DNA from: Sphingorhabdus sp. M41
GTDB lineage: Bacteria > Pseudomonadota > Alphaproteobacteria > Sphingomonadales > Sphingomonadaceae
Length of the DNA stretch: 64,000 nt
Assembly (NCBI RefSeq): GCF_001586275.1
Contig: NZ_CP014545.1
Location: 1,204,501-1,268,500, forward strand
Direction: 5' to 3'
The translations under genes were made by a program, and so were the position numbers. Positions 1-64,000 of this stretch are shown piece by piece; the first letter of the stretch is position 1, and each line of letters opens with the position of its first letter. The notes below the pieces were generated by a model. The model searched no databases and had not been told where the DNA came from. It saw nothing but the letters and a program-made list of their open reading frames with translations.

Positions 1-26
1 CTAGTTTCACAATACGGAGTTTAAAA

Positions 27-347
27 ATGAATCTCGCTTCTGCACAAGTAATCGGCGCTGGCCTTGCTGCCATCGGTATCGGAGTTTCTGCTGCTGGTGT
101 TGGTAACGTCTTCGCTTCCTTCCTCGAAGGCGCTTTGCGTAACCCATCTGCGGCTGACGGCCAGCAGGGTCGTCTGTTCATCGGCTTTGCTGCTGCTGAA
201 TTGCTTGGTCTGATCGCCTTTGCCGTTGCAATGATGATCCTTTACGCTCCACCAGCTGACAATTCGGTTGAAGTCGTTGCAGTGGAAGCTGCAGCGGTCG
301 ACGCGCCAGCTGCAGTAGAAGCACCGGCAGCTGCACCAGCAGAATAA
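27..347 (+). CDS. atpE: ATP synthase F0 subunit c, with C-terminal extension
   Basis: Forms the proton-driven c-ring of the F0 motor in the inner membrane. Two hydrophobic helices (about residues 8-33 and 50-74) flank the polar loop ALRNPSA (36-42). The proton-carrying carboxylate is E58 in the second helix. The canonical protein would end near residue 75. This one runs to 106, with an acidic Ala/Pro/Val-rich tail (about 75-106) that does not look like a membrane segment. Both ends of subunit c face the periplasm, so the tail would ring the outer face of the c-ring (inference). An SD-like ACGGAG precedes the ATG. Subunit a (atpB) is expected just before the window. The family call is certain; the role of the tail is unknown. 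Confidence 0.95.
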   Translation: MNLASAQVIGAGLAAIGIGVSAAGVGNVFASFLEGALRNPSAADGQQGRLFIGFAAAELLGLIAFAVAMMILYAPPADNSVEVVAVEAAAVDAPAAVEAPAAAPAE

Positions 348-352
348 TCATC

Positions 353-381
353 AGAGCGGGTTGGCGTTGCCGACCCGCTCT
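353..381 (+). promoter_or_regulatory. Hairpin between atpE and the b' gene
   Basis: AGAGCGGGT (353-361) and ACCCGCTCT (373-381) form a perfect 9-bp stem, with an inner GGC/GCC extension. No T-run follows, so it is not a simple terminator. It lies just after the atpE stop in the 72-bp spacer. A structure here could protect the atpE message or attenuate read-through, matching the need for many c subunits per complex (inference). Confidence 0.5.
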
Positions 382-419
382 AACTTGCCGATTTTGCTTT
401 TCGAAACATCAGGTGAATA

Positions 420-905
420 ATGCCTCAAATTAGTCAGCTTATGGAAGTCTACGGCAGCCAGTTTTTCTGGTTGCTGATCGTCATTGGCATAATCTATTTC
501 GGCATTGCCAGAAATATGGTGCCGAAGATCAGCAAAACCGTCGATGACCGTCAAAAACGGATTTCCGACGACCTCGCTGCGGCGCAGGCCGGGCAGAACA
601 AGGCCGAGCAGATCGAAGCCGACTATCGAGCCAGTATCGATGATGCGCGGGCCGATGCGGTTGCCAAGGTCAGCGAAGCCAGAGCGCTTGCGACGAAAAA
701 GAATGAGGCAGCCGTCAAGCGCGCGGATGCCGCGATTGGCAAAAAAGCCGATGAAGCGGATCTCGCCCTGAAGACAGCCAAGAGCAATGCGCTCAAGGAA
801 ATTGAGGCCGTGGCAGCGGAAGCGGCACAAGCCATCGTGAAGACGGTTTCCGGTGCCAAGGTTACTGCAACCGATGCAAAAAAGGCGGTCAAGGCCGCTT
901 TCTGA
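420..905 (+). CDS. atpF2: ATP synthase F0 subunit b' (first b-type subunit)
   Basis: One of two peripheral-stalk subunits linking F1 to F0. It has a single N-terminal membrane helix (about 15-30), then a long, highly charged Ala-rich helix typical of the dimeric b stalk. The segment RNMVPKISKTVDDRQKRI after the membrane helix matches the b/b' family. The length (161 aa) is normal. SD-like AGGTGA lies upstream of the ATG. The downstream b gene starts 20 bp after the stop. Paired b'/b genes after atpE are the usual alphaproteobacterial F0 order. Confidence 0.93.
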   Translation: MPQISQLMEVYGSQFFWLLIVIGIIYFGIARNMVPKISKTVDDRQKRISDDLAAAQAGQNKAEQIEADYRASIDDARADAVAKVSEARALATKKNEAAVKRADAAIGKKADEADLALKTAKSNALKEIEAVAAEAAQAIVKTVSGAKVTATDAKKAVKAAF

Positions 906-925
906 GCGCCTGCTGAAGGAGATAG

Positions 926-1456
926 ATGATGCTATTGACGATGTTGGCAGAGGGCGCAGGAGCCGCGGGTCCGTTCGCGGATCCGACATTCTGGGTAGCG
1001 GTCGGCGTGCTGGTCGTATTCGCGATCATGTTGTGGATGAAAGTTCCCAAGATTGTCGGCGGAATGCTCGACAATCAGATCGCCGAGATTAAAAGAACGC
1101 TCGATGAAGCGGCCAACCTGCGTAAGGAAGCCGAAGCTCTGAAAGCCGAATATGAAGCCAAGACCGCCGGTGCTCAGGCAGAAGTCGAAGCGCTGATGGA
1201 AAATGCTGAAAAAGAGGCCGCTACTCTGGTCATGCAGGCAGAGGCCGATACCAAAGCACTGGTCGCTCGCCGGAAGAAAATGGCGGAAGAGAAAATCGGC
1301 GCAGCAGAACGTTCTGCCGTAGCGGAAGTTCGCGCCAAGGCTGCATCGGCAGCAACCCAGGCAGCGCAAACCCTGATCGCTGCGCGTCACGATGCAACTG
1401 CGGACAAGGCTTTGATTGACAAGGCTATTGGCGATATCGGCAAAACGCTGAATTAA
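926..1456 (+). CDS. atpF: ATP synthase F0 subunit b
   Basis: Second peripheral-stalk subunit, expected to pair with the b' protein encoded just upstream. Residues about 20-40 form the membrane anchor (AVGVLVVFAIML), followed by the VPKIVGGMLDNQI segment and a long charged helix to the end. The length is 176 aa. Two ATG codons are adjacent (926 and 929); AAGGAG at 916-921 serves either, and the second has the better spacing. It is the last gene of the F0 operon; a strong hairpin lies 58 bp after the stop. Confidence 0.93.
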   Translation: MMLLTMLAEGAGAAGPFADPTFWVAVGVLVVFAIMLWMKVPKIVGGMLDNQIAEIKRTLDEAANLRKEAEALKAEYEAKTAGAQAEVEALMENAEKEAATLVMQAEADTKALVARRKKMAEEKIGAAERSAVAEVRAKAASAATQAAQTLIAARHDATADKALIDKAIGDIGKTLN

Positions 1457-1514
1457 GTCACCGGCCACCCAGCGCAAGCAGGGGCGCCGTGTTTATCAAC
1501 TGAATTTTCAGATC

Positions 1515-1556
1515 ATCGTTCCGCTAATCCCGCGCTTGCGGGAATGGCGGAACGAT
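1515..1556 (+). terminator. Long hairpin after the F0 operon
   Basis: Arms ATCGTTCCGC (1515-1524) and GCGGAACGAT (1547-1556) are perfect. A second inner stem TCCCGC/GCGGGA is separated from the outer stem by 3-nt internal loops. No T-run follows, so either factor-assisted termination or 3'-end protection of the atp message is possible. Confidence 0.45.
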
Positions 1557-1597
1557 TGATTCTGGCATTGCACCCCATGCACGCTTAGATAAGCCCC

Positions 1598-3535
1598 ATG
1601 TCCAAAGCCGAGCGTCCCGACCATCCCAATGCCGCATCCCGTTTCAACGAGGATAAGGCAACCTATGCGGTGCGCGGGGAGGGCGATACCCCCGATCTCG
1701 AAGCCGGGATGGCAGCTGTCCGCGAGGTGTTGAACACGCTGCCGACACGGCCAGGCGTCTACCGGATGCAGGACAAGCGCGGTGACGTTCTCTATGTCGG
1801 CAAGGCGCGGTCGCTAAAGGCCCGCGTCGGTGCCTATGTCCAGATGAACCGGCTGCCGCAGCGCTTGATGCGGATGGTCGCGCAAACCCGTTCGATGACC
1901 ATTGTCACCACCGGCAGCGAAGCCGAGGCATTGTTGCTCGAAGCACAGCTGATCAAGAAATTCCGCCCGGCTTACAATGTCCTGTTGCGCGATGATAAGA
2001 GCTTTCCTTTCATCCTGCTGCGCGACGATCATGATTTTCCACGGATCACCAAACATCGGGGGGCGCAGCGGACCAAGGGACAATATTTCGGCCCCTTTGC
2101 CAGCGCCGGATCGGTCAACCGGACGATCAACGCGCTGCAGAAACTGTTTCTGTTGCGCAGCTGTACCGACAGCTTTTTCAACAACCGCTCGCGGCCCTGT
2201 CTGCTCTATCAGATCAAACGCTGCTCAGCGCCCTGTGTCGACCGGATCGGCAAGGACGACTATGCCGAGCTGGTCGAGGATGCGCGCGATTTTCTGTGCG
2301 GCAAATCGACCGACGTGCAGAACAAGCTCGGCGGCGCGATGGAAAAGGCGTCCGAGGCTCTCGATTTCGAAATGGCGGCGGTTTACCGAGACCGGCTGAG
2401 GGCGCTGACCTTCATCCAGGGCAGTCAGGCGATCAATGCAGCTGGCCTGCCGGACGCCGATATTTTTGCGCTGGCGGCGAAGGGTTCCACTGTCTGTATC
2501 CAGGCCTTCTTCATTCGTGGCGGGCAGAACTGGGGCCATCGCAGCTTCTTCCCGGCGCACACGACCAATGTCGAGATAGAGGAAGTTTTTTCCAGCTTCC
2601 TGATGCAATTTTACGACCAGATGCCGCCGCCGAAGCTGGTGTTGCTCGACCGCGACTTACCGGATGCGGATTTGCTGGCCGAAGCGCTGAGCACCAAGGC
2701 GGACTATAAGGTGAGCGTATCCAGGCCGCAGCGCGGGGATCGGCGTAAATTGCTGGAGCAGGCCAGCCGCAACGCCGAAGAGGCGCTCGACCGGCGTCTG
2801 GCGGAAACCTCTACCCAGGCGAAGATCATGCGCGAAATGGTTGATCTGCTGGAGCTGGATGCGGTGCCGGATCGCATCGAAATCTATGATAACAGCCATA
2901 TTCAGGGGACGAATATGGTCGGCGGCATGGTCGTGGCCGGCCCCGAGGGTTTCCGCAAGAACGCCTATCGAAAGTTCAATATCAAAAATCCTGATATCGC
3001 GCCCGGCGATGATTTTGCGATGATGCGCGAAGTGCTCGAGCGGCGTTTCTCCCGCGCGCAAAAGGAAGATCCGGATCGCGACAAGGGCGAGTGGCCGGAT
3101 CTGGTGCTGATCGATGGCGGCAAGGGGCAGATGAGCGCGGCGCGAGGCGCTCTGTCCGAAATCGGGGTCGAGGATGTGGTGATGATCGGCGTGTCCAAGG
3201 GGCCAGACCGGAACGCGGGGCGCGAGACGTTCCACTTACCGGACGGCCGCCAGATCAACCTGCCGATGAACAGCCCCGTGCTCTTCTATCTCCAGCGTCT
3301 GCGCGATGAAGCCCATCGCTTCGCGATCGGTGCGCACCGGACCCGGAGAGCGAAATCTGTCGGCCATAGTTCGCTGGATGACGTTCCCGGCATCGGCCCG
3401 GCCCGGAAAAAGGCGCTGCTGCTGCATTTCGGCACGGCGCGCGCGGTGAAAAACGCCTCGCTCGATGATCTGCAGGGCGCACCAGGCGTGTCGGCAACGG
3501 TGGCGCAGAAAATCTACGACTATTTCCATGCCTAG
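1598..3535 (+). CDS. uvrC: Excinuclease ABC subunit C
   Basis: Makes both incisions in UvrABC nucleotide-excision repair. The order of domains is typical: GIY-YIG nuclease (about 46-125, starting LPTRPGVYRM, with YVGKA), the Cys-rich linker (CLLYQIKRCSAPC), a UVR motif (about 240-275), the RNase H-like 3' nuclease domain (EIYDNSHIQGT, LVLIDGGKGQM) and a C-terminal helix-hairpin-helix pair (VPGIGPARKKALL). The 645-aa length is slightly above usual because of a polar stretch of about 45 residues at the N terminus. No clear SD precedes the ATG at 1598, so a later start is possible. A toxin-antitoxin pair and recO follow on the same strand. Confidence 0.97.
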   Translation: MSKAERPDHPNAASRFNEDKATYAVRGEGDTPDLEAGMAAVREVLNTLPTRPGVYRMQDKRGDVLYVGKARSLKARVGAYVQMNRLPQRLMRMVAQTRSMTIVTTGSEAEALLLEAQLIKKFRPAYNVLLRDDKSFPFILLRDDHDFPRITKHRGAQRTKGQYFGPFASAGSVNRTINALQKLFLLRSCTDSFFNNRSRPCLLYQIKRCSAPCVDRIGKDDYAELVEDARDFLCGKSTDVQNKLGGAMEKASEALDFEMAAVYRDRLRALTFIQGSQAINAAGLPDADIFALAAKGSTVCIQAFFIRGGQNWGHRSFFPAHTTNVEIEEVFSSFLMQFYDQMPPPKLVLLDRDLPDADLLAEALSTKADYKVSVSRPQRGDRRKLLEQASRNAEEALDRRLAETSTQAKIMREMVDLLELDAVPDRIEIYDNSHIQGTNMVGGMVVAGPEGFRKNAYRKFNIKNPDIAPGDDFAMMREVLERRFSRAQKEDPDRDKGEWPDLVLIDGGKGQMSAARGALSEIGVEDVVMIGVSKGPDRNAGRETFHLPDGRQINLPMNSPVLFYLQRLRDEAHRFAIGAHRTRRAKSVGHSSLDDVPGIGPARKKALLLHFGTARAVKNASLDDLQGAPGVSATVAQKIYDYFHA

Positions 3536-3578
3536 TGAGTTTGTTGCCACAACCGATGTGCCGTGATATTGTGAAACC

Positions 3579-3755
3579 ATGAACGAGCAACGCAAGACCG
3601 ATGCTGTAAAAGCCACTATAACCGGAGAGAAGCCGGTTGCTGGATATGATGACTGGTTCCGTGCAAAAGTCAAAAAGTCGATGGATGATACGGACAGGGG
3701 TGGCAAAATTTATCCAGCGGAAGAAGTATGGCATGCACTTGGCCTAGATGATTGA
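3579..3755 (+). CDS. Small antitoxin of a RelE/ParE-type module
   Basis: A 58-residue protein starting MNEQRKTDAVKATITG. It contains the segment YDDWFRAKVKKSMDD and ends PAEEVWHALGLDD. Tyr-Asp-x-Trp-Phe-Arg-x-Lys-Val followed by an acidic region resembles the short antitoxins found in front of RelE/ParE toxins in Proteobacteria. Its last 8 bp overlap the toxin start (ATG at 3748), a layout that normally couples translation of the two. It would bind and inhibit the toxin and repress the module (family knowledge). The reading is from the raw bases; the family assignment rests mainly on context. Confidence 0.7.
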   Translation: MNEQRKTDAVKATITGEKPVAGYDDWFRAKVKKSMDDTDRGGKIYPAEEVWHALGLDD

Positions 3756-4041
3756 ATTTTCATCCGGCGCACGCAGAGACCTTAAAGACATATTCGACTG
3801 GATTGCGAAAGACAGTCCTGCAACAGCCCTTCGAATTATTGGCCGCCTCCGGCAAAATATCGAAATTCTGGCTGATTTTCTCCAGTTGGGGAAAGTTGGC
3901 AGAATTGAAAATACCTTCGAATTGTCCGTGAGTGGACTACCTTATATAGTGATTTACCGCCTCGGATTTGGCGGCAAACCGGATAATATTCTGATTGAAG
4001 CGATAGTGCATACCAGTCGAAAATATCCATCGGTAGAATGA
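3748..4041 (+). CDS. RelE/ParE-family toxin
   Basis: A 97-residue protein with the ParE-fold pattern: an N-terminal strand then RRDLKDIFDWIAKDSPATA, a helix with RLRQNIEILADFLQLGKVGR, the strand ELSVSGLPYIVIYRL, and the ending IEAIVHTSRKYP. ParE members poison DNA gyrase, while RelE members cut ribosome-bound mRNA; the sequence does not decide which. It overlaps the antitoxin by 8 bp. Its stop codon is one base before the recO start, so toxin, antitoxin and a repair gene appear to be read from one message. Confidence 0.85.
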   Translation: MIEFSSGARRDLKDIFDWIAKDSPATALRIIGRLRQNIEILADFLQLGKVGRIENTFELSVSGLPYIVIYRLGFGGKPDNILIEAIVHTSRKYPSVE

Positions 4042-4042
4042 A

Positions 4043-4777
4043 TTGCCCAACCTCCGCACTTCCGCGATCATCTGTTCCGTTCGTTCCCATGGTGAGCATG
4101 GCGCCGTCGTGCGTTCGCTAACCCCCGAAAATGGTTTGGTAACCGGCTACGTCCGCGGCGCGCATTCGCGCAATATGCGGCCGATTTTGATCCCCTCCAA
4201 TATCGTGCAAGCTGACTATCGTTCGCGGACCGAGGATCAGCTGGCGTCGATGACGGCGGAATTGCAGCAGAGCCGGGGGCCTTTTCTGGGTGAACCGCTG
4301 GCCAGCGCGGCGCTGGACTGGGTGACTGCCCTGACTGCTGCGGTGCTGCCGGAGGAGCATAGCTATCCGCAGCTTCATTCGGCGCTTTCCGCTTTGCTCG
4401 ACGCCATTTGTGGCGCTCCGTCGGCCAAGGGCTGGGCGGTGGCTCTTGTACGCTATGAGCTGCTGCTGCTCTCGGAACTGGGCTTCGGGCTGGCGCTGGA
4501 CAGATGCGCGGTGACGGGGTTCGAGGATGATCTGGTTTACATTAGTCCGAAAAGCGCGACGGCGGTCAGCGCTTTCGCCGGGCAGGAATATAAGGAACGG
4601 CTGTTGCCGCTTCCGGCCTTTCTGAAGGAGCCGGTCACACCCGAATGGGACGATATTTTCGACGGGCTGCGCGTTACTGGTTTTTTCCTGAAACGTCATT
4701 TCTTCGAGGATCGGCGCAGGGATGTAATGGCGGCGCGGACGGTATTGGTCGATCGGCTGAAAAGGGTGGTTGCCTAA
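4043..4777 (+). CDS. recO: DNA repair protein RecO
   Basis: Loads RecA in the RecFOR gap-repair pathway. The N-terminal OB-fold is seen in [25 protein letters not shown] and [12 protein letters not shown] helical domain follows ([18 protein letters not shown]), with only one Cys of the zinc-site region obvious. The length is 244 aa. The start is TTG at 4043, one base after the toxin stop, chosen because the conserved RecO N terminus begins immediately there. No strong SD is visible, so expression may depend on ribosomes ending at the toxin. Confidence 0.93.
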
Positions 4778-4824
4778 CCGCATGTTTCTCGGCAGGAACG
4801 GCGCGCTTACAAGAAGGAACTCTC

Positions 4825-5877
4825 ATGCATATCGCAGTGCTCGCCGGTGACGGCATTGGTCAGGAAATCATGGTCGAGGCGCTGCGCGTGCTGGGGGCGA
4901 TGAACCTGCCGAATCTCTGTCTCGATCACGCCGATGTTGGCGGTGTTGCCTATCGCAACCACGGCCATCCGCTGCCGCCGGAAACAGTCGAGCTAGCGAA
5001 AACGGCCGATGCCGTCCTGTTCGGTGCGGTGGGCGATCCATCCTGCGACAATCTGGAGCGCCATCTGCGCCCCGAGCAAGCGGTGCTCGGCCTGCGCAAG
5101 GAAATGCAGACCTTTGCCAATTTGCGGCCCGCCAAGATGTTTCCGGGCATGGAAGACGCCTCCGGGCTCAAGCCGGAGATCGCGCGGACCATCGATGTCG
5201 TGATTGTCCGTGAACTGAACGGCGATGTCTATTTCGGTGAGAAGGGCATGCGCACAACCGCGGATGGCCTGCGCGAAGGCTATGACATCATGTCCTATGA
5301 CGAAAGCGAAGTCCGGCGTATCGCCCATGTCGCTTTCAGGACCGCAATGGTGCGCGGCAAGCGGCTCTGTTCGGTCGACAAGGCCAATGTGCTGGAAACC
5401 TCGCAATTGTGGCGCGACGTGATGATCGAGACGTCGGCGGAATATCCCGAAGTCGAGCTCAGCCACATGTATGTCGACAATGCCGCGATGCAGCTGGTGC
5501 GTAATCCCGGCCAGTTTGACGTGGTCGTGACCGGCAATCTGTTCGGTGACATACTTTCCGATCAGGCGAGCATGTGCGTCGGGTCCATCGGCTTGCTGGC
5601 GTCGGCCTCGCTCGGCGAAGGCACCAAAGGCCTCTACGAGCCCATTCACGGCAGCGCACCGGATATCGCCGGGCAGGGCATTGCCAATCCCTCGGCGATG
5701 ATCTTGTCCGCCGCGATGATGCTGCGGCACAGTTTCGGCATGGAGGCAGAAGCAAGCCGGATCGAAGCTGCGGTTGCCGCCGTGCTCGCGCAGGGTGTGC
5801 TTGGCCATGATCTCGGTGGCAATGCTTCGACCAGCGAAATCGGCGATGCTATTGTCGCGCAAGTGACGGGCGGCTAG
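4825..5877 (+). CDS. leuB: 3-isopropylmalate dehydrogenase
   Basis: Oxidises and decarboxylates 3-isopropylmalate in leucine synthesis (NAD-dependent, cytosolic). The 350-aa protein starts [15 protein letters not shown]. It has the substrate and Mg sites [23 protein letters not shown] and [10 protein letters not shown], and the NAD-binding [15 protein letters not shown]. The ATG at 4825 has SD AAGAAGGA 6-13 bp upstream. The same frame is open back to 4645, but that stretch lies inside recO and is not coding. metZ follows 9 bp after the stop. Confidence 0.97.
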
Positions 5878-5886
5878 GAAAGAAAC

Positions 5887-7095
5887 ATGAAAAGAAATAC
5901 CGGCCAAGACCGCAATATCACCAAGAACTGGCGTCCAGCGACGCAGGCGATCCGCAGCGGCACGATGCGCAGCGAATTTGGCGAGACATCCGAAGCGCTG
6001 TTCCTGACCTCTGGCTATAGCTACGACTGCGCCGAGGATGCGGCTGCCCGCTTTGCCGGCGAGCAGGACGGCATGACCTACAGCCGGCTGCAAAATCCGA
6101 CGGTGCAGATGCTGGAAGAGCGGATTGCGATCATGGAAGGGGCGGAGGCCTGCCGGGCTACCGCATCGGGCATGGCGGCGATGACCGCGGCTTTGCTTTG
6201 TCAGCTGGAAGCGGGTGACCATGTTGTTGCCAGCCGCGCCCTGTTCGGCTCCTGCCGCTGGCTGACCGACAGTTTGCTGCCGAAATTCGGCATCGATACG
6301 ACGGTGGTCGACGGCCGCGAGATTGAAAATTGGGAACGGGCGATCACGCCGAAGACCAAGGTTTTCTTCTTCGAGACACCCGCCAACCCGACCATGGATG
6401 TCATCGATATCCGCAGCGTCTGCGATCTGGCGCGGGCCAAGGGCATCACCAGCGTAGTCGACAATGCCTTCGCCACCAATGTACTGCAGCGGCCGATGGA
6501 ATATGGTGCCGACGTGGTCGCCTATAGCGCCACCAAGATGATGGACGGGCAGGGGCGAGTTCTCGCCGGTGCGGTCTGTGGCACAGAGGAATTTATCGAA
6601 GGTCCGCTGCTCGCTTTCACCCGCAACACCGGGCCTACCTTGAGCGCCTTCAATGCCTGGGTTGTGCTCAAGGGGCTCGAAACGCTCGACCTGCGCATCC
6701 GCCGGCAGAGCAATAACGCAGTCGAAGTGGGCAAGTTTCTGGAGCAAAGGGTGGAGAAAATCCTGCACCCCGGCTTGCCCAGCCACCCGCAGCATAATCT
6801 GGCGATGAGCCAGATGGAGGCCGCCGGGCCGATCTTCTCGCTCTATGTCGGTGGTGGGCGCAAACAGGCACATGGCTTGCTCAACGCTCTGAAACTCATC
6901 GATATTTCCAACAATATCGGCGACAGTCGCTCGCTCATGTGCCACCCGTCCTCGACCACCCACCACGGACTGGGAGAGGAAGCCAGAGTGGAAATCGGGA
7001 TCACCGAAGACATGTTGCGGATCAATGTCGGCCTGGAAGATCCGATCGATCTGATCGGCGACCTGGATCAGGCCCTTTCGTCCGTGGGGCTTTAA
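5887..7095 (+). CDS. metZ: O-succinylhomoserine sulfhydrylase
   Basis: PLP enzyme of the Cys/Met metabolism family that makes homocysteine from O-succinylhomoserine and sulfide. Family signatures: the YSRLQNPTVQMLEERIA block, SGMAAMTA, the FFETPANPTM region, VDNAFATNVLQRP, and the Schiff-base lysine K217 in YSATKMMDG. The length is 402 aa. Cystathionine gamma-synthase or O-acetylhomoserine lyase are the close alternatives. The SATKMMDGQGR signature and alphaproteobacterial context favour MetZ. It is likely co-transcribed with leuB (9-bp gap). Confidence 0.9.
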   Translation: MKRNTGQDRNITKNWRPATQAIRSGTMRSEFGETSEALFLTSGYSYDCAEDAAARFAGEQDGMTYSRLQNPTVQMLEERIAIMEGAEACRATASGMAAMTAALLCQLEAGDHVVASRALFGSCRWLTDSLLPKFGIDTTVVDGREIENWERAITPKTKVFFFETPANPTMDVIDIRSVCDLARAKGITSVVDNAFATNVLQRPMEYGADVVAYSATKMMDGQGRVLAGAVCGTEEFIEGPLLAFTRNTGPTLSAFNAWVVLKGLETLDLRIRRQSNNAVEVGKFLEQRVEKILHPGLPSHPQHNLAMSQMEAAGPIFSLYVGGGRKQAHGLLNALKLIDISNNIGDSRSLMCHPSSTTHHGLGEEARVEIGITEDMLRINVGLEDPIDLIGDLDQALSSVGL

Positions 7096-7104
7096 CTCTA
7101 TATC

Positions 7105-7509
7105 ATGATCATGGAATCGTTCTTCCCCTTCGCTGCAACCACCGAAGGGGTCACCGTGCGCGTGTCGGTGACCTTCCTGCCGGAACAGTCCGACATTGAT
7201 GGCAGCCGCTGGTTCTGGGCCTATCATATCCGGATCGAGAACCATCGCGACACAGCGGTGCAGCTTTTGACTCGGCACTGGGAGATCAGCGACGGGCGCG
7301 GTGGACTGCAAATGGTCGACGGGGACGGTGTGGTCGGCGAACAGCCGATCATCCAGCCGGGCAAATCGCACGATTATGTTTCGGGATGCCCGCTCAATAC
7401 GCCGAACGGTGCGATGGAAGGCCATTTCATCATGGTCGGCAGCACGTCGCCGGCCTTTGAGGTCCGCATACCCCATTTTCCTCTGACCGAACCGACCGTC
7501 GAGCAATGA
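7105..7509 (+). CDS. apaG: ApaG-domain protein
   Basis: A 134-aa fibronectin-III-like protein of the ApaG family. Characteristic blocks are YHIRIENH, LLTRHWEISDGRG, VVGEQPIIQPGKSHDYVSGCPL and MEGHF. ApaG has been linked to Co/Mg resistance and binds pyrophosphate-type ligands in some species; its exact role is unsettled. It starts 9 bp after metZ (ATG at 7105; a second in-frame ATG lies at 7111). It overlaps the LysR gene by 4 bp. Confidence 0.92.
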   Translation: MIMESFFPFAATTEGVTVRVSVTFLPEQSDIDGSRWFWAYHIRIENHRDTAVQLLTRHWEISDGRGGLQMVDGDGVVGEQPIIQPGKSHDYVSGCPLNTPNGAMEGHFIMVGSTSPAFEVRIPHFPLTEPTVEQ

Positions 7510-8303
7510 AGCGCACCCATTTGCCATTGAACGGGCTGCGTGTGCTCGATGCCGCGGCGCGGCATCTCAGCTTTACCAAGGCGGCTGATGAACTGGCGGT
7601 GACGCCGGCGGCTGTCGGCCAGCAGATCCGGGCGCTGGAGGACATGCTGGGCGTGGTGATGTTCCGGCGGACACCCAAAGGTCTTGAACTGACCGACGAA
7701 GCGTCGGCGGGCCTGGATGCACTTCGTTCCGGCTTCCTGCAATTCGAGGAAGCCGTTCGGGCGATGCAATCGGGCCAGTCTTCGCACAAGCTGACGATCG
7801 CGGCACCGCGCGACTTCACCCAGAAATGGCTGAACGAGAGACTGTCCCGCTTTTCCGCCGACAATCCGGATACCAGTTTCGCGCTGGTCGCAGCCGACGA
7901 TGAAATCGATTTTACCGAAGCCAATCTCGACGTGGCGATCTGGCTTGGCGATGGGCCGGGCCAGCATGAGGGCAAGATGCTCGGTGATACCGTGTTTGTG
8001 AAGGTCGCTGCGCCGGGTCTCAAGGGCGGCAACAAGATTGACTGGCCCGGCTGCCCGATTTCCGAAGGCGAGGAGACCCTGATGCGGGTTGCCGATGGCG
8101 GTCTTGCGATTGAGGCCGCAGCCAATGGTTTCGGCTATGCCTGGGTACCGAAGATGCTGGTCCAGCGCGATCTCGCGGCGGACCGGATTGAGATTATCGG
8201 TGAAGACAGCGTGTCCTCGCGCGGATACTGGTTGATGGCACCGCTTCCGCAGTGGCGGCAGCAAAAGGTGAAGGCACTGGTCGAGGCGCTGGCCAGCGCT
8301 TAG
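7506..8303 (+). CDS. LysR-family transcription regulator (GcvA-like)
   Basis: The N-terminal winged helix-turn-helix is clear: LNGLRVLDAAARHLSFTKAADELAVTPAAVGQQIRALE (residues about 8-45; quoted in parts for this family's diagnostic pattern). The opening 'LNGLRVFDAAARHLSF'-type sequence is shared with GcvA/AmpR-type regulators. The effector domain is short (265 aa total against about 300), with a compressed C-terminal lobe. It overlaps apaG by 4 bp (ATGA), so it is read from the metZ-apaG message. LysR genes are more often divergent from their target, so the target cannot be inferred from position here. Confidence 0.88.
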   Translation: MKRTHLPLNGLRVLDAAARHLSFTKAADELAVTPAAVGQQIRALEDMLGVVMFRRTPKGLELTDEASAGLDALRSGFLQFEEAVRAMQSGQSSHKLTIAAPRDFTQKWLNERLSRFSADNPDTSFALVAADDEIDFTEANLDVAIWLGDGPGQHEGKMLGDTVFVKVAAPGLKGGNKIDWPGCPISEGEETLMRVADGGLAIEAAANGFGYAWVPKMLVQRDLAADRIEIIGEDSVSSRGYWLMAPLPQWRQQKVKALVEALASA

Positions 8304-8319
8304 CCTGTCGGGCTTGGGG

Positions 8320-9627
8320 CTACTGCTCCGCCAGCAGATTTACCAGACGCGTGGTTAGCGCCAGCAGCTCGCTTTCCTGCAGCGATATTTCTTCATTGTT
8401 CCAGCTGACGGAGACAGCGTAATTTTTGCCCGCTTTCGACTGCAACAGGAAATTGAAGGATAATACGCCCGGTTCCGATCCGCCCTTATAGCCGAAATAG
8501 CTCCACTTCCCTGCGGCATCCTGGCCGATCCCGGGATTGATCGCCAATATGGTTCGGCTTTCCTCGCTCGCGTTGCGGCGCAGATAGTCCAGCAATCTGA
8601 CGACATCCGCCGGGGTGGCAAACCATTCCAGCTGATCGATGAAATTGGGTCTGTGGGTCAATATGCGGGAATCGAGGCTGTCGAGCGTCAAGGCGCTGTC
8701 GAATTCTGTCAGCAGTTGTTCGCGCTCCGCCGGACCGGCGCTCAGATATTGCTCTCGGCGCTCTGCATGAACTGGCATTTTCAGGGCCGAGGCCTGACGT
8801 GTCATCAGCAGGGGGCGCAGCTCGTCCGGGTTGTGATGGCCAGTGGCGGTTACGATTTGGGATAATTTGTCCTGACCGATGATCCGGATCAATGTGTCGG
8901 TGGCGCTGTTATCGCTGATCGAGATCATCAATGTGGCTAGCGTGTGTAGAGTCACTGGTGACCCGTCGGGCCAGTTCTGGCTGATCCCGGACGGATGGGA
9001 TTTCGGCCCCAGTTGCACGACATCGGACCATTGCCGTTCGCCTACCTGTATCGAACGGTCGAGCTCCGCCAATATATAGAGTTTGACAGCCGATGCGATG
9101 GCATAACTTCCATCTGGATCGAGCGCGGCGAGGGGTGGATGGTCGGGCGTATCGAGTTGCCGGATCAGCACACCCTGACGACCGGGAAGAGCGTCGATCG
9201 CGGCCATGACATCAGCAATCGAATCGCCCGCGCCCTCGAAACCTGTCAGCTGCAGGCCAGAAATGCGATGCGGCGGATCATTTTCCAGATCTATATGGAC
9301 CGTGCCGATGGATTTCTCATAGCGGACCTTGAGAATCGCGGAATTGGCGTTGCGCGGATCGATGGATGAAATTGCGAGTGGCTGACCCTGCTGTGCCGAC
9401 ACTTGCTGGACAAGCGCGCGAAACCGGGCAGGGGGCACAGCGTTGCGGAAATTCTCGTCGAACACCTCGGCTTCAATCTCGGCGCCTTGCAACAGACGGA
9501 GCACATCATTGGCGCGAAGCGAAAGCTGCGGAGATGGGATAGTCTGCGTCTGTGCGGTGGCAGGGCTTGCAGTGAGCGCGAGCGTGAAGGGCAAAAGGCA
9601 AAGCGTGAAAACATATAGGAACCGCAA
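8320..9627 (-). CDS. Exported serine hydrolase of the class A beta-lactamase fold
   Basis: A 435-aa protein with a signal peptide (MRFLYVFTLC..., cleavage near ATAQ, residue 26). An N-terminal domain (about 35-135, alpha+beta, with the segment NFRNAVPPARFRALV) is followed by a beta-lactamase/transpeptidase-like domain. The three active-site elements are present: S179-A-V-K182 (SxxK), S238-D-N240 (SDN) and K381-G-G383 in place of KTG. I could not identify the general-base Glu of true class A enzymes. The KGG triad and extra N-terminal domain suggest an envelope hydrolase or a divergent beta-lactamase rather than a proven resistance enzyme. It converges with the LysR gene. Confidence 0.8.
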   Translation of the reverse strand: MRFLYVFTLCLLPFTLALTASPATAQTQTIPSPQLSLRANDVLRLLQGAEIEAEVFDENFRNAVPPARFRALVQQVSAQQGQPLAISSIDPRNANSAILKVRYEKSIGTVHIDLENDPPHRISGLQLTGFEGAGDSIADVMAAIDALPGRQGVLIRQLDTPDHPPLAALDPDGSYAIASAVKLYILAELDRSIQVGERQWSDVVQLGPKSHPSGISQNWPDGSPVTLHTLATLMISISDNSATDTLIRIIGQDKLSQIVTATGHHNPDELRPLLMTRQASALKMPVHAERREQYLSAGPAEREQLLTEFDSALTLDSLDSRILTHRPNFIDQLEWFATPADVVRLLDYLRRNASEESRTILAINPGIGQDAAGKWSYFGYKGGSEPGVLSFNFLLQSKAGKNYAVSVSWNNEEISLQESELLALTTRLVNLLAEQ

Positions 9628-9666
9628 AATAATCTCCCGTAACGCGCCTCAGTCAGGCCTCATCCA

Positions 9667-11697
<2,031 letters not shown>

Positions 11698-11749
11698 TTA
11701 TGGTGTCTCTGGCCAGTGCATTGAAAATTATTGTAATTTGGTGGGTTGT

Positions 11750-12424
11750 CTAGCGAACCCGCGGGCCGCCAAAGGGCAGCGGCGGCGGCGCACGACGGGC
11801 ACCGCGAGGCAATTGGGCCTGGAACGCACGACCACAATGTTCAACGCAATAGGGAAAGCCCGGGTTCACTTCTTCACCGCAGAAATGGAAGTCGGGTTCG
11901 CCCGGATGATTGATCGGCCAGCGGCAGATCTTGTCGTTGAGGTCGAGCAGGCTCGTCTTGTCGGCAATCTCGTCGCTCGGCTTGGCCGGAACCAGACGGC
12001 GCGGCGGTGCGGGTGGAATCGGTGCCTGCTGGTCGCCGGGACCCTGGCGCAGGAAGCCGCCGGGGCCGACGGACACGATCTTCGGACCGTCATGCTTGGG
12101 CTGACGCGCCTGTTGTGCAGCGTGCGTGCGTGCTGCCGGCGTTGGCGGCGGCATGGCGCGACGCGCAACATGCTCTTCCTTCGGCTTGGCAACTGCACCA
12201 GCCTTGGCTGGCGGCTTTTTCGGTTTGGGTGCGGGTTTTGCGCCTTTTTTGGCTTGTGGCTTGGCTTTTACCGGTGAGGGACGTGACTTCAGGCCAAGGC
12301 GATGCGCCTTGCCGATCACGGCATTGCGACTGACGCCGCCCAGTTCTTCCGCGATCTGGCTGGCAGTCAGGCCTTTTTCCCACATATTCTTCAGCGAATC
12401 GATCCGCTCATCCGTCCAAGCCAT
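11750..12424 (-). CDS. gcrA: Cell-cycle regulator GcrA
   Basis: Alphaproteobacterial sigma70-associated regulator that reads CcrM-methylated GANTC sites. The N-terminal DNA-binding region MAWTDERIDSLKNMWEKGL and the helix ASQIAEELGGVSRNAVIGKAHRLGL are diagnostic. They are followed by a long basic Pro/Lys/Ala linker (about 45-150) and a C-terminal domain with CRWPINHPGEPDFHFCG and YCVEHC, a cysteine/histidine cluster that may bind metal. The length is 224 aa, longer than in Caulobacter because of the linker. It is divergent from the ABC permease gene. Confidence 0.95.
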   Translation of the reverse strand: MAWTDERIDSLKNMWEKGLTASQIAEELGGVSRNAVIGKAHRLGLKSRPSPVKAKPQAKKGAKPAPKPKKPPAKAGAVAKPKEEHVARRAMPPPTPAARTHAAQQARQPKHDGPKIVSVGPGGFLRQGPGDQQAPIPPAPPRRLVPAKPSDEIADKTSLLDLNDKICRWPINHPGEPDFHFCGEEVNPGFPYCVEHCGRAFQAQLPRGARRAPPPLPFGGPRVR

Positions 12425-12538
12425 GCAAAGTCCTAATTATCTCGAGTTATGGGCGATATAGGGTCGCCGGGGGCATTATACAACCACGATATTGGCGCGA
12501 TATGGGCTTGTGATTGGCGCTGGGAGCCGATAGGCGAT

Positions 12539-13402
12539 ATGCATATGCTCGACCAACCCGAAAAAGATCAGACGACCGGTTCTACGGTCAATGCAATGCG
12601 CTTCGCCGAACCCGGCGTGCCGATCATCCGCGGCGTCAACTGGGCCGGATTTCTGGCGCTCTACTGGAAAGAGGTGCGGCGCTTCGTCAAAGTGCAGTTG
12701 CAGACCATCTGGGCGCCTTCGATCACCACATTATTGTTCCTGATCATCTTCACCGTTGCCATGGGCCGCGGCGACCGCACCGTATTGGGTGTACCTTTCG
12801 CCGACTTTATTGCGCCCGGCCTGATCTGCATGGGCATGTTGCAAAATGCCTTCGCCAACAGCAGTTTCTCGATGCTGGTCGGCAAGATCCAGGGCACGAT
12901 CATCGACTATCTGACGCCGCCCCTCTCGGTCGGAGAATTGCTGGCGGCGCTGGTCGCATCCTCGATGACACGGGCAATATTGGTCGGTTTCGCGGTCTGG
13001 CTGGCAATGTTCTTCTGGCCGGGTGTCAATGTCGGGGTTTCCCACTGGTGGGCGGTGATCTGGTTCGGCTTGATGGGCGCGGCGATGTTGTCTTTGCTCG
13101 GCGTTTTGACATCGATCTGGGCGGAAAAATTCGACCATGCCGCTGCAGTCAGCAATTTCGTGGTCGCGCCGCTGGCGCTGCTCTCCGGTACATTTTATTC
13201 GATCGACCGCCTGTCTCCGGCTTTTCAGGCCGTGAGCCATGTAAATCCGTTTTTCTATGCGATCTCCGGGTTCCGCTATGGCTTTCTCGCCGAGGCGGAT
13301 TCGCCGGTCCTGCTGGGCGCAGTGATCCTGCTGGCAATCAACATCTGCCTGACGCTGATCTGCTATTTTCTGCTGAAATCGGGCTGGAAGATCAAGTCCT
13401 GA
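12539..13402 (+). CDS. ABC-2 type transporter permease
   Basis: A 287-aa inner-membrane protein with about six hydrophobic segments and the ABC-2 signature region SGTFYSIDRLSPAFQAVSHVNPFFY. It is similar to the YadH/NodJ permease group. The frame is open from 12449, but ATG 12539 is preferred: GGGAG lies at 12522-12526 and the first membrane-proximal motif LYWKEVRRF follows normally. No ATPase gene is next to it (gcrA and hspQ are its neighbours), so its ATP-binding partner must be encoded elsewhere. Substrate unknown. Confidence 0.85.
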   Translation: MHMLDQPEKDQTTGSTVNAMRFAEPGVPIIRGVNWAGFLALYWKEVRRFVKVQLQTIWAPSITTLLFLIIFTVAMGRGDRTVLGVPFADFIAPGLICMGMLQNAFANSSFSMLVGKIQGTIIDYLTPPLSVGELLAALVASSMTRAILVGFAVWLAMFFWPGVNVGVSHWWAVIWFGLMGAAMLSLLGVLTSIWAEKFDHAAAVSNFVVAPLALLSGTFYSIDRLSPAFQAVSHVNPFFYAISGFRYGFLAEADSPVLLGAVILLAINICLTLICYFLLKSGWKIKS

Positions 13403-13455
13403 CCGCTGGGCCAGATGTGTTGAACTTAGCGTAGAGCAATCTAGCGTCGATCAAC

Positions 13456-13842
13456 CTAGTGCTGGTGAATCTGGTGCAACTTATATTTGCCGCTCTCGGT
13501 CGCCTGAAACAGCCGCGCGACATCGGGATGGCTGACCGGTTCGCCGCTGTTGTCGGACAGAAGATTCTGCTGGCTGACATAGGCAATATAGCTGCTGTCG
13601 GTATTTTCCGCGAGCAGATGGTAAAAAGGCTGGTCCCGAGGCGGCTGCAGGTCCTTCGGAATAGCCTCATACCATTCTTCGCTATTGGCGAAAACCGGAT
13701 CAATATCATAGATCACGCCGCGAAAATCGAAAATCCGGTGCCGGACAACGTCGCCGATGGCGAAACGCGCGTCGAGAATATCGGGCGTGTTGGGCGGCAG
13801 GGGATTGCCGGACTTGAAAGGGTCTGCTGAGTTCATGTTCAC
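13456..13842 (-). CDS. hspQ: HspQ / hemimethylated-DNA-binding domain protein
   Basis: A 128-aa YccV-family protein. Conserved blocks: ARFAIGDVVRHRIFDFRGVI (quoted to family limit), YDIDPVF, EEWYEAIP, QPFYHLLAE, YVSQQNLL, HPDVARLF. In enterobacteria HspQ promotes degradation of mutant DnaA and modulates Lon; the same domain was described as binding hemimethylated DNA. The start could also be the second ATG two codons in. It is monocistronic and convergent with the ABC permease gene. Confidence 0.9.
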   Translation of the reverse strand: MNMNSADPFKSGNPLPPNTPDILDARFAIGDVVRHRIFDFRGVIYDIDPVFANSEEWYEAIPKDLQPPRDQPFYHLLAENTDSSYIAYVSQQNLLSDNSGEPVSHPDVARLFQATESGKYKLHQIHQH

Positions 13843-14151
13843 AATTTAGGCGCTTTGGAATCAGATGCAAGCGCTGCATCGGGATTTTGCCGTGGCAGAG
13901 ACACGTTGCCGGCAGGCCTGTACCCGTTTGAGCGGATGAGCCGGAGCGTACTGCAAGCAGGTCGGTCATTACAAACCTGTCGCGATCCTCAATTGCAAGT
14001 CACCATCGGAGGACAGCCCAAGAGGTGCCAGTGCGCAATTCCCACAAAATACCGCATTATCAGAAGCTTATTGCTACGTCAGTTTTCTTATTGCAAATGC
14101 AAATGATTCTCAATAGTAGGTAGTCACACGATTGGAATGTGAGGGAAATTA
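13843..14151. other. 309-bp intergenic region upstream of the siderophore receptor
   Basis: Lies between two divergent genes (hspQ on -, receptor on +). I see no convincing gene. The right end is AT-rich and holds a Fur-box-like site (14098-14112) and the receptor SD GAGGG (14141-14145). Confidence 0.6.
14098..14112 (+). promoter_or_regulatory. Fur-box-like operator
   Basis: TGCAAATGATTCTCA matches the 7-1-7 Fur consensus TGATAATGATTATCA at 12 of 15 positions. It sits 40 bp upstream of the start codon of a TonB-dependent siderophore receptor, where an iron-repressed promoter is expected. Confidence 0.65.
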
Positions 14152-16239
14152 ATGCGACTTCTGAAAACTGCCATCCTGTGCGCGACCGCGCTTTCTCCAT
14201 TGCCGGCGCTCGCCGCAGATGCCGGGGAGGGTGCAGAGCAGCGCACCATCATTGTGACCGGTGCGCTCGAAGAAGGCAGCACCGCGACCAAGACCGACAC
14301 GCCGATTATCGAGACGCCGCAACCGATCACGGTGATCGACGACGAACTCTATCTTGCCCAGGGCGCGATCAGCATTGGCGATACGCTGAATTACGTGTCC
14401 GGCGTGACAGCCAATCCTTACGGCCCTGACAGTCGGGTCGACGGCGCATTCGTGCGCGGGATCAACGCGCTGCAGTTCCGCGACGGCATGCGCGACATCT
14501 TCAGCTTTTATGCAAGCATCCGCGCCGATCCTTACAATTTCGACCAGGTTGAACTGGTTCGCGGTCCGGCCTCGGTCCTGTTCGGGCAGGGGGCGCTTGG
14601 CGGGATCATCAATCTCGTTTCAAAACGACCCGAATTTGAAGCAGGCGGAGAAGTGTCGGTTCGCTATGGCTCGTTCAATCGCAAGGAAGCGCTGGTCGAC
14701 GTTACCGGCCCGCTCGGCGACACGGTTGCCGCTCGGATCGTTGCCCGGGTTCGCGATGCCGATACGCAAACCGACTATGTACCCGACGACCGGGTGATGG
14801 TCTCGCCTTCGATCACGTTCCAGCCTTCCTCCGATACCGAGCTCACCCTGATCGGCCTGTATCAGGAAGATGATGGTGGCTCGACATCGCAATTCCTGCC
14901 GCTGGTCGGGACGATCCTGCCCAATCCCAACGGCCAGCTGCCGAACAGCCAGTTTGTCGGCAAGCCCGGCTGGGACCGCTATGACGGTCGGCTGCTGCAG
15001 GGGACGGCCCTGCTCGAACATCGATTCAATGAATCTGCCCGGATCAATCTCAAGGCCCGGTATATCGACAGCGACCTGACTTATCTGACTCACTATCCGA
15101 ACAGCTATTCAAATCCGACCAATCCCTATCTTGATGCGGGCCAGCGGCTCATCGGTCTCTATGTTGATGGCACGATCGCGCGGATGGAGATCTTCTCCAC
15201 GGACAATAATGTCCAGCTTGATTTCAACACCGGTTCGGCAGTCGAACATACGCTGCTCGCGGGCCTCGATTACAGCGCCAACAAGGTGCACAAGACCCGC
15301 GGCTTAGCGGTCGAGGCGATCGACATCTACAATATAGATTATGATGCCCTGTCCGGTTATGGCGGGGGACTACCGACACCGACCTCTGTGTCCGAGGATG
15401 TCGATCAGGACCAGCTCGGCATCTATGTCCAGGACCAGATCCGCTTCTTCGACCGTGTCTCGATCGTGCTTGGCGCGCGGCGTGACTGGACCAGCGCCCA
15501 GAGCAAGGGCGGCGCAACCCGGAAAGACGCGGCAACGACGTTCCGCGCGGGAATCATCGGCGAAGCCGTTAAAGGTGTGTCGCCTTTCTTCAGCTATACC
15601 GAGAGCTTTGAACCGATCGCCGGAACCGCCAGCGATGGCAGCGCCTTTGTTCCGAAATCGGGCCGCCAGTTCGAGGCGGGGATAAAATTCCATCCTGCCG
15701 ACAATATTCTGGCGACCGTCACCGCTTATCATATCAAGGAGAATAACCGTCCGGTTTCGGACGATAGTACCGTCGATCCGACAGACCAAATCCAGATTGG
15801 ATATATGACATCCAAGGGGATAGAATTCGAAGGCAATGTCTCTCTGCCGGGCGATCTGACCATCATCGCCAATGCAAGTTACAACGAGGCCGAGGTGGCC
15901 GGCACCGGTCACCAGATCGACAATGTACCCAAGTTCAACGCTTCGCTCTGGACCACCAAGGGCTTCTCGCTGGGCAACGAAACCACGCTCCTGCTCGGTG
16001 GCGGTGTCCGTCATGTCGGCAAGAACCGCTCGTTTGGCCGTGCTTTTCCTGATGGCCTCGTCACACCGTCCTTCACTCTGGTCGATGCGCTGGCGGAGGT
16101 GACCCACGGCAGCTGGAGCTTTGCGCTGAACGCCACCAACCTGTTCGACAAGCGCTATTACTCGGCCTGTCTGGCGCGCGGTGATTGCTTTGTCGGTAGC
16201 GAACGCAACGTCATGGGCACGGTAAGCTACCGTTTCTGA
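14152..16239 (+). CDS. TonB-dependent siderophore receptor
   Basis: A 695-aa outer-membrane receptor for ferric siderophores. The signal peptide ends near LPALAA (residue 21). The TonB box region RTIIVTG (31-37) is followed by the plug: PQPITVIDDE, IGDTLNYVSGV, the FVRGI block, DQVELVRGPASVLFGQGALGG and INLVSKRP. A 22-strand-type barrel follows and ends in the aromatic signature VSYRF. The blocks group it with FhuA/FpvA-type receptors; the ligand cannot be read from sequence. It overlaps the next gene by one base and sits behind a Fur-box-like site, so iron repression is likely. Confidence 0.93.
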   Translation: MRLLKTAILCATALSPLPALAADAGEGAEQRTIIVTGALEEGSTATKTDTPIIETPQPITVIDDELYLAQGAISIGDTLNYVSGVTANPYGPDSRVDGAFVRGINALQFRDGMRDIFSFYASIRADPYNFDQVELVRGPASVLFGQGALGGIINLVSKRPEFEAGGEVSVRYGSFNRKEALVDVTGPLGDTVAARIVARVRDADTQTDYVPDDRVMVSPSITFQPSSDTELTLIGLYQEDDGGSTSQFLPLVGTILPNPNGQLPNSQFVGKPGWDRYDGRLLQGTALLEHRFNESARINLKARYIDSDLTYLTHYPNSYSNPTNPYLDAGQRLIGLYVDGTIARMEIFSTDNNVQLDFNTGSAVEHTLLAGLDYSANKVHKTRGLAVEAIDIYNIDYDALSGYGGGLPTPTSVSEDVDQDQLGIYVQDQIRFFDRVSIVLGARRDWTSAQSKGGATRKDAATTFRAGIIGEAVKGVSPFFSYTESFEPIAGTASDGSAFVPKSGRQFEAGIKFHPADNILATVTAYHIKENNRPVSDDSTVDPTDQIQIGYMTSKGIEFEGNVSLPGDLTIIANASYNEAEVAGTGHQIDNVPKFNASLWTTKGFSLGNETTLLLGGGVRHVGKNRSFGRAFPDGLVTPSFTLVDALAEVTHGSWSFALNATNLFDKRYYSACLARGDCFVGSERNVMGTVSYRF

Positions 16240-16817
16240 TGATCAAGGAGTTTCTATTCCTCGCTGGGACGGCGAGCGCCATTGCCGGGATATTGGTCTT
16301 GCGCTTTTCCTGGGCAAGGCCGAGACGCTCGCTGTTTCTCAATAGCGCGGGCTGGCTCCTCCTCGCGGTTTCGATCGCGTCGGGATGGGCTTTCGCCGGT
16401 GCCTGGGGTGTTTCTGTCATGTCTTTATGGGCGATGATGGCTGCCTTTGTCGTCCTCGCCTTCGCGGCATGGCAGTCGCCACCGGCAAAGCGAAAGCCGT
16501 CGAGCCGCAGGGCAGGGGTGCTGCCAGAGGCCGGTGAACCGTTGCGCCTCGCCGGGCGCATCGCGACCTTTCTGCTGGTCGTGCTTGCCGGGATGGTCTC
16601 GTCCGTTGCGCTCGCCATCACCACGCGCTGGATCGCGCTGTTGTTGGGCGCCAGCGAAGCGAATGCCAATGTGCTGGCGCTATTTGCTGCGCCGCTTGGC
16701 TGGACAATTCTGGCGTTCCTGGTCCTGATGACCGAAAGCCGCAAATGCCAGCTGGCCATTCTTGTCGTTCCGTTCGCCGCCGCCATTCCGGCTTTTGTTC
16801 AAGGGAGCCCAGTATGA
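16239..16817 (+). CDS. Integral membrane protein of the siderophore operon
   Basis: A 192-aa protein with five or six hydrophobic segments (for example about 3-22, 35-52, 56-80, 105-128, 140-165 and 172-188) and a basic Pro/Ser loop near residues 80-95. The ATG overlaps the receptor stop (TGATG) and its own end overlaps the PepSY gene, so all three are translationally coupled. The position between a receptor and a PepSY protein is that of small DUF3325/DUF3649-type proteins in siderophore loci. I cannot name the family with certainty. Probable role: assisting iron release or transport at the inner membrane. Confidence 0.7.
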   Translation: MIKEFLFLAGTASAIAGILVLRFSWARPRRSLFLNSAGWLLLAVSIASGWAFAGAWGVSVMSLWAMMAAFVVLAFAAWQSPPAKRKPSSRRAGVLPEAGEPLRLAGRIATFLLVVLAGMVSSVALAITTRWIALLLGASEANANVLALFAAPLGWTILAFLVLMTESRKCQLAILVVPFAAAIPAFVQGSPV

Positions 16818-18118
16818 ACGGCATAATCGAACCGGCGACGGTGAAAAAGTCCCTCTCCGCCCATGCCGCCATCGGTCTCATTGCCGGAGCGCTGCTCTAT
16901 ATTGTCTCGCTGACCGGTACGATCGCGGTATTCTATCAGGAACTCCAGCGCGTCGAGCAACCTTACGCGCCGGAAATGACTTTGATTGCGCCCGGAGCCG
17001 TGCAACGCGGCGTCGAGGCAGTGCTTGCCAGCGAAGCTGGCCAGCCGACCACCACGCATCTCTATGTCCATCTCCCGGACGGAGAGTTGCCGCGCGCGAC
17101 CATCACCACCGATACGCAGGCGGTGCACCTGACGCAGGATGGCTCGATTGCCGAGCCGGAAGAAATCGCCTGGTCGGATTTCCTCGTGAAGCTCCACTAT
17201 ACGCTCAATCTGCCGGCTCTTGTCGGGATCACGATCGTCGGCATACTCGGCGTGATGATGCTGGCGCTTGCGGTAAGCGGTGTGGTCGCCCACCCGCGCG
17301 TCTTTCGCGACGCATTCCGCCTGCGCGCGCGCAATAGCAACGGGACCGGTCTGGCCGACTGGCACAACCGCCTCAGCGTCTGGACCTTGCCCTTTTCTGT
17401 CGCGATCGCGCTGACCGGCGCGCTGATCGGAATCGCCAGCGTGACCGCTTATGGTATCGCTGCGGACGATTATGAAGGCGACGTCGAGGCGGTATATGGT
17501 CCGATTTTCGGCGAGGAAGGCGAGGCAGATCCCCGTCCGGCACCGGTTCCCGATGTTGCAGCCGCGCTTGCGCATATGAGCCTCGAATATCCCGATCTGC
17601 ATTTGACCTACGCCATTCTCCATGATCCGATGACCAGCGGGCAGCATATCCAGATTGTCGGAGAGCATGACCGGAGGCTGGTATTTGGCGAATATTATAC
17701 TTTCAACGCCGACGGTCGCTTCGAACATATGGCCGGCCTCGCGGATGGCGAGCTTGGGCAACAGGCAGCAGCCTCGACCTACCAGTTGCACTTTGGCACT
17801 TTCGGCGGCCTCCCGGTAAAGCTCGCCTATCTGCTGTTCGGCGTCGCGCTTACCGGAATCTGCGCCACCGGCACTTATATCTGGCTGGGCAAGCGCCGGC
17901 GGCGAGGCATCGAGGAGCCACGGCTGCGGGGTGCCTGGCACGGCGTCGTCATCGGCACTCCGATCGCCCTCGCGATAACGCTTATCGCGCGGATGGTCTT
18001 CGGGAATGACTTTCCTTTTGCGATCGCATTCTGGATTGTCTTGGTGGTAGCCGTTATCGGCGGAGCAGAAATTATGAAGCGCAAGGCCGATGGGCGCGTG
18101 ACCGCTTTGAGTGCTTAG
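16814..18118 (+). CDS. PepSY-associated membrane protein (ferrisiderophore reductase type)
   Basis: A 434-aa protein with four membrane spans arranged as in the PiuB/FpvG family. The first span is after SAHAAIGLIAGALLYIVSL, then a periplasmic PepSY-like region, a second span (VGITIVGILGVMMLALAVSG), a WHNRLSVWTLPF motif with conserved His, then further spans near the C terminus. Conserved His residues (SAHAAIG, LHYTLN, WHNRL, LHFGTFGG) could bind heme. The family is linked to reduction and release of iron from siderophores. The frame opens at 16745, but ATG 16814 has SD AAGGGA (16801-16806) and a 4-bp ATGA overlap with the upstream gene. Confidence 0.85.
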   Translation: MNGIIEPATVKKSLSAHAAIGLIAGALLYIVSLTGTIAVFYQELQRVEQPYAPEMTLIAPGAVQRGVEAVLASEAGQPTTTHLYVHLPDGELPRATITTDTQAVHLTQDGSIAEPEEIAWSDFLVKLHYTLNLPALVGITIVGILGVMMLALAVSGVVAHPRVFRDAFRLRARNSNGTGLADWHNRLSVWTLPFSVAIALTGALIGIASVTAYGIAADDYEGDVEAVYGPIFGEEGEADPRPAPVPDVAAALAHMSLEYPDLHLTYAILHDPMTSGQHIQIVGEHDRRLVFGEYYTFNADGRFEHMAGLADGELGQQAAASTYQLHFGTFGGLPVKLAYLLFGVALTGICATGTYIWLGKRRRRGIEEPRLRGAWHGVVIGTPIALAITLIARMVFGNDFPFAIAFWIVLVVAVIGGAEIMKRKADGRVTALSA

Positions 18119-18482
18119 CGTCAGGGCGGGAACCATGCGGGCCGACAAAAGCCGCTTTCCTACATCTTCGTTCTTCTGGTAAACCAGCGTCATGGTCCTG
18201 CGGCATCTTTTGCTGGCTTACGGAGAAAGAACTGCTGCTCGCTGGAACGCGTTCCGGTCTCGGGGTGTGTTTCCCATTTATCGGGAAGCCATTGATTTAA
18301 CAGGAAAATAGCCCGTTTCAACGGCCACAGCTTTTTCCGCTTTAGGGGGTGTGACCCGTGTGACCCTTGGCAGGATGATATTTGCCGGTCTATTTTATAT
18401 CGGGGAGTAGCGAAGGACGGGCAGCGACCGGACGGCGCCGACAAGGCGGGAACGGCATTGCCAATCAAACCCGCTGTGTCTG
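18119..18482. other. 364-bp region with no convincing gene
   Basis: Between the PepSY gene and tRNA-Ser. A tandem repeat of TGTGACCCG/TGTGACCCT lies at about 18350-18366. A minus-strand open frame (18190-18468, 92 codons) has no recognisable family and no SD; it is not called as a gene. No insertion-sequence ends were seen. Confidence 0.5.
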
Positions 18483-18572
18483 TGGAGGTGCGTTAGGGAT
18501 TCGAACCCTAGATACCATTGCTGGCATACCGCATTTCGAGTGCGGCGCTTTCGACCACTCAGCCAACGCACC
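18483..18572 (-). tRNA. tRNA-Ser (anticodon CGA)
   Basis: Read on the minus strand, the acceptor arms GGTGCGT and ACGCACC pair fully. The D arm has GGCTGAGTGG and the anticodon loop is CTCGAAA, giving CGA (reads UCG). A long variable arm typical of class II tRNA-Ser is present, with the T arm GGTTCGAATCC. CCA is encoded. The length is 90 nt with CCA. The discriminator reads T, which is unusual for tRNA-Ser (normally G). Confidence 0.93.
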
Positions 18573-18808
18573 TCATAGACGGGGCAGCATCTAGCGATGA
18601 TAGCGCAGGCCTGCAACCCATATCAGAGCTTGGTGAAAAATCGCCGCGTAAAGGGCAGGGGCCGGTCAGGAATATCATGCTGTTGTCGCAGGGATGCGGG
18701 CAAAAAGACTATTGAACAGAATAGGTTAGAAAAAATTACGTTTTTTCGGGATTAACGTCCGGGCCTGGCTCGTTCTCCTTTCAGCAACCCAGAAAAGGAG
18801 ACGTGACA

Positions 18809-19135
18809 ATGCGTAAATTATCTTTGGCTTCAGGATTGGTTCTTGCTGGCTCGATTGTATCGCCAGTCATGGCGCACGCAGACGTGGAAAGCCATGCCGT
18901 GGTGCGGGCTGAACCGATAGCCGGTGTTTACAACAAATATTGGTATAATTATCTGGCCGACGTTCTGGAGGCCGACAAGGAGCTGAAAAGCGACTTGCGC
19001 CGCGCGACCGACGAGGAAGACAAGCGCGATGCCTGGGAAGAATATGAGCATGAACTGGTCGATGCCGACAAGGATTATGTCGAGGAAATGCGTGATCGCA
19101 ATTATGTGGTTGGCCGCGTGACCGTCGGCAACTAG
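18809..19135 (+). CDS. Small exported charged protein of unknown function
   Basis: A 108-aa protein with a signal peptide cleaved near MAHA (residue 24). The mature part begins DVESHAVVRAEP. The mature protein is rich in Asp/Glu/Lys/Arg and mostly helical (DKELKSDLRRATDEEDKRDAWEEYEHEL, pattern described, residues about 56-83), ending RVTVGN. No family recognised. ATG 18809 is chosen over the in-frame GTG at 18803 because AAGGAG (18795-18800) is 8 bp from the ATG. It is a single-gene unit with its own strong terminator, suggesting good expression. Confidence 0.75.
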   Translation: MRKLSLASGLVLAGSIVSPVMAHADVESHAVVRAEPIAGVYNKYWYNYLADVLEADKELKSDLRRATDEEDKRDAWEEYEHELVDADKDYVEEMRDRNYVVGRVTVGN

Positions 19136-19153
19136 GCTCCTATACAAATATAG

Positions 19154-19183
19154 AAAAAGGCGGGATCCGATCCCGCCTTTTTT
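19154..19183 (+). terminator. Intrinsic terminator
   Basis: GGCGGGA (from 19159) and TCCCGCC (to 19177) form a perfect stem, with an A-run before and six T after it. It ends the small exported-protein gene. The A/T flanks make it potentially bidirectional for the anti-sigma gene whose stop is at 19217. Confidence 0.9.
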
Positions 19184-19216
19184 GTGTCTGCCATTTATCT
19201 GGAGTAGTCGGCGAGG

Positions 19217-19942
19217 TCATTTCCAGCCTGATTCCAATAGCTTGCGTTCGGTTTCAGCATCCGCCGGCGCATCCGCCATCATGTCTGCAGCGATCGCATT
19301 GACCGTACTGCTCGACGCCTGACGATAGTCGCTCTCGTTACCTCCCGGCAAGGTGCTGACCATCTTCCATTGCTGTCCTTCGCGGCAGCCGATCCCGGAC
19401 ACTGCTTCGCCGGTGAAGCTTCGACAGATGTTGCCGGTCCTTGAGCGGAAAGTCAGGCCAATGCGATAATCGCTGTCATCAGGCTGCGCAGAGGCAAGCT
19501 GTTTCTCCAGGGCATTCTCAAGCGGACCACTGGCGACAAGCGCGCCGCCATCCTGCGCAAAGGGGGAGTCAGAGCCGTCCGCCAGGCCGAATTGACCGAC
19601 TACGATACCCAAGACAAGTGTGGCCGCCATTGCGCCCCATTGAGCGACGCCCATGCTACGGCGCTGTTGCCTGGCATGTTCCTTATCCGCTTTGCGCGCT
19701 GTGAAACTGCTATCGACGTTGGACGCAGCAGGGGAGGTCAACATCGCGCTCAAGCGATCCGGGACCGCTTCTTCTGCCACTGGCGCATAAAAAGCCGCCA
19801 ATTTATCGCGCAACGCACGTGCTTTTCTAACCCGTTCGGCCAAAGCTGCATCCGTCACCATTGCCTTCTCGATACGCTTGACCGTCACCGCATCGCATTC
19901 ACCATCGACATAAGCCATGATTGTTGCTTCATCAAAGGTCAT
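19217..19942 (-). CDS. Anti-sigma factor (membrane-anchored)
   Basis: A 241-aa protein encoded directly after the ECF sigma gene with a 4-bp overlap (ATGA). The N-terminal cytosolic part (about 1-75, FDEATIMAYVDGECDAVTV) has the short helical anti-sigma layout of a zinc-less 'YVDGE' domain. One membrane span follows (about 100-120, AQWGAMAATLVLGIVVGQFG). The periplasmic domain carries the segment YRIGLTFRSRTGNICRSF and a second Cys in SGIGCREG. The two periplasmic Cys could form a disulfide and be a sensing element (inference). Confidence 0.85.
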   Translation of the reverse strand: MTFDEATIMAYVDGECDAVTVKRIEKAMVTDAALAERVRKARALRDKLAAFYAPVAEEAVPDRLSAMLTSPAASNVDSSFTARKADKEHARQQRRSMGVAQWGAMAATLVLGIVVGQFGLADGSDSPFAQDGGALVASGPLENALEKQLASAQPDDSDYRIGLTFRSRTGNICRSFTGEAVSGIGCREGQQWKMVSTLPGGNESDYRQASSSTVNAIAADMMADAPADAETERKLLESGWK

Positions 19943-20427
19943 GCCGCTTCTCCGAGTTCGCGTTGCAGGGCTTCGCGCCCGCGCACCAGACGGGAGGTTA
20001 ATGTTCCGATCGGAATGTCCAGCAGGGCGGCGGCTTCCTTATAGGCAAAGCCCTCGACCAGAACGAGCGATATCGCTTCGCGCTGTTCGAGCGGCAGGCG
20101 ATCCATCGCCCGGTCGACATCATTGAGCTCCATCCGGCTTTCCATACGCTGATGATCGTCACCCGCGACATTCTCCATCGCTTCATCATCATTGGCTACA
20201 TGTTCGCGGCGGCCAGCCGCGCGGACCGTATCGATCCAAATATTACGGGTAATTCTGTACATCCAGCTATCCAGTCTTGTTCCAGTCTGCCACTGATCGC
20301 GCTTGTTCAGGGCACGCTCCAGGGCCATCTGACACAGGTCATCCGCGTCACTGATATCGCGCGTCAGGCTGCGGGCAAAGCGCCGCAATCGCGGGAGTAA
20401 CTCCAGCAGATCCTGTTCAAAGGCCAT
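19939..20427 (-). CDS. ECF-type RNA polymerase sigma factor
   Basis: A 162-aa sigma70-family protein with region 2 (LRRFARSLTRDISDADDLCQ, then WMYRITRNIWID) and region 4 with helix-turn-helix (LPLEQREAISLVLVEGFAYK, EAAALLDIPIGTLTSRLVRGR). It forms an operon with its anti-sigma factor. An exported protease gene is divergent from it and may share the control region 20428-20556. I could not identify its promoter motif with confidence. Confidence 0.93.
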   Translation of the reverse strand: MAFEQDLLELLPRLRRFARSLTRDISDADDLCQMALERALNKRDQWQTGTRLDSWMYRITRNIWIDTVRAAGRREHVANDDEAMENVAGDDHQRMESRMELNDVDRAMDRLPLEQREAISLVLVEGFAYKEAAALLDIPIGTLTSRLVRGREALQRELGEAA

Positions 20428-20556
20428 TCAGCGCGGATATCCTTTATTCATTGTCTATGGATGAAACGACGGACCTGGATCGTTTAATCCATGAATGCGA
20501 AAAAAAGCAATCAACTTGGGATTGCCAACCCGGGTCGGGTGCACAAGGAGGCAGAG

Positions 20557-21870
20557 ATGAAAACCACAATCAAACGGGTCGCTGCCGCATTGCTGCTGCT
20601 GGTGCCCGCTGCCGCTTCACCCCAGCTTGCACTGCCGACAGTCGGTCCGGGCTTACCGCTACCCAATCATTCGCTGGGCGACATAGCAGAGCCTTTGATC
20701 GATCCGGTGAGCGGCGTGCTTGACGCCGGCGTTCTGGATCGTTTGAGCAATTCCGAGCTCAGGAGATTATTGAACCGGCTGAGGCTTGATCGCCTGAACC
20801 AGTTCGTACGGCAAAACCGCGACTATGTAGAGCGGGATCGCAGCGGTGATCCGGCTGTTCGCGGTGTGCTGATTGCAACGGGCATATCGGCGGCGTCTCT
20901 CGAGCGGGTACAGAAAGAGGGCTTTCGAATATTGGAGCGATCCGAAATCGAAGGCCTGGATCTCAGCTATGTAAAAATCGCAACGCGACCCGGCAAACAG
21001 CTGGATAAGGAACAGAAACAGCTGCAAAAGCTTGTCGGTGAAGCAGAGATCAGCGCCGATAATATCTATTTCACCAGTAATGTCACACCAATTTCGGCCA
21101 ATGCAACAGTTCTGGCCGGTAGTCTGCTGGCCAGTGGCAATGCAAGCTCCGGTGCTATGGGCTTGATTGATGGCGGCGTTGCCCGCCACAGCGCAATCAC
21201 CATGGCGGTTGAACAACGCGGCTTTGCCAAGGGCGCGCCGATTGCGAGCAGTCACGGAACCGCGATAGCATCGCTTATATCCGGCAGCCTGAAATCCGGT
21301 TCTCGCGGCCTGCTGGCGGCTGATATATATGGCAGCGATCCGGCGGGTGGCAACGCAACTGCCATTGCCAAAGCTCTGGGCTGGATGGCGCAACGCAATG
21401 CGCCGGTTGTTGCCATCAGTCTGGTCGGCCCGGACAACGGTCTGCTGGGTCGCGCCGTTAGGGCCGCACAGAAAAAGGGAATATTGGTCGTGGCCGCCGT
21501 GGGCAATGATGGTCCAGCCGCGCCTCCGCGCTATCCGGCTAGCTATAAAGGGGTAATCGGTGTCACCGGGGTCGATCAGCGCGAAAGGGCGCTGCCCGAA
21601 GCAGGAATTGCCACACCGGTGGACTTCGCTGCGCCGGGGGCCGGGATAAAAGGCGCATCACCCGATGGAAAACTCGTGGCGCTGCGCGGCACCTCTTTTG
21701 CGGCGCCTCTCGTTGCAGCGCGTCTGATGGCTCATTACCCGGCTGCAAATATCAACAGAATAGAATCAGCGGTTAACGGGTTGATCCGTGAAGCCAAGGA
21801 TCTCGGCAAAAAAGGCGCCGACAAGATATATGGCAATGGTCTGATCTGCGGAAACTGCGGTCTTCGCTGA
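20557..21870 (+). CDS. Exported subtilisin-like (S8) serine protease
   Basis: A 437-aa protein with a signal peptide (MKTTIKRVAAALLLLVPAAA). An N-terminal region of about 175 residues, possibly a propeptide, is followed by a peptidase S8 domain with the full catalytic set: D205 (GLIDGG), H233 (SSHGTAIAS), N317 (AVGNDGP) and S380 (RGTSFAAP). The C terminus has two Cys (ICGNCGLR). ATG 20557 has SD AAGGAGG at 20545-20551; an upstream in-frame start at 20491 would bury the signal peptide. It is divergent from the sigma/anti-sigma operon. A role in envelope proteolysis or in activating that sigma pathway is possible (inference). Confidence 0.9.
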   Translation: MKTTIKRVAAALLLLVPAAASPQLALPTVGPGLPLPNHSLGDIAEPLIDPVSGVLDAGVLDRLSNSELRRLLNRLRLDRLNQFVRQNRDYVERDRSGDPAVRGVLIATGISAASLERVQKEGFRILERSEIEGLDLSYVKIATRPGKQLDKEQKQLQKLVGEAEISADNIYFTSNVTPISANATVLAGSLLASGNASSGAMGLIDGGVARHSAITMAVEQRGFAKGAPIASSHGTAIASLISGSLKSGSRGLLAADIYGSDPAGGNATAIAKALGWMAQRNAPVVAISLVGPDNGLLGRAVRAAQKKGILVVAAVGNDGPAAPPRYPASYKGVIGVTGVDQRERALPEAGIATPVDFAAPGAGIKGASPDGKLVALRGTSFAAPLVAARLMAHYPAANINRIESAVNGLIREAKDLGKKGADKIYGNGLICGNCGLR

Positions 21871-21968
21871 TTTTTCAAATTTATTTGCGACATATGGATT
21901 AAAAATCAAAGCGGCATCGTTCTCCATACAGACGACGAAAAGATCATCGTCCTGCAAGGAGAAAGACC

Positions 21969-22817
21969 ATGAAAAAACTTATTTTCAGCACAATGACCAT
22001 CGCATTGATTACCGCTGCACCGGCGTCGGCACAATTGCTCGGCGGTAGCGGCGGCCTTGGTGGCGGACTGGGCGGCTCGCTCGGTAGCACACTGGGTTCC
22101 GACACGATTGGCCGCACGACCGGTTCGATCAGTGGCAATGGTGGCGTGACGAATTCCACGCGCATCGATCGCAATATTGATACGCGGTCGGGCACCATAG
22201 CCGCTGATTCCGAGAGCAGTTCGAATGCAAATGGTTCGCTGCTCGGTTCTACCGAATTACCCAACAATACCATTATCGGCTCCGCTGATGGTTCCGCTTC
22301 GAGCTCGTCAAACGGCGATGCCAGCGCAAGCCTGATTGGGACCGATGCTATTCGCTCGACCACCGGTCAGGTCGTCGGAACCGCTCGCAACACCGCCGGT
22401 AGCTTAAGATCAACTGCTGGCGGCGCTGCAGCGAACGTCGCTAATCGAGCATCAGGTGCCGGCTCCGTTGCGGGAAGCCTGGCTGGCAGTGGAAGCGGTA
22501 TGGCAATGGGTAATCTTGGCCAACTGGCCGCTTCCGGAAGCTCAGCCGCAAATGCCGGGGGAATGTTTGCCGTAGCACCCGGCATGCCCATCGAAGACCC
22601 CAAGGGCCGTGTTATCGGCTATGTTCAATCGGTGAAACAGTCGGGCGCCGGCGTCGTGCAATCGGTGATGGTTGAAAGCGGCAATCGCACGGCAGAATTG
22701 CCCGCGGCCAATTTTGCGGGGTCAGGCGATGTTCTGGTCACGGGGATGAGCAAAGGTGAATTGAAAAAAGCGTCTAAAGCGCAGGCTCAGCCAACGGATC
22801 GTGAATCCAGCCAATAA
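21969..22817 (+). CDS. Gly/Ser-rich exported protein with PRC-barrel-like C terminus
   Basis: A 282-aa protein with a signal peptide cleaved after ASAQ (residue 22). Residues about 23-190 are low-complexity Gly/Ser/Ala/Asn-rich, with repeated short GGLGG, GS and TTG units. The C-terminal part (about 200-270) has DPKGRVIGYVQSVKQ, VQSVMVESGNR, ELPAANF and VLVTGMSKGEL, which follows the pattern of PRC-barrel-like domains in alphaproteobacterial exported proteins. SD AAGGAG is present. It is 98 bp downstream of the S8 protease gene on the same strand. Function unknown; a surface or matrix structural role is plausible. Confidence 0.7.
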   Translation: MKKLIFSTMTIALITAAPASAQLLGGSGGLGGGLGGSLGSTLGSDTIGRTTGSISGNGGVTNSTRIDRNIDTRSGTIAADSESSSNANGSLLGSTELPNNTIIGSADGSASSSSNGDASASLIGTDAIRSTTGQVVGTARNTAGSLRSTAGGAAANVANRASGAGSVAGSLAGSGSGMAMGNLGQLAASGSSAANAGGMFAVAPGMPIEDPKGRVIGYVQSVKQSGAGVVQSVMVESGNRTAELPAANFAGSGDVLVTGMSKGELKKASKAQAQPTDRESSQ

Positions 22818-22887
22818 GCAGGTCGTCGAGATGGTTTCGATGATCTAGTTGCGTGCCCCCCCCGATCATCGTGCCATTTTGCACAGG

Positions 22888-22920
22888 AAGCGCGCTGGAT
22901 CCATTTCCAGCGCGCTTTTT
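22888..22920 (+). terminator. Intrinsic terminator
   Basis: AAGCGCGCTGGA (22888-22899) and TCCAGCGCGCTT (22906-22917) form a perfect 12-bp stem followed by a T-rich tract. It ends the protease/Gly-Ser-rich unit. Confidence 0.92.
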
Positions 22921-23183
22921 CGCTTTTCCGAGCTATGCCAGCACAGTCTCTGCCGAAGAAAACTGCATCGGCTAGCAAGCCGGGCCGGGCGAGACAGGCA
23001 ATGGCTTCACCGACCGGCCTTGCTTCCACCATGACCGACCTGAAAATCTTCATTCTTCTGTTAGAATTGAACCATAAAGGGACTTTCATCGCCAATCGCG
23101 CTGTAAATCGTCGCTTTCGCCAATAATAGCTGGGAAAGGCCTCTGTTTTTTGGCACGATGGGTATCGGGCAAAGGACATCTGG
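22921..23183. other. Leader region of the lipid operon
   Basis: Together with 22818-22887 this forms a 366-bp gap. Apart from the terminator I see no gene. The promoter of the lipid operon should lie here. SD AAAGGA (23171-23176) serves the first gene. I could not pick one convincing -35/-10 pair. Confidence 0.4.
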
Positions 23184-24845
23184 ATGACCAAGAAGAAAAT
23201 CGCTGCATATCAATCCCATTTGCAAGACGTCCTGGATGCTCCGGAAGGCGCGCATATCGCTGCTCTTTTCGATTTCGATGGTACCATCATCGCCGGTTAT
23301 TCGGCCACCGCGATGTTGTGGGAGAAAATCAAGCGGCGTGAAATGACCGCCGAAGAACTTGTCGAAACGATTAATGTCATGGCGCAATACAGCACCGGTA
23401 ATATGGGTTTCTCTGGTCTGATGACAGGCGCGGCGAAATTCATGAAGGGCGTCACCGAAGACAGCTATTTCGAATTTGGCGAAGAGCTCTACGAAAAACA
23501 TATCGCGCGGAAAGTCTATCCCGAAGCACGAGCGCTGATCGAGGCCCATCGCGCCAAGGGCCATACGATCGCCATCGTGTCCTCCGCGACGATCTACCAG
23601 ATCGAGCCTACCGCGCGCGATCTCGACATCGAGCATGTGCTTTGCTCGCAATATGAAGTCGAGAATGGCGAATTTACCGGCAACATTATCCGCCCCTTGT
23701 GCTTTGGCGAAGGCAAGGTGATCGCAGCCGAAGGCCTGGCTGCGGAATATGATCTGGATCTCGACAACAGCTATTTTTATTCCGACAGCTATGACGATAT
23801 CGAATTGCTGGAGCGAGTGGGCAAGCCGCGGCCGCTGAACCCTAATGCGAAATTGCGCGAAGCGGCGCGTGAACATGGTTGGCCGCTGGAAAAATATGAT
23901 AGCCGGGGACAGGGCAAGCCAGTGGATTATCTCCGGACGATCTACGCAACCGGATCTCTGATCGGTTCGGCGATTGCGTCGCTACCGATATGGGCGCTGA
24001 CCGGTTCGCAGCGTGAGGCGATGAATTTTTCGACCGGCCTGTTCGGCGATATTGCAACCGCGCTGACCGGCTGCGAGCTGGAAGTGACTGGGGAGGAAAA
24101 TCTGTGGACTTCGCGGCCCTGTATCTTTGTCTTCAACCATCAGAGCAAAGCCGACGTGATGATCCTCGCCAAGCTGATCCGCAAGGATATGGGCGGAGTG
24201 GCCAAGATAGAGGTTCGCGACACACCAGTGATCGGCAAGCTGATGGAATTGGCAGGCACGGTTTTCATTGATCGCGCCAATGCCGGGAGCGCGATCAAGG
24301 CGATGGCCCCGTTGATCGATGCCGTAAAAATTGACGGCAAGTCCATCGTCATTGCGCCGGAAGGCACGCGGACGCTTTCGCCGAAACTGGGTCCGTTCAA
24401 AAAGGGCGCTTTCCATATGGCGATCCAGGCGGGTGTGCCGATGGTGCCGATTGTCATTCACAATGCCGGCGATGTCGCCCCGAAAAATGAATTTCTGATG
24501 CGCCCGGCAAAGGTCAGGGTTGATGTTCTGCCAGCCGTGGACACTAGCAAATGGACGAGTCGTACGATGAACAAACATGTCGCAGAAGTGCGTGGCATGT
24601 TCCTCGAAGCTCTGGGGCAGGCGGAAGAAGAAGATGCACTTGAAGCGCTGGTCAACGAGGAACGAATAGCGGCGAAAAAACCGGTGTCCAAAAAGACGCC
24701 AGCGCGGAAGAAATCCGCCGCAAAAAAGGTGGATAGCAAAAAAATGCCGGCGAGAAAATCCGTTGCAAACAAGCCCGCAAGTCGATCTAGCTCAACAAAG
24801 AAATCTGCAACTGCAAAGCCGACAAAAATGCAAGCGGCGGAATAG
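23184..24845 (+). CDS. HAD-IB phosphatase / 1-acylglycerol-3-phosphate acyltransferase fusion
   Basis: A 553-aa two-domain enzyme. The N-terminal HAD-IB hydrolase has D30-F-D32-G-T, IVSSAT and YSDSYDD. The C-terminal PlsC-type acyltransferase has N318-H319-Q-S-K-A-D324 and PE393-G-T-R396. Expected chemistry: acylation of lysophosphatidate to phosphatidate, plus phosphate removal by the HAD part, perhaps giving diacylglycerol directly (inference). Similar fusions occur in Actinobacteria and some Proteobacteria near WS/DGAT genes. From about residue 500 there is a Lys/Ala/Pro/Ser-rich basic tail like histone H1. It is the first gene of a seven-gene operon. Confidence 0.92.
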   Translation: MTKKKIAAYQSHLQDVLDAPEGAHIAALFDFDGTIIAGYSATAMLWEKIKRREMTAEELVETINVMAQYSTGNMGFSGLMTGAAKFMKGVTEDSYFEFGEELYEKHIARKVYPEARALIEAHRAKGHTIAIVSSATIYQIEPTARDLDIEHVLCSQYEVENGEFTGNIIRPLCFGEGKVIAAEGLAAEYDLDLDNSYFYSDSYDDIELLERVGKPRPLNPNAKLREAAREHGWPLEKYDSRGQGKPVDYLRTIYATGSLIGSAIASLPIWALTGSQREAMNFSTGLFGDIATALTGCELEVTGEENLWTSRPCIFVFNHQSKADVMILAKLIRKDMGGVAKIEVRDTPVIGKLMELAGTVFIDRANAGSAIKAMAPLIDAVKIDGKSIVIAPEGTRTLSPKLGPFKKGAFHMAIQAGVPMVPIVIHNAGDVAPKNEFLMRPAKVRVDVLPAVDTSKWTSRTMNKHVAEVRGMFLEALGQAEEEDALEALVNEERIAAKKPVSKKTPARKKSAAKKVDSKKMPARKSVANKPASRSSSTKKSATAKPTKMQAAE

Positions 24846-24865
24846 CCTGAATTCAAGGAGCGGGG

Positions 24866-27208
24866 ATGGCGGAAGCAACACAGATAGCAATTTCCGGACC
24901 GCTGTTGGCGCAGGGCCCGAAGCTGTTTGTGATTGACGCGCGCAATGGTGTCGAGCGGCGTTATCTTCTCAATTGGCTCAAGAACGCGATGGGCGAAAGC
25001 GGGCATAGCGGGGAGCTGAACTGGGTCAGTCTGCCAATATCCGATGAACGCGCGAAACTGCGCCTTGGCCGTCTGGCGGAAAAACTGAAAGAAAATCCGG
25101 AAACATTGGTCGTACCGGTTCGTATTGCCTGGCGCATTCCCAATTTCGAAAAAAGCCGTGCGGTCAAGATGCGCCATGTCATTTTCGGGGATCCGCGGAA
25201 CCCGGGTAGCTTTCGCGCCCAGTCCATCCTGCTGCGCAACAAGCGCCGTGCCCAATGTTTGACTGGTCAACCCGCTACGATTGGTGAACTTGAGCAAAGC
25301 TTTGCCGAGCTTAGCAAGGACTATGATCAGACTGACAATACGGAATTTGCTGCCTTCGTGGTTCGACAGGCGGGGCTGGTACTGGATATCGCCGAACGCG
25401 GATTGCGTGGTCGCCGTTATAAAGTGCCTCGGCACGTAGCCGATGGCCTGCGCAGCGATGCGCGGTTCCGTGCCGCAATGACGCAGCTGTCCAGGGACAC
25501 GGGCCGAAGCGAAGTTGCGCTATACGAACAAGCTGCAAAATATATGAAGGAACTGATCGCCCGGCCCAGCCCCTTGTTCATTGACATGAAGGCAAAGCTC
25601 GACCGGTTCATGCTGTCGCAGGGCTATGACGACAAAGTGGTTTTCGATCGCAAGGAGCTGACCCGGTTGCGCAAGACGATGCGGGAGCATCCAACGCTGC
25701 TGCTGTTTACCCATAAAACCTATATTGACGGAGTGACCGCTACCGACTTGGCTTATCAGAATGACTTGCCGCTCATTCATTTGTTCGGCGGCATCAATCT
25801 GGATTTCTTCGGTCTGGGATTCATGCTGCGTCGTGCCGGTACCATTTTCATCCGCCGGAGTTTCGAGAATAATCCCGTCTACAAGCTCGTGTTGCGTTAT
25901 TACGTCAGCTATCTGCTTGAAAAGCGCTTCCCCATGACCTGGGCTTTCGAAGGGACACGGTCCCGTCTCGGCAAGCTGATGCCACCGCGCTATGGTCTGC
26001 TGAAATATGTTATGGACAGCGCACACAGCAACGATATCGAAGATGTACACATCATACCCGTTGTCACCAGTTTCGACCTGATCCGGGATGTTGAGGAATA
26101 TGCCAGTGAACAGACCGGGCGGATCAAGAAGCCGGAATCGCTGAGCTGGTTCATCGGTTATCTGCGCAGCCTTCGCGAACCGATGGGCAAAGTCTATGTC
26201 GATTTCGGCCAGCCAGTGATCGTCAAAAAGGCGCCCAATCCGAATGATCGTCTCGCCTTGTCCAAAATGGCCTTTGAAGTTGCCGTTCAAGCCAATCGGG
26301 CAACGCCGCTGACCCTGACTTCGCTGATGTGTCTCTGCCTGCTCGGCACCGCACCGCGCGCAATGACGGAAGACGAACTGAGGGCGGTGATCAATTTTCT
26401 GGTGGACTGGGCCCGGGAACGCGACATTCGCATGAGCGAAGATCTGACGGACGAGAATCTTGAGGGCGTGCAGCGCGTTATTGAGACGTTGGTGAATAAC
26501 GGGCTGCTCGTTCGCTATGACAAAGGATCAACGCTGGTTTATGCGATTGAACCGGATCAGCATCCGATTGCCAGCTATTATCGTAACACGATCATCCATC
26601 ATTTTCTCGACAAGGCGATCATCGAACTGTCGATCCTGAAGGCGCGGGAGGTGAGCGACCGAGATGCGGCCGAAGTCTTCTGGGAAGAGACCGACCGTCT
26701 TCGCGACCTGTTCAAGTTCGAGTTTTTCTATCCTGAAAAGCAGCAATATCGCGAAAATTTGAAAGCCGAATTGCAGCGGGCAGATCCGGACTGGAAGGTC
26801 AAGCTGGACGAAGGCGGCGTGAAACTCGCCAGTCTCACCAACCGCTTTCAACCGCTAATCGGCCATGCCGTGTTCCTGCCTTTCGTAGAAGCCTATACCA
26901 TTGTCCTGGACATCTTGTCGCGGCTGGAGCCCGGCAATGCGATCGACAAGAAAAGCTGTGTGGAAACGGCATTGAAAGAGGGACGGCAGGCCTATTTACT
27001 CCGCCGGATCACCAGCGAAGCCTCGATCGGGAAAATCCTGTTCGAAAATGGTTTCAGAATGGCTGCAGGCCTGGGCTTGACCGGAGAAACCACACCGGAA
27101 ACCATTGCAGAGCGAAAAGCATTGTTGCGAAAATTCAGAGCGCTGTCTCGACGGATGGAGAAATCCCGGCTCGAACTGCTTGCGCTAGCCGACAGAATAT
27201 TTGAATGA
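24866..27208 (+). CDS. plsB: Glycerol-3-phosphate 1-O-acyltransferase (PlsB family)
   Basis: Commits glycerol-3-phosphate to glycerolipid synthesis. The 780-aa length and long N-terminal helical region fit PlsB. The acyltransferase blocks are in order: block I H283-KTYI-D288, block II GTIFIRRSFENN, block III FE362-GTR-SRLGK, and block IV VHIIPVVTSFD. The C-terminal third is helical. SD AAGGAG is followed 20 bp after the previous stop by the ATG. Its product is the substrate of the PlsC domain encoded just upstream. Confidence 0.92.
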   Translation: MAEATQIAISGPLLAQGPKLFVIDARNGVERRYLLNWLKNAMGESGHSGELNWVSLPISDERAKLRLGRLAEKLKENPETLVVPVRIAWRIPNFEKSRAVKMRHVIFGDPRNPGSFRAQSILLRNKRRAQCLTGQPATIGELEQSFAELSKDYDQTDNTEFAAFVVRQAGLVLDIAERGLRGRRYKVPRHVADGLRSDARFRAAMTQLSRDTGRSEVALYEQAAKYMKELIARPSPLFIDMKAKLDRFMLSQGYDDKVVFDRKELTRLRKTMREHPTLLLFTHKTYIDGVTATDLAYQNDLPLIHLFGGINLDFFGLGFMLRRAGTIFIRRSFENNPVYKLVLRYYVSYLLEKRFPMTWAFEGTRSRLGKLMPPRYGLLKYVMDSAHSNDIEDVHIIPVVTSFDLIRDVEEYASEQTGRIKKPESLSWFIGYLRSLREPMGKVYVDFGQPVIVKKAPNPNDRLALSKMAFEVAVQANRATPLTLTSLMCLCLLGTAPRAMTEDELRAVINFLVDWARERDIRMSEDLTDENLEGVQRVIETLVNNGLLVRYDKGSTLVYAIEPDQHPIASYYRNTIIHHFLDKAIIELSILKAREVSDRDAAEVFWEETDRLRDLFKFEFFYPEKQQYRENLKAELQRADPDWKVKLDEGGVKLASLTNRFQPLIGHAVFLPFVEAYTIVLDILSRLEPGNAIDKKSCVETALKEGRQAYLLRRITSEASIGKILFENGFRMAAGLGLTGETTPETIAERKALLRKFRALSRRMEKSRLELLALADRIFE

Positions 27209-27233
27209 TCGCGCTGTCGAAAGGACATAATCG

Positions 27234-28814
27234 ATGAGTGAGCAGAGCAACATCAGCCAGTTGAGCGCGCAAGACGCCCAGTTTCTCTATATTCAGTCCG
27301 CGACAAATCTTACCCATGTGATGGCGGTTTATATTTACGATCCTTCAACCGCTCCCGGCGGCAAGGTAAGGTTCAAGGACATTATCGAACATATGCGCAA
27401 GCGCATGGATATCTCGCCGATGTTCAAGCGGAAATTATACCGTTTGCCGATGGATATCGATCATCCTTACTGGGTCAAAGACGAACATTTCGATCTCGAA
27501 GCGCATATTTCCCACGGCCGTCTGCCGGAGCCCGGCGACTGGCGGCAATTTTGTATTCACGTTGCCCGTCACCACAGCAAGCCGCTGGACATGACTCGGC
27601 CGCTCTGGGACATGTATGTGGTTGAGGGGCTCGACAATATTCCCGGCTATGCCAAGGGCAGCTATGCCATATTGACGAGAATCCATCATTCCACCATCGA
27701 TGGTGTTTCGGGCGCTCATTTCTTTGCCGCTATCTCGGATAAGGACGCCAAAGGCACGCCTGCGATACCGCTGCCGGAAGGCAGGCCGGCCGCTGTGGAT
27801 TTACCGACGGTCGCCGAGATATTGAGCCGGGCGGTCAACAGCACCGTCAGCTCACCAGTAAAATTGGCTCAGGCACTGCTGAAATTCACGCCAGCGCTTA
27901 TTTCCACGGCGCAACAAAGCCTGAAAGGGGGCGAAGACCAAACGGCTAGCGGCGTTCCCCAGACACGGTTTAACGGCCCGGTCACGCCCAATAAAGTGTT
28001 TGATGCGGTCACGTTTGATCTCGAAGAACTGAAGAAAATGCGTCTGAAAGTGAGTGATGCGACTATCAATGATGTTGTACTCGCAATCTGCAGCGGCGCC
28101 CTTCGACACTATCTGACGAAACATAAGGAACTACCCGAAGAGTCGCTTGTAGCAGTGGCTCCCGTGAACGCGCGCAGCCGTTCGGGGGACGATGCCACTC
28201 CCGGCAACAACATATCCGCGATGACGATAAAGATCTGGTCGAATATTGTCGATCCGGTGGAGCGCCTTGAAGCAATCAAGGATACGACGCGCGAAACCAA
28301 AGCAGCAAAGTCGGGGCTCAGCGCACGTATCATGACCGATCTGACCAAACATATTCCTGGCGTTACCATGGCGAGCGTGGCGCGTATCCTGACCGACGAA
28401 CGTTTTGCGCCGAAAATGAGCAATTTGATGATTTCCAACGTTCCGGGCCCCCAGATTCAACTTTATATGAACGGTGCGAAGTTGACCCATCAATATGGCC
28501 TGGCACCTTTGGCGCACGGGATGGGCCTGTTTATTGCCACGCCAAGCTATAACGGAACAATTTCTTTCAGCATCATATCCGACCGCAAAATGATGCCCGA
28601 TGTTGAGTTTTTCCGGGAATGCCTGCAAAGAGCATTTGACGAACTCCGGGAAGCCAAGCCAAATGCTGCTGCCCGTCGGCCTAAAAAAGCGGCGGTGGCG
28701 CCAAAAAAGCCGCAAACGCCCAAAGACGGCTCGGTGATGTATCGAAGGGTTGCCAAAAAGCCCAGAACAGTGGCACCCAAGGCGATCGGTGGAAGCACGC
28801 CGAAAGTGAAATAG
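27234..28814 (+). CDS. Wax ester synthase / diacylglycerol acyltransferase (WS/DGAT)
   Basis: Joins acyl-CoA to a fatty alcohol or diacylglycerol to give wax ester or triacylglycerol. The condensing motif HHxxxDG is H151-H-S-T-I-D156-G157. Other family blocks: PLWDMYVVEGL, NDVVLAICSGALR and MISNVPGPQ. The length is 526 aa against about 460 for many members; the excess is a basic Lys/Pro/Ala-rich C-terminal tail (about 475-526). A similar basic tail is on the first enzyme of the operon. SD AAAGGA precedes the ATG. Confidence 0.95.
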   Translation: MSEQSNISQLSAQDAQFLYIQSATNLTHVMAVYIYDPSTAPGGKVRFKDIIEHMRKRMDISPMFKRKLYRLPMDIDHPYWVKDEHFDLEAHISHGRLPEPGDWRQFCIHVARHHSKPLDMTRPLWDMYVVEGLDNIPGYAKGSYAILTRIHHSTIDGVSGAHFFAAISDKDAKGTPAIPLPEGRPAAVDLPTVAEILSRAVNSTVSSPVKLAQALLKFTPALISTAQQSLKGGEDQTASGVPQTRFNGPVTPNKVFDAVTFDLEELKKMRLKVSDATINDVVLAICSGALRHYLTKHKELPEESLVAVAPVNARSRSGDDATPGNNISAMTIKIWSNIVDPVERLEAIKDTTRETKAAKSGLSARIMTDLTKHIPGVTMASVARILTDERFAPKMSNLMISNVPGPQIQLYMNGAKLTHQYGLAPLAHGMGLFIATPSYNGTISFSIISDRKMMPDVEFFRECLQRAFDELREAKPNAAARRPKKAAVAPKKPQTPKDGSVMYRRVAKKPRTVAPKAIGGSTPKVK

Positions 28815-28894
28815 GAGCGGATAGATCGTATGCCGCCCGATCCTCGGGTGGTGAGCGCTACCATGCGTAATTTTGGTGAAAGAGTGAACCGAAG

Positions 28895-30367
28895 ATGATC
28901 CTGAACACGACTTTGAAAATGGAAAAAGCCATGGCCCAGGCCAAGAGCTATTCCGAATGGTCGAAAGCCGCGAAAGCCCACGACAAATCCACCGGAGTCG
29001 ACATCTGGAAGGCGTCGGATGAGAGTAAGCATTTTGACCATAAGTCCATCCGCCGCCGCCTGAAACGTCTTTCAAAACTGTGGAAATCTCAGGACAATGC
29101 GGGGCTTCTCTATGCTCTGAATGAGGGCATCCATGGGAATATGGACGGCATGGGCCATGCCCGCCTTCATCAAAAAGCGCAATTTGGCACCAAGGCGCTC
29201 ATCCAGGACTATGTCGGAGCGATCGTAAATTCACTGGAATATCTGGCGAGTGACAAGGTGACCGATATCCCGTTCGAGGAGAAACTCGATTTCTTCCGCC
29301 GGGCGCAACATTGCTATGGGCGATCAGCGTTTCTGATGAGCGGTTCCGGTGCTTTTCTCTATTTTCATGTCGGGGTTGCAAAAGCGCTTTGGGAGGAGGG
29401 CCTGCTGCCGGATATCATGTCCGGTTCCAGTGGCGGCTCGGTCGTTGGCGCTTTGATCAGCACGCACGCCGATAAGGAAATTCCCCACTTCTTCAAGCCG
29501 GAAAACCTCATCATGGGAACGGATCATGATGATGGCGGGCAGGGTGGTTTCCTGGGTGGCCCCAGTCGCATGCGGGCGGATGAAATACGCCAGCGGCTAA
29601 CCGACTTGCTTCCGGATCTGACATTTCAGGAAGCCTATGAACTTACCGGGCGCCATCTCAACGTTTCGATCGCCCCGGCGGAAACACATCAGACGTCACG
29701 TCTGCTGAACGCCATTGCTTCGCCCAATGTCTATATCCGGGAAGCGGTGCTGGCCTCTTGCGCGGTCCCCGGCATCTATCCACCAGTCACATTGGCGGCA
29801 AAAGATCATCGCGGCGAGCGGATTCCCTATTTGCCCAATCGGAAATGGGTGGACGGTTCCGTGACGAATGACTTGCCGGTCAAAAGGCTTGCCCGTCTCT
29901 ATGGCGTCAATCACCATATCGTTAGCCAGGCGAACCCGCTGATTACGCCTTTTGCCACCGATTTTAGTCAGAAACGCAATCCGCTTTCATCGATCCGCAA
30001 TGCGACGACAGCGACCATGAAAGCATGGCTCAACGCCAATGTGGAAATGATGCAGAAGCCGCTGTCCTATTTCCCGCGTCTAAACAGCATGGCCAATATG
30101 GCACTGTCGGTTATCAATCAGGATTATACGGGTGATATCAATATCATCCGTCCGACCATGTTCTGGGGGCCCTCCAAGATTCTGAGCAACTTGCCGATCG
30201 AGGATATTGCCGAACTGATCCAGCTTGGCGAGCGCACGACCTGGCCGAAAATTGAAATGGTTCGCACGCAGACCAAGATCAGCCAGACTCTGGATCGCAT
30301 TTTGTTCGAATATGAAAATGAACTGGCGCACGATCATGAATTGGTGATGAAAAGGAATATCGCTTGA
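28895..30367 (+). CDS. Patatin-like lipase with DUF3336-type N terminus
   Basis: A 490-aa protein resembling the Tgl3/4/5-SDP1 type of triacylglycerol lipase. An N-terminal helical region (about 15-140) precedes the patatin core. The core has the oxyanion region SGSGAFLYFHVGV (149-161), the nucleophile S179 in GSSGG (177-181), and the catalytic Asp D320 in WVDGSVTNDLP. The ending has the conserved DINIIRP and IELGER-like segment. Starts at 28895, 28919 and 28931 are all possible; SD is weak at each. It overlaps the next gene by 4 bp. In this operon it would mobilise the stored lipid. Confidence 0.88.
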   Translation: MILNTTLKMEKAMAQAKSYSEWSKAAKAHDKSTGVDIWKASDESKHFDHKSIRRRLKRLSKLWKSQDNAGLLYALNEGIHGNMDGMGHARLHQKAQFGTKALIQDYVGAIVNSLEYLASDKVTDIPFEEKLDFFRRAQHCYGRSAFLMSGSGAFLYFHVGVAKALWEEGLLPDIMSGSSGGSVVGALISTHADKEIPHFFKPENLIMGTDHDDGGQGGFLGGPSRMRADEIRQRLTDLLPDLTFQEAYELTGRHLNVSIAPAETHQTSRLLNAIASPNVYIREAVLASCAVPGIYPPVTLAAKDHRGERIPYLPNRKWVDGSVTNDLPVKRLARLYGVNHHIVSQANPLITPFATDFSQKRNPLSSIRNATTATMKAWLNANVEMMQKPLSYFPRLNSMANMALSVINQDYTGDINIIRPTMFWGPSKILSNLPIEDIAELIQLGERTTWPKIEMVRTQTKISQTLDRILFEYENELAHDHELVMKRNIA

Positions 30368-31227
30368 GGCACGAAATCGGGACGCTGACGCTATCGACCG
30401 GGTCCACAGCGGCCGGGTCAAAATTGCACATGGAAAAGTGGCTTCCAGACGATGATCCCAAAGCGGTAATCTTGCTGGTTCACGGTTATGCCGAACATGC
30501 TGGCCGTTACGAATATTTTGCCCAACATTGCGTGGGCAAAGGCTATGCGGTTTATGCCATCGATCACTGGGGGCATGGCCAATCCGATGGCACGCCCGGA
30601 TTTGTTCCTGATTTTTCGGTTTTTCACGATGGCGTTGACCAGTTGCTTGCTTCCGCCACCCATGATTATCCGGCATTGCCGGTCATGCTTGTGGGCCATA
30701 GTATGGGAGGATTGATCAGCGCTACCTACCTATTGTCCAACCAGTCCAAATTTGCTGCCTGTGTGCTGTCCGGTCCAGCGATAAAAGCAGCAGAAGAACC
30801 CTCTGCATTCTTGAAGGCCATAAGCGGATTTTTGTCCCGTTTCTTTCCGAAACTGGGTGTTCTCGAACTCGATCCGAATGGCGTCAGTCGCGATCCGAAA
30901 GTCGTTGCAGACTATCTTGCCGATCCGCTCGTCTACAATGGCAAGATGGGGGCACGATTGGCTGCGGAACTGTTGACCAACATGACCAAAATTCAGGAAA
31001 ATGCCGGGCAGATTTCTTTGCCGATGCTCCTGCTTCACGGTGGAAAGGACAGTCTGGCTGCCGCTGAGGGGTCGGAATTTCTGGACCGTCATATATCCTC
31101 AAGCGACAAACAGCTCAAAATCTATCCGAAATTGTTTCACGAAATATTCAATGAACCGGAAAAAGACGCAGTGTTGAACGATATGACCGACTGGTTGGAC
31201 AAACAACTGGCGGCGAGAGGAGTGTAA
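30364..31227 (+). CDS. Alpha/beta hydrolase, monoacylglycerol-lipase type
   Basis: A 287-aa cytosolic hydrolase with the MAGL/lysophospholipase pattern: LLVHGYAEHAGRYEYFA, the nucleophile S113 in GHSMGG, an acid in LLHGGKDSL and a His in KLFHEIFNEPEK. The start is TTG overlapping the lipase stop (TTGA at 30364-30367), with an SD-like AAAAGGAA upstream. It probably completes triacylglycerol breakdown to glycerol and fatty acid. Confidence 0.88.
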   Translation: MRHEIGTLTLSTGSTAAGSKLHMEKWLPDDDPKAVILLVHGYAEHAGRYEYFAQHCVGKGYAVYAIDHWGHGQSDGTPGFVPDFSVFHDGVDQLLASATHDYPALPVMLVGHSMGGLISATYLLSNQSKFAACVLSGPAIKAAEEPSAFLKAISGFLSRFFPKLGVLELDPNGVSRDPKVVADYLADPLVYNGKMGARLAAELLTNMTKIQENAGQISLPMLLLHGGKDSLAAAEGSEFLDRHISSSDKQLKIYPKLFHEIFNEPEKDAVLNDMTDWLDKQLAARGV

Positions 31228-31229
31228 TT

Positions 31230-32168
31230 TTGGAAGCGATCGAAATTTTCCTGGCGATCCTGGGCATCTTGATGGTGTCGCTGCTTGCTCTCTATGTACT
31301 GTTCCCGCGTATGTTGTACGGCTTTCTTCGCAATACATTGCGGCGAAAAGGCAAGCTGACAGCAAAATCGATACAAGTGGGCGATATGAACTGGCCTTAT
31401 CTCGAAGGTGGTCCATCAGATGGCGAGCCATTGGTGCTGCTTCACGGCTTCGGCGGTGACAAGGATAATTGGGCGATATATGCGCCGGAAATCGTCGGAA
31501 AATATCGCCTGATAGCTCCCGACTTGCCTGGTTTCGGAGAGAATATTCGGGACATTGATCGTGACTATGACATGGCGACGCAGGCGTCCCGAGTTCGCGA
31601 TTTTCTGAACGCTATGGGTATCGATAAATGCCATATTGGCGGAAACAGCATGGGCGGCTTTGTCTCGCTGCGCTTTGCGCTGGATTACCCGGAACGCTTG
31701 ATTTCAATGACTTTGTTCAACAATGCAGGTGTCGTCGGAGCCAATGAAAGCAAGCTTCAGAAAGAGGCCTTGGCCGGTAAAAATCCGCTGGAGATCCACA
31801 GTCCCGACGACGTAAAGCGGATGCTCGCGTTCGTTGCTCACAAACCGATGAAGGTCCCCGGGCAATTCCGGAAGATTTTCTACGAAGATTTTGCCGTCCA
31901 TCGCGAGTTGCTCGACAAGATATTCTGGAATCTGGTGGAGGATGGCACGGAGAAGGCACTGAATGACCAGCTTGATCAGGTGAAGGCGCCGACGCTCATC
32001 ATCTGGGGCCGCCATGACCAGCTGATAGATGTCAGTTGCGTCAATGTGCTGGAAGACGGCATTCCAAATTCTGAATCGGCGGTATTTGAAGAAGTCGGTC
32101 ATGTGCCGATGATCGAGAACCCCAAGGGGACCGCTGAAAGACATCTCGAGTTCCTTGCAAAATATTGA
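31230..32168 (+). CDS. Membrane-anchored alpha/beta hydrolase (ABHD6-like)
   Basis: A 312-aa protein with an N-terminal membrane anchor (about 5-25, IFLAILGILMVSLLALYVLF) and an alpha/beta hydrolase domain. The domain has LLHGFGGDKDNW, the nucleophile S140 in GGNSMGGF, an acid in IIWGRHDQLID and a His in VGHVPMIENP. The anchor plus the core resemble ABHD6-type monoacylglycerol lipases. The TTG start lies 2 bp after the previous stop, with GAGAGGAG upstream. It may act on lipid at the membrane while the upstream hydrolase acts in the cytosol. Confidence 0.85.
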   Translation: MEAIEIFLAILGILMVSLLALYVLFPRMLYGFLRNTLRRKGKLTAKSIQVGDMNWPYLEGGPSDGEPLVLLHGFGGDKDNWAIYAPEIVGKYRLIAPDLPGFGENIRDIDRDYDMATQASRVRDFLNAMGIDKCHIGGNSMGGFVSLRFALDYPERLISMTLFNNAGVVGANESKLQKEALAGKNPLEIHSPDDVKRMLAFVAHKPMKVPGQFRKIFYEDFAVHRELLDKIFWNLVEDGTEKALNDQLDQVKAPTLIIWGRHDQLIDVSCVNVLEDGIPNSESAVFEEVGHVPMIENPKGTAERHLEFLAKY

Positions 32169-32229
32169 AATTCCCTTCAGTTTAAACGGGATTGGCGCCC
32201 GCTAGAGGAGTCGTCGATGGAGGGGTTTT

Positions 32230-33231
32230 ATGGAATTGAAAGTCGGATTGCTCGGTGGAGGCTCATGGGGAACCACGGTTGCGTCTCTGGTTTCGCGCAA
32301 TGCGCCGATTAAAATCTGGGCACGGGATCCGGAAACAGTCAGCGATATCAACGACAATCATTGTAACAGCAAATATTTGCCAGACATAAAATTGCCTGAA
32401 GCTTTGACAGCAACGTCCGAAATCGGCGAGGCCGTATCTGGCGCAGACGTGTTGGTGATGGGAATACCCTCCAGCAATTTCCGCAGTGTATTGGAAGAAG
32501 CAAAGCAATATCTCCGACCCTGGGTTCCGGTGATCAGCCTTACCAAGGGTCTGGAACTGGCCACCAGCAAGCGGATGACCGAGGTTATCGAGGAAGTTCT
32601 GCCGGGGCATCCTGTTGGCGTCCTCACCGGCCCCAATCTGGCGCGCGAAATCATGGCGGGGCAGGCGGCTGCCAGCGTGATCTCGATGGAAGACGAGATT
32701 ATCGTCAAGCAACTGCAGCAGCTTTTCCACTCCGGCCTGTTTCGCGTCTACACCAATACCGACCTGCTGGGTTGCGAACTGGGTGGCGTGCTCAAGAATA
32801 TCATCGCCATCGCAGTCGGCATGGGTGACGGTTTGGGAGCGGGAGATAATACACGGTCGGCATTGATTACCAGAGGGCTAGCCGAGATCACGCGTCTGGG
32901 CGTCGCGATGGGCGGAAAACCCGAAACATTTTCGGGCCTGACCGGCATGGGTGACATGATCGCTACATGTACCAGTCCGCTGAGCCGCAATCGTCATGTC
33001 GGTGTCGAGCTGGGCAAGGGGCGACATATTGATGAAATCATCGACGAAATGCACATGGTTGCCGAAGGTGTCAAAAGTGCGCCGACGGTGATCGCCTTGG
33101 CCAAGAAATATGGTGTAGCGATGCCAATTGCCGAGGATGTTTTTGAAGTCACCAAGGGGAATCGCTCGGCCGTGCGTGCATTCCGCGGACTGGTAAATCA
33201 GTCGGCTGGTGCGGAGTCAGACGCGGGTTAA
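32230..33231 (+). CDS. gpsA: NAD(P)-dependent glycerol-3-phosphate dehydrogenase
   Basis: Makes glycerol-3-phosphate from dihydroxyacetone phosphate, the substrate of PlsB. The Rossmann motif GLLGGGSWGTTVA is at the N terminus. Catalytic blocks are LTKGLE, LTGPNLAREI, GCELGGVLKNIIAIAVGMGDG (family signature, shown in part) and TCTSPLSRNRHVG. The length is 333 aa, normal. ATG 32230 has SD GGAGGGG upstream. As last gene of the lipid operon it links precursor supply to storage. Confidence 0.97.
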   Translation: MELKVGLLGGGSWGTTVASLVSRNAPIKIWARDPETVSDINDNHCNSKYLPDIKLPEALTATSEIGEAVSGADVLVMGIPSSNFRSVLEEAKQYLRPWVPVISLTKGLELATSKRMTEVIEEVLPGHPVGVLTGPNLAREIMAGQAAASVISMEDEIIVKQLQQLFHSGLFRVYTNTDLLGCELGGVLKNIIAIAVGMGDGLGAGDNTRSALITRGLAEITRLGVAMGGKPETFSGLTGMGDMIATCTSPLSRNRHVGVELGKGRHIDEIIDEMHMVAEGVKSAPTVIALAKKYGVAMPIAEDVFEVTKGNRSAVRAFRGLVNQSAGAESDAG

Positions 33232-33517
33232 AATTACTCGCTATTTTGCAGGCCCAAACCCCTGAGATCATAACTAAAACAAAATTATGAGGGGACAAAT
33301 TTTGCCTCATCTTGCAAAATATTAACCAATTCGGCAGAAATAATTTCGCTCAAATGACTTAAAGATAAGCAAATTTACGAGTCAATTAAGCATGTTACAA
33401 AATCTTCTCGGTTTTACTTGCATTGAAATGGGGCATATCATAAAATTTTCCACAGTAGGCAGAGGAATTCGTTAGGCTGAGTATCGCCAAGGACCTTTGT
33501 CGAACAAGGAGTATAAT
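33232..33517. other. AT-rich intergenic region upstream of rpfF
   Basis: 286 bp, noticeably more AT-rich than the flanks. No gene seen. It contains a likely rpfF promoter (33418-33446). Confidence 0.5.
33418..33446 (+). promoter_or_regulatory. Putative sigma70-type promoter of rpfF
   Basis: TTGCAT (33418-33423), 17-bp spacer, TAAAAT (33441-33446), about 72 bp before the rpfF ATG. The -10 matches 5 of 6 consensus bases. Confidence 0.45.
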
Positions 33518-34471
33518 ATGGACTTTCGCAGTCGCGCTGCCAACGAATTGGATCGGAATTTGCCGATCGAAGCGAATGATATGCTAGTCCAGGCACCTTC
33601 CATTTCAGAAACTGATATTTTTTCAAAACAGTTTCGGGAGATCGATCTGCGATTTGATCGTTCCGATGAAATATTCTGGTGTTATATGAATCAGAAATCA
33701 CGCCCAAGCTATACTTATGAGCTGGGAGAAGAGATTCAGCAGGTCCAAGACTGGATTCACTCGACTTATGCGATGGACGGCTCGAAGGCCGCGGATCCTT
33801 TACGTTACTTTGTCGCAGGTTCCCACACGCCGGGCATATACAATCTTGGAGGCGATCTGAATCACTTTGCAAGTTGTATTCGTCGTCGTGATCTGGGGGC
33901 GTTGAAGAAATACGCTCGAACATGTGTTCACATGCAATATGAGAATAGCACCGCCTTTGGCGCGCCAATCATTACGATGGCGCTTGTGCAGGGCGATGCG
34001 TTGGGCGGTGGGTTTGAGCACGCGCTTGCTTTTGATATCCTGGTTGCCGAGAAAAGCGCACGCTTGGGCCTTCCGGAAATTCTGTTCAATCTCTTTCCCG
34101 GCATGGGTGCTTACAGCTTTTTGCGGCAGCGTCTCAGCCGCAAGGATACTGAGAGATTCATTCTTGAAGGCAAATTATTTACGGCGGCCGAGCTATATGA
34201 CATGGGCGTCGTCGATATATTGGCAGAAGATGGGATGGGCGAAGCCGCCATCGTCGAATATACAAAGGCAAACCGGAAGCGTTTCCACGCGGAACGGGCT
34301 GTCTATCGCGCCCGCAAAATCGCCAATCCGGTTAGCTTGGAAGAGCTGCTGGAAATCACCGATACATGGGCGGAAACCGCGCTATATCTGGATGAATCGG
34401 ACGTTCGCAAGATGGAACGGTTGGCGAGAGCGCAGGACCGCCGGATTATGCGGTCACTAAAGGCCGTCTGA
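33518..34471 (+). CDS. rpfF: DSF synthase RpfF (enoyl-CoA hydratase/isomerase family)
   Basis: Makes cis-2-unsaturated fatty acid signals (diffusible signal factor) from acyl-ACP by dehydration and thioester cleavage. The 317-aa crotonase-fold protein has NLGGDLNHF (oxyanion region) and QGDALGGGFEHALAFD with E167, then LPEILFNLFPGMGAYSF with E187. The two Glu are 20 residues apart, as are E141 and E161 of Xanthomonas RpfF. ATG 33518 has AAGGAG at 33506-33511; a TTG in frame at 33497 is less likely. It converges with an RpfC-type kinase gene, 7 bp apart. Confidence 0.9.
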   Translation: MDFRSRAANELDRNLPIEANDMLVQAPSISETDIFSKQFREIDLRFDRSDEIFWCYMNQKSRPSYTYELGEEIQQVQDWIHSTYAMDGSKAADPLRYFVAGSHTPGIYNLGGDLNHFASCIRRRDLGALKKYARTCVHMQYENSTAFGAPIITMALVQGDALGGGFEHALAFDILVAEKSARLGLPEILFNLFPGMGAYSFLRQRLSRKDTERFILEGKLFTAAELYDMGVVDILAEDGMGEAAIVEYTKANRKRFHAERAVYRARKIANPVSLEELLEITDTWAETALYLDESDVRKMERLARAQDRRIMRSLKAV

Positions 34472-34478
34472 TATTCAC

Positions 34479-37043
34479 CTAAGCCAGCGCAGCTTTCTCG
34501 CCAGGCACATTCTCATTTCTGGGCTGCGAGATGCCTTCAAGGCAATCGCGAATTTCGACAACCTGTTTTTCGATTTTTGTTAGATATTCAAAGCGGCGAT
34601 CGTTGAATTTTTGTTCCGTGATCACTTCGAGTGTCGCACATGTTTCAGCTAGGAAATTTGCACCGACATTTGCCGCCCCGCTCTTGAACGCATGGGCATG
34701 GAAGCGGAAATCTTCCACCGACCCATCGTCTACCGATTTCCGGAATGCAGTCAGAATCTCGCTGGTATCTTCAAGATAGGCATCGATGATGGACTGCACG
34801 AAAGCCTTATCTCCGATCGACAGAAGATAATCTAGCTGCGTGGGATCAACGGCGGGTGGTGCGGTCTTGCGAGTCCGGCTTTCAATATTGCTGACCACTC
34901 GCAAGGGATCGGAGGTGGCCGGGCTTTCCGCCGGACCAATTTTGCTGGCGGTCTGTGAAGTAATAACCTCTATCAATTCCCCTGCCTCAATGGGTTTTGT
35001 AATTCGCAAATCCATTCCGGCATCAAGGCATTTCTTTTCGGTTTCCTCGGTAGAATCAGCAGTCAGGCCAATGATTGGGACATGTGTCCGTGGACCTTCG
35101 ATCTGACGCCATAGCTTGCAGCATTCAACACCACCCATATTGGGCATGTTGACGTCCAGGAATACGATATCAAAGGTCGCCTGTTCGAGCTCTTCGAGCG
35201 CCTTTTCTCCGTCCTCAACCACGGTGACTTCATGTCCGGCATTGGACAAAATCGTTTCGAGCACCATCTGGTTGGTGCGATTGTCATCGGCGACCAGCAC
35301 CCGAACCGGTATGATTTCGGATGGCTGGTCATTGACATTCGATTCCGTTTGTTGCCGTGCGCCTGAACCGACGAAGGAACAGCCGATCTGCACTGCGCTA
35401 CGGATTGCGCTGAAATCTGAACCTGCCGGCAGCAGCGTTGCGAAAGCCGCCCGCAATTGAAGGTCCTTCAGATTTTTCTCTTTTCCCTCGGCAAACAAGA
35501 CCGGCGGAAGTTTGGCATTCCGGAAAGCAGACCATAGCGGAGATTGGTCATCATGATCGCTGGCGATAGCTTCATCGAGCAGAGCGATGTCGTAAAGTTC
35601 GAGATTACGCCGATCCAGAATTTTTTTGAGGTCATCAGTTCCATGATATTGGATATGGTCAATAGTAAGGCGTTGATTGTCATCGTTGCAGATGGTCGGC
35701 GGGTTGAGTTCTCGCGTCAGGGACAAAATCCTGACGCTATCCTCATCGGCACCCGTTTCTTCTGCATCCAAAACTTCTGCAGGGAATGACAAAGTGAATA
35801 TGCTGCCGGCGCCCAGCTCGCTATCGACTGATATATATCCACCCATCAGGCTTGCCTGCTTTTGGCATATCGCCAATCCCAGCCCGGTACCGCCAAACTC
35901 TCTGGCAACTGTGTCATCGGCTTGCTGGAAAACATTGAATATTTTCTTTTGTGACTCACTTGGAATTCCGGGCCCGGTGTCGGTTACCGAAATCCACATT
36001 TGGTCATGGTCGTCACCGGAGCCCGATCCGCATCTCAAAGTGATCGACCCGGCTTGGGTAAATTTCACGGCATTGCTGGTGAGGTTGATAAGAATATTCC
36101 GGACATAGTCGAGCTGTCCGGAAATCAAACGGTCACTGTTCGGTTCTGCCTGAAGGATGATCTTGAGATCTTTCTCGTCGGCAGCGATTTGCATGATGTC
36201 GCGGACCTCGGCCAAAATATCTACAAGAGAAAAAGGTTTTGGGTCAGGCAGTTCGTCGCGAGATTCCGATTGTGCAAAATTGAGCAGCTGATTGATCAAG
36301 TGCAGCAGATGACGGCCCGCAGATACGCTGGTTGCGACCATCTGATGCTGCTTCTCGGGCAGCTTCATATCAAGCAAATGGGTGCCGTAGCCAATGATGG
36401 CGTTCAACGGTGTCCGCAGTTCATGACTGATGCTGGCCAGAAACAGGCTCTTGGCCTTGTTTGCCGCTTCAGCCTCTTCTTTGGCTTGGGAGATTTTGGT
36501 TATCAGCGTTGAGCAATATGCTGGTATTACCAATAGACCGATCAGCAAGCCGATAGAAAGAGACGGGTTCTCGCGCCAGAAGTCTACATTATAGATAGCC
36601 CATCCGAATGCCATGACCGCCATCGCTGACGCAAAGAAAAGCCATAGCACTCCGAAGCGAAAACCATTTCCGAGAATGACCCAAAGAAACAACGGGTAAC
36701 CGGCCGCAACACTTTCGCCGCCGACCTGGAACAGAAAAGCTCCGACGCCAAAATCTGTGCAAAGGCCTATAAACCGCCTCAAATTGGACGGCCTGGGGTT
36801 GGCATGATAGGCGATGGCTATGGCGACGCTTAAAATGAAATAGATGCTGAAACCGGTGATCAATCCAGACGTGGCACCCAGCATCGCGCACACAGACCAC
36901 CCCAGGATCACCAATATGATCCGGTTCTTGATCATTTCATGCTCACGATCTCGCGCTTGACCGTCCATGCCTCCGTGCCGATGCCGATGCCGATGATGGT
37001 GGTGCACCTTATCAGGTGCGACTTTTGATGCTCTGGCTACCAA
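34479..37043 (-). CDS. rpfC: RpfC-type hybrid sensor histidine kinase
   Basis: An 854-aa DSF-sensor candidate. The N-terminal membrane domain has about five spans (43-180); its segment NLRRFIGLCTDFGV and LFLWVILGNGFRFG resembles the RpfC input domain. Then come HisKA (H207 in SISHELRTPLN), HATPase (NLTSNAVKF, DTGPGIP, GGTGLGLAI), a degenerate receiver-like stretch (about 430-560), a true receiver (LVADDNRTNQ, FLDVNMPNMGG) and an HPt domain (HAFKSGAANVGA). The start is TTG 37043, 5 bp after the stop of the upstream GGDEF/EAL gene. ATG 36968 and ATG 36935 are alternatives that would remove a His/Arg-rich stretch at residues 14-23. Confidence 0.87.
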   Translation of the reverse strand: MVARASKVAPDKVHHHHRHRHRHGGMDGQARDREHEMIKNRIILVILGWSVCAMLGATSGLITGFSIYFILSVAIAIAYHANPRPSNLRRFIGLCTDFGVGAFLFQVGGESVAAGYPLFLWVILGNGFRFGVLWLFFASAMAVMAFGWAIYNVDFWRENPSLSIGLLIGLLVIPAYCSTLITKISQAKEEAEAANKAKSLFLASISHELRTPLNAIIGYGTHLLDMKLPEKQHQMVATSVSAGRHLLHLINQLLNFAQSESRDELPDPKPFSLVDILAEVRDIMQIAADEKDLKIILQAEPNSDRLISGQLDYVRNILINLTSNAVKFTQAGSITLRCGSGSGDDHDQMWISVTDTGPGIPSESQKKIFNVFQQADDTVAREFGGTGLGLAICQKQASLMGGYISVDSELGAGSIFTLSFPAEVLDAEETGADEDSVRILSLTRELNPPTICNDDNQRLTIDHIQYHGTDDLKKILDRRNLELYDIALLDEAIASDHDDQSPLWSAFRNAKLPPVLFAEGKEKNLKDLQLRAAFATLLPAGSDFSAIRSAVQIGCSFVGSGARQQTESNVNDQPSEIIPVRVLVADDNRTNQMVLETILSNAGHEVTVVEDGEKALEELEQATFDIVFLDVNMPNMGGVECCKLWRQIEGPRTHVPIIGLTADSTEETEKKCLDAGMDLRITKPIEAGELIEVITSQTASKIGPAESPATSDPLRVVSNIESRTRKTAPPAVDPTQLDYLLSIGDKAFVQSIIDAYLEDTSEILTAFRKSVDDGSVEDFRFHAHAFKSGAANVGANFLAETCATLEVITEQKFNDRRFEYLTKIEKQVVEIRDCLEGISQPRNENVPGEKAALA

Positions 37044-37048
37044 TTTCT

Positions 37049-39208
37049 TCAGCCTTCGGCCGCGCGACTAGGCGGATCATCTTTCCGTCCGTCAAATAAT
37101 TTGTATAGATCCTCTGCCCGTTGCGGACGAGCGATCTTGAACCCCTGGATTTCGTCGCATCCTGATACACGCAGCAGATCCAGCTGTGCATCATTTTCAA
37201 CGCCTTCGGCGACCACACGCATGTCCAGCGCATGCGCCAGATGGGCAATGGTTCCGATGATCGCGCGGTCCGCTGCGCTATGTTCAATGCGCGAAATGAA
37301 GGTGCGATCAATTTTGAGGCAGTTTGCCGGCAAGTCTCTCAGATATTGCAGCGAAGAATAGCCAGTCCCGAAATCATCAATGGAAATGCCGACGCCGTGG
37401 CTGCGAATGCGCTGGAGCGTTGCTCTGACTTGTTCATTATTGTCGATCAGCAATTCTTCGGTGATCTCGATAGTGATTTTCGACGGTTCGATTCCATTGG
37501 CTTCGATATTTCTGAGCAGTTCATCGCAAAGATTTTGGCTTTGAAACTGTCTGGGCGAAACGTTGATGGCAACGCGTGGCAGATCAATGCCCCGGTCCGC
37601 GTAGGATTTTATTTCGCGGCATACTTCTCCAATGACCCAGTTGCCGAGAACGTCCATAAGCCCGCTTTCATCGGCTACCCTGATGAACTGGATCGGCAAC
37701 AAGCGTCCCCGGCGCGGATGATCCCATCTGATCAGGGCTTCCAAGCCGACATATTCGAGAGTTTTGGCGTCTACAATGGGCTGATATTCGAGAGCAAATT
37801 GGTTTTCGTTGAATGCGTCACGCAATTCATTTTCCAGCGCTGCATCGGCTTGGGCGATCTCGTTCATGTCTTCCGAGAAAAACCGATAACAATTTCGACC
37901 ATTGGCCTTTGCATCATACATGGCAAGATCTGCCATGCGCAGAACTTCCTCATATTCATCACCGTCGCTGGGGATCAAGCTAACACCGATAGATGCACTG
38001 ATTACCTGACCGACGCCGCTGATTGCATAGGGTTCACTGATCGCTTTCAGGATCTTGGAACAGCGCGAATTGATGGAATCTATATTTTCGAATTTGCTCA
38101 GAATGACCGCAAATTCGTCGCCGCCGATGCGCGCAGCGAAATCCTCTGGCGCGATGACCTTGGAAATACGTTCTGCAACTTCGCGCAAAAGCGCGTCACC
38201 ACTATGATGGCCGCGGGTATCATTGATGATTTTGAAGCGATCGAGGTCAAGCAGCAAAAGCGCAGCTTCGCTGTTCGTTTTCTTGCAATTTGCAATGGTT
38301 GATTTGACATTCTCGGCAAGCAGCACACGGTTGGGAAGTCCCGTCAGCATGTCATGCAGTGCCAGATGTGTTCTATGTTCTTCGGCAAATTTCCGGGCAG
38401 TGATATCGACCGCGGTTGTCAGGACGCCAATTGTCTCACCTTTATGATTGAGCAGTGGCGATTTGTTGCAGTGAAAAATCAGATCGACACCGTCGCTGGT
38501 GATTTTCTCTTCATAATGGGGAATGGCAAGGCTGGATTTCAGAACGAGAGCATCCCGTCGGCGGGTATTGGCCGCGAGAGTCGGCTCGAAATTATTGGCA
38601 AAATCGGTGCCCACCATTTCATCCGGATCTTTGTCGAACAGGGCGGATTGATAAGCGTTCGTAAACAGGCATTTACCTGACCGATCGGTGGCATTGATCA
38701 TGATCGGAATTGTGTCGATTATTTGCTCAAGCATGCTTTTGCCGGAAGAGCCCTCGCTCGAGGCTGTTTCACTAAACGCTGCGTGCTTGCGCCCAATCTC
38801 CGAAGCACGCCTGCGCAGGGTGACGCTTTTCTTGCTTTTGGTAAGCAGCGACAATGCACGACTGCAGAATTCGACATGCGAAACCGGGCTTTGCAGGAAA
38901 TCGGTAGCGCCCGCATCAAGTGCGGCAAGCCGACACTCGCGGTCTTGATGCGCCGTAATGACAATAGCAGGAATCTCGTTGGCGCCGGGCATCATCCTGA
39001 CTTTTCGGATGAATTCCGCGCCATTCATCTGCGGCATGCGATAGTCGACAACCATCAAGTCCGCCTTGTTGTCACGCAGCCAATCCAACGCCTCGACGGG
39101 ATCAGCATATGTGACTGCGGAATATTTTTCACCCATCAACGTCACAAACTGGGCATAAATCCTCAGATTGGTTGGTCGATCATCGACAATTAATACGCGC
39201 GTGCTCAT
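37049..39208 (-). CDS. REC-PAS-GGDEF-EAL c-di-GMP response regulator
   Basis: A 719-aa protein. The receiver domain (1-125) has VLIVDDRPTN and the phospho-acceptor in MVVDYRMPQMNG. A PAS domain (about 160-280) has IMINATDRSGKCLFTN and VDITARKFAEE. The GGDEF domain has ARIGGDEFAVI with an intact active site but no obvious RxxD inhibitory site. The EAL domain (about 460-705) has LEALIRW, INVSPRQF, EITEELLI and DDFGTGYSS, consistent with an active phosphodiesterase. It sits where Xanthomonas has RpfG (REC-HD-GYP). Phosphorelay from the RpfC-type kinase to this protein would link DSF to c-di-GMP (inference). Confidence 0.9.
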   Translation of the reverse strand: MSTRVLIVDDRPTNLRIYAQFVTLMGEKYSAVTYADPVEALDWLRDNKADLMVVDYRMPQMNGAEFIRKVRMMPGANEIPAIVITAHQDRECRLAALDAGATDFLQSPVSHVEFCSRALSLLTKSKKSVTLRRRASEIGRKHAAFSETASSEGSSGKSMLEQIIDTIPIMINATDRSGKCLFTNAYQSALFDKDPDEMVGTDFANNFEPTLAANTRRRDALVLKSSLAIPHYEEKITSDGVDLIFHCNKSPLLNHKGETIGVLTTAVDITARKFAEEHRTHLALHDMLTGLPNRVLLAENVKSTIANCKKTNSEAALLLLDLDRFKIINDTRGHHSGDALLREVAERISKVIAPEDFAARIGGDEFAVILSKFENIDSINSRCSKILKAISEPYAISGVGQVISASIGVSLIPSDGDEYEEVLRMADLAMYDAKANGRNCYRFFSEDMNEIAQADAALENELRDAFNENQFALEYQPIVDAKTLEYVGLEALIRWDHPRRGRLLPIQFIRVADESGLMDVLGNWVIGEVCREIKSYADRGIDLPRVAINVSPRQFQSQNLCDELLRNIEANGIEPSKITIEITEELLIDNNEQVRATLQRIRSHGVGISIDDFGTGYSSLQYLRDLPANCLKIDRTFISRIEHSAADRAIIGTIAHLAHALDMRVVAEGVENDAQLDLLRVSGCDEIQGFKIARPQRAEDLYKLFDGRKDDPPSRAAEG

Positions 39209-39507
39209 GATTGGATGAATTACAGGCCTATGTTCAATATAAGGTTAACGCCCCTTTACGGGCAATTTTCCCGGTTTTTCGCTAGATTGACAGTTTTGTC
39301 GCTGGGCCGGGGTTTGGTTTTGGCGGTCCACAGGGAATTTTTTCCACCCGTAGCAGCCAATTTTTCGCTGATTGATCTTGCCGACATTATGGTCATCGCG
39401 GAGAGTTAACAAAGTCAGCGCCTATATTGCCGCAGCGTAAAAAAACAGAGAACATTTTACCGCCGCATTCCCTCTGCGGAATACCGCAATCATGTTCGAA
39501 AAGTCAG
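39209..39507. other. 299-bp intergenic region before tRNA-Pro
   Basis: Contains a probable promoter for the kinase/GGDEF-EAL operon close to its left end. No gene is evident in the rest; a plus-strand open frame of 64 codons (39215-39409) has no support. Confidence 0.5.
39236..39265 (-). promoter_or_regulatory. Putative promoter of the GGDEF-EAL/RpfC operon
   Basis: On the minus strand: TTGCCC (39265-39260), 18-bp spacer, TATATT (39241-39236), about 28 bp from the start codon. The -10 matches 5 of 6 bases and the -35 matches 4 of 6. Confidence 0.4.
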
Positions 39508-39584
39508 TGGTCGGGAAGAGAGGATTCGAACCTCCGGCCCCTGCGTCCCGAACGCAGTACTCTACCTGACTGAGCTACTTCCCG
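39508..39584 (-). tRNA. tRNA-Pro (anticodon CGG)
   Basis: On the minus strand the acceptor arms CGGGAAG and CTTCCCG pair fully, with discriminator A and encoded CCA. C1-G72 and A73 are typical of tRNA-Pro. The anticodon stem/loop CTGCG-TTCGGGA-CGCAG gives anticodon CGG. The T arm GGTTCGAATCC is normal. The length is 77 nt with CCA. Confidence 0.97.
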
Positions 39585-39786
39585 ATCCGTTTGCATTGCT
39601 ACGCGCCATGTGCCGTGTGGACATTTTATATGCCGGATGAAATTGTGGTTCAAGGCACCGGTTGCGAGCTATGCCGGGAAAGCTTGTACAAAACTGACAT
39701 AAATGTGGAACGAATTGAAACAGGCCGGTTGAGCATATCTGTTGAGAGGTCTAGCATTGCCAAGGTTTGATTTGGAGAGTGATCGC

Positions 39787-40719
39787 TTGATTCCCGGACA
39801 GCATTATGAGCAGCAATATCTTGACCTGATGCGGCAAATCTGGACGCAAGGTGACGAGCGTGTCGATCGCACCGGGGTGGGAACGCGTGCCGTTTTTGGT
39901 GTGACGATGCGCTTTGATCTCGCCGATGATGCCATCCCGCTGCTTACAACCAAGCGTGTGTTCTGGAAAACAGCGGCACGGGAAATGCTGTGGTTTCTTA
40001 CCGGCGACACCAATATTCGCGAGCTGGTAAAGCAAAAAGTGCATATCTGGACCGACTGGCCGCTCGACAAATATCGCAAGGAAACCGGCGATGAGATTGG
40101 CCGGGACGCATTTGAGCAGCGGATTATAGAGGATGATGCGTTTGCGATGCGATGGGGTGACCTAGGTCCGGTTTACGGCAAGCAATGGGTTGACTGGCCG
40201 CGTTACACACCCGCAGGTGAGGGGCTGTATCGCCGCGAGGAAAAGGGCATTAACCAGATTGAATTATTGATAGACGGGATCAGGAATAATCCGGGTTCGC
40301 GGCGCCATATCTTTACCGGCTGGAATGTTGCCGAGCTGGATCAGATGGCTTTGCCTCCTTGCCACAAGACCTATCAATTTTATGTTTCCAACGGAAAATT
40401 GTCGGGGTTGCTCTATCAACGCAGCTGTGATCTTGGGCTCGGCTTTGCGTTTAACGTTTTCTCAGCCGCGCTGCTGATCCGGATGATCGCACAGCAATGT
40501 AATCTTGAACCCGGTGAACTGGTTTGGAATGGCGGCGACGTGCACCTTTACCTCAATCATGCCAATCTGGTGGAAGAACAATTGTCGCGCCAGCCAAATG
40601 GCGCACCAACGTTCAAAATATTGCGTCGGCCAGACTCGATTTTTGACTATCGGATAACCGACTTTGAGGTGGAAGATTATTCCCCCCAATCTCATATTTC
40701 TGCACCAGTCGCCGTTTAG
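39787..40719 (+). CDS. thyA: Thymidylate synthase
   Basis: Converts dUMP to dTMP with methylene-tetrahydrofolate. Signatures: RTGVGTRAVFG, LLTTKRVFWKT, the catalytic Cys in MALPPCHKTYQFYV, the QRSCDLGLGFAFNV block, GGDVHLYLNHANL, and the family-typical C terminus SAPVAV. About 50 extra residues (WPLDKYRKETGDEIGRDAFE region) are of the long ThyA subtype. There is no ATG at the N terminus: TTG 39787 has GGAGAG 7 bp upstream (39774-39779). TTG 39757 with GAGAGG is the alternative. Confidence 0.95.
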   Translation: MIPGQHYEQQYLDLMRQIWTQGDERVDRTGVGTRAVFGVTMRFDLADDAIPLLTTKRVFWKTAAREMLWFLTGDTNIRELVKQKVHIWTDWPLDKYRKETGDEIGRDAFEQRIIEDDAFAMRWGDLGPVYGKQWVDWPRYTPAGEGLYRREEKGINQIELLIDGIRNNPGSRRHIFTGWNVAELDQMALPPCHKTYQFYVSNGKLSGLLYQRSCDLGLGFAFNVFSAALLIRMIAQQCNLEPGELVWNGGDVHLYLNHANLVEEQLSRQPNGAPTFKILRRPDSIFDYRITDFEVEDYSPQSHISAPVAV

Positions 40720-40917
40720 GCGGAAATCCGAAAATGCTGTAATATTGCAAGCTCCCATTGGAGCAGAAGGGTGCCCAAAATTTATTTCGGGGCGAGAATG
40801 TGCATTTCTGGTAAAATATGATACTAATATGTTTCAACTGAGTCGCGTGTTTTGTTCAACTAGTAGTTAAGCAGTATTTAAGGAGTATTCCAACCAACTC
40901 TGAGGGGAGAGCATAGA

Positions 40918-43900
40918 ATGTCATTTCGTTCCATCAATCGTTCGCTATTAGTCACGGTGTCTTCAATAACCTGTATCACGGGATTGTCGACAGCGGCTCA
41001 CGCCCAGACCGGGCCTACTATGGTAGAAGATGCGCCTCATATAGTTATTCGTGACGATCTGACTTTGAACGACCCACCCCCTGTTGGAATTCTTGACAAT
41101 ATCGTTGATGTCACCGGCGTCGGGCAAATGACCGTGCGGCCTGATCAGAATACTACTTCTCTAGGGCTTTGCACCGGGACTTTAATCAACCCACGCACCG
41201 TGATATTTGCAGCTCATTGCGTGAATGACCAAGCTGCCAACACTTACGGTTTTGCGACGGGAGGCACGGCCATTGCCTTCGGGTTTAGTGCAAATAATCT
41301 TCCGGCTGTTCGCCGCTGGGTTGGGCTGGACGGTGGCATTGCAAACCAGACCGACGTAGATTTCAATATCTATAATGTAGAGCAAGTCTGGTACGACCAA
41401 CGCTCGCTTCCCACCGGTTTCCTCGAAGCTGATGTTGCGCTGGCAACGCTCGATACGCACGCTGGCGGAGTTCCGACCTGGACTATGTTGTTCTCGCCGT
41501 TAACAGCTGAGACACATGGTATCATAAACGGTTACGGAGCACGGGGGCTGGGACCTGATGGTTCCAACCTTGGCATTGATTTCCGGCGCCGCATCGCAGA
41601 GAATATGATTTCGTCCGCTAGCTCGCTGAATGACAGAAATAATTTCCTCTTCGGCCCGGATGATTATGGCTTGCCGCAAACCCTGTACAATACGGATTTT
41701 GACAGTCCGGCTGGTCAGGATGCCTTCGATTCCAACAATGGCGCATTTGATTTTGACCTGTATGATGGTGCTGCATTACCGCGGGAAGGAACGACAGCAG
41801 GGGGCGATTCCGGTAGCGCACTAGTCGCGGATGAACTTTTCGATACACCGGTTATTACGGCTGTATTGTCCGGTGGCTCGCGCTTTTTCGGGAATGATCC
41901 GTCCGACCCGCTGACATTCCAGCCCTTTTCTTCCTATGGAACACAAAGCTTCTATCAGCCGCTTTATCTTTTCTGGGACGAGATTGTGGCGAATAACAGC
42001 TATGTCTATGCATCCAGCCGTCGAGGAACGCGTGATTGGATGAACCCGCGCCATTGGGTGCAGGATATGGACCCGAATTACGGCATCAGTGTCGACGGCG
42101 AACTCGTCAACGCGCTCCCGGGGTTCGAGGCACCGGGCGTTTCCGGTGATACGCCAAAATTCGGCAATATCTGTTTCCTGGATGATTGTGCCGATTTGTC
42201 GACGCTGAGCGTTGCCCTTGAGGAAGGGGCTCCCAATAGTGTCTTTATCGAAGGCGGCCCTGGAAGCCGGAACTTCGTCCCGAATAATATCGTGGCTGAT
42301 CCATCAGCTGATATTCGAGCGCGCTATTTTGAAGTTACGCTGGCAGCGCACGGCACCACCAAATTGCGCGATGACGTGACCATTGATCGACTTAATCTTC
42401 AGGGCGCAGCGCGGCTTGATATCCGCGGGGACGGAAATCTCAAGGTCTGGGGTGATTATACCCAAACTGGCGGGTGGCTTGACCTGAGCGGCACTCTGAC
42501 AACCGGTGAAGCGTTGCTTGGTAAAGGACTTTTGACCGGCAGTGGCTTCTTCGATCCGACTTATCTGACGTCGGTCAACGGTTCCATAGCGCCCGGTGAT
42601 CAGTTCGGGGATACCGGAACGTTAACGATCGCTGGTGATGTCATCCTGGCGTCCGGTACATTGTCACTGTTCGACGTTAACCGCTACGGGAATGACAAGT
42701 TGGCGGTTGTTGGCGACGCTGACAATCTCGGTATCATTTCCTTGGGCGGTACCGCTGCCGTCATCAATGCATTTGGCCGTCGCAGTGCTCGCTATGGCCA
42801 GACGTTTCAGATTATCACAGCCGAAGGTGGCGTCGAAAATACCTTTGATGATGTGGTGGGAAGGATCGGTGTTCTCTATCCCGAACTGACCTATGGAGCG
42901 AATGATGTTACTGCGCGGATGCGGGCTATCCGTTTCTCCGATTTCTTTGGGAGTCACGGTATCCGCAACCCATTTTCACGGGCCTTCGGTCATGCACTGG
43001 ATAACCACCGCGGTCGCTCCTATACTGATCTCGCCAATGTCTATGGTGTGATCGATGTTATGGAAGCGGGTGAACTGAACGCAACCTTCCAAAGCCTGTC
43101 TGCATCGCGAGCTGGCCGGACAACGACCTTGGATGAAAAGCAAGGTTCCGCAATGCGGACATTGGTTTCCGATCGCTTGTCACTGCTCGGTACGGGTTAT
43201 GGGGTTGCTGGCAAAATCCAGATCATAGGAGCACCGGAGGTTCTAGACGACCGTCGGCAGATCACCGGAAGCATGGCCTCTCAGACCAGCTTTGCCAAAA
43301 ACTATCAGTCTTCCAACTGGAATGCTGTGACGTTGCCGGAAAATATGAGCGGGTTTATGTCTGCCGGATATGACCGGTCATCCTTGGCATTTTCGGATAA
43401 TAATATCGGGACAGAGCAGGCAAGCTGGCATATCGCCATGGGCTTGGAATTTGGTCTAGACGACCGCACCACGTTCGGTACGGCTTTTGGATATGCAAAT
43501 GGCGTGCAGGAGCTTGGCGGCAGTGTCGCCAATGTCGAAACAAATCAAGCCTCTGTCTACGGCAATTATCGGCTTGGTGGAAACTTCTACATCGGCGGGC
43601 AGGCTTCCATGGCTTATTCGCAGATCGACTCCAATAGCCGGGTGACGGCTGGACTGTCAGCCAGCAACCTGAACATCAATTCTCTGGCTTTTGCGAGTGA
43701 AATTGAAGCTGGCTACAATATCAATGTCGATGGCTTGATGCTGACGCCGCGTGCCAGCATTGGTTATTCCTCCTACACTGTCGACGGTTTCCGCGACAGT
43801 GCCGGAAGTCTGGCGCTGGCCGTGGATGATATCAGCCGCTCTGGTTTGGAAGCAAAAGTCGGAATGAAAATTTCGGGTAGCACCAAATTGAGCTACGCAT

Positions 43901-44169
43901 CGGGATGGTCATTCCAGCCAACCATGAAGCTGGATTACGTGAACCGGATCTCCGGAAATGACACGAACTTCCGTGTTCGCTTCCTCGATGCCGAAAATGT
44001 TTCGCTTCTTCTGCCCATTGGATTGCAGGACGCTTCCTATGGAGAGATGAAAGGCGGATTCAGCTTTACCAACGGCGCTCTAAGCTTTGGCGCCGCTGTG
44101 GAAAGCCGGTTGGGTCAGCAAATCTATCGTGATGATCGTGCGATGATGAACATGTCTCTGCGTTTTTAA
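40918..44169 (+). CDS. Autotransporter with trypsin-like serine protease passenger
   Basis: A 1083-aa protein with a signal peptide ending near AHAQ (residue 30). The passenger starts with an S1/trypsin-like domain carrying a full triad: H100 (FAAHCV), D172 (EADVALATLD) and S298 (GGDSGSAL). A beta-helix-like, PEP/GxG-poor region follows (about 400-700), with the autotransporter-type segment GSGFFDPTYLTSVNGSIAPGD-like spacing. The C-terminal autotransporter barrel (about 800-1083) ends MMNMSLRF, with a terminal aromatic. SD GAGGGGAGAG lies upstream of the ATG. It is monocistronic with its own terminator. Probably a surface-exposed or self-released protease. Confidence 0.88.
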   Translation: MSFRSINRSLLVTVSSITCITGLSTAAHAQTGPTMVEDAPHIVIRDDLTLNDPPPVGILDNIVDVTGVGQMTVRPDQNTTSLGLCTGTLINPRTVIFAAHCVNDQAANTYGFATGGTAIAFGFSANNLPAVRRWVGLDGGIANQTDVDFNIYNVEQVWYDQRSLPTGFLEADVALATLDTHAGGVPTWTMLFSPLTAETHGIINGYGARGLGPDGSNLGIDFRRRIAENMISSASSLNDRNNFLFGPDDYGLPQTLYNTDFDSPAGQDAFDSNNGAFDFDLYDGAALPREGTTAGGDSGSALVADELFDTPVITAVLSGGSRFFGNDPSDPLTFQPFSSYGTQSFYQPLYLFWDEIVANNSYVYASSRRGTRDWMNPRHWVQDMDPNYGISVDGELVNALPGFEAPGVSGDTPKFGNICFLDDCADLSTLSVALEEGAPNSVFIEGGPGSRNFVPNNIVADPSADIRARYFEVTLAAHGTTKLRDDVTIDRLNLQGAARLDIRGDGNLKVWGDYTQTGGWLDLSGTLTTGEALLGKGLLTGSGFFDPTYLTSVNGSIAPGDQFGDTGTLTIAGDVILASGTLSLFDVNRYGNDKLAVVGDADNLGIISLGGTAAVINAFGRRSARYGQTFQIITAEGGVENTFDDVVGRIGVLYPELTYGANDVTARMRAIRFSDFFGSHGIRNPFSRAFGHALDNHRGRSYTDLANVYGVIDVMEAGELNATFQSLSASRAGRTTTLDEKQGSAMRTLVSDRLSLLGTGYGVAGKIQIIGAPEVLDDRRQITGSMASQTSFAKNYQSSNWNAVTLPENMSGFMSAGYDRSSLAFSDNNIGTEQASWHIAMGLEFGLDDRTTFGTAFGYANGVQELGGSVANVETNQASVYGNYRLGGNFYIGGQASMAYSQIDSNSRVTAGLSASNLNINSLAFASEIEAGYNINVDGLMLTPRASIGYSSYTVDGFRDSAGSLALAVDDISRSGLEAKVGMKISGSTKLSYASGWSFQPTMKLDYVNRISGNDTNFRVRFLDAENVSLLLPIGLQDASYGEMKGGFSFTNGALSFGAAVESRLGQQIYRDDRAMMNMSLRF

Positions 44170-44195
44170 AAACTGACATTTCGTACAATGATTAG

Positions 44196-44228
44196 AAGGG
44201 GGGGGCATTTGATTGCTCCCCCTTTTTT
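44196..44228 (+). terminator. Intrinsic terminator
   Basis: AAGGGGG and CCCCCTT form a G/C-rich stem followed by a run of T, 27 bp after the autotransporter stop. Confidence 0.9.
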
Positions 44229-44252
44229 ATGTAGAACCATAGGGCAGAAATG

Positions 44253-44281
44253 TTGACCTTTATGCGAAGATGAAATAATAT
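44253..44281 (+). promoter_or_regulatory. Putative promoter of the branched-chain 2-oxoacid dehydrogenase operon
   Basis: TTGACC (44253-44258), 17-bp spacer, TAATAT (44276-44281), 58 bp before the E1alpha start. The -35 matches 5 of 6 consensus bases. Confidence 0.55.
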
Positions 44282-44339
44282 AACAACCAGTTGAAATAAA
44301 TATTGCGCTGCAGCGAAGCGGAGAAAGTGGAGATTCAGG

Positions 44340-45614
44340 ATGGTTGACGACAATCACAAAAGCAATTTGCCGCCGCTGACTTTGCACATACCAGAACCGA
44401 AATTCCGTCCGGGTGACGCAGTTGACTATAGCGATCTGGATATTCCCAAAGCCGGCGCGCAGGCGAGGCCGGACATCAATAGCGCGCCCAAAGACATGCA
44501 GGACATGGTCTATGACATGGTCCGCGTTCTGGATGACGATCACAAGGCTGTCGGTCCGTGGGATCCCAAGCTGGACGACGAAATATTGCTCAAGATGCTC
44601 CGCACAATGGTGCAGGTGCGGACCTTTGACGACCGGCTCCATCGCCAGCAGCGTCAGGGCAAGACCAGCTTCTACATGAAATGTACCGGCGAGGAGGCGA
44701 CATCGGTTGCCGCCGCCATGGCATTGCACGGCGATGACATGTGCTTCCCGAGCTATCGCCAGCAGGGCATATTGTTCGTTCGCGGCTATCCGATGATCGA
44801 GATGGTCAACCAGATATTTTCGAACAAGGCGGACAAGCTCAAGGGGCGCCAGCTGCCGATCATGTATAGTTCGAGCGAGCTGAATTTCTTCACCGTATCG
44901 GGCAATCTGACAACCCAATATCCGCAGGCCGTGGGCTGGGCGATGGCCAGCGCCAGCAAGGGTGACAGCCGGATCGCCGCCGCATGGTGCGGCGAGGGAT
45001 CGACCGCCGAGGGCGATTTTCACGCGGCGATGACCTTTGCCGCGGTCTATAATGCGCCGGTGATCATGAATGTGGTTAACAATCAGTGGGCGATTTCGTC
45101 CTTTTCCGGTTTTGCCGGGGCAGAGCGGACCACCTTTGCCGCGCGGGGTGCCGGCTATGGTATTGCCGCCTTGCGGGTCGACGGCAATGATCCGCTGGCT
45201 GTCTATGCGGCTACAAGCTGGGCTGCAGAACGGGCGCGGACCAATCAGGGCCCGACATTGATCGAACATTTCACTTATCGTGCGGAAGCGCACAGTACTT
45301 CGGATGATCCCACGGCCTATCGCAGCGCACAGGAGCGCGAAGAATGGCCGCTTGGCGACCCGATCATGCGGCTCAAGCGGCATTTGATCCAGCGCGGGGT
45401 CTGGAGCGAGGAGCAGCAGGAATCGCTCGATCAGGAATCGCTCGAGGCGGTCAAGGATGCGGTCAAGGAGGCCGCCAAAAACGGCATATTGGGCCACGGT
45501 CTGCACCAGCCGTTTGAAACCATGTTTCAGGATGTGTTTGAAGAAATGCCCTGGCATCTCAAGGAACAAGCCGCACAGGCCAATAAGGAACGGGAAATCA
45601 AATGGCCGTCATGA
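44340..45614 (+). CDS. bkdA1: Branched-chain 2-oxoacid dehydrogenase E1 alpha subunit
   Basis: Thiamine-diphosphate-dependent decarboxylase subunit acting on the 2-oxoacids of Val, Leu and Ile. The TPP/Mg motif is GEGSTAEGDFHAAM...NNQWAIS; the phosphorylation-loop-like YRAEAHSTSDDPTAYR is typical of the family. The 424-aa length with an N-terminal extension (PPLTLHIPEPKFRPGDAVDY) is characteristic of BkdA1 rather than pyruvate dehydrogenase E1alpha. It overlaps the E1beta gene by 13 bp. Confidence 0.95.
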   Translation: MVDDNHKSNLPPLTLHIPEPKFRPGDAVDYSDLDIPKAGAQARPDINSAPKDMQDMVYDMVRVLDDDHKAVGPWDPKLDDEILLKMLRTMVQVRTFDDRLHRQQRQGKTSFYMKCTGEEATSVAAAMALHGDDMCFPSYRQQGILFVRGYPMIEMVNQIFSNKADKLKGRQLPIMYSSSELNFFTVSGNLTTQYPQAVGWAMASASKGDSRIAAAWCGEGSTAEGDFHAAMTFAAVYNAPVIMNVVNNQWAISSFSGFAGAERTTFAARGAGYGIAALRVDGNDPLAVYAATSWAAERARTNQGPTLIEHFTYRAEAHSTSDDPTAYRSAQEREEWPLGDPIMRLKRHLIQRGVWSEEQQESLDQESLEAVKDAVKEAAKNGILGHGLHQPFETMFQDVFEEMPWHLKEQAAQANKEREIKWPS

Positions 45615-46624
45615 ACATGATAGAGGCTATCAACAACGGCCTCGAAACCATGATAGAACGCGACGACAATGTCGTGATCATGGGCGAAGACGTCGGCTAT
45701 TTCGGCGGTGTTTTCCGCGCGACTGCAGGCCTGCAGGAGAAGTTCGGCAAGACGCGATGCTTCGATACGCCGATTTCCGAATGCGGCATCATCGGCGCTG
45801 CGGTCGGCATGTGCGCTTATGGCCTGCGGCCGGTGCCGGAAATCCAGTTTGCCGATTATATCTATCCCGGAATGGATCAGCTGATCTCGGAAGCAGCGCG
45901 GCTGCGCTATCGGTCGGCGGGTGAATTTACTGCGCCGCTAACGGTCCGTTCGCCATTTGGCGGCGGGATTTTCGGGGGGCAGACGCACAGCCAGTCGCCG
46001 GAAGCCATGTTCACCCATGTTTCGGGGCTGAAAACAGTCATCCCTTCGACGCCTTATGATGCCAAGGGGCTGCTGATTGCGTCGATCGAGGATAATGATC
46101 CGGTGCTCTTCCTTGAGCCCAAGCGGATCTACAATGGGCCGTTTACCGGCTATTATGACAATCCGGTCTCGCCCTGGTCGAAATTTGCCGAATCCGAAGT
46201 GCCCGAGGGCCATTATACGGTGCCGCTGGGCAAGGCCAAGATCGTCCGCGAAGGCGATGCGGTGACGGTTCTGGCTTATGGCACGATGGTTCATGTCGCC
46301 AAGGCGGTGGTCGAGGAACATGGGATAAACGCCGAAGTCATCGATCTGCGGACTTTGGTGCCGCTCGATATCGAGACCATTGAAGAGTCGGTGAAAAAGA
46401 CTGGGCGCTGCCTGATCGTGCATGAGGCGACGCGGACGAGCGGCTTTGGCGCGGAACTGTCGGCGCTGGTGCAGGAACGCTGTTTCTACCATCTGGAAGC
46501 ACCGATTGAGCGGGTTACCGGATTTGACACACCCTATCCGCACAGCCTGGAATGGGCCTATTTTCCGGGACCGGTACGGATTGGTGAAGCGCTGGAAAAG
46601 ATTGTCGGGGATTTGAAATCATGA
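45602..46624 (+). CDS. bkdA2: Branched-chain 2-oxoacid dehydrogenase E1 beta subunit
   Basis: Partner of E1alpha in an alpha2beta2 decarboxylase. The 340-aa transketolase-like protein has MGEDVGYFGGVFRAT, TPISECGIIGAAVGM, RSPFGGGIFGGQTHSQSPE and the C-terminal domain VIDLRTLVPLDIETI. It overlaps both neighbours (13 bp and 4 bp), consistent with translational coupling and equal subunit amounts. Confidence 0.95.
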   Translation: MAVMNMIEAINNGLETMIERDDNVVIMGEDVGYFGGVFRATAGLQEKFGKTRCFDTPISECGIIGAAVGMCAYGLRPVPEIQFADYIYPGMDQLISEAARLRYRSAGEFTAPLTVRSPFGGGIFGGQTHSQSPEAMFTHVSGLKTVIPSTPYDAKGLLIASIEDNDPVLFLEPKRIYNGPFTGYYDNPVSPWSKFAESEVPEGHYTVPLGKAKIVREGDAVTVLAYGTMVHVAKAVVEEHGINAEVIDLRTLVPLDIETIEESVKKTGRCLIVHEATRTSGFGAELSALVQERCFYHLEAPIERVTGFDTPYPHSLEWAYFPGPVRIGEALEKIVGDLKS

Positions 46625-47940
46625 GCAAATATACATTCAACCTGCCTGACATTGGCGAGGGTATTGCCGAAGCGGAAATCGTCAAATGGCATATCAAGAT
46701 CGGGGATATTGTCGCCGAAGATGACCAGATTGCCGATGTCATGACCGACAAGGCGACTGTGGAGATGGAAGCGCCGGTTTCGGGCAAGATTGTCGCGATC
46801 GCCGGGGAGGAAGGCGACATTATCGCAATCGGTTCGATGCTGGTCGAGATCGAAGTCGAGGGCGAGGTTGATGCCGACAAATTGGAAGAATTGGAAGCAT
46901 CCAGTACCGTTGCCGATGTCTCTGAAACACCGAAGCCTGTCGCGAAAGATGATGGTCAAGTAACTGAAAATAAAGAAGAAAAATACAAGCCTTCCGCAAA
47001 TCCAACAGCGCAGGCCGATGCCGTAGAACCCGCTGCCGCTCCGGTCGCTTCCGATGGTCCGGCGACGGAACCTGCCGGGCAGAAAGTGCTCGCCACGCCG
47101 GCCGTTCGCAAGCGTGCTGCCGATCTCGGCGTCGATCTGAGTCAGGTCAAGGCCCAGGGCGAGCATATCCGGCACAGCGATCTCGACGCTTATCTGAACT
47201 ATGGTTCGGGGCAGGGCTACCGTCCGTCCGGTGCTGTGCAGAAACGTGACGACGAAAAGATCAAAGTTATCGGAATGCGGCGCAAAATTGCGCAAAATAT
47301 GGCAGATTCGAAACGAAATATACCACATTTCTCCTATGTCGACGAAATCGACATGACCGAGATCGAGGATATGCGTGGCGATCTGAATGCCAATCGCGGC
47401 GAGCGGGCCAAGCTTACGATCTTGCCGCTGATGATCGCCGCCATTTGCAAGGCCTTGCGCGATTTCCCGATGCTCAATGCGACCTATGATGATGAAGCGG
47501 GCTTTGTCACACGGCACGGCGCTGTGCATCTCGGCATGGCCACCCAGACTTCGCAGGGACTGATGGTTCCAGTGCTTCGCGACGCACAGGATATGAATGT
47601 CTGGCAGCTGGCATCGGAAATTAGCCGTCTGGCAGCGGCCGCGCGCGATGGCAGCGCCACCGCCAAGGAATTGTCGGGATCGACTTTGACCCTGACATCG
47701 CTCGGCCCGCTCGGCGGGATCGCGACAACGCCGGTGATCAACCGCCCCGAAGTGGCGATCATCGGCCCGAACAAGATTGTCGAACGGCCAATGATCATCG
47801 ACGGCGAAATTCACGCGCGCAAGCTTATGAACCTGTCGATCTCGTGCGATCACCGGGTTGTCGATGGCTATGATGCGGCCAGCTATGTGCAGGCGCTGAA
47901 GCATTTTCTGGAAACGCCGGTGCTGCTGTTCGCTGACTGA
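46621..47940 (+). CDS. bkdB: Branched-chain 2-oxoacid dehydrogenase E2 (lipoyl acyltransferase)
   Basis: Core acyltransferase of the complex. The N-terminal lipoyl domain has the modified Lys in MTDKATVEMEAP (about residue 44). An Ala/Pro/Glu-rich linker follows, then the E3-binding domain (LATPAVRKRAADLGVDLSQV) and the catalytic domain ending SCDHRVVDGYDAAS with the HxxxDG motif. The length is 439 aa. No E3 (dihydrolipoamide dehydrogenase) gene follows; a shared E3 from elsewhere is likely. Confidence 0.95.
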   Translation: MSKYTFNLPDIGEGIAEAEIVKWHIKIGDIVAEDDQIADVMTDKATVEMEAPVSGKIVAIAGEEGDIIAIGSMLVEIEVEGEVDADKLEELEASSTVADVSETPKPVAKDDGQVTENKEEKYKPSANPTAQADAVEPAAAPVASDGPATEPAGQKVLATPAVRKRAADLGVDLSQVKAQGEHIRHSDLDAYLNYGSGQGYRPSGAVQKRDDEKIKVIGMRRKIAQNMADSKRNIPHFSYVDEIDMTEIEDMRGDLNANRGERAKLTILPLMIAAICKALRDFPMLNATYDDEAGFVTRHGAVHLGMATQTSQGLMVPVLRDAQDMNVWQLASEISRLAAAARDGSATAKELSGSTLTLTSLGPLGGIATTPVINRPEVAIIGPNKIVERPMIIDGEIHARKLMNLSISCDHRVVDGYDAASYVQALKHFLETPVLLFAD

Positions 47941-47957
47941 TGAGGGTGGGCGAGCTG

Positions 47958-48028
47958 CCGTTCGTCCTGAGCTTGTCGAAGGACAACTTGGGTCGATATG
48001 TGCACTTCGACAAGCTCAGTGCGAACGG
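47958..48028. repeat. Sphingomonad-type intergenic palindrome
   Basis: Left arm CCGTTCGTCCTGAGCTTGTC (from 47958) continues to GAAGGAC; the right arm GTGCACTTCGACAAGCTCAG runs on to GCGAACGG (48028). The arms are inverted copies with a few mismatches, separated by about 17 bp. This CTGAGCTTGTCGAAG palindrome is common between genes in sphingomonads (recalled knowledge, not searched). It may act as a terminator or an RNA-stability element. Confidence 0.8.
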
Positions 48029-48045
48029 AATGGGGCAAGTGCAGT

Positions 48046-48209
48046 CCTTCTCCCGTGAGGGAGAAGGATGCAAAGACTTGGCAGCTTGGCTGCTTAGTCG
48101 CAGCTGGATGAGGGTGTTCTGCGCTTCAGAGGACAGAACGCCCTCATCCAACGCCGCCTAATTCGCTTCGCTCATAAGGCTCTGTATCCTTCTCCCTCAC
48201 GGGAGAAGG
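48046..48209. repeat. Nested inverted repeat with central hairpin
   Basis: The outer arms 48046-48072 and 48183-48209 are 27-bp inverted copies with a single mismatch (CCTTCTCCCGTGAGGGAGAA begins the left arm, itself a small palindrome). Inside, 48105-48121 and 48134-48150 form a 17-bp hairpin with one G-T mismatch. No open frame of any family is inside. The 164-bp size, long terminal inverted repeats and lack of genes fit a small non-autonomous element or REP-like module. No target-site duplication was identified. Confidence 0.65.
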
Positions 48210-48230
48210 GGTCGGCCTGCGCCTCCACCT

Positions 48231-51200
48231 TCAAAGCCCGAGGCTGCCCAGGCTTTCCTGGTCGAATTTCAGGCGGAAGGTGATGAACGGGCCGTCGCGG
48301 GTGTAGCGGCTTTCTTCAAAGTCGCGGTCTGCAAAGCCGACCACATTATAGCCGACCGAAATATAGGCGTTCTTGAACGGCGTGATGCCGACGCTCGGGC
48401 CGCCGGAATAGGCGATGCTGTCAAAATCATTGCCGACGCGGGCCGTGGCCTGGCCGCCGACATCGATGGTGTCGGAAAGGTCGAACTTTACGTCTGCACC
48501 GATGACGTTGCTCCAGCCTTCAACATCATCCTGCCCGAAGCGGTCGAACACATAGCGGCTTCCCCAGAAGAGACTATATTCCCCTGCTTCCTTGAAGCGG
48601 CCCTGATTTGCATTGATCGGCGTATAGTTCACGCTCAAGCTGTTGATGATCCGGCGCGAAGTGACATTGCCATCGACGAGCAGCGGCGCACCGCCAATCG
48701 GTCCGGATGTACCAGCGACGGCATGGCGCACGCGATCTTCCCGGAATTCGAGTTTTTCAAGCCAGGACCATTCGCTGTCTGCGGGACGATGTGCCCAGCT
48801 GGCTTCCGCTTCGATCACTCTTGTGCTTACCCCGGTTTCGTCTTCCGCTACAAATATACTTGCCAGTGCACCGAGTGCGCTGCCTTCGCCTATCTGTTTG
48901 AGCAGCGCGGTGGTGAAACCATAGCGGGTGCTGATGTCACCATCGCGATATTCTGCGCGGCTGGTCCAGCTCCAGTCGGCGTTGCGATAGGTGGCACCGG
49001 CGGTGACCGCGAGAAAATCCTCGGTCAGTATCGCGTCATTGCCGAGAAAGCCGCCCGAGATGACCGGCTGTTCATCATTGATGACATCGCCGCGATCAAA
49101 TCCGCTGATGGTTTCATTGCCATCCAGCGAGAAATCGACGGTCCATTTGTCGTCAATCGGTATGCTCTGTGTCAAGCCGTAGGCGGCATAGCTGCGCGGA
49201 CCATATTCGGTAATTTCCTGCTGGTTCATGCTGCTGACGATGCGCGCGCCGTTCCAGGGTGAGACGTCGACGCCGATCCGGGCGGTGCGGGCGTCGATAT
49301 TCTCGCCATCGGCAATTTCGTAGGTGCCGATGATCTTGATATTCTCGGTCAGGGCGTAGCGCGCAGAGAAGCTGTGCCGCGCGGGGAAGTCGATGCTTTC
49401 GTCCTGACCGCCGAGCGCAAATTCGGTCTGGGCATCCAGTTCCAGCTTGCCGTCGAACAGCCGCTGCGTGGCACCGAGCCGGACCAGCCTGGATTCGTTG
49501 ACCGTACCGTCGGAGAGCTGGTCATTGGCATAGACAAGGCCAGCACGGAAAGACGTGTTGTCGGTGCGATATTCCAGTTCCGCGGTACCGGCGCGGCGGC
49601 GAGCGTCCGACATCAGAAAGTTTTCCTGATAGCCGGTGACCGCCAGAGACAGATTTTCACGGATGCGAACCCGGGCATCGATGCCGAATTTGCGGGTGCC
49701 GGACTCTGCTGCATTGAGCTGGCCCAGGCCATAGCCGGATGCCTGGCGTCTGACATAAGCGAGAATGTCGAATTTCGAGCCGTGATGTTCGGCTTCGACC
49801 AGCCATGCGGTTGCGGCTATTCCCGTGTTTGTCGCCGTGGAGTCTTTTGCCTCATTGTCGGTCACGGCAAGCTCCGCCCGGAATTCGGTGTTGAGGTCCG
49901 GCCGGTAGCGAATGTCGACACCGAGCAGATCGGTTTTGACGCTCTCATTCTCATCATGCACGGCCGTTGCGCCGATTTTCATTTTTTGGTCGGCGCTTTG
50001 ATAGGTCGCACGGCCACCGGTGTTGAGATTGCGGTCGCCAATGCCGAGCACTTCATATTCGGCGATGATGAATTGCGGATCAAGCGCGCTGCTGCGGCTC
50101 AGGATCGGTTCGCGGAAGCGCAATGTCCCAGCGAGATAGTCGATGTCATAATCGATATGCCGGGTCAATTCGCGCCGTTCGGCGATCTTGTCCGAACGGA
50201 ATCGATCGCGCGTTTCCAGTGTGATTCGTTCGCTATTGGCGAGGATATCGCGGCTGGTCAGGGCATAGGGGCCGGAAAGACCGTTGCCCTGGATTTCCTC
50301 GCGGCGGAACCGGTTGGGCGAATCTGCGGCAAAGCCGTTGAGATGTACCTGGTCGCTGCGATATTCGGCCTTGATGCCATTGAACGCGCGCTGGTAACGG
50401 GCCAGTTCAGGTTCGCTGATCCCGGTTTCATAATCGCCGAACAGCGCATAAAATTGGGGCCGTTCCAGCTTCAGATAGAGGCGGCGGACCGATGCGGCGT
50501 CATAACGTTGCTCGCTACGGTCGGCATAAACCGTGTAATAGCGGCGCGGATCAATGACGCCCTGGAACCGTGTTTCATCATCCCGCTTGTCGCTGTCATA
50601 GGCGAGGGTCATCAGCCATTTTCCGGTCAACCGACCCTTGGCATAAAGCGCGATCCGGCCATCAACGTTGATATTGTCCTCATCGCCTGCAAGATCCTCA
50701 AGCCGCTCGTCGAGCGTATTGAAACCGAGCGTGCCGGCAGCAAAGCCAACAACGGTCCATGGTCGGTCGCCGGGATCGAGCCATGTTTCAACCCGCTGGA
50801 CGCGTTCGACTTCGCCGTCGCGGAAAGGAAAAGAGATGCTGAGCGATCCGGACGCGGTCGTCGGCGCCAATTCGATATAAGCGATGCCATCCTCGCCTTC
50901 GACCTGCCAGACGGGCGCTCCCCGTTCGAGACCGGCGAGCTGGTTGGCTTGCTGGGCATCGATTTCAATGGCCGGTGCATAAGGCACAGGCACCGAGAAG
51001 TCGCCAACCGAGCCATGGCGAGCGGGCCTGCCGTTGCGGTCGGTCAGTCGCACCGCAATCACTGGGCGGGTTACGCCATCAGCGATCAGGACCGAGTGAT
51101 CCTTGAGCAATTCAGCATTGAGCGGACTACCGGCATAATGAACCGTGCGTTCCAGTTGCTGCACGAGTTCACCGTTCCGATCGATCACCCGGGCCACGAA

Positions 51201-53369
51201 GACATTGGCCCGGTCGCCAATTTCGATCCCGCGCCAGGTACTGACCCGGACCTTGCCGTCGGCGCTCTTCTTCATCCCGTCATAGGCAAGCGGATTAACC
51301 GCTACGCCATTGATCGACAGTTCGATTTTCTGCCCGGCATGATGTTTGATGGCGACGCGCAGCGCCTTGACCCGCGGATTATGATCCTCTTCGGGAAAAA
51401 GCCACGCGATGCCGGGTTCCTGTCCGGAGATATAGTCGCGACCGGCTCCGGCCGCTTCGGGATCGGACAGAGGCTCGGGCTTTTGATAGCTGGCGGGCTT
51501 GTCCATTTCTCTTGCAGCGACTTTTCTGGCCCGGAAATCGGCGCGTTTCAGTGCGCCGCCACGGCCCTCGACGAAGCGGGAAATATGGCTGCCTGCGGTC
51601 CGTGTGTTTTGCGCACAGTCGACCGGTGCCAGATCGGCGGGGAAGGTCGAGGGGTCGACTTGCACCACGTGCAGGCCGGGTTTGAGGCCTTCGAAATGAT
51701 AGCGACCGTCGCGGTCGGTGATCGTGTAGGTTCCGTCTTGCAGCATCACGCGAACACCTGCGATTCCCGAGGCTTCCCGGGGATCGGTTCCGCATCCGCC
51801 TTCGGTGATCCGGCCGACAAGGGTGAATCGTTCAGAAATTCCGTCACGGACAATGCTGACGATTGCATCGACAGTCGGACTGGTGGCGCCGCGATCATCA
51901 CGCGCCGAGGCAAGGTTCAGGGCGTCGCCGGGCTGGGCATCCTGACGCACTTCCGCAATATAGGTAAACAATCCGCTAGCCGACGGGGGCAGGGGCGGGG
52001 CCTCAACGGTAAAATCCCGTCCATTGGCTTCGACATTGGCGATAATCAACCTGCCATTGTAGCGGACCGTGCCGGCTTTCAGGCGCATCGCAGCAGGCAG
52101 CTGGTCGGAAAGTAGAATCTGGCCGCTATTGCGCGTGGAATCCGTATTTCCCACCGCTATCCGATATTGCACAGCGTCTCCGGGTGCCGCCTGGGCAGTG
52201 GATGCCGTTTTTGTGATCGTCAGCGGCGCTCCGGGCCGGTCAAGTGGTACGTCCACCCGAACCGGGGCCGGACCATTCAATATGATGTTACCGCCAAAGG
52301 ATCCGTCGACAATAGTGAAGGGAAGTCCATCCGACCGCCGCAAACCAGCCAGTTGCCGGGGTGTGGCCACCGACGCGAAGCTATAAGGCTGCGGTGGTTC
52401 GACCAGCAGGCGATATTCGCCGGCCCGGGCGAAGGGAAAGCGATAGAAGCCGTCGCGGAAATTGTAGAGGGTTCCGCCGCTATCGGTGACGGTTCCCCCT
52501 GCAATCACGGTGCTGGGAAATATCGAGACGCCGTCGTCGCCAAAGACATCGGCTGGCTGGCCGGTAGCCGTGTCGATGAGGGTGACGCGCGCTCCGCTGA
52601 TCGGTGTGCCGTCGCCACTGTCGAAAATCTCTCCGAAAGGATCGACCAGGATGCCGACTTTTGCGCTACCGATTGCATTGCCGCTGATTTCATGGACAGT
52701 GATATCAAAAGTTTCACCGCGCTTGACCGACAGGACGCAATCGCCCTGCATCGGGGCAGGCGGAACCGCAGCCGTATTGATCAGCGCGACAAACCGGCCG
52801 CTATCGGCCGCAGTCTCGATGATATTTATCTGCTCCCGGTCGCCCGTGGGCGTGGTGAGCAATATATCAAAGCTGTCGATTGCCAGCGGATCCACATTGC
52901 TGCTTGCGGAGAGAATCGAGATTATCAGTGGTTCGCCCGCCCTGATATTGTCGGTTGGCATGACCGAGGCCGGATTTGTCGGTGTTCCTGCGAATGCGCC
53001 GGTGAGACCGATCGGGATATTGCCCTGCAAGCCCCGGCACATCGTGCCCGCCAGCGGTATCTTTTCGGAACCGGGAGGGTCAGCGAAGTGAAAAAGCATG
53101 ACTTCGAACGGCTGCATCGGCGGCGGAACGACCTGGATGTCGATTCGGTTGGATGGTTTCTGCTGCCGCCGGCTGCCGATATCCCATTCTGCTCGGGCGA
53201 TATTGCTGATGAGCGGCAGGTTCTGCGTCTGATTGCCGGCAAAATTCGTTGCCTGAGGCTGCTCCTCGGCAAAATCGGGTTGCGCGACTGCCATAGAGGC
53301 AGACGCGGTCAACGCGCATGCAGCAAATGCCAGACCGACTGGCCTAAAAAAGGTGGGGAATATACCCAC
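48231..53369 (-). CDS. Giant exported DUF11 / outer-membrane beta-barrel protein
   Basis: A 1712-aa protein starting at GTG 53369 (no strong SD), with a signal peptide ending near AVAQ (residue 30). An N-terminal beta-rich region contains a CarboxypepD/SdrB-like segment (about 245-325). A DUF11 repeat lies at about 383-505 (LTITKTASTAQAAPGDAVQY, then SDQLPAAMRL). A second SdrB-like fold follows (about 520-575, GVRVMLQDGTYTITDRDGRY). More beta-sandwich sequence precedes a C-terminal half (about 900-1712) of alternating amphipathic strands with many Asp/Arg/Tyr turns, ending FITFRLKFDQESLGSLGL, which I read as an outer-membrane barrel. It is the last gene of a four-gene unit of exported proteins. 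The overall architecture matches no family I can name with confidence. Confidence 0.75.
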   Translation of the reverse strand: MGIFPTFFRPVGLAFAACALTASASMAVAQPDFAEEQPQATNFAGNQTQNLPLISNIARAEWDIGSRRQQKPSNRIDIQVVPPPMQPFEVMLFHFADPPGSEKIPLAGTMCRGLQGNIPIGLTGAFAGTPTNPASVMPTDNIRAGEPLIISILSASSNVDPLAIDSFDILLTTPTGDREQINIIETAADSGRFVALINTAAVPPAPMQGDCVLSVKRGETFDITVHEISGNAIGSAKVGILVDPFGEIFDSGDGTPISGARVTLIDTATGQPADVFGDDGVSIFPSTVIAGGTVTDSGGTLYNFRDGFYRFPFARAGEYRLLVEPPQPYSFASVATPRQLAGLRRSDGLPFTIVDGSFGGNIILNGPAPVRVDVPLDRPGAPLTITKTASTAQAAPGDAVQYRIAVGNTDSTRNSGQILLSDQLPAAMRLKAGTVRYNGRLIIANVEANGRDFTVEAPPLPPSASGLFTYIAEVRQDAQPGDALNLASARDDRGATSPTVDAIVSIVRDGISERFTLVGRITEGGCGTDPREASGIAGVRVMLQDGTYTITDRDGRYHFEGLKPGLHVVQVDPSTFPADLAPVDCAQNTRTAGSHISRFVEGRGGALKRADFRARKVAAREMDKPASYQKPEPLSDPEAAGAGRDYISGQEPGIAWLFPEEDHNPRVKALRVAIKHHAGQKIELSINGVAVNPLAYDGMKKSADGKVRVSTWRGIEIGDRANVFVARVIDRNGELVQQLERTVHYAGSPLNAELLKDHSVLIADGVTRPVIAVRLTDRNGRPARHGSVGDFSVPVPYAPAIEIDAQQANQLAGLERGAPVWQVEGEDGIAYIELAPTTASGSLSISFPFRDGEVERVQRVETWLDPGDRPWTVVGFAAGTLGFNTLDERLEDLAGDEDNINVDGRIALYAKGRLTGKWLMTLAYDSDKRDDETRFQGVIDPRRYYTVYADRSEQRYDAASVRRLYLKLERPQFYALFGDYETGISEPELARYQRAFNGIKAEYRSDQVHLNGFAADSPNRFRREEIQGNGLSGPYALTSRDILANSERITLETRDRFRSDKIAERRELTRHIDYDIDYLAGTLRFREPILSRSSALDPQFIIAEYEVLGIGDRNLNTGGRATYQSADQKMKIGATAVHDENESVKTDLLGVDIRYRPDLNTEFRAELAVTDNEAKDSTATNTGIAATAWLVEAEHHGSKFDILAYVRRQASGYGLGQLNAAESGTRKFGIDARVRIRENLSLAVTGYQENFLMSDARRRAGTAELEYRTDNTSFRAGLVYANDQLSDGTVNESRLVRLGATQRLFDGKLELDAQTEFALGGQDESIDFPARHSFSARYALTENIKIIGTYEIADGENIDARTARIGVDVSPWNGARIVSSMNQQEITEYGPRSYAAYGLTQSIPIDDKWTVDFSLDGNETISGFDRGDVINDEQPVISGGFLGNDAILTEDFLAVTAGATYRNADWSWTSRAEYRDGDISTRYGFTTALLKQIGEGSALGALASIFVAEDETGVSTRVIEAEASWAHRPADSEWSWLEKLEFREDRVRHAVAGTSGPIGGAPLLVDGNVTSRRIINSLSVNYTPINANQGRFKEAGEYSLFWGSRYVFDRFGQDDVEGWSNVIGADVKFDLSDTIDVGGQATARVGNDFDSIAYSGGPSVGITPFKNAYISVGYNVVGFADRDFEESRYTRDGPFITFRLKFDQESLGSLGL

Positions 53370-53389
53370 AGCTAGAGCCGCGATTCAGC

Positions 53390-53417
53390 GGCAAACCGGT
53401 AAAAATGCCGGTTTGCC
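53390..53417 (-). promoter_or_regulatory. Perfect hairpin just upstream of the giant gene
   Basis: GGCAAACCGG (53390-53399) and CCGGTTTGCC (53408-53417) form a 10-bp perfect stem with an 8-base A/T-rich loop, in the 66-bp spacer before the GTG start. No T-run follows on the minus strand. It may lower read-through into, or alter stability of, the giant-gene message. Confidence 0.55.
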
Positions 53418-53435
53418 GTCAAATTGCGATATGCT

Positions 53436-54545
53436 TTATTCTACCGTTGCGCGGAAGATGAGGGTTTCGGTGGTACCCGAAGCAACTGTGCCAAGATTGC
53501 CTGACACAACGCCGGCCGCAAGTGTGCCGGTGCCAGTGCCATCTGCATTGCAGACGGACCCCGATACCGTGCCTTCGGTTACCACGCCGATGACGGACGG
53601 AACCGTGGCCGGTCCCGCAGCCAATGTGCTGTAATAGACCAGGTTGGCCGGAATCGTATCCGAAATGGCCACACCTGTCGCGGCAGCCCCACCGGCGGCG
53701 TTGGCAACCGCAATGCAATATTCGACGATAGCGCCGGGTATCGCTTTGGGATTGGTATTGCCATTGATCGGATCCCACAGAACATTACTGGTTTTTGTCA
53801 CCGTGATATCCGCAGCAGCCACTTCATAAGTGTCTGTAGCGCTGTGATAACCGTCACCCGCACCATCGCCGGTTCCCGAACCTCCGGCATCGTCAAATAC
53901 GTTCTGAACCGTCGCTGCATCATCTGCATCGCCCGCGCTGTTCAGATAGGCGGCGCCCTTGATACCGGCCCCGGTAGAAGGGAGGCCCGCACCGCCGTGG
54001 GCAGCTGCCTGGCCAATCAGCACGAGATCGGCCAGATCGCCGGTCACCGCGCCGCCCGGGATGTTCGCCACTGCGTGAACCGTAACGCTGCTGTCTTCCG
54101 CCAGGTTGTCGATATAGGTGATCAGCGTGTCACCAGCGTCCAGGACGCCCGCAGTCGTACCATTGTCGAGATAATAGGTGATCACACCGACAAGATCGAA
54201 ATCATCCGATCCGAGCTGTTCGGATGTCAGCAAAACGTCGATCGTGTCGTTGGTCTGGTTGCTGACCGTATAGGTGACGGCTTGCTGTAGCGCATTGGGA
54301 GCAACCGAGCTGTTTACCGAGTCGCTTTTGGCTACGATCAGGTTGACCTTGCGATCGACCACGAAAGTATCGCTGTCGGTTTTGGCGGTCTGGCTAGTGC
54401 CGCCGACACTATAGGCTACGCTTACGTCATTTTTTATGCTCGTTCCTGCATCAGTGCCCAGATCTGCAGCGAACGCGGGGTTTGCACCCAGCGCCGCTAC
54501 AGAAATGGTACTAGTGGCAACGAGAAGTTTCAGTATACTGGTCAT
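53436..54545 (-). CDS. Exported DUF11-type protein (Ig-like repeats)
   Basis: A 369-aa protein with a signal peptide ending near AFAA (residue 27). Two similar beta-sandwich units are seen. The first (about 30-160) opens GTSIKNDVSVAYSVGGTSQT. The second (about 240-365) has the typical DUF11 pattern DITVTKTSNVLWDPINGN, GAIVEYCIAVANAAGG and ISDTIPANLVYYS. No cell-wall anchor or barrel is present. ATG 54545 has GGAG 7 bp upstream; the in-frame GTG at 54563 is less likely. It is the third gene of the four-gene unit. Confidence 0.8.
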   Translation of the reverse strand: MTSILKLLVATSTISVAALGANPAFAADLGTDAGTSIKNDVSVAYSVGGTSQTAKTDSDTFVVDRKVNLIVAKSDSVNSSVAPNALQQAVTYTVSNQTNDTIDVLLTSEQLGSDDFDLVGVITYYLDNGTTAGVLDAGDTLITYIDNLAEDSSVTVHAVANIPGGAVTGDLADLVLIGQAAAHGGAGLPSTGAGIKGAAYLNSAGDADDAATVQNVFDDAGGSGTGDGAGDGYHSATDTYEVAAADITVTKTSNVLWDPINGNTNPKAIPGAIVEYCIAVANAAGGAAATGVAISDTIPANLVYYSTLAAGPATVPSVIGVVTEGTVSGSVCNADGTGTGTLAAGVVSGNLGTVASGTTETLIFRATVE

Positions 54546-54587
54546 AACTGTCTCCTGTTTCACTTATTTGGATCGCCCAACCCCGCG

Positions 54588-54605
54588 GCAACCCGGTACG
54601 GTTGC
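54588..54605 (-). promoter_or_regulatory. Hairpin between two DUF11 genes
   Basis: GCAACC (54588-54593) and GGTTGC (54600-54605), extendable through CCGC/GCGG with a bulge, sit just after the stop of the small DUF11 gene. No T-run. Possible processing or attenuation site. Confidence 0.35.
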
Positions 54606-54607
54606 GG

Positions 54608-55072
54608 TCACTTCACAGTGCCGCGAAAAACCAATTTCCCTCCTGAACCTGCGGAAATAGAACGATTAAACTTCCATTTCACATGGGTTACGTCGGTCAT
54701 CAGAGCGGGCCGGACATCGCCATTGCCGCTGCTGTAGGTAAGGTCGGAAAGCGGCCCCCATTTCTTGCCTCCGTCAACGGAGACAATTTCGGTGCCGTCA
54801 GACGTTCCCTTGAACGCCACTGCCTTGGGCAGCGGGTTGGTGACGGAAAAATCCGAAGCCGGTGCATTGCCGACATTCCGATATTTGACGACGAACACGA
54901 GATTGTCGCCGGGTGTGACGGTTTTCGGCTGTTCGAGAACCAAAGCGGTGGTGCCGTTCGGCTTTGCCACCTTGCGTTCCACGTAGACATCGCTCGACAG
55001 GCTGACACTATTGGCCGCCATGGCCGTGCCGGGCAGGATCAGTGCTATTGCGAGAAGAAATCCTTTTATCAT
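54608..55072 (-). CDS. Small exported DUF11-like protein
   Basis: A 154-aa protein with a signal peptide ending near AMAA (residue 20) and one DUF11-like unit. Residues about 21-150 carry VYVERKVAKPNG, PGDNLVFVVKYRNVGNAPAS, FSVTNPLPKAVAFKG and the closing GGKLVFRGTVK. This is the single-repeat version of the fold found in its neighbours. It is the second gene of the four-gene unit, 21 bp downstream of the first. Confidence 0.8.
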   Translation of the reverse strand: MIKGFLLAIALILPGTAMAANSVSLSSDVYVERKVAKPNGTTALVLEQPKTVTPGDNLVFVVKYRNVGNAPASDFSVTNPLPKAVAFKGTSDGTEIVSVDGGKKWGPLSDLTYSSGNGDVRPALMTDVTHVKWKFNRSISAGSGGKLVFRGTVK

Positions 55073-55093
55073 GCTGGTAAACCCCGATTAAGT

Positions 55094-56143
55094 TCAGTCG
55101 ATGGTGACTTGGAAGGTGATTGTGCGTGTTTGTCCGCCCGGAACGGTGCCGAGGGCCACGGTGACCGCACCGCTGTCAAAGGCGCCGGCATCGCCGTCGC
55201 TCAGGGCATCGCTCAGCGGCGCGCCTTCGAGCGTGATGCTTTCCGATTTATAAGTGGTGTCAGCAGGAATAGCGTCGCTGATCGCCAGATTGGTCAGATC
55301 ACTGGAGCCGATGGTGGTCGCGACCAGCTGATAGACAATGACCGCGCCTGGCACGGGCTCTGTCCCGCCATAGGGGTCGACGATGGTCGCGCTCTTGACC
55401 AAGGTAACATCGGAAGCCTGAACCGCGAAAAAGCCGCTGCCGGCGTCACGAGCGCCGCTCGAGCCGATGACGGCATCGCCGCCGCCATCACCCTGTCCGG
55501 CGAATATGCTGCCGGGCGTTCCGGTACCGGTTTTGGCTATGGCAGAAAGTTCAATCTCGGCCCGCTCCGTGTCATTGGCGGATGCGGGAATGGTGGAGAG
55601 GATGAAAACGGTGATGCTTTCATCTGGCGCCAGTATAGGATCATTGGTGCCGGGCGTGTAAATCGTATCGACGCCGGGATCATAGACGCCATTGCCGTTG
55701 CTATCGAGAATGGCAATTTCAAAACTCGTGTCAAATTCGTCGCCGGGCTTTGTGGTGTCGGCCGACAGCGTAAAGGCTTCCGAGCCGTTTCCGCTATTGG
55801 TGAGCTGATAGGTCAGCACCTGTCCAGTCCACCCGGGGGCGACGGTCACATCGCCCGGATCACTCGACACGACGGTGACGTCGAGCAACTCGTCAACCTT
55901 GATGGTTACCATATTGGAATCGATCGTGACCGGCGTCCCGCCTCCGGGCGCGTCATAAGTGGCTTGGGCGGAATTGATGATGTCGGTTCCGGCGATCGTT
56001 CCAGCGGACTGAGCCGCCGTTGATGCCAGAGCCAGGAAAGCGGTGCCAAACGCAAACGCCCATCGGCGACCGACGGCAAGCGCCGCAAATAGGTCCGTTC
56101 GGCGTCCCAAATGCTGTGTTGGTGCATAATCCATGGCGGTCAT
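55094..56143 (-). CDS. Exported DUF11-type protein with calcium-loop-like segment
   Basis: A 349-aa protein. The N terminus is long and basic (RRTDLFAALAVGRRWAFAF) before a signal-peptide core ending near AQSA (residue 47). The segment ILDSNGNGVYDPGVDTIY resembles the Asp-rich calcium-binding (thrombospondin-3/dockerin-like) loops found in surface proteins. DUF11-like units follow, ending SDVTLVKSATIVDPYGG, GAVIVYQLVATTIG and ISDAIPADTTYKS. There are two possible starts (56143 and 56134), neither with a clear SD. It is the first gene of the four-gene exported-protein unit. Confidence 0.8.
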   Translation of the reverse strand: MTAMDYAPTQHLGRRTDLFAALAVGRRWAFAFGTAFLALASTAAQSAGTIAGTDIINSAQATYDAPGGGTPVTIDSNMVTIKVDELLDVTVVSSDPGDVTVAPGWTGQVLTYQLTNSGNGSEAFTLSADTTKPGDEFDTSFEIAILDSNGNGVYDPGVDTIYTPGTNDPILAPDESITVFILSTIPASANDTERAEIELSAIAKTGTGTPGSIFAGQGDGGGDAVIGSSGARDAGSGFFAVQASDVTLVKSATIVDPYGGTEPVPGAVIVYQLVATTIGSSDLTNLAISDAIPADTTYKSESITLEGAPLSDALSDGDAGAFDSGAVTVALGTVPGGQTRTITFQVTID

Positions 56144-56493
56144 ATGCCGAAGAAAGCAAAATATTTGGTAAACGGAAAATAAATGATGTTATGCGTTTTG
56201 AGGGGTGAAAAAGTTAGGAAATCATCCAATTGTTCGAGGATATTAAGCAGTGGTTTCGCTCTGGTTAAGCTCCTGTTTACCATGGCAGGGCTTAATCATC
56301 GAAAATCCCGACCGTCTAATCATGGTTTTGCGAATTTTTGAATCTGCGACTGGCACCATGTCAGAACAAGAGCGCTAAATGGCGGTCTGTTGAGCGCGGA
56401 TGTGAAATATGTAGAATAATCGAAAGAGGGTAGTTGACAGGGAAGCAGTGCTCTTCTACTTGCGCTGCTTCACCGCCCAATGCAGGCGCATAA
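56144..56493. other. 350-bp intergenic region, with a CtrA-like site
   Basis: Separates the DUF11 unit (minus) from tRNA-Asp (plus). It is AT-rich near the DUF11 start. At 56265-56279 it holds TTAA-N7-TTTA, one mismatch from the CtrA half-site pair TTAA-N7-TTAA, about 125 bp upstream of the DUF11 operon start. No gene was seen. The CtrA reading is tentative. Confidence 0.35.
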
Positions 56494-56565
<72 letters not shown>

Positions 56566-56570
<5 letters not shown>

Positions 56571-56595
56571 TTTCCCCAAAAAGGGGGGAATGGCG
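56566..56595. terminator. Hairpin at the tRNA-Asp 3' end
   Basis: CGCCATT (56566-56572) pairs with AATGGCG (56589-56595), with an inner C/G-rich stem and an A-rich loop. It includes the tRNA CCA end and stops 2 bp from the DUF2842 stop codon on the other strand. No clear T-run on either side; it may act as a processing or termination structure for both units. Confidence 0.4.
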
Positions 56596-56597
56596 TA

Positions 56598-56849
56598 TCA
56601 GGATCGGAATTTTCCGGTATTCATCCATATCAGCAGCGGCTTGACTGGAAATATCCAGACAATCCCGGCAAATATGTAAATCGGCAGCTGAAGCCAGAAG
56701 CTCAGTTCGCTGATCCAGTTGATCATGCTGACAACTATTCCGCTCCAGACCAGAATCAGAATCAGAATCAGAATCATACCAAAGGGTTGGCGCCAATTGG
56801 GCGGATCTGGCGGGTTGTGAGGCGTCTGCTGGTCTGATTCTGCAGTCAT
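56598..56849 (-). CDS. DUF2842 small membrane protein
   Basis: An 83-aa protein with a Pro-rich N terminus, the segment NWRQPFGMILILILILVW, and a second hydrophobic segment (QLPIYIFAGIVWIFPVKPLL), ending WMNTGKFRS. This two-helix layout with WRxPxG and the P-KPLLxWM-TG end is that of the alphaproteobacterial DUF2842 family. It overlaps fau by 4 bp, so the two are co-translated. Function unknown. Confidence 0.85.
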   Translation of the reverse strand: MTAESDQQTPHNPPDPPNWRQPFGMILILILILVWSGIVVSMINWISELSFWLQLPIYIFAGIVWIFPVKPLLIWMNTGKFRS

Positions 56850-57430
56850 GATTTTATATCAATTCGTTGAATTATTTCAGATTCGGTAACAATCATATCG
56901 AGAGGCGCATCGTGCGCTTGCACCGGTACGGCGTCGGCTTCCTGCACCGACCAGGCAAAGCCTATACGCTTTGCCTGCGGATATTTGGCAAAAGTCCGGT
57001 CGTAATGACCGCCGCCTTGTCCGAGACGGCCCATCGACCGATCAAAGGCGACCATCGGCGCAATAATCAAGTCCGGCGTAACAGTGGGGCAATTCGCATT
57101 GGGTTCGGATATATTCCGGAATCCGGCTTCTAGAAGGTCGAGATTGTCGACTTTGCGAAATTCCAGCGGGGAATTTCCGACCACGACAGGGAATGCCGTG
57201 GTTTTTCCGATTTCGGTGAGATATTCTGTCAGGCTGGCGGTCGGGGCTTCTGATCCGGTGGCGCTGTACAGCGCGATGATTTCACTCTTTTCAATCAGCT
57301 GTGCCAATGGTGTGGGCGGGCGCCGGAAAGCCAAGCCGCGGGTTGCCATATCCAATTGGCTGTAGAAAGCATCCCGTCGCCTTCGATATTCTTCGCGTAG
57401 TTTCTGCTTATTATCGTATAAACTACTCAA
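56846..57430 (-). CDS. fau: 5-formyltetrahydrofolate cyclo-ligase
   Basis: A 194-aa ATP-dependent enzyme returning 5-formyl-THF to the folate pool. The N-terminal KQKLREEYRRRRDAF, the substrate region and the C-terminal motif MVAFDRSMGRLGQGGGHYDRTF are diagnostic of the family (also called ygfA). It is encoded just after 6S RNA on the minus strand, the order typical of many Proteobacteria. Confidence 0.93.
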   Translation of the reverse strand: MSSLYDNKQKLREEYRRRRDAFYSQLDMATRGLAFRRPPTPLAQLIEKSEIIALYSATGSEAPTASLTEYLTEIGKTTAFPVVVGNSPLEFRKVDNLDLLEAGFRNISEPNANCPTVTPDLIIAPMVAFDRSMGRLGQGGGHYDRTFAKYPQAKRIGFAWSVQEADAVPVQAHDAPLDMIVTESEIIQRIDIKS

Positions 57431-57454
57431 AATAATGTTCTTTCGGTGGAAAAG

Positions 57455-57633
57455 TGACGGGACCGTCTTGGTCGTTGGCCGGAAAATCCTCTGACGCCTA
57501 TTACGTCAGGTGGGCGCCATATGCGTCGGACCCGACTGCAAAACAGTCCGCAATCCGGGCAGGGACAGCTCCCTAGGAAGTTATATCGCCTCAGGGATGT
57601 TCGTATCAAGCTCGTGCCAGACAGTACCCGTCA
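57455..57633 (-). ncRNA. ssrS: 6S RNA
   Basis: The region lies between zapA and fau, the classical place for 6S RNA. On the minus strand TGACGGG-TA-CTGTCT-GG at the 5' end pairs with CC-A-AGACGG-T-CCCGTCA at the 3' end, closing a 179-nt molecule. The central part carries CCCTGAGGCGATATAAC, close to the conserved CCCTGAGCCGATA of known 6S RNA. It should bind sigma70 holoenzyme and sequester it in stationary phase. The ends are set by the closing stem and are approximate. Confidence 0.85.
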
Positions 57634-57659
57634 CACCCTATCTAGGCGCGATAGGGGCG

Positions 57660-57983
57660 TTACTCAAGGCCGTTTGCCAGTTGTTCGGCACGATCGGCCA
57701 GTTTTTCCAATGTTGCTATTGCCTGCTCGTCCAGCGGGTCGGGTTTTGCCGGTTCACTAGCTGCGGCAGGCTGGGCCAGTGCGGATTGTGCGCTGTGCAA
57801 TTCATCCGCCAGCAGCAGGGACGTGAATAGCAGCATCCGGCTTTCGTTCAGCCCAGCCGGATCACCGGATTCCCGAGCTTTACCATCTACCATCGCGGCC
57901 AGCTTTGTCAGATGTGCTTCTTCACCATCCTGACAGGTTACCATGAAGGAGCGGCCACCAATTTCCAGTTTCATCTGCGCCAT
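57660..57983 (-). CDS. zapA: Cell division protein ZapA
   Basis: A 107-aa protein that supports FtsZ ring assembly. The N-terminal domain has KLEIGGRSFMVTCQDGEEAH and LTKLAAMVDGKARE, followed by a coiled-coil C terminus (SLLLADELHSAQSALAQ, EQAIATLEKLADRAEQLA). It is directly followed by 6S RNA and preceded by a small coiled-coil gene one base away. Confidence 0.93.
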   Translation of the reverse strand: MAQMKLEIGGRSFMVTCQDGEEAHLTKLAAMVDGKARESGDPAGLNESRMLLFTSLLLADELHSAQSALAQPAAASEPAKPDPLDEQAIATLEKLADRAEQLANGLE

Positions 57984-57984
57984 A

Positions 57985-58173
57985 TCAATGCTCCTGTCGT
58001 TCGATCAGCCCGTCAATCGTCCGGATCGCCTGCTTCATTTCAGATTTCAGCGCCTCGTGACGCGCTTCCAGCATCTGGTCAGCATCGGCCTTCATCGTGC
58101 TGTTCGACGATTCTATGCGACTGAGTGCGCGTTCGAGGCGACCGATGGCAAGGATGACACGTTCATTGTCCAT
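57985..58173 (-). CDS. Small coiled-coil protein upstream of zapA
   Basis: A 62-aa, mostly helical protein beginning MDNERVILAIGRLERALSRI and ending GLIERQEH, with heptad-like Ile/Leu/Met spacing and many charged residues. The frame is open upstream to 58353, but that part has no protein character. ATG 58173 has a GGAAAA SD-like sequence and gives the size expected for the DUF4164-like gene commonly found before zapA in alphaproteobacteria (recalled). It is translationally coupled to zapA (1-bp gap). A cell-division accessory role is possible. Confidence 0.7.
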   Translation of the reverse strand: MDNERVILAIGRLERALSRIESSNSTMKADADQMLEARHEALKSEMKQAIRTIDGLIERQEH

Positions 58174-58373
58174 GAGCATTTTCCAAAGCTTGTTTCCAAC
58201 AGGTGAGTTCCTGTCTTTCGTTGCTATCAATCTATTCCAGCGCCGTAAACACCAGATCCTGAAAAGCGATCCTTGACGCCGCCCTGCTGGATCATCAAAG
58301 GAAGAGGCAAAATAGCGAATCGCAGCATTTCGTTGCGTTTTTTCACGCGTCAATCCAGGGGATCAGACTAGAC

Positions 58374-60341
58374 ATGACCGTTACCGAAAAAAGCATGGCC
58401 AACGCCATCAGAGCGCTCGCCATGGATGCGGTTCAAGCGGCCAATAGTGGCCATCCGGGTATGCCGATGGGAATGGCGGACGTAGCCACTGTCCTGTTTA
58501 GCGATTTTCTGAAATATGATCCGAAAGCGCCGAAATGGGCGGATCGCGACCGGTTTGTCCTGTCTGCTGGTCACGGCTCGATGCTGATCTATTCCTTGCT
58601 CCATCTTACTGGCTATGCGCGGCCGACGCTACAGGACATCAAGGACTTCCGTCAGCTTAGTTCGCCTTGCGCCGGGCATCCGGAAAATTTCAAGCTGGAA
58701 GGCGTCGAGACGACGACCGGGCCGCTGGGGCAGGGCTTTGCCACCGCTGTCGGCATGGCGATCGCCGAACGGCATCTCAATGCGACCTTCGGCGACGATC
58801 TGGTCGATCACAAGACCTGGGTGATTGCCGGTGACGGTTGCCTGATGGAAGGAATCAATCACGAAGCGGTCGGTCTCGGTGGGCATCTGGGACTTGGACG
58901 ACTTAATGTTCTTTGGGATGATAATGGTATAACCATCGATGGTGGAACGGAATTATCAACCAGCGAAGACATTCCGGCGCGCTATCGGGCCTCTGGTTGG
59001 CACGTGGTTTCCTGCGACGGTCATGATTTTGACGATATCCGCAAGGCGCTAAGCGAGGCTGAGGCTGATCCCCGGCCCTCGCTGATCGCCTGCAAGACGG
59101 TCATTGGCTATGGTGCCCCGACCAAGCAGGGCACTTCGGCGACCCATGGCGCTCCGCTTGGCGATGAAGAGATTTCCGGTACCCGTAACGCTCTCGGTTG
59201 GGATCATGAGCCTTTTGTGATTCCCGATGATATTCTGGCGTCCTGGCGTCAATTGGGAGAAAAAGGCGCTGCCGCGCGGTCTGACTGGCAAGCGCGCCTG
59301 GATGGCCATTCTCAGGCCGCAGAGTTTAACCGGCGCATGGCAGGCGATCTTCCTGATGGCACGGCGATGCAGAATTATATGGAAGGTCTGGCCAAGGATC
59401 CGCCGAAATGGGCGACTCGCAAGGCTTCTGAAATGGCATTGGGCGCGATTACCGAGGCTTTGCCCGAGATGATCGGCGGCAGTGCCGATCTCACGGGTTC
59501 AAACAATACCAAAACTCCTTCTACCAAGCCTCTGACAAAAGACGATTATTCTGGTCGCTATATCTATTATGGTATCCGCGAGTTCGGGATGGCGGCGGCG
59601 ATGAACGGCATGGCGTTGCACGGTGGTGTCATTCCTTATGGTGGTACTTTCCTGGTGTTCACCGATTATTGCCGCGGGGCCATGCGGCTTTCCGCGATCC
59701 AGAATGCCCGGGTCGTCTACGTCATGACCCATGACAGCATCGGTCTCGGCGAGGACGGTCCGACCCATCAGCCGATCGAGCATATTCAAAGCCTGCGGCT
59801 GATGCCTAACATGCATGTCTATCGTCCCGCTGATGCCATCGAAACGGCAGAGTGCTGGGCGCTTGCTATCAAACGGTCCGATGGGCCTTCTACCCTGGCC
59901 CTGACTCGCCAGGGGCTTGCGCCTTTCCGTGATGATGTCAGCGTAAATCTTTGTGAAAAAGGCGGATATCGAGCAAAAGCGGCGGAAAATGCCAAGCGCG
60001 TGGTGCTGGTTGCGACAGGTTCTGAAGTGTCGTTGGCGCTGGCCGTTGCTGCAAAGCTGGAAGCAGCCGGAACCGGCGCGGATGTGGTATCCATGCCTTG
60101 TACGGAATTGTTTGACGCGCAATCCGCCGAATATCGAAATGAACTGCTCGGTGGCGACGGCATATTGCGGGTCTCGATCGAAGCGGGCACCACATTCGGC
60201 TGGGAGCGCTATACCGGAATCGACGGGCTGCGTTTCGGCATCGACAGTTTCGGGGCATCGGCGCCGATTGACGACCTTTACGCGCATTTCGGCCTGACCG
60301 CGGACGCGATCACCCCGCAAATATTAGAGAAAATTGGCTGA
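58374..60341 (+). CDS. tkt: Transketolase
   Basis: Moves two-carbon units in the pentose-phosphate pathway. The 655-aa TPP enzyme has the N-terminal [16 protein letters not shown] motif, the TPP motif [20 protein letters not shown] (family GDG-N pattern), the central domain [18 protein letters not shown] and [17 protein letters not shown]. The C-terminal domain begins near [12 protein letters not shown]. It is the first gene of a carbon-metabolism operon followed by gap, pgk and fda. It is divergent from the zapA cluster, with a 200-bp spacer. Confidence 0.97.
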
Positions 60342-60379
60342 ACAAGGCCAGCAAGTTCGAATTCAAAGGAGCAAAATTG

Positions 60380-61384
60380 ATGACAAAAGTAGCAATTAAC
60401 GGATTTGGCCGGATCGGCCGTCTTGTCGCCCGCGCGATACTGGAGCGCGAAGATGACAATTTCGAGCTGGTCGCGATCAACGATCTTGCCGATGCCGAAT
60501 CCAATGCGCTGCTTTTCGCTTATGACAGCGTGCACGGCCGCTTCCCTGGCGAAGTCACCGCGCATGGCGATCATATCATGGCCAATGGCAAGAAAATTGC
60601 CGTTACCTCTGAACGCAATCCCGGCGATCTGCCGCATGCTGCCATGGGTATCGACATCGTGCTGGAGTGCACCGGCTTCTTCCAGTCCAAGGACGCTGCG
60701 CAGCCGCATATCGATGCCGGCGCAAAGCGCGTCTTGATCTCGGCACCGGCAAAGGGCGACCTGAAAACGGTTGTCTTCGGCGTCAATCACGACGTCCTGA
60801 CGTCATCGGATATCATTGTTTCCAATGCTTCCTGCACCACCAACTGCCTGGCACCGGTGGCCAAGGTGCTGAACGACGCAGTCGGTATCGAGCGGGGTTT
60901 CATGACCACGATCCACAGCTATACCAATGACCAGCGGATTCTCGACCAGATGCACAGCGACATGCGCCGCGCGCGGGCTGGTGCGGTCAACATGATTCCG
61001 ACAACCACGGGTGCTGCCCGCGCCGTCGGTCTGGTGCTGCCAGAGCTGAACGGCAAGCTGGACGGCTCTTCGATCCGCGTACCGACGCCGAATGTCAGCC
61101 TGGTCGATCTGGTGTTCACACCCGGCCGCGATACCAGCGTTGAAGAAATCAACGGCGCACTGAAAGCCGCAGCTGAAGGCCCGATGAAGGGCGTGCTGGT
61201 GTTTGAAGACAAGCCGCTGGTTTCCAGCGATTTCAACCATCAGCCGGCGAGCAGCTCGGTCGACAGTCTGGAAACGACAGTGATGGACGGCAAGCTTGTC
61301 CGTGTCGTCAGCTGGTATGACAATGAATGGGGCTTCTCCAACCGCATGATTGATACTGCCAAGGTCATGGCAGGCATGCTTTAA
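60380..61384 (+). CDS. gap: Glyceraldehyde-3-phosphate dehydrogenase, type I
   Basis: A 334-aa glycolytic dehydrogenase. The Rossmann motif is [13 protein letters not shown]; the catalytic Cys is in [12 protein letters not shown]; the substrate loop is [12 protein letters not shown]; the C terminus has [16 protein letters not shown] 60380 has AAAGGAG at 60366-60371; the in-frame TTG one codon earlier is less likely. It lies 38 bp after tkt. Confidence 0.97.
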
Positions 61385-61403
61385 TTCACAAGGGTTCTGA
61401 TTA

Positions 61404-62600
61404 ATGTCGGCTAACAGTTTTAAAACGCTTGATGATATAGGTGATGTTCGGGGAAAACGCGGCCTGGTCCGCGTCGACCTGAACGTCCCGATGGCGGACG
61501 GCAAGGTAACCGACGATATGCGTCTGAAAGCCTTGTTGCCGACGGTTGTCGAACTGGCTGACAAGGGCGCGAAACTGCTGTTGCTCGCTCATTTCGGACG
61601 GCCGAAAGGCGAGTATAAGCCGGAATATTCGCTGGAACCCGTGGTTGCACCGCTGGCTGCGGTGCTCGGTCGGGACGTCGGTTTCATGCAGAAGCCAGAT
61701 CAGGACGCGATCGATGCTTTGCCGGAAGGCAGTATCACGGTGCTGGAAAACAGCCGTTTTGCACCGGGTGAAGAGAAGAATGACCCGGCCATGGCAAAGG
61801 CGCTCGCTTCTTTCGGTGATTTCTACGTCAATGATGCCTTTTCGACAGCGCATCGCGCGCATGTGACCACCAAGGGGCTGGCCCATTGTCTGCCTTCTTA
61901 TGCGGGCCGTTCGATGGAACGCGAATTGACCGCGCTCGACAAGGCGCTGGGCAATCCCGAACATCCGGTTGCTGCGGTTGTCGGCGGGGCGAAAGTGTCC
62001 AGCAAGCTCGACGTGCTGCGGCAGATGGTGGAAAAAGTCGATCATCTGATCATCGGCGGCGGCATGGCCAATACATTTCTGGCGGCGCGCGGCGTCAATG
62101 TCGGCAAATCCCTGTGCGAACATGAGCTGGCGGATACCGCCAACGAAATACTGGCGGCCGCAGACAGGGCCGACTGCACCGTGCATCTGCCTTATGATGT
62201 GGTGGTGGCAAAGGAATTCCGCGCCAATCCGCCAACCCGCACGGTCAACGTCCATGAAGTGGCCGATGACGAAATGATCCTCGATATCGGGCCTGCCGCG
62301 GTGGAAGCGCTGTCCGATGTTCTCAAGACCTGCAAGACGCTGGTCTGGAACGGTCCGCTGGGCGCCTTTGAGACGCCGCCGTTCGACAGTGCCACCGTTG
62401 CGCTAGCCAGAACCGCGGCTGCCCTGACCAAAGAAGGGCAGCTTCTTTCGGTGGCCGGTGGCGGCGACACGGTCGCGGCGCTCAATCACGCCGGCGTTGC
62501 CGACGATTTCAGCTTTGTATCGACCGCGGGCGGTGCCTTCCTCGAATGGATGGAAGGCAAGCCTTTGCCCGGCGTCGAAGTGCTTAACCAAATAAAATGA
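61404..62600 (+). CDS. pgk: Phosphoglycerate kinase
   Basis: Converts 1,3-bisphosphoglycerate to 3-phosphoglycerate, making ATP. The 398-aa protein has [29 protein letters not shown], the hinge region [14 protein letters not shown] and the nucleotide motif [12 protein letters not shown]. It lies 19 bp after gap. Confidence 0.97.
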
Positions 62601-62619
62601 AAATATCAGGGAACCAAGA

Positions 62620-63507
62620 ATGGCGAATAATGAAATGATGAGCAAAATCGAAAATGGCCAAGGCTTTATCGCCGCGCTGGACCAGAGCGGTGGCTCGACG
62701 CCAAAAGCACTGGCTGGCTATGGCATTGGTGAAGATAGCTTCTCCAATGACGATGAGATGTTCGGTCTGATCCACAAGATGCGCAGCCGCATCATTACCT
62801 CGCCCAGCTTCGGCAACGGCAAGGTGATTGGTGCCATCCTGTTCGAGAAGACCATGAATGGCGATGCCGGCGGGAAACCGGTACCGGAAGCGCTCTGGGA
62901 TCGCGGCGTCGTGCCTTTTCTGAAAGTCGACAAGGGCCTCGAGGACGAAGTGAACGGTGTTCAGTTGATGAAACCGATCCCTGATCTGGATGCCCAGTGC
63001 GCCCATGCGGTTTCAAAGGGTGTTTTCGGAACCAAGATGCGGTCGGTGATCAACAAGGCCAATGCGGAAGGAATCGCTGCGGTTGTCGCGCAGCAATTCG
63101 ATTTCGGCAAACAGATCTTGAGCCACGGGCTGGTGCCAATCATCGAGCCGGAAGTGAATATCAAAAGCGAAGAGCGCGCTGAATGCGACAAGATTTTGCT
63201 CGGCGAACTGACCAAGCATCTGGACGCTCTGGCGGACGATCAGCGGGTGATGCTGAAACTGTCGATTCCGGTTGAGCCCAATCTCTACCAGTCCCTGGTC
63301 GATCACCCCAAGGTGGTTCGGCTGGTCGCTCTGTCTGGTGGCTATTCCACCGAAGATGCGTGCGAGCAGCTGGCCAAGAACAAGGGCATGATCGCCAGCT
63401 TCAGCCGCGGCTTGCTGCAGGATTTGCGGGTTTCGCAGAGCGACGAGGAATTTGATGCGGTGCTCGGCGGTGCGATTGACCAGATTTATCGCGCTTCGAT
63501 TACCTGA
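62620..63507 (+). CDS. fda: Fructose-bisphosphate aldolase, class I
   Basis: Schiff-base aldolase of glycolysis/gluconeogenesis. The 295-aa protein has GFIAALDQSGGSTPKAL, TSPSFGNGKVIGAILFE, VVPFLKVDKGLEDE, IIEPEVNI, and MLKLSIP with the likely Schiff-base Lys. LSGGYSTEDA follows. The pattern and length match the short class I Fda of Firmicutes such as staphylococci rather than the metal-dependent class II enzyme. It starts 19 bp after pgk. Confidence 0.95.
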   Translation: MANNEMMSKIENGQGFIAALDQSGGSTPKALAGYGIGEDSFSNDDEMFGLIHKMRSRIITSPSFGNGKVIGAILFEKTMNGDAGGKPVPEALWDRGVVPFLKVDKGLEDEVNGVQLMKPIPDLDAQCAHAVSKGVFGTKMRSVINKANAEGIAAVVAQQFDFGKQILSHGLVPIIEPEVNIKSEERAECDKILLGELTKHLDALADDQRVMLKLSIPVEPNLYQSLVDHPKVVRLVALSGGYSTEDACEQLAKNKGMIASFSRGLLQDLRVSQSDEEFDAVLGGAIDQIYRASIT

Positions 63508-63522
63508 CCGGAGGGCCTAGGC

Positions 63523-64000
63523 TTGTCGCTGTCCGATCCCGGTTGGTCTGCTGTCGATGATTATATCGTTGGCAAACTGATTGGGGAGGACACGGCACTG
63601 GAAGCAGCGCTGGCAAATAACCGGCGGGCGGGACTGCCGCCGATTGACGTGTCGCTGGCGCAAGGCAAGATGCTGCAGTTGCTGGCGCGCGGTGTTGGAG
63701 CAAGGCGCATTCTCGAGATCGGTACGCTCGGCGGTTATTCTTCCATCTTTCTCGCCCGTGCGCTGGGCGAAGATGGTGTGCTGGTCACGCTGGAACTCGA
63801 ACCGGAATATGCAGCAGTGGCGTGCGCCAATATCGAGCATGCGGGTGTCGGCCGTAGCGTTGATATCCGTATCGGACCGGCATGCGATACGCTTGAAGCC
63901 ATGTGCAGCGAAGGCGAGGCGGCGTTCGATTTTGTCTTCATCGATGCCGACAAGGACAATTATCCCGCCTATCTTGACTATGCGATCCAATTGTCACGGC
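63523..64000 (+). CDS. O-methyltransferase, SAM-dependent (5' part only)
   Basis: The reading frame continues past the window end; 159 codons are visible. The start is TTG 63523 with GGAGGG at 63510-63515. The SAM-binding motif RRILEIGTLGGYSSIFLARAL, then TLELEPEYAAVACANIEHAG and FDFVFIDADKDNYPAYLDY, match the catechol/caffeoyl-CoA O-methyltransferase-type family (quoted in segments). Substrate unknown. It follows fda by 15 bp and is probably in the same operon. Confidence 0.88.
   Translation, partial: MSLSDPGWSAVDDYIVGKLIGEDTALEAALANNRRAGLPPIDVSLAQGKMLQLLARGVGARRILEIGTLGGYSSIFLARALGEDGVLVTLELEPEYAAVACANIEHAGVGRSVDIRIGPACDTLEAMCSEGEAAFDFVFIDADKDNYPAYLDYAIQLSR

What the first reader, a model, noticed from the sequence alone, without database searches (positions are those of the whole stretch)
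48231..56143. Four-gene exported DUF11/beta-barrel unit: candidate undescribed surface system
The sequence shows four same-strand genes, each with a signal peptide. Three encode only DUF11/Ig-like sandwiches (369, 154 and 349 aa). The fourth encodes 1712 aa joining SdrB-like folds, DUF11 and a long C-terminal barrel-like half. The three small proteins have no anchor of their own, while the giant protein appears to have one. This suggests a surface fibre or stalk: secreted Ig-like subunits displayed or exported by the barrel protein (inference). I recognise no named secretion or adhesion system with this layout.
Basis: partly seen in the sequence, partly recalled or inferred. Interest (0 to 1): 0.72.

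Follow-up and report, generated by a model that had tools for sequence, protein, structure and literature searches.

The report
Interlocking surface fibre of split domains
Four neighbouring genes in a sphingomonad bacterium look like a kit for a cell-surface fibre whose pieces each seem to carry the missing strand of another piece's last domain, perhaps locking together by a permanent bond, a design we did not find described in the papers we could search.

Summary
The four genes are real and form a conserved unit: all four are present in the same order in 104 of 105 loci (98 of 99 distinct giants), and fetched distant Pseudomonadota loci keep the logic. DUF11 (CLIPPER) domains can bond a Lys to an Asn near the domain's end, helped by an Asp (PMC12617251, passages). 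Here the C-terminal DUF11 of subunits C and A stops before that strand but keeps Lys and Asp; the mature N-termini of C, A and the giant share a motif resembling the missing strand, with its Asn (N/K/D together in 95 of 99 C and 96 of 98 A; giant Asn 101 of 101). Likely reading: a head-to-tail donor-strand fibre with the giant as donor-only base on an outer-membrane barrel, C and A as links, a detached 650-aa P-domain protein as acceptor-only tip, and B as cap or chaperone. An intermolecular isopeptide bond is possible but unproven. Profile support that the donor is the missing strand is moderate for C's donor and weak for the others. Verdict: a real, apparently undescribed fibre system.

The parts
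55094..56143 (-). gene C, 349 aa: signal peptide, donor strand, one DUF11-like domain read as complete, one C-terminal DUF11 lacking its last strand (linking subunit)
55883..56008 (-). donor segment of C (AGTxAGTxIxNxAxAxY...SN...VDE), Asn57
55097..55423 (-). acceptor DUF11 of C, Lys250 and Asp290, Pfam match ends at position 84 of 114
54608..55072 (-). gene B, 154 aa: single acceptor-like DUF11, no donor, Lys not conserved, Asn in place of Asp (cap or chaperone, inferred)
53436..54545 (-). gene A, 369 aa (375 aa from an upstream GTG at 54563): donor strand, one DUF11-like domain read as complete, one C-terminal DUF11 lacking its last strand (linking subunit)
54342..54464 (-). donor segment of A, Asn39 (Asn45 in 375-aa numbering)
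53439..53819 (-). acceptor DUF11 of A, Lys251 and Asp296 (257 and 302 in 375-aa numbering)
53389..53418 (-). strong hairpin between A and the giant, no T-run; may lower giant expression relative to subunits (inferred)
48231..53369 (-). giant, 1712 aa: donor-only base and probable outer-membrane anchor
53106..53219 (-). donor segment at the mature N-terminus of the giant, Asn56 (101 of 101)
51897..52223 (-). complete internal DUF11 of the giant with full triad Lys387, Asp422, Asn485 (each 101 of 101)
51642..51785 (-). CarboxypepD_reg / SdrD_B-like domain of the giant
48234..50789 (-). barrel-like C-terminal region (residues 861-1712), no named family, outer-membrane-type last strand plus a short tail

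Best explanation
A cell-surface fibre built by donor-strand complementation of split DUF11 (CLIPPER) domains. Each linking subunit (A, C) ends in a DUF11 domain that lacks its last strand but keeps the reactive Lys and the catalytic Asp, and begins, right behind the signal peptide, with a strand like the missing one, carrying the partner Asn. The N-terminal strand of one subunit would complete the C-terminal domain of the next, head to tail. The giant carries only the donor strand plus a C-terminal barrel, so it would hold the proximal end in the outer membrane. Acceptor-only proteins (the fifth gene product, or the detached 650-aa P-domain protein here) would start the fibre as its tip. B, an acceptor-like domain without donor and here without Lys and Asp, may be a non-covalent cap or periplasmic chaperone. 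Because Lys and Asp sit in one chain and Asn in the other, the junction could close an intermolecular isopeptide bond unaided. SHOWN: gene order, truncated acceptors, shared mature N-terminal motif, residue conservation, which proteins have the motif. INFERRED: that donor and acceptor fit, polarity, tip and cap roles, barrel anchoring, export route, the covalent bond.
For: All four genes in the same order in 104 of 105 loci (103; A of L146 recovered; L091 lacks B), 98 of 99 distinct giants. Pfam DUF11 matches stop at position 84 of 114 in C and A; C-terminal ends are fixed (93 of 99 C, 95 of 98 A, 98 of 98 B). N/K/D all present in 95 of 99 C and 96 of 98 A; giant donor Asn 101 of 101 and its internal triad 101 of 101. 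Donor profiles at E 0.01: found in 105 of 105 C, 104 of 104 A, 104 of 105 giants, 0 of 104 B, 0 of 21 fifth-gene products; across families, the C profile finds 102 of 105 giants and 70 of 104 A, the giant profile 102 of 105 C. Joining C's donors to C's acceptors lifts DUF7507 from 0 to 5 of 12 at E 1e-6, reversed donors 0 of 12, and extends the profile match to the giant's complete DUF11 from columns 4-97 to 4-134 of 136, Asn on Asn. In the own genome the donor motif is found only in C, A and giant (E 1e-5). Distant Pseudomonadota loci keep the scheme. Three of 9 tip-like proteins scanned carry a named head: two P-domain, one ice-binding-like.
Against: No structure could be predicted. Donors of A and of the giant did no better than 120 decoys in the profile test, and 2 of 120 decoys beat C's donor. 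With a narrower DUF7507 model the mean score fell on adding any donor and differed little from shuffled ones. The A donor profile finds only 4 of 105 giants. A donor could fold back into its own subunit instead of the next. One distant giant (L241) lacks the donor Asn, and the donors of giants L240 and L242 were seen by eye only (best profile E 0.041). In distant B proteins L240-L242 an Asp seems present (by eye), so B is not everywhere as it is here. Isopeptide chemistry for split DUF11 is not in evidence, and some DUF11 domains lack the bond (PMC12617251, passages).
Confidence: 0.6

Rival explanations
1. Self-complemented secreted proteins: the N-terminal strand folds back into the same subunit's C-terminal DUF11, making closed monomers that the giant displays one by one.
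For: Donor and acceptor occur in the same chain in A and C, and for C the same-gene donor scored best.
Against: The giant has a donor but no truncated acceptor; the 650-aa protein and the 21 fifth-gene products have an acceptor and no detectable donor. A set with donor-only and acceptor-only members is expected of a polymer.
Confidence: 0.18
2. Surface coat without strand exchange: DUF11 proteins secreted and bound non-covalently to the giant; truncated C-termini and N-terminal motif are lineage habits.
For: DUF11 proteins are common in adhesins and occur in archaeal S-layer candidates (PMC12617251, passages); A and giant donor profile tests are negative.
Against: Asn in the N-terminal motif and Lys/Asp in the truncated domain are kept together in 191 of 197 distinct A and C rows, and in the distant loci looked at.
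Confidence: 0.14
3. The giant is chiefly an exporter (usher-like pore) of the small proteins, which are then released.
For: It lies next to the subunit genes in 104 of 105 loci and its C-terminal 850 residues could make a wide barrel (composition).
Against: It carries the donor motif itself, which a mere pore would not need; there is no usher or PapD match in it.
Confidence: 0.08

Closest known systems
Chaperone-usher (type 1/P) pili
   Same: Works alike: an N-terminal donor strand completes a neighbour's incomplete Ig-like domain (PMC9715654, passages); acceptor-only tip adhesin (recalled).
   Different: No PapD or usher match in the unit; DUF11 fold, not pilin fold; base fused to its own barrel. 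The genome's two chaperone-usher loci lie elsewhere.
DUF11/CLIPPER fibrillar adhesins (PDB 9IFR)
   Same: Same domain family and Lys-Asp-Asn triad (PMC12617251, passages; the giant's DUF11 region matches 9IFR at E 3e-6).
   Different: In those the whole domain lies in one chain and the bond is intramolecular; here it would be split between proteins.
Archaeal thread filament (Saci_0406)
   Same: Head-to-tail donor-strand complementation with a proposed covalent bond between subunits (PMC9715654, passages).
   Different: Archaeal; DUF11 is not mentioned in that paper's main text; the proposed bond joins an N-terminal alpha-amino group to an Asn two subunits away, not a Lys-Asn triad in a split domain.
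SpyTag/SpyCatcher
   Same: A domain and a separate peptide join by an isopeptide bond with a Lys (PMC6539128, start of abstract in the listing); that it is a split CnaB domain reacting unaided is recalled.
   Different: Engineered, with Asp as partner; here the split would be natural, in a CnaA-like fold, with Asn as partner.
Type V autotransporters
   Same: N-terminal passenger and C-terminal barrel in one chain (recalled).
   Different: No autotransporter domain match in the giant, although a real one sits next door at 40918-44169.

Membership tests
Chaperone-usher pili | usher (PF00577) and PapD-like chaperone (PF00345) in the unit | tested here: not met
   no such Pfam match in the four proteins; own-genome matches lie at about 0.63 and 2.98 Mb, the unit at 1.25 Mb
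Chaperone-usher pili | subunits with N-terminal donor strand and incomplete C-terminal Ig-like fold | tested here: inconclusive
   sequence pattern present; strand insertion not shown
Type V autotransporter | PF03797-type C-terminal barrel | tested here: not met
   no match in the giant
Type IX secretion translocon SprA/Sov | full-length TIGR04189 match | tested here: not met
   12.1 bits against cut-off 200; 1 of 9 barrel pieces weakly matched, the window's own
CLIPPER (DUF11) isopeptide domain | Lys, Asp and Asn triad in one DUF11 domain | tested here: met
   giant's internal DUF11, each residue 101 of 101
CLIPPER (DUF11) isopeptide domain | same triad in the C-terminal domains of A and C | tested here: not met
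   Lys and Asp present, domain ends before the Asn strand
CLIPPER (DUF11) isopeptide domain | bond actually formed | not testable with these tools
   needs mass spectrometry or structure
Sortase-assembled pili | LPXTG motif at the C-terminus of the subunits | tested here: not met
   motif search of the four proteins: one internal LPSTG in A, none near any C-terminus; sortase genes were not searched for

The most novel reading that the evidence does not exclude
A natural, sortase-free covalent fibre of Gram-negative bacteria: every junction is a DUF11 domain shared by two proteins, locked by an autocatalytic intermolecular Lys-Asn isopeptide bond, started by interchangeable tip adhesins and ended by a donor-only outer-membrane barrel; B, an acceptor-like domain without Lys and Asp, keeps donors open until export.
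Probability: 0.4. Interest if true: 0.9.

Novelty: new variant of a known kind. Interest (0 to 1): 0.72.

Why it matters
If true, it is a further way to build a pilus: strand exchange as in chaperone-usher pili but with a different fold, without the usual chaperone and usher, and with a base that is its own membrane anchor. A covalent split-domain junction would be a natural counterpart of SpyTag/SpyCatcher, useful for materials and surface display. It would also give a role to DUF11 proteins now annotated as unknown in sphingomonads and some other Pseudomonadota.

Tried and rejected
Counting amphipathic strands did not tell the C-terminal half (47 peaks) from the N-terminal half (42 peaks), so no strand number is claimed. 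The SprA/Sov link was dropped: 12.1 bits, and only the window's own piece of nine matched. A DUF7507 profile made from unrelated repeat proteins: mean score fell on adding donors, and real donors beat all 20 of their shuffles in 21 of 97 cases at best, 2 of 91 at worst. In one search one decoy (A plus C residues 190-229) gave an absurd score of 191; with only window columns kept it fell to 67.0; the cause was not found, and only the Asn-on-Asn alignment is used beyond what repeats. Searching solved structures with the joined domain gave only weak unrelated matches, and C's acceptors alone none. T11SS was considered because its paper was top-listed for DUF11, but nearly all passages shown concern the longer name DUF1194. 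A plasmid search with A found one record, Novosphingobium sp. THN1, not followed. Neighbouring autotransporter: separate gene on the other strand.
Full report
WHAT IS THERE. The window belongs to a 3.34 Mb single-contig genome; by identity of the giant protein its closest named relatives are Sphingorhabdus and Parasphingorhabdus species. The four genes run on the minus strand as C (349 aa), B (154), A (369) and giant (1712), with small gaps. DUF11 is found in all four, below the Pfam cut-off in A and B, while NCBIfam's DUF11-type repeat model is over its cut-off in all four.

CONSERVATION OF THE UNIT. Of 119 family genomes, 43 match the giant at E 1e-10: by my count of that table 37 have long matches and 6 only a shared barrel stretch in other 1200-1500 aa proteins. 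Thirty-four giant loci were fetched with wide flanks (L036-L069), besides two paralogue loci (L070, L071); all 34 have matches to C, B and A upstream, C of L061 in two overlapping frames. Put together, 105 loci, the window included, have at least 3.6 kb upstream of a full giant. One search found C-B-A-giant in that order in 103; the gene A it missed in L146 is there by tblastn, so 104 of 105 hold all four, and L091 lacks B. Six loci came in twice, from the unnamed and the named collection: by distinct giant sequence the count is 98 of 99 (one search gives 97 before A of L146 is counted). A fifth gene, also DUF11-bearing, follows the giant in 21 of 98 loci with enough downstream DNA, 19 of 92 distinct. 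In the class, 11 of 385 genomes match the giant profile at E 1e-20, not all over full length.

DOMAINS CUT OUT OF REGISTER. In CLIPPER, the name given to DUF11 by a 2025 survey (PMC12617251, passages read), the bond in 9IFR involves Lys715, Asp748 and Asn806 of a domain spanning 712-812, so Asn lies near its end. In C and A the last DUF11 match stops at Pfam position 84 of 114 and the protein ends there, at the same place in 93 of 99 C and 95 of 98 A sequences. The Lys and Asp are kept. An Asn appears at the other end of the protein, in a motif just behind the signal peptide, G-T-x-A-G-x-x-I-x-N-T-A-x-A-x-Y...S-N-x-V...V-D. All three residues are present in 95 of 99 C (two have Ser for Asn, two are partial) and 96 of 98 A (one has Glu for Asp, one Ala for Asn). 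The giant has the same kind of N-terminal motif, Asn in 101 of 101, and elsewhere a complete DUF11 whose own Lys, Asp and Asn are each 101 of 101.

IS THE DONOR REALLY THE MISSING STRAND? The donor segments of C, A and giant are related: at E 0.01 the C profile finds 102 of 105 giants and 70 of 104 A, the giant profile 102 of 105 C and 29 of 104 A, the A profile 86 of 105 C but only 4 of 105 giants. In 4976 ORFs of the loci then held, all matches with E below 0.01 that start beyond residue 110 of an open frame sit behind a signal peptide (by eye); two weak ones (E 0.047 and 0.89) do not, and matches nearer the frame start were not inspected one by one. That the donors are DUF11 last strands is less firmly shown. 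Pfam scan of joined pieces: C acceptor alone 30.5 bits for DUF11, 18.2 for DUF7507 (cut-off 27) and 24.8 for DUF7927 (cut-off 31); with C's donor 33.2, 28.6 and 27.5; with A's donor 30.5, 19.6 and 30.2; with the giant's 33.9, 18.4 and 25.1; with a shuffled donor 30.3, 16.6 and 25.0. A acceptor for DUF11: 29.9 alone, 33.1, 31.3 and 32.8 with the donors of C, A and giant, 29.4 with a shuffled one. Twelve C acceptors: 0 match DUF7507 at 1e-6 alone, 5 with their donors, 0 with reversed donors; DUF11 3, 4 and 3; DUF7927 3, 5 and 3. Profile comparison with the giant's complete DUF11: adding C's donor gains 7.6 (C acceptor) or 7.2 (A acceptor) score units and lengthens the match to the end of the domain; 2 of 120 decoys gained more in each case; the donors of A and giant gained 0.9 or less. 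The alignment puts Asn on Asn. An independent narrow profile gave no support on average. So the evidence is moderate for C's donor and rests on relatedness for the other two.

THE BOOKKEEPING OF ENDS. Donor profiles at E 0.01: 105 of 105 C, 104 of 104 A, 104 of 105 giants, 0 of 104 B, 0 of 21 fifth-gene products (each family's own profile was made from these very sequences). Donor plus acceptor: A, C. Donor only: giant. Acceptor only: fifth-gene products (by eye, Lys and Asp in 18 of 21 rows, two pairs of rows being identical; the exceptions are L046, its twin L136, and L066). Acceptor-like without donor, Lys or Asp: B (Lys in 12 of 98, Asn for Asp in 92 of 98). In the own genome the donor motif is found only in C, A and giant (E 1e-5), and DUF11 only in the four genes and one detached 650-aa protein (E 0.001). 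That protein has a P-domain and a complete DUF11; its last 236 residues match the A profile at E 1e-42 and it has no clear donor (best E 0.065); by eye its last domain keeps Lys and Asp and ends like A and C. Long matches to it occur in 26 of 32 genomes of the genus, some without its head; a 27th in the tally, G126, has only a weak match. The giant is in 29 of 32; 3 of those 29 lack the 650-aa protein, and none of the 3 genomes without the giant has it (several are drafts). Of nine tip-like proteins scanned, two have a P-domain and one, in a distant genome, an ice-binding-like domain; the other six show no such head, one of them carrying SdrD_B and more DUF11 domains. A chain that starts at an acceptor-only tip and ends at a donor-only membrane base is what these ends suggest.

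DISTANT RELATIVES. The donor profile hit 13 of 398 genomes of the phylum: nine of the own family and four of other classes. Eleven stretches were fetched. G584 has C-, B- and A-like genes, giant and a fifth gene in the same order (L239); G750 and G676 have a 2100-aa protein without donor, B, two linking subunits and a giant (L240, L242); G529 has B, two links and giant (L241); G204 and G315, of the same class and found by the giant search, have B, one link and giant (L243, L244); two of the own family (L248, L249) have the usual set; L245-L247 hold paralogous barrels, in L246 and L247 behind DUF11-like matches. By eye, all 10 linking subunits of L239-L244 have Lys and Asp in the last domain and Asn in the donor, and 5 of 6 giants have the donor Asn; the giant of L241 does not, and in L240 and L242 the giant's donor is seen by eye only (profile E 0.041 at best). 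B of L240-L242 seems to have an Asp (by eye). Other phyla were not searched for the donor.

ANCHOR AND EXPRESSION. No family covers the C-terminal 850 residues over a cut-off; among the weak matches some are to outer-membrane barrels (OMP_b-brl, PagL, YadA anchor, OmpG, LptD), others are not. The paralogues that share the stretch end in an aromatic residue, as outer-membrane proteins do (the rule is recalled). A strong hairpin lies between A and the giant in the window; perfect hairpins of at least 8 bp occur there in 25 of 109 loci (0.6 expected by shuffling), against 10 of 108 between B and A (0.4) and 3 of 109 between C and B (0.8), which fits fewer anchors than subunits but is only suggestive.

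KNOWN OR NEW. Literature searches (an open-licence full-text library without bioRxiv and most subscription papers) found intramolecular DUF11 bonds, donor-strand fibres and the archaeal thread (passages), but no DUF11 fibre with split domains among the listed papers; passages only were read in PMC12617251, PMC9715654, PMC11952670 and PMC12282271. I call it a new variant of a known kind, donor-strand fibres, with its own parts and possibly its own chemistry.

Noticed in passing
window 40918-44169 (+): Autotransporter with a trypsin-like N-terminal part and a PF03797 barrel; a different surface protein close to the unit.
   Followed up: no
window 44340-47940 (+): Three genes that look like E1 alpha, E1 beta and E2 of a 2-oxoacid dehydrogenase complex (names by eye), convergent with the giant; similar-looking genes follow the giant in several close relatives.
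   Followed up: no
L070, L071, L245-L247: A second family of roughly 1150-1720 aa barrel-like proteins sharing part of the giant's barrel region (about 865-1180), in some loci right after very long DUF11 proteins; a possible related two-gene system.
   Followed up: partly
G000:C1 about 626,600-629,400 and 2,977,900-2,980,800: Two places elsewhere in the same genome with usher and PapD-like matches.
   Followed up: no
L072:6422-8374 (G000:C1:2496381-2498330): Detached 650-aa P-domain and DUF11 protein, proposed tip of the fibre.
   Followed up: partly
window 53389-53418: Hairpin between A and giant without a T-run; hairpins of 8 bp or more at this place in 25 of 109 loci.
   Followed up: partly
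G121:C1:192290-197409: In one relative of the genus the giant falls into two overlapping matches with stop codons inside one; described only.
   Followed up: no
window 56494-56570 (+): tRNA-Asp (GTC) upstream of gene C on the other strand.
   Followed up: no
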